From a virus, in the IMG/VR virus record IMGVR_UViG_3300044858_004131, positions 1 to 22,109 of that record: 22,109 nucleotides of DNA; one strand, written 5' to 3'. The position numbers and the translations under genes were made by a program. Below the pieces are notes generated by a model. That model saw nothing but the letters and a program-made list of their open reading frames with translations, was not told the origin of the DNA and did no database searches. Shown here in pieces: positions 1 to 22,109 of this stretch. Numbering within the stretch: the first letter of the stretch is position 1; every line of letters starts with the position of its first letter.

Positions 1-5
1 TGGGA

Positions 6-1646
6 ATGGAATTTGGACAAGGCAATGTCAGCGGTGCAAACGCTTCCAGCGGCGCAGCGAGCACGACGCAGACAATACCTAATCTCAACACCTTACCAGA
101 CGATCAACTCGATCCGCCGTTCCGCCTTTACCCCTACCAAGCTTCAGGCGTCGAGTGGCTTGCCGATGACAAGACCCGTTTCAAATACCTCGCCGATGAG
201 ATGGGCCTTGGGAAAACGATCCAATGTATCTTTGCGGCCCAAAAGCTTAACGCCAAAAAAATCTTGGTCCTCTGCCCGGCGATTGCCCGCTTCAACTGGC
301 GCAATGAGATCCACAAGTTCATCGGATGCGAAGAAAAAGTCCAAGTTCTCACCGCTCACAAAGACATCGTGGACTTCTCTGCGCGATGGACGGTGTGCTC
401 CTACGACCTCGCAGGTACGCATAAAGACACACTAAAAAGCTGTACATACGACGTTTTGATTTGCGACGAAGCGCATTATTTAAAGAACCCGCGGACCTAC
501 CGCACCCGCCACGTCATCGCAGCCGATGGCTTGGTCCACGCAGCGGCGAGGGTATGGGCAATATCCGGGACGCCTACGCCAAACCACGTCGGCGAAATGT
601 GGCCGTGGCTGTTCACATTTGGGTTAATCAAAAAGCCGTACCTGGCTTTCCTGGATTCTTTTTGCGAGGGATACATCTACAGAAACGAGAGGGTAGTGAC
701 AGGAACCAAGCCCTCCATGGAAAAAGAATTCCAGGATTTGCTAGCCCCTGTATTTCTTCGGAGGTTAAAAAAGAACGTGCTCCCTGAACTTCCGCCTCTC
801 ATTTTCTCCCACGTCTCCGTGTCCCCGTGCACCGTGGATCTCCACACTTCGCCTATCTTGTTTGAGTACACGTGGCCCGTCGATCGAACGAAAGAGTTAT
901 ACGACAAGCTTGCGCGCCAAACGGAGCTTCTCGAAATGAACGTCGAGCAGACGCGGTTTCGGAAGGAAGGGTTCGCGGTTCTCTCGGCACTCGCCACCTC
1001 GCTCTCCACGCTTCGCATGTACACGGGGATGCAAAAGCTTGAAGCTGCGATCGAGTGGATCAAAAACGGATTTGAGAATAAAGCGTTTGAGAAGCTCGTG
1101 GTGTTCGCGGTCCACAAAGATGTCATCAACAACATTCGGATGAAACTTCCGCAGTACAATCCCGTGACGGTCTATGGGCAATCAAACCCCGTGACTCGCG
1201 AGAACAACATCCGCCGATTTCAAACGAACGACGCGACGAAGCTCATCATTTGTAACATCCAAGCCGCCGGCACCGCGATCAACTTGACCGCCGCGCACGA
1301 CGTTCTCTTTGTGGAAACCGATTGGGTTCCGGCCTACGTGCAGCAAGCGGTCATGCGTTGCCATCGCATCGGGCAGAAAGAACCTGTGAGCGTTACGTTC
1401 ATGGGTTTGGAAAATTCCATTGACGACAAAATTTCCAAAGCGTTTAAGAGAAAGACGGAGCAATTGACCCGCCTCTACGATCTGGAAATTGTGGCGGCCA
1501 TAGTCGCTGAAGAAGAAAAACTAGAAGCGGAGCGCATCCGCGGAATCAAAAAGAAGGAATCCGAATATGAGTCTGACTTTAACATTGACGTTCAAGAACT
1601 ACGACGAGCTGTTAGCCTTCGTGAAGACGAAGACATCCTCAGTTGA
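6..1646 (+). CDS. SNF2-family DEAD/DEAH helicase
   Basis: Superfamily 2 ATPase of the SNF2 type found in phage replication modules; expected to move along or remodel DNA using ATP during replication or recombination. Seen directly: a Q-motif-like LYPYQ near residue 41, Walker A DEMGLGKT at 64-71, the Walker B box DEAH at 154-157, motif III SGTPTPN at 187-193, and in the second RecA-like domain the arginine-finger motif QAVMRCHRIGQ near 447-457. Length (546 aa) is normal for a minimal SNF2 core without extra DNA-binding domains. The first ATG in the window lies 5 nt from the edge and the frame is open to the edge, so the true start may be further upstream. The C-terminus is a charged helix rich in E, K and R. 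The next gene starts inside its last 80 nt. Confidence 0.93.
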   Translation: MEFGQGNVSGANASSGAASTTQTIPNLNTLPDDQLDPPFRLYPYQASGVEWLADDKTRFKYLADEMGLGKTIQCIFAAQKLNAKKILVLCPAIARFNWRNEIHKFIGCEEKVQVLTAHKDIVDFSARWTVCSYDLAGTHKDTLKSCTYDVLICDEAHYLKNPRTYRTRHVIAADGLVHAAARVWAISGTPTPNHVGEMWPWLFTFGLIKKPYLAFLDSFCEGYIYRNERVVTGTKPSMEKEFQDLLAPVFLRRLKKNVLPELPPLIFSHVSVSPCTVDLHTSPILFEYTWPVDRTKELYDKLARQTELLEMNVEQTRFRKEGFAVLSALATSLSTLRMYTGMQKLEAAIEWIKNGFENKAFEKLVVFAVHKDVINNIRMKLPQYNPVTVYGQSNPVTRENNIRRFQTNDATKLIICNIQAAGTAINLTAAHDVLFVETDWVPAYVQQAVMRCHRIGQKEPVSVTFMGLENSIDDKISKAFKRKTEQLTRLYDLEIVAAIVAEEEKLEAERIRGIKKKESEYESDFNIDVQELRRAVSLREDEDILS

Positions 1647-2067
1647 AGCTACGCCAGCGCTTCCTCCTTTGCCTCCCGGCCCGCCAGTTGAAAGATTCGC
1701 GCGCCAGCATCCGGATAACCCTGCGAACGCTCCTGTAGTAGCGACCGAACCCGTAAAGAAGCGTGGCCGTCCGTCGAAGCTTAAGGCATCGGATGCGATC
1801 CCTTCGACCCCAACGATTGACCCCGCTCCTGAAGTCGCAGCGTTAGAAGAAGAGGAAGAGAAGTCCCACATTGCGGTAAAGGACTTCGCGCCAAAAGAGT
1901 ACACCTTCGACGAAGCAAAGGCGGTCCTTGCGGAATTGAACACAGAGAAGGGTATGCCGGTCGCGAAAAAGGCTCTCGCCCACTTTAACGCTACGCGCCT
2001 TTCCGAATTGGATTCTTCGGTTTACGCTGAATTCATCGAGTATTGCGAGAAACTTTTTGAAGCCTGA
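1567..2067 (+). CDS. phage protein with AT-hook motif
   Basis: Unrecognised 166-aa protein in the replication operon. Seen: an N-terminal beta-like segment (MSLTLTLTF), a proline-rich linker at about 30-45, an AT-hook core KKRGRPSK at 64-71 (the RGRP core binds the minor groove of AT-rich DNA in known AT-hook proteins), an acidic run of E at about 94-99, and a helical C-terminus. The C-terminal part resembles tails of other small phage replication proteins, but I cannot name a family. The start is supported by AAGGA at 1554-1558, 8 nt before the ATG, which lies inside the helicase gene; the overlap is 80 nt in another frame. A role in DNA binding at replication sites is inference from the motif and the neighbours. 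Confidence 0.8.
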   Translation: MSLTLTLTFKNYDELLAFVKTKTSSVEATPALPPLPPGPPVERFARQHPDNPANAPVVATEPVKKRGRPSKLKASDAIPSTPTIDPAPEVAALEEEEEKSHIAVKDFAPKEYTFDEAKAVLAELNTEKGMPVAKKALAHFNATRLSELDSSVYAEFIEYCEKLFEA

Positions 2068-3187
2068 ACAGCCAGCCCATAGCCACATTGGAGCCTCATC
2101 GATGCACCGCTGGGCCGAGTGCCCAGGATCGGTGAGGCTTTCCAAAAACGCCCCGCCTAAGACTTCGGCCTATGCTGAGGAAGGCACGATGGCGCATGCC
2201 CTCGCCGCGGAAGTTTTGGAAAAAGGCTGGCCCGCGCGTCCGCTCGACGCTGATTTGAAAGACGCAGTCGGCGTCTACGTTGATTTTGTGGCGTCGCTTC
2301 TTAAGACTCCGCAGACGGAGATGCTTGTCGAGCATCGCTTCGATCTCTCATCTCTCTACCCCGGGCTCTTTGGAACCGCGGACTGCGTGGTATACGACCG
2401 GATCGCAAAGCGCCTCTACGTCATTGACTACAAGCACGGCGCGGGTGTTCCCGTTGAAGTCGCGGACAATTCGCAGCTCAAATACTATGCGTTAGGCGCT
2501 CTCATGACTTGCGGTTTTCCCGCGCGCGAGATCGTGCTCGTCATCGTGCAACCACGTTGCCCGCATCCCGATGGCCCCGTGCGCGCTTACGCAATGGAGT
2601 CTGTCGATCTCATCGACTTCTCATCTGATCTCGTAAAATATGCAAAGGCCACTGAAGATGCAGACGCTCCTCTTAAACCTGGCAGCCATTGTCGTTTTTG
2701 TCCTGCTTCTGGATTTTGTAGTGCGCTGGCTAACAAAGCACTGATCGCAGCCAAAGAGCAGTTCTCCGCGATCGCTCCCTACGATGCGGAGAAGCTTTCC
2801 AAAACTCTCGACCTTCTTCCCGTCATCGAGGAATGGATCAAGGGTGTCCGAGAGTTTGCTTACTCTGAAGCGCAACATGGGCGTGTGCCCCCGGGCTTTA
2901 AGCTTGTACCCAAGCGCGCTACTCGGAAATGGCGCGATGAATCCGAAGCTGCAAAACGCCTTTGGAATCATTACGGTTTAAAAGATCAAGATATGTACGA
3001 CGCTCCTAAAATAAAATCGCCTGCGCAGATCGAGAAGCTTTTCTCCAAGCAGGTTGACAAGCAGGTGTTCAACGATCTAGTCGTGCAAGAATCCTCAGGG
3101 CAAACGCTTGTACACGAAAGTGACAAGCGTCCGGCCGTGATACCCGCCGCACTCACTCAGTTTGCAGTTGTGCGTGACGGGGAATAA
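2057..3187 (+). CDS. DUF2800 family Cas4/AddB-like nuclease
   Basis: 376-aa phage protein of the DUF2800 type, a PD-(D/E)XK nuclease related to Cas4/RecB, usually encoded next to DUF2815 and DNA polymerase A. Seen: the family signature SSMHRWAECPGS at 14-25; the nuclease core GTAD (D109) and VIDYK (D124, K126); and four cysteines C22, C212, C215 and C221 spaced like the Fe-S cluster of Cas4/AddB (one near the N-terminus, a CxxCx5C group after the core). The best start is TTG at 2057, because the next ATG (2102) falls inside the family signature. The gene overlaps the previous stop by 11 nt. Likely role is DNA end processing during replication or recombination; this is inference from the family. 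Confidence 0.88.
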   Translation: MKPEQPAHSHIGASSMHRWAECPGSVRLSKNAPPKTSAYAEEGTMAHALAAEVLEKGWPARPLDADLKDAVGVYVDFVASLLKTPQTEMLVEHRFDLSSLYPGLFGTADCVVYDRIAKRLYVIDYKHGAGVPVEVADNSQLKYYALGALMTCGFPAREIVLVIVQPRCPHPDGPVRAYAMESVDLIDFSSDLVKYAKATEDADAPLKPGSHCRFCPASGFCSALANKALIAAKEQFSAIAPYDAEKLSKTLDLLPVIEEWIKGVREFAYSEAQHGRVPPGFKLVPKRATRKWRDESEAAKRLWNHYGLKDQDMYDAPKIKSPAQIEKLFSKQVDKQVFNDLVVQESSGQTLVHESDKRPAVIPAALTQFAVVRDGE

Positions 3188-3213
3188 AACGCAAAACCGA
3201 TAAAGGAGAAAAC

Positions 3214-3780
3214 ATGCCTATCATTACGCCAAAATTTCGAGTTTCTTTTCCACACCTTTTTAAGCCCCAGTACAACAAGCTTTCCAAAAAAGACGAGTAC
3301 AGTGTGATGGCGCTTTTCCCAAAAGGTACGGATCTCTCTGCCATGGAAAAAGCCGCGCACGATGCTTGCGTGAAGAAGTGGGGACCAAACGAGAAGGCGT
3401 GGCCCAAAAAGGTTCGTATGCCGTTCCGTGACCAAGGGGAAAAAGAATTTGAGAACGACGCAGGAAAAATGGTTCTTCCTGCAGGCCACGAAAAAGGCGC
3501 GATCTTCATGAACTTCAAATCCAAAGAGCGTCCAGGTGTTGTTGGTCCAGACGTGCAGCCGATCCTTGATGCGTCCGAAGTTTACCCCGGCTGCTACGCT
3601 CGCGCAGCGGTAACCGCGTATGCTTACGAAGCAGCCGGCAATTTCGGCGTGGCTTTTGGGCTCACTAATCTTCAAAAAATGGGCGACGGTGACCGATTTG
3701 GCACGCGCACGAAAGCCGAAGACGACTTCACCGCGATCTCGAACGAAGTCGGCAAGACCGCCGGGGATATGTTTACCTAA
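3214..3780 (+). CDS. DUF2815 single-stranded DNA-binding protein
   Basis: 188-aa DUF2815 protein, the gp2.5-like OB-fold single-strand DNA-binding protein of many phage replication modules; it should coat exposed single strands for the polymerase and prim-pol encoded just downstream. Seen: the family opening MPIITPKFRVSFPHLF, the segment EYSVMALFPKGTD, FRDQG and NFKSKERPGVV near the middle, and the YPGCYARAAVTAYAY strand at about 129-143. The start is clear: AAAGGAG at 3202-3208, 5 nt before ATG, the strongest ribosome binding site of the plus-strand operon, which suits a protein needed in large amounts. The C-terminus lacks the strongly acidic tail of T7 gp2.5 but ends in an acidic to neutral flexible stretch. 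Confidence 0.9.
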   Translation: MPIITPKFRVSFPHLFKPQYNKLSKKDEYSVMALFPKGTDLSAMEKAAHDACVKKWGPNEKAWPKKVRMPFRDQGEKEFENDAGKMVLPAGHEKGAIFMNFKSKERPGVVGPDVQPILDASEVYPGCYARAAVTAYAYEAAGNFGVAFGLTNLQKMGDGDRFGTRTKAEDDFTAISNEVGKTAGDMFT

Positions 3781-3869
3781 TGTTTGACGTGGACGAGAGC
3801 AGTTTCATCGCTGGCTTTTTTGTCGGAGCGGGGACTGTTCTCGTCTACGTTTTAATTGTTGTAGCGTGA
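3780..3869 (+). CDS. tiny single-span membrane peptide (29 aa)
   Basis: A 29-codon frame whose ATG shares one base with the TAA of the SSB gene (TAATG) and which ends 4 nt before the polymerase start. The product begins with an acidic segment (MFDVDESS) followed by about 20 hydrophobic residues (FIAGFFVGAGTVLVYVLIVV), a clear transmembrane helix. The tight fit between two genes and coupling to a highly translated gene support expression. Function unknown; a membrane anchor for the replication complex or a small toxin/exclusion peptide are guesses. It could instead be a spacer read by chance, but the clean helix argues against that. Confidence 0.55.
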   Translation: MFDVDESSFIAGFFVGAGTVLVYVLIVVA

Positions 3870-3873
3870 TTAA

Positions 3874-4947
3874 ATGCATGACGTTTTATTCATCGACTTC
3901 GAGACGCGCTCCGCGTGCGATCTTAAGAAAGCCGGCTCTCACCTCTACGCTGCTCATCCTAGCACTGAAGTCCTTTGCTTGGGTTTCGCTTTCAGTGGTG
4001 AGCCTCCTAGGATCTATGTTCCTGGGAGCGATTCTTACCCATCTGATGTCGTAGAGCATGTCGCGGCATGGGGACTTGTCGTTGGACACAATATTGGCGG
4101 GTTTGAAATCCCTGTATGGAACGAAGTCCTACACAAAAGACACGGATGGCCCCCTCTCCACGCCGATCAATGCCGAGACACCATGGCCCAAGCCTACGCC
4201 TGCGGGCTCCCGGGCTCTCTCGAAGGGTGCGCGTCCGCTCTCGGAATCGAAAAGCAAAAGGACATGGCCGGCCACAGGATTATGCTTCAGTTGTCGCAGC
4301 CAAAAGACGTCGATGAAAAAACCGGCGCGATCACGTGGAGAGAAGATGCCGCAAAATTCCAAGCCCTTGTCAACTACTGCCTCCAAGACGTCGAGGTCGA
4401 GCGCGAAGTCTACAAGCGCCTCCCGCGCCTCTCCGAAAAAGAGCAAGCCCTCTGGGAGCTTGACCACTACATCAACCGGCGTGGCGTATACATCGATGTT
4501 CGATCCGCACGCAAAGCCCAGGCTCTTATCGAGTTTGAAAAAGAGCGTCTGGACAAAGAGATTAGAAAAGTAACCGGGAACGCGGTGGCTACCTGTACCG
4601 CGGTGGGGCAGCTCACAGATTGGCTGCGTTTTAGGGGGGTGGAAACTGAGGGGGTAGCAAAGGCCGATGTTTCAGCGCTCCTCAGTAGGCAGGAACTACC
4701 TGAAGATTGTCGCGCGGCTTTGGCGCTGCGGCAAGAGGCGGCAAAATCTTCGACCGCAAAAATTAACGCGATGCTCGGGAGCAGCGGAGATGACCAAAGA
4801 GTTCGGGGTACGCTGCAATACCACGGGGCCACGACCGGAAGATGGGCGGGGCGCAAGATCCAGGTGCAAAACTTTCCACGTCCTTCGCTTTCCCAAAAGG
4901 AAATCGTGGACGTAATCGAAAACATCATTGGGGGAATCGATGATTAA
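3874..4947 (+). CDS. DNA polymerase family A, N-terminal half (exonuclease + thumb)
   Basis: First part of a split phage DNA polymerase I-type enzyme (357 aa). Seen: proofreading exonuclease motifs Exo I FIDFETRS (D8, E10), Exo II GHNIGGFE and Exo III YCLQDVEVE, then the thumb region and the conserved stretch GATTGRWAGRKIQVQNFPRP that binds the duplex. The frame stops at TAA 4945-4947, just after ENIIGGIDD, about 65 residues before the point where palm motif A appears in the downstream gene. The two halves add up to 666 aa, close to the usual length of the intact family. It starts 4 nt after the 29-aa gene. Expected to work only with the C-terminal product in trans, unless joined at RNA or protein level. 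Confidence 0.9.
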   Translation: MHDVLFIDFETRSACDLKKAGSHLYAAHPSTEVLCLGFAFSGEPPRIYVPGSDSYPSDVVEHVAAWGLVVGHNIGGFEIPVWNEVLHKRHGWPPLHADQCRDTMAQAYACGLPGSLEGCASALGIEKQKDMAGHRIMLQLSQPKDVDEKTGAITWREDAAKFQALVNYCLQDVEVEREVYKRLPRLSEKEQALWELDHYINRRGVYIDVRSARKAQALIEFEKERLDKEIRKVTGNAVATCTAVGQLTDWLRFRGVETEGVAKADVSALLSRQELPEDCRAALALRQEAAKSSTAKINAMLGSSGDDQRVRGTLQYHGATTGRWAGRKIQVQNFPRPSLSQKEIVDVIENIIGGIDD

Positions 4948-5122
4948 GAACCTAGTCCTTACCGACAAAGAGCACTCTTTTCTCGTGAGACTTCTCACCG
5001 CTGTACGCGATGAGATGAATCTTAAGGGGCCAAACGAGCCCATGACCGTGGACATGAAAATGACCGTACCCGAGCAGATGGATCTCAACGAGATTTTCAA
5101 GCGGCTCGTTTCGTGGAAGTAA
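4940..5122 (+). CDS. 60-aa protein encoded between the polymerase halves
   Basis: Small gene lodged in the break of the DNA polymerase. I choose ATG 4940, preceded by GGGGGA at 4930-4935 (a good ribosome binding site, 4 nt away); a TTG at 4928 would add four residues. It overlaps the polymerase N-half by 8 nt and the C-half by 10 nt, so all three should be translationally coupled. The product (MIKNLVLTDKEHSFLVRLL...) looks like a folded small helical protein with an amphipathic helix at about 8-25 and a second near the C-terminus. No nuclease motif (no HNH, GIY-YIG or LAGLIDADG), so it is not a visible homing endonuclease. It resembles small phage proteins of unknown function. A structural or regulatory partner of the split polymerase is possible, but inferred. 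Confidence 0.7.
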   Translation: MIKNLVLTDKEHSFLVRLLTAVRDEMNLKGPNEPMTVDMKMTVPEQMDLNEIFKRLVSWK

Positions 5123-6042
5123 AAGAAGCTTCCGAAATAATCCAGCTCACCTACGGCGCGCCCATGGAGGTTGTGTCGTCGTGTCTGCGTGGGTTCATTG
5201 CTGCACCCCCAGGGAAGATCCTTGTGGGCGCAGACTTCTCTTCGATTGAGGCCAGGGTATTAGCGTGGCTCGCTAAAGAAGAGAAGGTGCTCGAAGTCTT
5301 TTGCACTCATGGAAAGATTTACGAGAAGGCGGCCGCTGAGATTTACTCCGTGCCGATGATTGATAAAGTTAGCAAGGATCAAAGGCAGATTGGCAAGGTC
5401 GCAGTTCTCGCCCTTGGATACGGCGGCGGCAAAGGCGCGTTTCAATCCATGGCAAATGCCTACGGCGTAAAAGTCTCAGACGACGAAGCCGAAGGAATCA
5501 AGATGCGCTGGCGCGCCACGAACCCTCGCATCGTGCAGTTTTGGTACGACCTCGAAGACGCGGCGAAACGAGCGATCGAAACGAAACAGCAAATCAAACT
5601 TCGCCAATGCGACGTGTCCTATAAGGTCGCAGGTTCCTTTTTGTTTTGCCGCCTACCATCGGGCCGCGTGATCGCGTACCCCTATCCCAAAGTTGAAATG
5701 AAGATGAAGCGCTGGGGCACCGAAGCTCCCACGATCACGTTCATGGGGGAAGATCCTCTCACTCGCAAGTGGGTGCGAATGGACACCTACGGCGGGAGCT
5801 TATGCGAAAACGTTGTGCAGGCCGTCGCGCGAGACATCCTTGCGGAGTGCCTGTTTCTTTTGCGCCGAGAAGGTTTTAATACGGTCCTTCACGTCCATGA
5901 CGAGGTGCTTTGTGAGATCCCGTTGTCCGAAAAAGAAAATTGCGTCGAGCGCCTTGAACAGTTGATGGAGGTTGTGCCAGCGTGGGCTCACGGACTACCT
6001 CTCAAGGCTGAAGGCAACTGCGACACAAGGTATTGGAAATGA
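5113..6042 (+). CDS. DNA polymerase family A, C-terminal half (palm + fingers)
   Basis: Second part of the split polymerase (309 aa). Seen: motif A VGADFSSIEARVLAWLA (catalytic D41), motif B RQIGKVAVLALGYGGG (R91, K95, Y103) and motif C HVHDEV (H262, D263, E264); all catalytic residues of the nucleotidyl transfer site are here. The frame is open back to a TAA at 5023, but the only start codon before the conserved region is GTG 5113; ATG 5164 would cut into the conserved segment TYGAPMEVVSSCLRGF. The ribosome binding site is weak, so coupling to the upstream small gene is likely. It is in the same frame as the N-half. The end overlaps the prim-pol start as ATGA. Confidence 0.9.
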   Translation: MEVKEASEIIQLTYGAPMEVVSSCLRGFIAAPPGKILVGADFSSIEARVLAWLAKEEKVLEVFCTHGKIYEKAAAEIYSVPMIDKVSKDQRQIGKVAVLALGYGGGKGAFQSMANAYGVKVSDDEAEGIKMRWRATNPRIVQFWYDLEDAAKRAIETKQQIKLRQCDVSYKVAGSFLFCRLPSGRVIAYPYPKVEMKMKRWGTEAPTITFMGEDPLTRKWVRMDTYGGSLCENVVQAVARDILAECLFLLRREGFNTVLHVHDEVLCEIPLSEKENCVERLEQLMEVVPAWAHGLPLKAEGNCDTRYWK

Positions 6043-8228
6043 ACCTTCTCGACTCCGCGCTAGAACTGGCAACAAAGTACGGGCTTCGCGTGTTCCCCTG
6101 CGCCCCGAACTCGAAGCTTCCCGCAATAAAAAACTACACCGAAGAAGCTACAAAAGACCCCAAAAAGATTCGCCTTTGGTGGGAGCAAAACCCAAACTAC
6201 AATATCGGAGTCCCGACAGGCGTTGAGTCCGGAATCATCGCCGTTGACGTGGACATGAGCGAAGGGAAAGATGGCGAAGCGTCGGTCCTCCAAAAAGAAC
6301 TCGAAGGCAAAGCGTTCCCGCCAACCCTCGAACAGAAGACTCCTCGCGGTGGGCGACACCTTATCTATCGTTGCGACAAAAATCTCCGCCAAGGTGTCAG
6401 CGTCCTTGGACAACACGTGGACCTCAGAGCTTCAGGCGGCTACGTCGTTGGCGCTGGAAGCCGCGCTGAGGGAGGGACTTACTCCCTCGTGCCTCGTGGT
6501 ATCGCAGAGTGCCCCGAGTGGATTGTCGAGAGTCGCCATCGTGAGTCTGGACCCGAAACTCTCCCCGCCCTCCCAGCGAAAAGCAAATCTGTCGGAGTGG
6601 ATCGAGTTTGGGCGTTCTCTAGAGCGATACCGTTCCTTAGAGAAGAAGCAAAGCCCGCAGTAAGCGGCGACGGCGGAGATCAGACTACCTTCCAAGTCGC
6701 AGCACGACTGAAAGACTTGGGCGTTGGAGAGGACGAAGCCATCATCCTGATGCTCGACCACTACAACCCCCGTTGCGTTCCCCCGTGGTCGGCAAGTGAT
6801 ATCACTTCTAAAGTACAGAATGCGTATAAGTATGGGGAAAACGCGCCTGCTTTGCTAAACCCCTCCGCACAGTTTGATATCATCCCGGCACCCGAAGAAG
6901 CGGAGACAGTTGAAGAAGCGGTCGAGCGATTAAACAAAACCTTCTCTTTTGTTTTGATCGGCGGCACGCATCGCATCGCCTACGAAACTACCGACGAGTA
7001 CGGCGCTCCGACGACACAGCTTGTGAAGGAAGAAACCTTCCATCAAATGTTATCAAGCGATCGGGTCGTGGTGACGCAAAAGAAAGCTATCGTTACGCTC
7101 CCGACAAGCAAAGCTTGGATCATCCACTTTAACCGCCGCTCATATCGCGGCATGACTTTCGTCCCCGGCGAAGGCCGCGACGTGAACGGGATGTTTAACC
7201 TTTGGCGTGGCTTTGCGTGCGAGCCCTACGCGACCGCCGAGGAAGCAACCGACTCCGACCGCAAGGCCGTCGCCATGTGGCGGGAACATATCCTTGAAAC
7301 CATTTGCTTAGGCAACACCGAGCACGCGGCTTGGGTCGAAGCGTTCTTTGCGCAGATGCTCCAAAAACCGAAAGAAAAGCCGCTCTGTGCTCTCGTTCTT
7401 AAAGGCGGCAAAGGCGCGGGGAAAACAAGTTTCATTGATTGCGTGGGCGTCGGACTAGGAGATAATGCAAAGACTCTCGCGAGTCGCAGGTATCTCTTTG
7501 GGAATTTTAACTCCCACTTGGAAGCGAATCTTCTTTTGGTTTTGGACGAGGTTTTCTGGGCGGGGGACAAAGCAGCGGAAGGGATGTTAAAAGACCTGAT
7601 TACCGGACGATCCCATCAGATAGAACGAAAGGGCGTTGAGCCGCGCACCATTCAAAACTATTCTCGCATCGTTATTACTGGAAACGACGAGTGGATTGTA
7701 CCCGCCTCAGCCGACGAGCGCAGGTTTGCGGTATTTGATCTCGGCCCCTCACAAGAAAATACAAAGGCATACTTCCAAGAAATGCTAGAGCGCATGGAGG
7801 CGGGCGGACGCCGCTTGCTGTTTCGCTACCTTCTCGACTTGGACATATCCAAGGTGGATATCAACACCGCGCCGGATACGGCCGCGCTCAAAATGCAGAA
7901 ATTAGAGAGCCTCCCGCCCCTCGATCAATTCTTTTTCGAGTTGGCGCGATCAGGAAAATACTCTGCGCTCAGCTTCACGTGGCCCGAGGAGCCGAGCGAA
8001 ATAGACTCAGATACGCTTCACGCCATGGTTAAGCACTACTACGACTCGAACTCTATACGGGGGTGGGTGCCTTCTAGGATTAAAATCGGATTAAAGCTTA
8101 AGTCTATTTTTTCCAGGGCCGACCGTGGGCGCAGGAAAAAAGACGACGGAGAATTTATCACTGTCTACGATCTCCCCCCGCTGGAAAAAGCGAGAGAGCT
8201 GGCGCGTAAATCGTTTAAGATTTCTTAA
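6039..8228 (+). CDS. bifunctional prim-pol / SF3 helicase (DUF5906, VirE-like)
   Basis: 729-aa two-domain replication protein. The N-terminal prim-pol domain (about 1-165) makes primers: seen are the entry motif FPCAPNSKLP, the metal-binding AVDVD (D70, D72) and GGRH (H107). The C-terminal superfamily 3 helicase/ATPase domain has Walker A GGKGAGKTS at 456-464, Walker B LLLVLDE (D503, E504), a sensor ITGNDEW and an arginine-rich DERRF, as in DUF5906 and virulence-associated E proteins. I choose ATG 6039, which forms an ATGA overlap with the polymerase stop, instead of TTG 6033. It probably unwinds and primes for the split polymerase encoded immediately upstream. Length is normal for the fusion. 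Confidence 0.92.
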   Translation: MNLLDSALELATKYGLRVFPCAPNSKLPAIKNYTEEATKDPKKIRLWWEQNPNYNIGVPTGVESGIIAVDVDMSEGKDGEASVLQKELEGKAFPPTLEQKTPRGGRHLIYRCDKNLRQGVSVLGQHVDLRASGGYVVGAGSRAEGGTYSLVPRGIAECPEWIVESRHRESGPETLPALPAKSKSVGVDRVWAFSRAIPFLREEAKPAVSGDGGDQTTFQVAARLKDLGVGEDEAIILMLDHYNPRCVPPWSASDITSKVQNAYKYGENAPALLNPSAQFDIIPAPEEAETVEEAVERLNKTFSFVLIGGTHRIAYETTDEYGAPTTQLVKEETFHQMLSSDRVVVTQKKAIVTLPTSKAWIIHFNRRSYRGMTFVPGEGRDVNGMFNLWRGFACEPYATAEEATDSDRKAVAMWREHILETICLGNTEHAAWVEAFFAQMLQKPKEKPLCALVLKGGKGAGKTSFIDCVGVGLGDNAKTLASRRYLFGNFNSHLEANLLLVLDEVFWAGDKAAEGMLKDLITGRSHQIERKGVEPRTIQNYSRIVITGNDEWIVPASADERRFAVFDLGPSQENTKAYFQEMLERMEAGGRRLLFRYLLDLDISKVDINTAPDTAALKMQKLESLPPLDQFFFELARSGKYSALSFTWPEEPSEIDSDTLHAMVKHYYDSNSIRGWVPSRIKIGLKLKSIFSRADRGRRKKDDGEFITVYDLPPLEKARELARKSFKIS

Positions 8229-8239
8229 GTATCTATGTG

Positions 8240-8267
8240 TTGTGAGATCCCCACAGTCTTATAAAAT
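8240..8267 (+). promoter_or_regulatory. putative promoter of the GIY-YIG gene, leaderless type
   Basis: TTGTGA at 8240-8245 and TAAAAT at 8262-8267 with a 16-bp spacer, in the 47-nt gap after the prim-pol gene. Eight bases separate the -10 box from the ATG at 8276, so the transcript would begin at or within about two bases of the start codon; the gene has no good ribosome binding site. Pattern match only. Confidence 0.35.
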
Positions 8268-8275
8268 CTTAGGCA

Positions 8276-8632
8276 ATGACGGGCTCAAGGACGAGAACCT
8301 ACGTCTGCTACAAGTGTAAGCGAAAGATCCACGACGAGGAGTCGCATAGCCAGACGATCTATTTCGTCTCCTCCGAAGAGATGGAATTCATCAAGATCGG
8401 GATCACCAAAGACCTAGAAACCCGCATGAAAAAGCTTCAGAATGCTTCGCCATTCAATCTAAAAGTCCTCCGCACCGTGAAGGGGGAGATGGCCCACGAG
8501 GTTGCGCTACACCGCCGTTTTGCGAGCCTACGCCACAACCGGGAGTGGTTCCGCGTGGACCTAGAGCTGCTTCAATTCATTGAATCCCTTGAAGAAGGGG
8601 AGCCCATAAAACTTTCTTTCATCGAGGCTTGA
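8276..8632 (+). CDS. T5orf172/Mug113-type GIY-YIG domain protein
   Basis: 118-aa protein of the GIY-YIG nuclease superfamily, T5orf172 type. Seen: a single CxxC pair (C11, C14), then IYFV at 28-31, KIGIT at 40-44, the conserved R50 and LQ, E75 in AHEVALHRRF and EWF at 90-92; this order is typical of the family. Such proteins occur in phages alone or fused to other domains and may act as free-standing homing-type nucleases or in DNA processing. No other domain is present, so the specificity is unknown. The ATG at 8276 is the first possible start and has no Shine-Dalgarno sequence. It is the only candidate mobile-nuclease gene in the window, 3.2 kb from the broken polymerase. Confidence 0.85.
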   Translation: MTGSRTRTYVCYKCKRKIHDEESHSQTIYFVSSEEMEFIKIGITKDLETRMKKLQNASPFNLKVLRTVKGEMAHEVALHRRFASLRHNREWFRVDLELLQFIESLEEGEPIKLSFIEA

Positions 8633-8655
8633 CGCGCTGCGTACTGATTGATAAT
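8629..8655 (+). promoter_or_regulatory. putative promoter of the integration genes
   Basis: TTGACG at 8629-8634 and GATAAT at 8650-8655, spacer 15 bp (slightly short). The -35 box overlaps the stop of the GIY-YIG gene and the -10 box lies inside a perfect palindrome. The ATG of the next gene begins 8 nt after the -10 box, exactly as at the promoter before 8276, and again there is no ribosome binding site, suggesting a leaderless or nearly leaderless transcript. Confidence 0.45.
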
Positions 8656-8660
8656 CAGTA
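8642..8660 (+). promoter_or_regulatory. perfect palindrome, likely operator
   Basis: TACTGATTGATAATCAGTA: two 8-base arms (8642-8649, 8653-8660) around GAT. It covers the putative -10 box, a classical position for a repressor site. In RNA the same bases would form a short AU-rich hairpin without a following U-run, so a terminator is unlikely. No repressor gene is in the window to match it with. Confidence 0.5.
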
Positions 8661-8663
8661 TGT

Positions 8664-8837
8664 ATGGAACAACGCGTTAAAGATGAACTGAAGCCGGTGG
8701 AAAGCTTCCAGCTCCGCGGCGAACGAAAGACCTACGAGGCCCTCCACGCCTGCGTGCTGGCGATCCAGGGTTGCCAGGACGCCATGCGCGCGGTGATGGA
8801 AGCCATCAAGGCGCTTGAAGAGAGGACACGGAAATGA
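8664..8837 (+). CDS. small helical protein, 57 aa
   Basis: Unrecognised 57-aa protein, first gene of the integration group. Predicted all-helical from its composition (KTYEALHACVLAIQGCQDAM), ending in the basic tail EERTRK. Two cysteines (C30, C37). The ATG follows the palindrome/promoter without a ribosome binding site. The stop overlaps the next start as ATGA, and AGAGGA at 8821-8826 inside its end serves as ribosome binding site for that gene. The position before an integrase invites a guess of regulator or directionality factor, but there is no recognisable DNA-binding motif. Confidence 0.6.
   Translation: MEQRVKDELKPVESFQLRGERKTYEALHACVLAIQGCQDAMRAVMEAIKALEERTRK
8821..8837 (+). repeat. 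gene-junction repeat, copy 1
   Basis: AGAGGACACGGAAATGA. It recurs at 9024-9040 as AGAGGACACGCAAGTGA (15 of 17 identical). Each copy encodes the RTRK end of one gene, carries the AGAGGA ribosome binding site and forms the stop/start overlap of the next gene. Confidence 0.8.
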
Positions 8838-9040
8838 CCATTGCACATCGCTTCAAGTGGAACGAGGTGGCCATTCACGGGGAAAAGGCGGGGCAAAGAT
8901 TTGCGGTTGCCCTTTGCGGATGGAAAGCGGACCCCCGGAAAAAACTAGAGCGCGCCGACAAGATGGCCCTTGCCGATAAATCCCCCTATCAAAGGTGTAA
9001 AAAATGCGCCTCGTTTTACAAAAAGAGGACACGCAAGTGA
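8834..9040 (+). CDS. small Zn-binding-type phage protein, 68 aa
   Basis: Basic 68-aa protein with the layout H15, C28-G, C55xxC58. This H...CG...CxxC pattern is seen in many small phage proteins thought to hold one zinc ion; I cannot name a family. The start is ATG in an ATGA overlap with the previous gene, with AGAGGA 7 nt before it. It ends in KKRTRK, like the upstream protein. Coupled to the integrase by a GTGA overlap. Might be a nucleic-acid-binding helper of integration or excision; inference only. Confidence 0.65.
   Translation: MTIAHRFKWNEVAIHGEKAGQRFAVALCGWKADPRKKLERADKMALADKSPYQRCKKCASFYKKRTRK
9024..9040 (+). repeat. gene-junction repeat, copy 2
   Basis: AGAGGACACGCAAGTGA, the second copy of the junction element at 8821-8837; it supplies the ribosome binding site and GTG start of the integrase. 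Confidence 0.8.
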
Positions 9041-9894
9041 GCAAAACTCTCGCCGAAGCCTTTGCGATCGCTTTCAAAAAGCACTTCGGGAAACCGAAGT
9101 TCGTCGCCTCCAACTACGCCCGCGACGTGCGCTACCTGTGGGAGAACAACATCTCTCCCCGTTTGGGGAATAAATCCCTCGACGCCCTCACCCCGCAGGT
9201 GATTCACAAGTTCATGGAGTCGATGGAAGCTACACCCTACACCGCCAATCGTGCTAAAGCGGTCCTTTCAAAAACGCTCAAGCTCGCTATGCTTGAGGGG
9301 TTGTACCCCCTCGGACCAAACCCTTGCAATGTCGTCCCAAACTTCCCGGAGGAAAAAAGAAACCGCTATGCTACGCACCAAGAAATCGCAAAAATCCACG
9401 CGCTGCTCGCTGAGAATTACGAGGCCAACAAACGGGCCGTTACTTTCCTATACGTGCTCCTGTACACGGGCGCACGGCCATCTTCTATCGAACGAGGAAA
9501 CTTACGGGACATCACCCCAAGTGAGGGCGCTAGTGGAGTACTTGTGCGACAAGGAAAAACTGGACAGGAAAAAATCGTTATACCCCCGAAAGCTATGGGA
9601 CTTATACAAGCACTGCCTCCCTCGCTCGACGGGACGCTGATCGGATGCAAAATGCCGGTCCGTCTTTGGGCCAAGATCCGGAAGGAAGCCGGCTGCCCCG
9701 ACCTCCGCGCCCGCGATCTCCGCCGCACGTTTGCCACGGTCGGAATGTCAGCGGGCCTTAAGATGGATCAGATTTCGGAGATCCTGGGCCACCGCTCGAC
9801 ACAGACCACGAAGATTTACGCGAAGCTTAACATCGACTCTCAGATTGAATCGGCCCGCGCGATCGCGGACGCTATAGAAAAGGTAGGTGCGTGA
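9037..9894 (+). CDS. int: tyrosine recombinase / phage integrase
   Basis: 285-aa integrase that would join phage and host DNA at att sites by strand exchange through a covalent tyrosine link. Seen: an N-terminal SAM-like core-binding part (about 1-95), then the catalytic domain with box I TGARPSS (R147), a beta-hairpin with lysines (RQGKTGQEK), box II RDLRRTF (R226, R229), LGH (H252) and the nucleophile in TKIYAKL (Y261). At the box II position usually held by histidine (HxxR) this protein has arginine. I choose GTG 9037, which makes a GTGA overlap and has AGAGGA 7 nt before it; ATG 9004 would lie inside the previous gene without a ribosome binding site. No att site could be identified. Confidence 0.92.
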   Translation: MSKTLAEAFAIAFKKHFGKPKFVASNYARDVRYLWENNISPRLGNKSLDALTPQVIHKFMESMEATPYTANRAKAVLSKTLKLAMLEGLYPLGPNPCNVVPNFPEEKRNRYATHQEIAKIHALLAENYEANKRAVTFLYVLLYTGARPSSIERGNLRDITPSEGASGVLVRQGKTGQEKIVIPPKAMGLIQALPPSLDGTLIGCKMPVRLWAKIRKEAGCPDLRARDLRRTFATVGMSAGLKMDQISEILGHRSTQTTKIYAKLNIDSQIESARAIADAIEKVGA

Positions 9895-10250
9895 TGGATC
9901 AGGGACTCAAGAACGCGTTGGCAAACCTTCAAAATGGCTGGGGCATCACGATCGAGGACGCGGCAAAGCTGCTTGACTACCTGCTTAGATTACCCCGATG
10001 CCACTGTAGTTTGGCTTCAGGATCGCCACAAGATCCTTCCGCGAATTCACCAAACGAACCCGAACGAAGGCGTTATCTCGGATTGCGTCCGCCGGAGTCA
10101 GAGTCTTCGAGCCCCCACCCCCAGCCTCAATCATCCGATAAGGATCAAGAAGCATTGCAACGTGCGATATTGAAGAGACAGAGGCACCAAAAAACGCGAG
10201 AGATCCTATCTGCCGGACGTTCCAAGTTGCGTTCTTTTCAAAATGATTGA
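9894..10250 (+). CDS. reading frame running into the endolysin gene, probably a truncated gene
   Basis: The frame starts at ATG 9894 (or GTG 9891) overlapping the integrase stop. The first 31 residues (MDQGLKNALANLQNGWGITI, then DAAKLLDYLLRL) look like real helical protein. From about 9985 on the frame is antisense to the endolysin and becomes a P, S, R and Q-rich string typical of a shadow. I read it as the 5' stump of a gene cut off where the lysis module was joined. A real 118-aa protein from a long convergent overlap is possible but less likely. No terminator is visible between the converging operons. Confidence 0.3.
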   Translation: MDQGLKNALANLQNGWGITIEDAAKLLDYLLRLPRCHCSLASGSPQDPSANSPNEPERRRYLGLRPPESESSSPHPQPQSSDKDQEALQRAILKRQRHQKTREILSAGRSKLRSFQND

Positions 10251-10410
10251 AGAGGGCTTGGGCGGTTTGATCGCCAGGGGGATCAAGGCCCGCCGACTTG
10301 AGAAGTTCTTGCACGAATCCCGAGCAGTCGTAGCCTTCCGAAGGGTGCGACCCGCCCCACTTGTAGGGAATGCCGACAAAACTTAGCGCGTATTCTTTAA
10401 AGAGCTGCAT
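9985..10410 (-). CDS. NlpC/P60 endopeptidase, endolysin
   Basis: 141-aa cysteine peptidase of the NlpC/P60 family, which cuts peptide cross-links or stem peptides of murein; last gene of the lysis cassette and therefore the likely endolysin. Seen: PYKWGG, catalytic C29 in GYDCSGFV, H83 in ISHVAM, and the MIEAGGGGS loop (93-101) that usually supplies the third polar residue (E95 or neighbour). No signal peptide, so release through the holin is expected. I choose ATG 10410 because it fits the domain start and lies one base past the lipoprotein stop; the frame extends to 10518 but those extra codons are antisense-like S-rich filler overlapping the lipoprotein gene. It is a single domain without a cell-wall-binding part. 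Confidence 0.88.
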   Translation of the reverse strand: MQLFKEYALSFVGIPYKWGGSHPSEGYDCSGFVQELLKSAGLDPPGDQTAQALFNHFEKNATWNVRQIGSLAFFGASVSSISHVAMLLDPYRMIEAGGGGSKTLTPADAIRDNAFVRVRLVNSRKDLVAILKPNYSGIGVI

Positions 10411-10411
10411 T

Positions 10412-10660
10412 TCACTTTTTATTGCAGGTTCGTTTGATCCACTCGATGACGAGCTGCTCGTCTTCCGGGGATCGGCACACGTAGTTTCCTGTAGAAGGGT
10501 ACGGAAGAAACGAAGCAACGCCGTCTGCGTCGGAGCATTGAAACCCGCCGGCTTCAGGATCTGAAACGCAAACCGTGATCTTCGGGAACGATTGGCAGGC
10601 AGTGTTACTTAACACCGCGCCAAAGAGCAGCAAGGTCTTGAGCGATTTTCTTACGTTCAT
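10412..10660 (-). CDS. cysteine-rich lipoprotein, possible o-spanin
   Basis: 82-aa predicted lipoprotein. Seen: basic N-terminus (MNVRKSLK), hydrophobic core LLLFGAVL, and a lipobox-like SNTAC with C22 as lipid site (the N at -3 is not ideal). The mature part has four more cysteines (31, 42, 62, 79), enough for two disulfides, and the motif SDPEAGGFQC. It starts inside the end of the upstream membrane-protein gene in another frame (56-nt overlap) and ends one base before the endolysin start. The overlap, lipoprotein nature and place suggest an outer-membrane spanin (Rz1-like), but it is longer and less proline-rich than classical Rz1; some other secreted lipoprotein is possible. Confidence 0.7.
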   Translation of the reverse strand: MNVRKSLKTLLLFGAVLSNTACQSFPKITVCVSDPEAGGFQCSDADGVASFLPYPSTGNYVCRSPEDEQLVIEWIKRTCNKK

Positions 10661-10814
10661 CGGTAGTCTTTGCTTCCCTAAGCGTTGAAAAAACTTTCGC
10701 GGATTCTTGGAACCAAGCTTCCCGCTTGTTCTCTTGGATGAAGGAACTCACGGCCTTGACGCCGTCAATGATGTCTTTGATTATGCTCAAGGCCGCGAGT
10801 ATTCCTGCTAACAC
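10605..10814 (-). CDS. small amphipathic/membrane protein, possible i-spanin
   Basis: 69-aa protein with a hydrophobic N-terminal stretch (LAGILAALSIIKDIIDG) followed by a long charged helix (KTTDERKKIAQDLAALWRG). The topology would suit an inner-membrane spanin (Rz-like), supported by the partly embedded lipoprotein gene, but the hydrophobic part contains K and D residues and may be amphipathic, not membrane-spanning. The start is GTG, three bases after the TAG of the holin gene. Identity uncertain. Confidence 0.6.
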   Translation of the reverse strand: MLAGILAALSIIKDIIDGVKAVSSFIQENKREAWFQESAKVFSTLREAKTTDERKKIAQDLAALWRGVK

Positions 10815-10817
10815 TTG

Positions 10818-11021
10818 CTATTCCAAGAACAGTTGGACTTTGTCTTTGGTGATCATGCGCAGGCCCATGCCTACGAAGCCGAGCACCATTGCGACCGTCG
10901 CGCCGTTTGCGTTGATCCACTCAACGGCAAAGTTTGCGTTCGGCCAAATTTGTCCGAGGACGCCGAGAGCAGCGGCCACGAAACTGATAAACATCGTCTT
11001 GGATTGCCATGGCTTTTTCAT
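10818..11021 (-). CDS. holin-like small membrane protein
   Basis: 67-aa protein with two predicted membrane helices (about 10-26 and 38-56), a basic N-terminus (MKKPWQSKT) and a charged end (MITKDKVQ). The pattern matches small phage holin-type proteins that begin KPW.SKT. It would make pores in the inner membrane for the endolysin encoded three genes downstream. Strong AAGGGAG ribosome binding site 8 nt before ATG (complement of 11030-11036). The two-helix layout fits a class II holin; no test of topology is possible here. Confidence 0.75.
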   Translation of the reverse strand: MKKPWQSKTMFISFVAAALGVLGQIWPNANFAVEWINANGATVAMVLGFVGMGLRMITKDKVQLFLE

Positions 11022-11045
11022 TTTAAAATCTCCCTTTCAATTAAC

Positions 11046-11300
11046 TTACGCTTGATCCACCGCAGCTTGTTCAGCGGCAGCTTCCTGAGTGTTGAGGTTT
11101 TGGAGGTTGCTTTTGATGGCTTGCTTCACCAAAGCAAGGTTCTCAGCGGCAGCGACTTGTTCAGCGGCAACGGCAGCTCCGACAGCTTGGTCGAGTTGTT
11201 CTTGCGTGTAGATCGCTCCACCTGCGCCGCCGGCAGTGACTCCCGCAGCGTAAGCTTGGTCAATAAGGGCCGAGGCTTGGTCTTTCAATTCTTGAATCAT
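11046..11300 (-). CDS. Ala/Gln-rich small coiled protein (two possible starts)
   Basis: 84-aa Ala, Gln and Glu-rich protein with a glycine-rich hinge (TAGGAGGAI) at about 22-30 and long helical, probably coiled-coil repeats of the AAEQ type. Function unknown. I choose ATG 11300 because AAGGAG (complement of 11311-11316) stands 10 nt before it. An alternative ATG at 11408 in the same frame overlaps the upstream stop as ATGA and would add 36 residues with a hydrophobic stretch (LLPFILLCLNLFG) and a basic segment (RIRKRRSK), giving a membrane-anchored form. The 104 nt at 11301-11404 hold only this possible extension and a short palindrome (11332-11344). Confidence 0.7.
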   Translation of the reverse strand: MIQELKDQASALIDQAYAAGVTAGGAGGAIYTQEQLDQAVGAAVAAEQVAAAENLALVKQAIKSNLQNLNTQEAAAEQAAVDQA

Positions 11301-11404
11301 GGTCTTGGATCTCCTTTTTCTTATCCGTGTCTTGGACTGTCCAAAAAGATTCAGGCACAGAAGAATAAAAGGCAACAACCTTTTAGCAGTGTCAAAGACA
11401 CCCT

Positions 11405-11626
11405 TCATCCGGAGTCTTTCTTCTGAAGCTTTTCCTCAATCCGAATCACGCGCTCGCGTATCTCGTGGAGCACTTTCATTTCCGACTTAAGTTCTTTGAT
11501 CTCGTTTGCGTTTGCATTGCCCTGCACGAAGATCGTGGTGAGCCACATGATCGTGCCCACGGAAACCACAGCGATCGAGCCTAAGACGCCGAGGGGTACT
11601 AGCGTGCCTTCCGTGATTTTGCTCAT
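11405..11626 (-). CDS. single-span membrane protein with coiled coil
   Basis: 73-aa protein: short N-terminus (MSKITEGT), one membrane helix at about 9-34, then a charged coiled coil (EIKELKSEMKVLHEIRERVI) to the end. This layout occurs in small phage lysis-cassette proteins (XhlA-like or i-spanin-like); I cannot tell which. The coiled coil could lie in the periplasm or cytoplasm. Good AAGGAG ribosome binding site (complement of 11635-11640) 8 nt before ATG, overlapping the stop of the lectin-like gene. It is an alternative candidate for the inner-membrane spanin. Confidence 0.75.
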   Translation of the reverse strand: MSKITEGTLVPLGVLGSIAVVSVGTIMWLTTIFVQGNANANEIKELKSEMKVLHEIRERVIRIEEKLQKKDSG

Positions 11627-11638
11627 GTCACGATCTCC

Positions 11639-13522
11639 TTATCTTGGTCCTTGGCAGTGGATTGATACCGGCTCGTCCTGGTTTGATCCTCCCGTGGACG
11701 CAGTTAGAACGTCAACGTTGGTCGCTGAAGTCACCTGACAAGATGCATGTACCGCCGCATTTCTATTTGGGGAGCAAGTGCAAACAGGGACACCTGTAAA
11801 CCCGGACATTGTGTAGGTATAAGTTCCGGCTCCAGACCTAGTAGCCGTGATCCAGGAGGAGCTGCTATCAAATACTGTGCATGTTCCAGCCGAGCACCCG
11901 GTGTTTCTATTGGTCGTTCCGATAACCGCGCGCTCAACCCGCTCAAGCCCCGAGCTGTTCGACGTGACGGAGCCGACGAGGAGTGGAGCTGGGAAGGATT
12001 GATCGAGCGCGATGATGGTCCACCGGATGTGGCTTGTGGACTGAGAGCCTGGGCCTGTAATGCGAACATCACCTGCGGAAGCGACCCCTCGAATTCGAAC
12101 AGTCACTGCGCTGGTCGAGGAGGCGTATACGATGCCTTGAAGAGTGTGTGGAGTGTATTCGTTACCTGGGGCTGAGAAGCTAGAGTTGCCTAGGCTATTA
12201 GTCCCATCATAAAGCTCGTAGGTGGAAGTGTTTCCAGAAGAGGTAAGTAGCCCAGAAAAGTTTGCAATTACCAAGAATCTTCCGGCGCGGCGTGGAGTGA
12301 AAACTATCCCCGGCAACTTATCCGAACCGCTTAGCTGAGATGTGACTGTCCCAAAGTTTACGTTTTGCTGTTCGATAAAATCGCAAGTTGCGTCTGCGGG
12401 GAAATCGCCCAAGGATGTTCCTGAACGTGAGTAGGTGCAGTTGCTCCCATGGTACCCATTCCAAGACGCCGGAAGCGTGTCCACTCGTGCGGCGGTTTCG
12501 GAGGAGGTGGGGAAGCGGTAGACCGAAATCTCAAAATCCCGCGTATCTCCACGAATGGATAATGCGTTAGTTCCGTTGCGGATAGCCTGAAGCTGAACGG
12601 TGATGTCAGACTGAGCGTTTGCGTAGCTTACAAATCCGTAAAGAGAAGTCTGACCTGCGTCGCTTGCGGCAATTGCTCCCTGTGAAGAAAACCCGTTTGT
12701 TCCGTCAAAGAATCTTAGAGCGTATTCTTCCGAAGCAGCGTTTTGTTTTTGGAAGAAGTTAGTAACGTAAAAAGCGTAGTTCCCAGGAGGTAGGTTTTGC
12801 AATCTAACGCCTGGTACTTTTGTTGTAGGAGCCGAAACTCCTCCTGTTACAGTAGCAGTAGGGCAATCCGTATCTGCTGGAAAACTTGTGAACGAAGCCG
12901 CTGAGGACACACTCCATAAGCAGTTAGTCGTAGAGGCGTATCTAAGAGTTCCGTAAAGCGTAGCCTGCGAAACCTGAAACAGGTTGAACCCATCAGCTCT
13001 TCCTAGGTAGCAGTCGTCCGCGTAAACGATCGGCTCGTTTGACGCGACCGAGATCAAGCGAAGAGAGAGGGTGCCGGAAACAGGAGCGGAACCCGTGACG
13101 TAGGTCGGAGTAAAGCCTGAAGTGTTGTTTGAGATCGAGGCTTCAGCGAGGACGTTCGTGCCGTCAAAGAGCTGGACCTTCCCGGTGTATGCTCCCGCAA
13201 CTTTAAAGTAGCAGCCGCCCGTGATGTTCGCGCTCGACAGACCGTTGCCTGAGGTGATCGCGACACTCGCAGCGGTGAGGGTCTGGGACGCAGACGAAGA
13301 ATCCCATGATCCCGTTGCGGCTCCTGCAAACTTATTTGCCGCAGCGTTTGTCGTGACGAACGTTCCACCTGATGCGGTCCATGCCCCGCGTCCCGCTTCA
13401 AAGCCAGGGTTCGTGAGCATATTCCCGCGAGGTGCGGCGACACTCTTATCGAGTTCCGATAACGCAGCTTCGGCGTTTAATCCTGCGAGCAGTCCCAGAA
13501 GAATAATCATTTTCTCGATCAT
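11639..13522 (-). CDS. secreted lectin-like receptor-binding protein with signal peptide
   Basis: 627-aa protein encoded with the tail fibre by an ATGA overlap. Seen: a Sec-type signal peptide (hydrophobic IILLGLLAGL at 6-15, AEA cleavage motif at 17-19); a carbohydrate-binding-like module at 33-174 (LTNPGFEAGRGAWTASGG); two related modules at about 198-337 and 359-508, each with NC...FPADxxC near the start; a GT-rich C-terminal domain at about 520-627. The motif DGTN occurs at 120, 273 and 439, once per module. Twelve cysteines, pairwise spaced (201/220, 362/380, 543/548), suggest disulfides, which fits export. Similar modules occur, to my memory, in tail proteins of phages of predatory or marine bacteria. 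Role: either tail receptor binding or a secreted surface factor. Confidence 0.75.
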   Translation of the reverse strand: MIEKMIILLGLLAGLNAEAALSELDKSVAAPRGNMLTNPGFEAGRGAWTASGGTFVTTNAAANKFAGAATGSWDSSSASQTLTAASVAITSGNGLSSANITGGCYFKVAGAYTGKVQLFDGTNVLAEASISNNTSGFTPTYVTGSAPVSGTLSLRLISVASNEPIVYADDCYLGRADGFNLFQVSQATLYGTLRYASTTNCLWSVSSAASFTSFPADTDCPTATVTGGVSAPTTKVPGVRLQNLPPGNYAFYVTNFFQKQNAASEEYALRFFDGTNGFSSQGAIAASDAGQTSLYGFVSYANAQSDITVQLQAIRNGTNALSIRGDTRDFEISVYRFPTSSETAARVDTLPASWNGYHGSNCTYSRSGTSLGDFPADATCDFIEQQNVNFGTVTSQLSGSDKLPGIVFTPRRAGRFLVIANFSGLLTSSGNTSTYELYDGTNSLGNSSFSAPGNEYTPHTLQGIVYASSTSAVTVRIRGVASAGDVRITGPGSQSTSHIRWTIIALDQSFPAPLLVGSVTSNSSGLERVERAVIGTTNRNTGCSAGTCTVFDSSSSWITATRSGAGTYTYTMSGFTGVPVCTCSPNRNAAVHASCQVTSATNVDVLTASTGGSNQDEPVSIHCQGPR

Positions 13523-14652
13523 GCGAACGTAACCTCCGCCCCGTACACGGGCATTTTAGAATCGCCGGTCGCCGTATCCGTGTCGCGGAACAAGCGCACC
13601 AAAATCAAATCGTTTGCCGATACTGCCACGGAATTGATCTGCCCGGTAGCCGAGGACAAATCGAAATCAAGGAGCTGCGCTTCATCTTGGGTCGCGCCCG
13701 ATAGCGTGATCGCAGCGTTCGTAGAAGTCCGTTGATTTGTGGTCGAAGAGACGGGATCAGTTGCTACCCGGATCAGCGTTGCAACCGTCTTCATGTGGAC
13801 GTCGCCCGACGTGTCGTTTGAATACACGTAGGACTTAAGTTTGATCGGGTTGCCGGCGGTATAAGTCGAGGGGACTTTGATCACGGCGTACAGGGATTGC
13901 GCGAGTGAGTTTCCAAACGCGTAAATGCGGATGTTGTTTTCCAATGAAGGAAGCGGAGCGTTCTCCGATTCTTCCCACGCGAGACTCCCGCCTCCGCCGC
14001 CCGAGGAACCCCAACGCAAGCCCGCGGTTTGCGAAGAGTCTGCGAGAAGGACTTGCCCGTCCGAGCCCACGCCCACCCGTTGATTGGTTCCGGAATGGAA
14101 AGTGAGGAGATCGCCCTTTGTCGTGAGAGGGGAGATCACGTCAAAGTCAGCGGTCGTTGAATCGACAAGCTCAAACGCTGTCGCGCCCGCGTTGATGCGA
14201 AGGACTTTCAAAGCTTCGATAAGAGAAGGCAAACGAAGATTTGAGAACGTTCCGGAGTACCCGTCCGTCAAACGGATCGAGCGGTCGAGCTGATCTTGAA
14301 GCCGCTGCACAATCATCGTGAGCTTGTCGAACCGCTCTTCGATTTCTTCGGCAGGCATTGGGTCGTTTTCGACCAAGTCCAAATCCTGCACCTTCGCAGG
14401 ATCGCGATAGATGATGAGCGTTTCGCCAGAGGCAGGGGCGGAAAGCATCGTGACCGATCCACCGGCCGGAAGCCCCGCTCCCGTGATCGTGTAGTTCGTC
14501 GTGATGGTTTGAGTAGTTTCAACACCCGTCGTGTTGTTGCGTTTCACCACAACGAGATCGGCGTTTTGCAGGAAATAGTACGGGAAGGAAAAGACGGTCG
14601 TCGATCCGTTTCCGGCGTAAGAAACCCGATTGATTGTGGTTGCGATCGTCAT
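13519..14652 (-). CDS. T7 gp17-type tail fibre protein
   Basis: 377-aa tail fibre. The N-terminal adaptor domain (1-150) is T7 gp17-like: NRVSYAGNGSTTVFSFPYYF, LIIYRDP at 80-85, and EEIEERFDKLTMIVQRLQDQ with the helix that ties the fibre to the tail. It continues with the phage-fibre motif GSDGQVLLADSSQTAGLRW at 196-214, a glycine hinge GGGGGS, and a beta-rich C-terminal domain (about 225-377) with the strand NSVAVSANDLILVRLFRD. It probably recognises the host or carries the downstream lectin-like protein. ATG 14652 is preceded by ACGGAGCG. The gap to the upstream gene is 31 nt without features. Confidence 0.88.
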   Translation of the reverse strand: MTIATTINRVSYAGNGSTTVFSFPYYFLQNADLVVVKRNNTTGVETTQTITTNYTITGAGLPAGGSVTMLSAPASGETLIIYRDPAKVQDLDLVENDPMPAEEIEERFDKLTMIVQRLQDQLDRSIRLTDGYSGTFSNLRLPSLIEALKVLRINAGATAFELVDSTTADFDVISPLTTKGDLLTFHSGTNQRVGVGSDGQVLLADSSQTAGLRWGSSGGGGGSLAWEESENAPLPSLENNIRIYAFGNSLAQSLYAVIKVPSTYTAGNPIKLKSYVYSNDTSGDVHMKTVATLIRVATDPVSSTTNQRTSTNAAITLSGATQDEAQLLDFDLSSATGQINSVAVSANDLILVRLFRDTDTATGDSKMPVYGAEVTFA

Positions 14653-14683
14653 AGCTCGTGCGCTCCGTCTCTTTTATTTTGCA

Positions 14684-17281
14684 TTACTTTCCACCATAAG
14701 GAATCACCTGTGAAGGCGGGGGCAACCAAAATTCTTGGTTTTTCTCCCTAAGCTTTCGTTCCATCCGCATAAGGTATCCCGGGTTCATCCACTCCTGAAA
14801 GCGGTAGGTGATCGCATAGTCCATGGGAACACGGGTGTAGAAAGAATTGAACACCGCGTTAACCCCGGGAGTGTTTGACTTTGCGAATTGAAAAATTTTG
14901 GCGGCGGTGTCCTCGTCAGAATAAAGACTGCCGTAAATTTTAGCAATGTCGTCAACCCGACCGACCATCGGTCCGAGCAAAGCCGAGGAGAAGTTCCGAC
15001 CGAAACGATCGGTTTGTCCAAATAGAAAGTCACCGTAAAGGCCCAAAGCTCCCGACTGAGCGAGAGACGCGGCCATGATTTTCGCAAAGTCTTCTTTCGT
15101 CTCGGGAACCCGAGGCGTGCGTCCTTTTGTAATTTCTTTAAGACTGCCGGATGCGTATCCGAAGATGGCCCCAAACGCGATGGAGTTCGCGAGCGCCATG
15201 GCGCCTTGTTTGTTTTTCCCGTTAAACAGCCGAGCAAGTCCCTGAACGACGCTAATGTTGTCCTGGCTGTACCCCTTTAGTTCTCGTCCCAAATGCTTGC
15301 GCATCAAAGTGACGGTAAATGTTTTGTACATCGTTGTGGCGTTAAGCATTTCTCGGGGAGCCGTCCCCGGCTTTTGCCCTTGGGAAAGCATTGCTTTTTC
15401 AATAGCGCCCGGTTCGGTTGCCGCGGTAGACGAGACATCTGTAAAAAGATTTCCAAAATTATCTTTAAGTTCTTTTATCTTTTTCTTTCCTCCGGCCGCT
15501 TTGATCTGCTCAGCCGTAAGGTTGTCCAAAGAATTCGGGGAAAGATAGAAGTCGCCTCCAATCTCTGTTTGTGGCGCGGATCTAATCGTGTCCCAGCCTT
15601 TTTCATCGATCCCGTATTGTCGAAGTACCGCGCTCATCCCTTGCGGCAAATCTTTTAAAGCGGTGTCCGCGTAAAGTGCATAGCGGACGGAGGTCCCTTT
15701 AGCGGCGGCTCTTCGGACGCCGTCCTGCCATCCGGTTAGGCCGGTATACTTAAACATGATTTGCTGCATTTTGGCCAAAATGCCCGGCTGGCTAATGTCC
15801 GTTGCGTCAAACCTTTCGGCGGCGTTTGCGATGGTGTCTGTGAAAAAACGAAGCTCGGCCGAAACGGCGGCTCTTTCTTTTTTGGACGCCCCGCCAAAAC
15901 TGTCCACAATCCCGGAAACAGTTTCCGCCATCCCCTTAAAGAGGGATGCGTAGTTTCTTCCTGCCCCGTAATTGAGAGTTGCCGCGGCGTTAATTATGTC
16001 GGTTAAGGAAGAAATGACCGCGGCAGAGAGATCTCCGAGCCGCATCGCCCCTCTTAGTTTTGAGAAAAACGCCGCAGCTTCAGGGTTTCCGGGGATGTTG
16101 GCGGCCCCCGTAACCACATCAAAAACTTTGTTGGTGAAGTCTAAGGACTTATTAAATTTCGCAACGGCTTCTGTATTGTTTTCTTTTACGAGCTTTTGAA
16201 GAATCTTATTTTGAATTGATTTTAGATTCGCTCCCGCATCCGGTCCGAGCTTCTCCATGATAGCGGTGTCGCGAGCCATGCGCTGTATACCCTGAAGGAA
16301 CCCGCCGAAAATTCCGTCTTGCGATCCAAATTTTTGGTTGTATTCAAACTCAAATTCCGGATTCTTAAATATGATTTTACGTTCCTGGGAAAGTCTCGCC
16401 CCTATGTTTTGGCTCGACGACCCGAAGCTTTTGGACGTGTCCCCAAAGGTGACGTGAACGCCCGTAGCAAATTGAGTGAACATCTCGTCGAGATACTTCT
16501 CCCGACTTTCCGCGGTACGATTTGGGGCCATCTCGTCCCAATTTAACTTATCCCTTACGAATTCTTTCCATGCGGCGCGATGCTCCGGAGAATTCGCTTT
16601 GTATTGGTGGCCCGCCGCTTTAGCTATTTTTTGAGCGTCGTGGGTCTGAGCGATCGCGTAGCCTTCGCGTTTTGAGATAGCGGCCCCCGCAATATTTGCG
16701 CGTTTACGCGCCAGCTCTTGCGCTTCGGCCATGATCTTCGCGGCCCGAGCTATTTCAGGGTTAAGCTTTGAAAGAACCGCGGGGTCGGGCTTCTCTTTGT
16801 TGTGTTCCGCAAGGGCCAAAAACAAATCTTTCCCGAACTCCTTTCGCCCAACAATATCGTCAAGCCCTTCGCTCACTAAGCGCGAGTGAAGCCCCATCGT
16901 GTACTCCGCCGCAGTAGACTTGACTAGAGCGTCCACGCTGTTTTTGGAGCCGAACCTGTCCAAAAGAGATCCGCCGATGAGAGCGCGGTATCCTTCCCCC
17001 AATTCGTCCCCCCAAACGCTTGTCAGGTAATCTAAATTTTTAAGATTGGCGGTGGCGTTTTTGATAGCGTTTCTTTTGTTGATGGCCGCGCGGAATTGTT
17101 TTTCCTGAATAATTTTTTGAGCGCCTTGCTCGATCAACTCATCTAAATTTCCTACGTCACCTTTTTCCCGAATAGACGAGACAAGTTCTTTTAAGTCCGA
17201 ACCGATTTCGGCTTTTTCTTCCGGGGTAAGTTCTCTCCCCAGGGCGGCAACAATCTCATCGTAGCAAGCTTCAAAGCCCAT
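14684..17281 (-). CDS. large internal virion / ejection protein (gp16-like C-terminal part)
   Basis: 865-aa podovirus internal core protein, expected to be packed inside the capsid and ejected into the host envelope. Seen: an N-terminal ELTPEEKAEIGSDLK-like helical region, long helical stretches, an A/G-rich hydrophobic segment (ANSIAFGAIFGYASGSL) at about 690-706 and the typical C-terminus: YRFQEWMNPGYLMRMERKLR, then WLPPPS. No lytic transglycosylase motif is evident. It begins one codon after the TAA of the upstream gene and in the same frame, so the two together (1430 residues) match the size class of T7 gp16 (about 1320). AAAGGA lies upstream of the stop. Confidence 0.8.
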   Translation of the reverse strand: MGFEACYDEIVAALGRELTPEEKAEIGSDLKELVSSIREKGDVGNLDELIEQGAQKIIQEKQFRAAINKRNAIKNATANLKNLDYLTSVWGDELGEGYRALIGGSLLDRFGSKNSVDALVKSTAAEYTMGLHSRLVSEGLDDIVGRKEFGKDLFLALAEHNKEKPDPAVLSKLNPEIARAAKIMAEAQELARKRANIAGAAISKREGYAIAQTHDAQKIAKAAGHQYKANSPEHRAAWKEFVRDKLNWDEMAPNRTAESREKYLDEMFTQFATGVHVTFGDTSKSFGSSSQNIGARLSQERKIIFKNPEFEFEYNQKFGSQDGIFGGFLQGIQRMARDTAIMEKLGPDAGANLKSIQNKILQKLVKENNTEAVAKFNKSLDFTNKVFDVVTGAANIPGNPEAAAFFSKLRGAMRLGDLSAAVISSLTDIINAAATLNYGAGRNYASLFKGMAETVSGIVDSFGGASKKERAAVSAELRFFTDTIANAAERFDATDISQPGILAKMQQIMFKYTGLTGWQDGVRRAAAKGTSVRYALYADTALKDLPQGMSAVLRQYGIDEKGWDTIRSAPQTEIGGDFYLSPNSLDNLTAEQIKAAGGKKKIKELKDNFGNLFTDVSSTAATEPGAIEKAMLSQGQKPGTAPREMLNATTMYKTFTVTLMRKHLGRELKGYSQDNISVVQGLARLFNGKNKQGAMALANSIAFGAIFGYASGSLKEITKGRTPRVPETKEDFAKIMAASLAQSGALGLYGDFLFGQTDRFGRNFSSALLGPMVGRVDDIAKIYGSLYSDEDTAAKIFQFAKSNTPGVNAVFNSFYTRVPMDYAITYRFQEWMNPGYLMRMERKLREKNQEFWLPPPSQVIPYGGK

Positions 17282-17284
17282 GAT

Positions 17285-18979
17285 TTATGGGGTTCCTTTT
17301 CTAACGCCGCAGGATGCCGCGGCTTTCATTGCCTTCTCGTAATCGGCCGCTTTCTTTTCTAAATCCAGGGCTTCTTTTACCCCCGGCAAGTTGTCCACGT
17401 TTTCTATTCCTTGAGTTTTGGCAAGGGCCTCAAGCTCTGCTTTATCAGAAACAATGGAAGCCCTGTAGTCATCAAGGGTTTCAAGTACGGGAGCTTCGTC
17501 TAGGAACTGTTGCTGCTTAGCGGTAAGTTCCGGTTCCAAGAAAACGCTGTTCGGGGCTTCGGCAATCTTCTCCCGAGTTCTAGCTTGGATGTCCTTTGGG
17601 TCGGGGGTCATGCGCGCCAGCTCTTGAGAAATCACGTCGGGGTCTTTAGGAGTTCCGAGTTCAGCTTTTAGCTTAGCGTCCGCAGCTAACTGGTCGTAAG
17701 TCCTTACTTGAATTGTTTCCCCAGAATCTTTTAAGGCCACGAGGTTGTCCGTCGCAGTCAAAACCTCGTGCTTTCTTCCGTCGAAAAACACGAAAGCCTT
17801 ATCTGTAGGGGGCTTCTCTTGTAAAAACTTTTTAAGTTCAAAAGACTTTTGTTCCGGAGTTACTTCTTTTCCAAGGCTTTCCGGCTCAAAGCTTTTTGTA
17901 ACCGTTAGGTCTTCTGGGGCCACGCGGCCGTTAAGCTTAAACTCCAGAGTCTCGATGTCCCGGATATTGTAGGAATCCGGGGAAAGCATCCCCGCTTCTG
18001 CTTCGGCTTTAAGCTCAAGCTTCGTGTTTTCCAGTGCGAGTTTTTCTTTTAAAATTTGCGCTTCAATTGCGGGCATCACGTCAACCGTTTTGCCCTCGCT
18101 CAATTGGCGAATTGCGATGTTCATCGCCGCTTCTTTCGTCTCAAGGCCCAAACGGTCCATGACTGCGGGAGCACCCTTGGCCGCGGCGGGAACGTCCGAG
18201 ATGTCCGGAAGATCCGCTTTTTTAGGGGCCTCTATTTTTGCCGGCGCTCCCGAACCGGGGGGCGCGGAAGGCTCGGAAGGTTTGGCACCTTTCTTAAAAG
18301 GAACCCCTTTAAAAAAATCGGATACTGCCCCCGCTCCGGAGTGAAGGCCCGCTCCCAGGACTGCGCCAAATGCGACTTTGCCGAGGCTATCCGCGGTAGT
18401 GTAGTCGTCGCCAATCTCCTGGGCCAGGGGGTAGTTAAGAACCTCGCCCACCGCAGCACCCGCTAGACCTTCCGCAGCCCCCACCCCCGCCCGGACTCCC
18501 GTCCTTCCAGCTATTCCCGCTGCTCCTTTTACGAGGGCCGCGTACTTAGCGGGGGCGATTACGGGGATAAAATTGAGGGGAAGACCGATAGGGTCTAGAG
18601 CTGAGCCCACGAACTGTGCCGCGACAGAAGCGGCCCCTTCCCCAAAACCCCCTTGGGCATTGTTCAGAATATCCTGCCGGCCTTTCCGTAAACGCTGGCG
18701 GTCTAAAAGGTAGTTCGCGGCCTGCGGCGTGTACCCGTCTTCAGGGATATTCTTAAGCTCAACTCCAAATTGTTCGGCGCGCTCTTTAATTTCTTCTTTG
18801 GAAAAACGCTTTTTCTCGTCCCCAACAAAATTTGCAATGTACGCGCTGCCTGCGCGAGTGAAGGGGTTATCGTAAATCGCTTCATCAAAAGAAGCCTCTA
18901 CGACTTCCCCACTAGTGGGGGCCAGCTCTTGAAGCCTTTGGGTTTTTCTTTCTACGTCGATCCCAAAGATAGGGGGCAT
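17285..18979 (-). CDS. internal virion / ejection protein (gp16-like N-terminal part)
   Basis: 564-aa podovirus ejection protein. Seen: an N-terminal region with FTRAGSAYIANFVGD, a conserved membrane-active-looking A/G-rich part at about 105-220 (SALDPIGLPLNFIPVIAPAK; then GDDYTTADSLGKVAFGAVLG), a proline/glycine-rich linker near 235-260, and a helical charged C-terminal half. The middle block is common in large internal proteins of T7-like phages. No peptidase or transglycosylase site could be recognised. It follows the gp15-like gene as TAA-CGT-ATG in the same frame. A 14-bp palindrome, CCCCACTAGTGGGG, at 18907-18920 lies in its coding sequence. Confidence 0.78.
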   Translation of the reverse strand: MPPIFGIDVERKTQRLQELAPTSGEVVEASFDEAIYDNPFTRAGSAYIANFVGDEKKRFSKEEIKERAEQFGVELKNIPEDGYTPQAANYLLDRQRLRKGRQDILNNAQGGFGEGAASVAAQFVGSALDPIGLPLNFIPVIAPAKYAALVKGAAGIAGRTGVRAGVGAAEGLAGAAVGEVLNYPLAQEIGDDYTTADSLGKVAFGAVLGAGLHSGAGAVSDFFKGVPFKKGAKPSEPSAPPGSGAPAKIEAPKKADLPDISDVPAAAKGAPAVMDRLGLETKEAAMNIAIRQLSEGKTVDVMPAIEAQILKEKLALENTKLELKAEAEAGMLSPDSYNIRDIETLEFKLNGRVAPEDLTVTKSFEPESLGKEVTPEQKSFELKKFLQEKPPTDKAFVFFDGRKHEVLTATDNLVALKDSGETIQVRTYDQLAADAKLKAELGTPKDPDVISQELARMTPDPKDIQARTREKIAEAPNSVFLEPELTAKQQQFLDEAPVLETLDDYRASIVSDKAELEALAKTQGIENVDNLPGVKEALDLEKKAADYEKAMKAAASCGVRKGTP

Positions 18980-18982
18980 ACG

Positions 18983-21100
18983 TTACTTTTTAACCCCTGC
19001 GCCTTTTCCGCCTAAGAATCTTGTATGCATTACTTCAAGTTCCTGCCACGTGAAACGCGCGGGTCTTTCTTCTCCGTCCAATAGTATTTTCACTTCGCTC
19101 CTATTTGGGTCCACAAGCTCCATTCCGGAATCGTCGGAAAGAGTACGCCATCTTCCATTCTGTATAAGTCTTGTGCGGTAAGCGGCTTTCGTTTCTTCCG
19201 GTGTTCTTCCGGCGGAATCCGTTAAGGGGGTGACGAGCATTTCCGACCGAAGCAAACTTTGAAAAGTTCTCGCGGCTCTTCTTATTGCAGTAGTGTTCAC
19301 CGTTTTAGGAATCCGATACTCTCCGGAATTTACAAACTCATATTTTTCGTTAATGAGCTGCTTTGTAATTTTGGAAGCCATCGACGCCACCGTCTCGCCA
19401 TTTTGCGGGGCCATTTGAATAGCGGTCTTTTCAATGATGTCCCGGTATTTGGAAATCGCGTTGTCGGGACTGGACTCCCCAAAGGCCCCCACGGTGTCCG
19501 ATATGCTGTTCCTCAAAGGAGCTAACTCCACGGATAGCTTTTCTCGCATGTCTTCAATCGAGCCTTTAGGCAGATTTTTCCTAGCTTCTTCAATGTTCAC
19601 CGACGCCGCTCGGATCATGTTCTCAGCAAGAGGCTTGTCCTTAGGGTCTTCGGAAATAGATGCGGCCACAATCAGCGCGGTGGGCGCAATCTTGTTCCGT
19701 TCCAAATCCCTAAGAGCATCCGGAAAAAACTCCGAGCCGATCGTGTTCTTTTGCTTTTCAAAATAAGCGAGGGTGTCTTGAGGAGAAGCCTTTCCCGTAA
19801 CCATGCTGTCGATCACGCCCTTGAATTCTGACAGCATTTCTTTTGGGAGAACCGAAGTGGTCCCATCCGGATTAAACTGGTTTTGTTTGTTCTTGGCAAA
19901 GGTAGCAAATTTTTTAAAGTCTTCCGGTGTTTGGGTTTCCAAAAACTTTTCGTAATTTGCTTTAACTATAGGGTTGTACTTTACGGTGTACCCTGCCGGG
20001 TCTTCCGAAAATTCTTTTAACCTAGCTTGGGTTACCCGCACCATTGCTTCTAATTTTGTGTTGTCCCTAAAAAACTCGGGGGTTTTGTTTTGGACATCCT
20101 GAAGCTCTTCAATCTTCTTTTGAGCGTCCACTATGTTCGTACCTTTATCAAAAAAGGTAACGGCCTCGCCTTCAGCGGTCGCGAGCTTATGGCTGTCCAG
20201 CCAAAAACGTTTTTTCTTGGGATCGGAGATATTGCTCTCAATCCACTTTGGGCCGTAGTCTTTTACGGACGTGCCTGTTGCGGCAATTTGCGCATGGGCT
20301 TCTTTCATGTCCGCAAACATGTCGTCTTCGTCTCTCTTTTTAATGCTCTCCCTAAGTTGCTCAAGCTTTGCTATTTGTTTCTTATATTCCGGCTCAGAAT
20401 TGTTTGAAGCCCACTTCCCGTCTTTTTTGCTGACTTCAGAAATCATTCTTTCCACGTCGGAGAGTTTGGTTTTTTCAGAGGTAGCGAGCTTGTTTACCGT
20501 CCCGTCCAGGGCGGAGTCGTACATTTGCGCCAAGGACTCTTTGTGAAATTGATATTTTGTACTTTGGTCAACTTTCATGCCCTCAATAAGTTCGGCTTGA
20601 GCGGCCACGTTATCCATCAACCTATTTGGGTTTGCGCGAGTGTCGTTTTGCAAACGTGTTTTTGCTTGAGTTACGTCTGCGACATCTTTCTTCCCCAAAG
20701 ATTCTGCCTGAAACTTGTAAGCTTCAAACTTCATGGAAGACTGAAAGTCGTCCAAGCTTTGAGAAACAAAACGAGAGGCTTCCCCGGAAGAATACTTTTC
20801 TTGAAGCTTGTTCCTTCTCTTTTCTAAAAATTCGTTTACTTGCTTGTCAAAATCCTTAGCCCCGGGAGGAGCTTCTTTTTGCATTTTTTCAAATTCTTCG
20901 CGCGTGTTGAGCTTCTCGTTGACGAGGTCTTTGCGCGCTTCAAAAACTTCGCGCTCTTCGATGTAGTTGCTTACATCGGAAAGACCTTTCCCGATTGCGG
21001 AAAGCCCGCCGGCCGCCGAGATGTCCGAACCCCGGAGTTGCTGAAACTGGACTGGACCGGCTGCCCCTACTTGCTGATTGTATTCGCGAATCTTAGGCAT
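18983..21100 (-). CDS. internal virion protein, T7 gp15-like
   Basis: 705-aa, almost entirely helical, K/E/Q-rich protein in the gp15 position (after gp14-like, before gp16-like). It opens with MPKIREYNQQVGAAGPVQFQ, as many podoviral gp15 homologues do, and holds long helical repeats such as FVSQSLDDFQSSMKFEAYKF. In T7 the homologue forms the periplasm-spanning part of the ejection tube. Size is close to T7 gp15 (about 750). The start is one codon after the previous TAA (TAA-TTT-ATG); GGGGAT lies upstream. Confidence 0.83.
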   Translation of the reverse strand: MPKIREYNQQVGAAGPVQFQQLRGSDISAAGGLSAIGKGLSDVSNYIEEREVFEARKDLVNEKLNTREEFEKMQKEAPPGAKDFDKQVNEFLEKRRNKLQEKYSSGEASRFVSQSLDDFQSSMKFEAYKFQAESLGKKDVADVTQAKTRLQNDTRANPNRLMDNVAAQAELIEGMKVDQSTKYQFHKESLAQMYDSALDGTVNKLATSEKTKLSDVERMISEVSKKDGKWASNNSEPEYKKQIAKLEQLRESIKKRDEDDMFADMKEAHAQIAATGTSVKDYGPKWIESNISDPKKKRFWLDSHKLATAEGEAVTFFDKGTNIVDAQKKIEELQDVQNKTPEFFRDNTKLEAMVRVTQARLKEFSEDPAGYTVKYNPIVKANYEKFLETQTPEDFKKFATFAKNKQNQFNPDGTTSVLPKEMLSEFKGVIDSMVTGKASPQDTLAYFEKQKNTIGSEFFPDALRDLERNKIAPTALIVAASISEDPKDKPLAENMIRAASVNIEEARKNLPKGSIEDMREKLSVELAPLRNSISDTVGAFGESSPDNAISKYRDIIEKTAIQMAPQNGETVASMASKITKQLINEKYEFVNSGEYRIPKTVNTTAIRRAARTFQSLLRSEMLVTPLTDSAGRTPEETKAAYRTRLIQNGRWRTLSDDSGMELVDPNRSEVKILLDGEERPARFTWQELEVMHTRFLGGKGAGVKK

Positions 21101-21103
21101 AAA

Positions 21104-21547
21104 TTACAGCATCCCCAAAAGCTTGGAAGCCCCGGACAAGATGCCTCCGCCAGCGCCCATGTACCCACGAGTTTTTGCCGCGCGCCCACGCATTTGGGCG
21201 GCTTGCGCTTCCTGCTCAAATCCATAAGCGCGCATTTCGCCTTGGTGCTTAATCATCAAGTTATCCAACTCGGCTGCGGCCGCGGATTCCTGCAATACGT
21301 CTAGCGCTGAACCCTGAGAACTTACAACCCCGGAAGCACCGTAGGAACTGCGAATGTCGCCGAGTTGTTTGTCCGCCCCAATCCGCTGGCGGCGGGCATC
21401 GTCTTGAGCCTGCTCGCGCGCAAGCCTCGCATTGAAAAGGGAGTTACGGGCGTTGAATTGTTGCGCTTCGTACTCGGCATTTCCTTCGCCGATACTTCCG
21501 ATAGCGTTAAACGCCATTCCACCTACTGCTAGAGCCGCTGCCGCCAT
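21104..21547 (-). CDS. internal virion protein, T7 gp14-like
   Basis: 147-aa Ala/Gly-rich protein: a hydrophobic N-terminus (ALAVGGMAFNAIGSIGEG), a long Q/R-rich helix (FNARLAREQAQDDARRQRIG), the segment SYGASGVVSSQGSALDVL typical of gp14 homologues, and a G-rich end. In T7 the homologue makes the outer-membrane pore for DNA ejection. ATG 21547 has an AGGGGTGAT ribosome binding site. Position and motifs agree. Confidence 0.85.
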   Translation of the reverse strand: MAAAALAVGGMAFNAIGSIGEGNAEYEAQQFNARNSLFNARLAREQAQDDARRQRIGADKQLGDIRSSYGASGVVSSQGSALDVLQESAAAAELDNLMIKHQGEMRAYGFEQEAQAAQMRGRAAKTRGYMGAGGGILSGASKLLGML

Positions 21548-21554
21548 ATCACCC

Positions 21555-21977
21555 CTATTTAATCAACGCGTAAAGACTCGCGTCTTTACCGTCAGGAAAA
21601 TATAACTTTAAGCGGGGGGCTTCCAAGGTGAATCCAAGAGCCCTTATCCACCGATGACCATTCTCAAATTCACATTCTACAGTAGCCTCTATGCGCCGAA
21701 AAGGACAACTCTCGAAGTGCTTTTTGATCTTCTTGTGCATCGCGTAAAAGTGCTGGGGGTACCCGGGGCTGAGAACCGCCCAAGCTTCCCCGCGATTGCC
21801 CCAGTAGGGGACGATGCCCCCAACAAATATGGGCTTTCCATCGAGCAAAATGGATTTTGCGTGCGGGCTCTCAATATTCTCTTTCGACTTCGGGGTTAAA
21901 AGCCAGGTAAGTGCCGCGTTGTAGGGGAGGGAGATAAGCTCTTTTAAGTGCTCAAACTTTGCGGGAACAATTTCCAT
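21555..21977 (-). CDS. GNAT-like protein, T7 gp13-type (DUF2833)
   Basis: 140-aa protein with an acetyltransferase-like (GNAT) fold pattern: ILLDGKPIFVGGIVPYWGNR, AWAVLSP, then RRIEATVECEFENGHRWIRA and LGF near the end (111-117). Proteins like this hold the T7 gene 13 position between the nozzle and gp14. Enzymatic activity is doubtful, because the usual acetyl-CoA loop (Q/RxxGxG/A) is not visible. It starts six bases after the nozzle stop, with GGGGGT as ribosome binding site. Confidence 0.8.
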   Translation of the reverse strand: MEIVPAKFEHLKELISLPYNAALTWLLTPKSKENIESPHAKSILLDGKPIFVGGIVPYWGNRGEAWAVLSPGYPQHFYAMHKKIKKHFESCPFRRIEATVECEFENGHRWIRALGFTLEAPRLKLYFPDGKDASLYALIK

Positions 21978-21983
21978 CGCGAG

Positions 21984-22109
21984 CTACCCCCGGTCTTGAG
22001 TCACGAGCTGAGGCATGATCGCAAGCACCGTCGAGGGCAAGGGCTGCGATTGCCGGAAGCAAATCTGATTTTCAAAGTCGTAGTCCGCTTCGAGTCGTTC
22101 CGACAACAC
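21984..22109 (-). CDS. tail nozzle (T7 gp12-like) protein, C-terminal end only
   Basis: The last 41 residues of a gene that enters from the right edge of the window. The end ...PLPSTVLAIMPQLVTQDRG resembles the C-terminus of podoviral tail tubular protein B, and a nozzle gene is what precedes gp13/gp14 in T7-like phages. The evidence is short and rests partly on position. Confidence 0.6.
   Translation of the reverse strand: MLSERLEADYDFENQICFRQSQPLPSTVLAIMPQLVTQDRG

Follow-up and report, generated by a model that had tools for sequence, protein, structure and literature searches.

A signal-peptide-bearing protein of putative sugar-binding type encoded next to the tail fibre in uncultured phages and in a cultured Bdellovibrio phage

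Gene arrangement at the tail-fibre locus

The stretch of DNA analysed here (the window) comprises 22,109 nucleotides, positions 1 to 22,109 of the IMG/VR virus record IMGVR_UViG_3300044858_004131. On its minus strand it encodes a tail fibre, directly followed by the gene of a signal-peptide (SP)-bearing protein, hereafter the partner protein (Table 1). The N-terminal domain of the fibre is of the T7 type, with a Pfam PF03906 match of 20.1 bits, below the 25.2 cut-off. The start codon of the partner gene and the stop codon of the fibre gene overlap as ATGA. Among the relatives, 45 of 48 have the same ATGA start and 42 of 48 a Shine-Dalgarno (SD)-like motif, which confirms the translational coupling to the fibre gene proposed in the preliminary description. 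The GAGGT that encodes a conserved Glu-Val at the C-terminal end of the fibre (13522-13540 in the window, and in relatives) is at the same time the SD of the next gene.

The other side of the partner gene is occupied by ORFs for small membrane proteins, by an NlpC/P60 protein, and by what may be a lipoprotein, which places the partner gene between tail and lysis genes. The phage encodes an integrase, and the internal virion protein beside the fibre is of the HTVC010P/epsilon15-like podovirus type. Separate genes encode an exonuclease-like part (RNase_H_2; 3874-4947) and a small polA-like part of a polymerase (5113-6042). The window protein has no match in Pfam or among PHROGs with a function, hence no curated family match that would make it a gp38-type adhesin. 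PADLOC also leaves it unmatched, and a role in a defence system was rejected on this ground.

Table 1. Features of the partner gene and the adjacent fibre gene in the window
Feature	Coordinates	Strand	Residues	Basis or remarks
T7-type tail fibre	13519..14652	-	377 aa	phrog_1640 tail 1.6e-35; 8ck1_B, 7ey9
Fibre C-terminal domain (CTD), CBM61/CBM6-like jelly roll	13522..13965	-		Stays paired with the SP gene in different phages
Shine-Dalgarno GGAGG of the SP gene	13533..13537	-		Within the last fibre codons, 10 nt upstream of ATG
SP-bearing partner protein	11639..13522	-	627 aa	ORF; ~50-member family
Signal peptide, predicted cleavage between AEA and A	13466..13522	-	aa 1-19	MIEKMIILLGLLAGLNAEA; hydrophobic/AXA character kept among relatives
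N-terminal CBM-like jelly-roll domain	12995..13423	-	aa 34-176	Motif NPGFE; Cys104/Cys171; 8xmz TM 0.82; CBM16 2zey TM 0.73
TNF/C1q-like domain 1	12509..12964	-	aa 187-338	Cys201/Cys220; PDB 8okw_C (Bd2734 tip)
Probable second TNF-like domain	11999..12490	-	aa 345-508	Cys362/Cys380; domain-1-like Cys spacing and strand order
Variable C-terminal beta domain	11642..11944	-	aa 527-627	Cys581/Cys623; swapped between close relatives (window vs L004)

An unbiased search of IMG/VR with the fibre CTD as bait returned 52 loci with many unrelated fibre N-termini, 51 of them with downstream sequence (L064 ends at the fibre). These include L023, the second CTD copy of a contig on which the complete cassette (L044) is found as well, and the duplicates L033/L034, L052/L053, and L062/L063. 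The motif STTNQRTSTN is almost invariant in the CTD alignment. In 48 loci the next gene (the next but one in L058 and L066) encodes an SP followed by an NPGFENGKAGW-like motif. Thus, the SP protein placed inside the tail operon by the preliminary description is fixed beside the fibre across unrelated phages, and searches with the partner protein likewise find relatives in quite different phages. The pair of CTD fibre and SP partner is also kept despite insertions, namely a GIY-YIG-like gene (L066:6461-7270) and another gene (L058:6307-7182).

Signal peptide, cysteines, and domains of the partner protein

The window protein starts with MIEKMIILLGLLAGLNAEA followed by ALSELDK; its hydrophobic core spans 11 residues and its cleavage site reads A-E-A. 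Signal peptides were called with our own rule, which demands a charged n-region, a hydrophobic core, and an AXA-type site; those with a weak n-region or a GTG start (L029, L055, and L059) were judged by eye. The rule is passed by 44 of 50 family proteins and by 43 of the 559 other ORFs of the same loci, a set with many tail genes in it; several of the 43 are upstream tail-fibre genes with an SP of their own. The window copy fails the strict version, as its slightly atypical n-region has a side-chain net charge of 0. Counting only partner genes picked by the fibre bait alone, an SP is present in 48 of 51 vs 43 of 559 other ORFs (Fisher p ~5e-36, relatedness uncorrected). The signal peptide with an AEA motif noted earlier is therefore upheld as an n-h-c type with a weakly charged n-region.

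Nearly all SPs of the family have AXA-type sites with A, Q, or T at +1. Their pairwise identity averages ~0.33 and is independent of the identity of the next domain, also where the latter reaches 60-85%; the window and L004 proteins, for instance, share 85% in the domain after the SP and 31% in the SP itself. The SP character is kept though its sequence is lost, which points to selection on function rather than sequence. The mature window protein has no membrane anchor and no lipobox cysteine at +1 (AEA followed by ALSE), the mark of superinfection-exclusion lipoproteins of the Cor/Llp type.

Signal peptides are also found on upstream fibre genes, in L009 (5611-6444), L017 (5653-6450), L021 (2125-4263), L023 (4399-6444), L038 (6777-8555), L044 (4927-6447), L046 (4559-6411), and L066 (3252-6450), and an upstream fibre-like gene of L019 (159-2072) starts with one as well. 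L046 contains three SP-bearing fibre-like genes in a row in addition to the SP partner. In L044 and L038 the SP is fused to seemingly ordinary tail-fibre N-domains (YTTNYNLAKP..., VTVNG..HTIPQTNERGWG).

The window protein has 12 cysteines (104, 171, 201, 220, 362, 380, 543, 548, 581, 583, 595, and 623), in agreement with the paired spacing described before, and the pairs co-occur in relatives. Residues 104 and 171 are either both present or both absent in all 21 aligned relatives; for 201/220 both are present in 17 relatives and a single one in 2, and for 581/623 these values are 19 and 1, respectively. The pair 362/380 is broken in 5 of 21, apparently where the domain has been replaced. An even number of cysteines is seen in 40 of the 43 complete mature SP-bearing partners (p=1.5e-9), compared with 100 of 181 (55%) for the background of SP-less ORFs with at least 2 cysteines. 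Identity pruning, the only correction for kinship that was applied, leaves 34/37, 23/26, and 12/13 (p=0.0017) at <50%, <35%, and <25%, respectively. The picture is similar for the SP-bearing tail genes upstream, where 13 of 14 counts are even, several of these being zero. An even number fits an oxidised, exported protein, and both Sec export and oxidised folding of the partner are predicted from sequence with high confidence. As for cysteine content as a marker of the SP, it was ruled out, since the L003 protein has 14 cysteines without an SP and several SP-bearing members have few.

The structure of the partner was predicted with AlphaFold2 from an alignment with 21 relatives (mean pLDDT 76.5) and consists of beta domains. 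Domain 1 resembles the tip of Bd2734, a MAT (mosaic adhesive trimer) fibre that the predator has been shown to display on its surface (PMC10769870), both by sequence (phmmer 2e-15, profile 3e-23) and by structure, 8okw (the Bd2734 C-terminal domain) being the first-ranked Foldseek PDB match with TM 0.84 and rmsd 2.3 Å. The second TNF-like domain has no PDB sequence match of its own. The nearest BFVD structures are uncharacterised phage proteins together with many minor tail and tip proteins of phages. The partner appears to be a soluble adhesin of lectin/TNF-like fold and of sugar-binding type.

SP-less relatives and the probable host

A partner without SP occupies the fibre-adjacent slot only in L012 and L014, with five cysteines (an odd number) in each. 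Both are nested inside the SP-bearing clade, so their SP was probably lost. A different case is L003:7491-9356, an SP-less chimera with another N-terminus, whose TNF-like and C-terminal modules are 56% identical to the window protein over 448 residues; it is located near other tail-like genes. Modules have thus been exchanged between proteins with and without SP. According to the preliminary description, relatives that start after the signal segment would speak against its reading; such relatives exist, but they are limited to the two nested proteins and the chimera, and the loss of the SP looks secondary. L012 and L014 nevertheless show that export is not indispensable.

Among cultured phages, the Bdellovibrio phage phi1422 (NC_019525) encodes directly after its tail-fibre gene gp67 a protein of 614 aa, gp68, which starts with MKFMIAFIIALFSVTMATA followed by QIKG. 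A distant relative, it matches family member L058 in the N-domain region (8e-8), and a direct blast comparison with the window protein gave nothing significant. Another protein of this phage, gp75 (L072:21299-21811), also starts with an SP (MKSFAFLFILLFGFLAQAS). Tail-fibre genes of four phi1422 sister phages (Iodobacter, Aeromonas, Vibrio, and Pectobacterium) carry no SP, and none was found on the fibre or in the post-fibre slot of the Pelagibacter (HTVC010P-type), Stenotrophomonas, Vibrio, Pseudomonas, and Salmonella phages checked; one HTVC010P gene farther downstream passes the SP rule, apparently as a false positive. The uncultured Manatee Spring podovirus MW202898 encodes an SP protein at this position, and the N-terminus of its fibre is 58% identical to that of the window. 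L086, a UViG that judging by its IMG number may stem from an isolate genome, bridges the MW202898 SP protein and gp68. Taken together with the homology to the MAT tip, these links make a Bdellovibrio-like predator the likely host of the window phage. An SP-bearing protein of sugar-binding type thus stands beside the fibre in dozens of uncultured phages and in one cultured Bdellovibrio phage.

Direct searches with the window protein gave no isolate match among 50,697 phage records and no match in phage and plasmid collections, and a genome search with the partner protein itself gave no relative. The Bd2734 tip fragment is unmatched in phages, and the proteins of L065, L066, phi1422 (gp68), and Manatee Spring have no PDB match to the other MAT tips (C-type lectin, beta-sandwich). 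The only match in a genome collection is a phage contig (L041) in a 2.4 Mb Dependentiae MAG. With 0 of 100 other Dependentiae genomes matching, the contig is probably misbinned, and a Dependentiae host was rejected. In L041 an intein-like segment enclosing an HNH-like ORF seemingly splits the DNA polymerase A gene (4118-7143), and a second intein-like segment is possible at 7596-8519. Host inference from tRNAs was abandoned, as a single tRNA-Ser was present, in L021. The record of Dunaliella viridis virus SI2 (H45 and H46), which bears the name of an algal virus, has matches to internal virion proteins of podophages and probably belongs to a bacteriophage that was mislabelled.

Interpretation and comparison with known systems

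We know of no tailed phage that builds part of its tail outside the cytoplasm, virions being taken to assemble inside it. The reading proposed here, to which we give slightly less than an even chance, is that the partner is a Sec-exported, disulfide-bonded adhesin, made by phages of Bdellovibrio-like predators, whose attachment to the tail fibre takes place outside the cytoplasm. The adhesin would leave the cytoplasm via Sec with cleavage of its SP, and its disulfides would form in the periplasm; the host would be a diderm and most likely a predator of the Bdellovibrio type. The adhesin's lasting partner is the distal C-terminal domain of the fibre encoded directly upstream. At lysis, the exported adhesin may meet virions assembled in the cytoplasm and cap their fibres as a receptor-binding tip. 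Bdellovibrio grows inside its prey, and lysis inside the closed prey ghost (bdelloplast) would hold virions and exported tips in a tiny volume. Tailspikes of P22 can be added to heads in vitro, so late attachment is physically possible.

Whether the partner associates with the fibre is by itself an evenly balanced question in our estimate. Such an association is suggested by a gene that stays with one CTD, by C-termini that close relatives swap, by same-slot versions devoid of an SP, and by the modules shared with L003; the minor tail and tip proteins among the BFVD neighbours point to a tail role as well. Provided that the forms lacking an SP act on the virion, those with an SP probably do so too, joining after lysis. 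We infer the receptor function, the physical binding to the fibre, the assembly after lysis, and the host named above. Attachment to the tail outside the cytoplasm, one of several roles listed in the preliminary description, is thus the best fit for a gene locked to one fibre CTD across unrelated phages, its binding step staying conjectural. The fullest version, in which predator phages build the distal receptor-binding part of the fibre outside the cytoplasm, with fibre as well as tip proteins passing through Sec, periplasmic disulfides, and post-lysis fitting in the prey ghost, and exchange tips with the MAT fibres of the predator, is possible, if on the unlikely side.

The main rival to the fibre-tip reading is a lectin, either free or at the surface, that acts on the infected predator or on debris. 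The partner would then be exported and act apart from the virion, either as a phage-encoded MAT-like surface adhesin or as a free lectin covering receptors on the infected cell or debris, with altered prey binding, a superinfection block, or progeny release as the outcome. This is possible, if on the unlikely side: the SP and the tip homology to Bd2734 on the predator surface (PMC10769870) agree with it and the integrase makes lysogenic conversion possible, but the gene belongs to a late tail/lysis operon, locked to the fibre CTD, and the N-domain is CBM-like and probably other than the ~130-aa MAT N-domain. The mature protein also speaks against it, having neither a lipobox nor an anchor. For this reason, of the proposal that the protein is exported during infection to coat the host surface, the export part is retained (kept SP, even cysteines), while neither the coating part nor blocking of superinfection found positive support.

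Export might also serve folding only, with the periplasm oxidising a disulfide-dependent adhesin that acts on the virion or free, and with an SP that is dispensable where the host oxidises otherwise. The even counts in SP-bearing members and the odd ones in L012 and L014 (5 and 5) are in line with this explanation, which is compatible with the fibre-tip reading; however, cysteines are scarce or absent in some SP-bearing members and SP-bearing upstream fibres (L041, L046), which shows that an SP has other reasons besides cysteines, and L003 combines many with no SP, so we consider it improbable. That the hydrophobic N-terminus is an uncleaved virion-assembly segment, i.e., a non-working SP, is very improbable: some N-termini, that of the window included, lack a net positive charge, but the near-universal AXA-type sites, the unconserved sequence of the segment, and the cysteine parity all argue for cleavage and export. 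An artefact or a mis-called start could be suspected in a single short metagenomic contig; the ATGA and SD motifs of the relatives and the same arrangement in cultured phi1422 already exclude it for practical purposes.

A selected and recurrent SP on a fibre-locked protein would imply either tail assembly divided between two compartments or secreted phage lectins of a new class. The pattern also suggests that predatory bacteria have many uncultured phages, and it connects receptor-binding modules of phages with the MAT fibres that Bdellovibrio uses for prey recognition.

Among CC-licensed papers, no report was found for tailed phages of SPs on tail fibres or of an exported protein that rejoins virions after lysis, the arrangement that the fibre-tip reading requires and a point against it. 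Lambda Lom, phi80 Cor, and T5 Llp are exported phage proteins encoded near tail genes. The partner resembles them in this respect, but they are membrane proteins or lipoproteins, whereas it is a large soluble lectin-like protein without an anchor. Adhesins of the gp38 type (T2, S16) are encoded just downstream of tail fibres. They share with the partner the gene slot and a modular receptor-binding role, the latter as proposed for the partner; in contrast, they fold in the cytoplasm without an SP and have no sequence family in common with it (no Pfam match). The "caprin-2 domain protein" of MW202898 follows the fibre, has an SP (by an internal Met) and an NPDAE domain, and is related to L012 and L022; it differs in its length of 917 aa and in a fibre-like stalk of its own between SP and CBM.

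MAT proteins are surface-displayed trimeric fibres with SPs and exchangeable tips, that of Bd2734 being a divergent TNF-like domain (Caulton et al. 2024; PMC10769870). They have a common N-domain of ~130 aa reported to have no structural homologues in the PDB. The window protein shares with them, and with the Bd2734 tip (PDB 8okw), the SP, the TNF/C1q-like tip, a matching cysteine pair, and modular tips. MAT proteins, however, are bacterial surface fibres with a long stalk, while the window model comprises an SP, a CBM, and two TNF-like domains and has no long trimeric stalk; the place of the conserved MAT N-domain is probably taken by the CBM-like domain. The closest cultured counterpart is gp68 of phi1422, which like the window protein is SP-bearing and directly follows the fibre gene. 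It is annotated as hypothetical and its phage is a myovirus, and the likeness comprises the SP, the slot, and the match between gp68 and L058. As phi1422 is in culture, the question is testable now.
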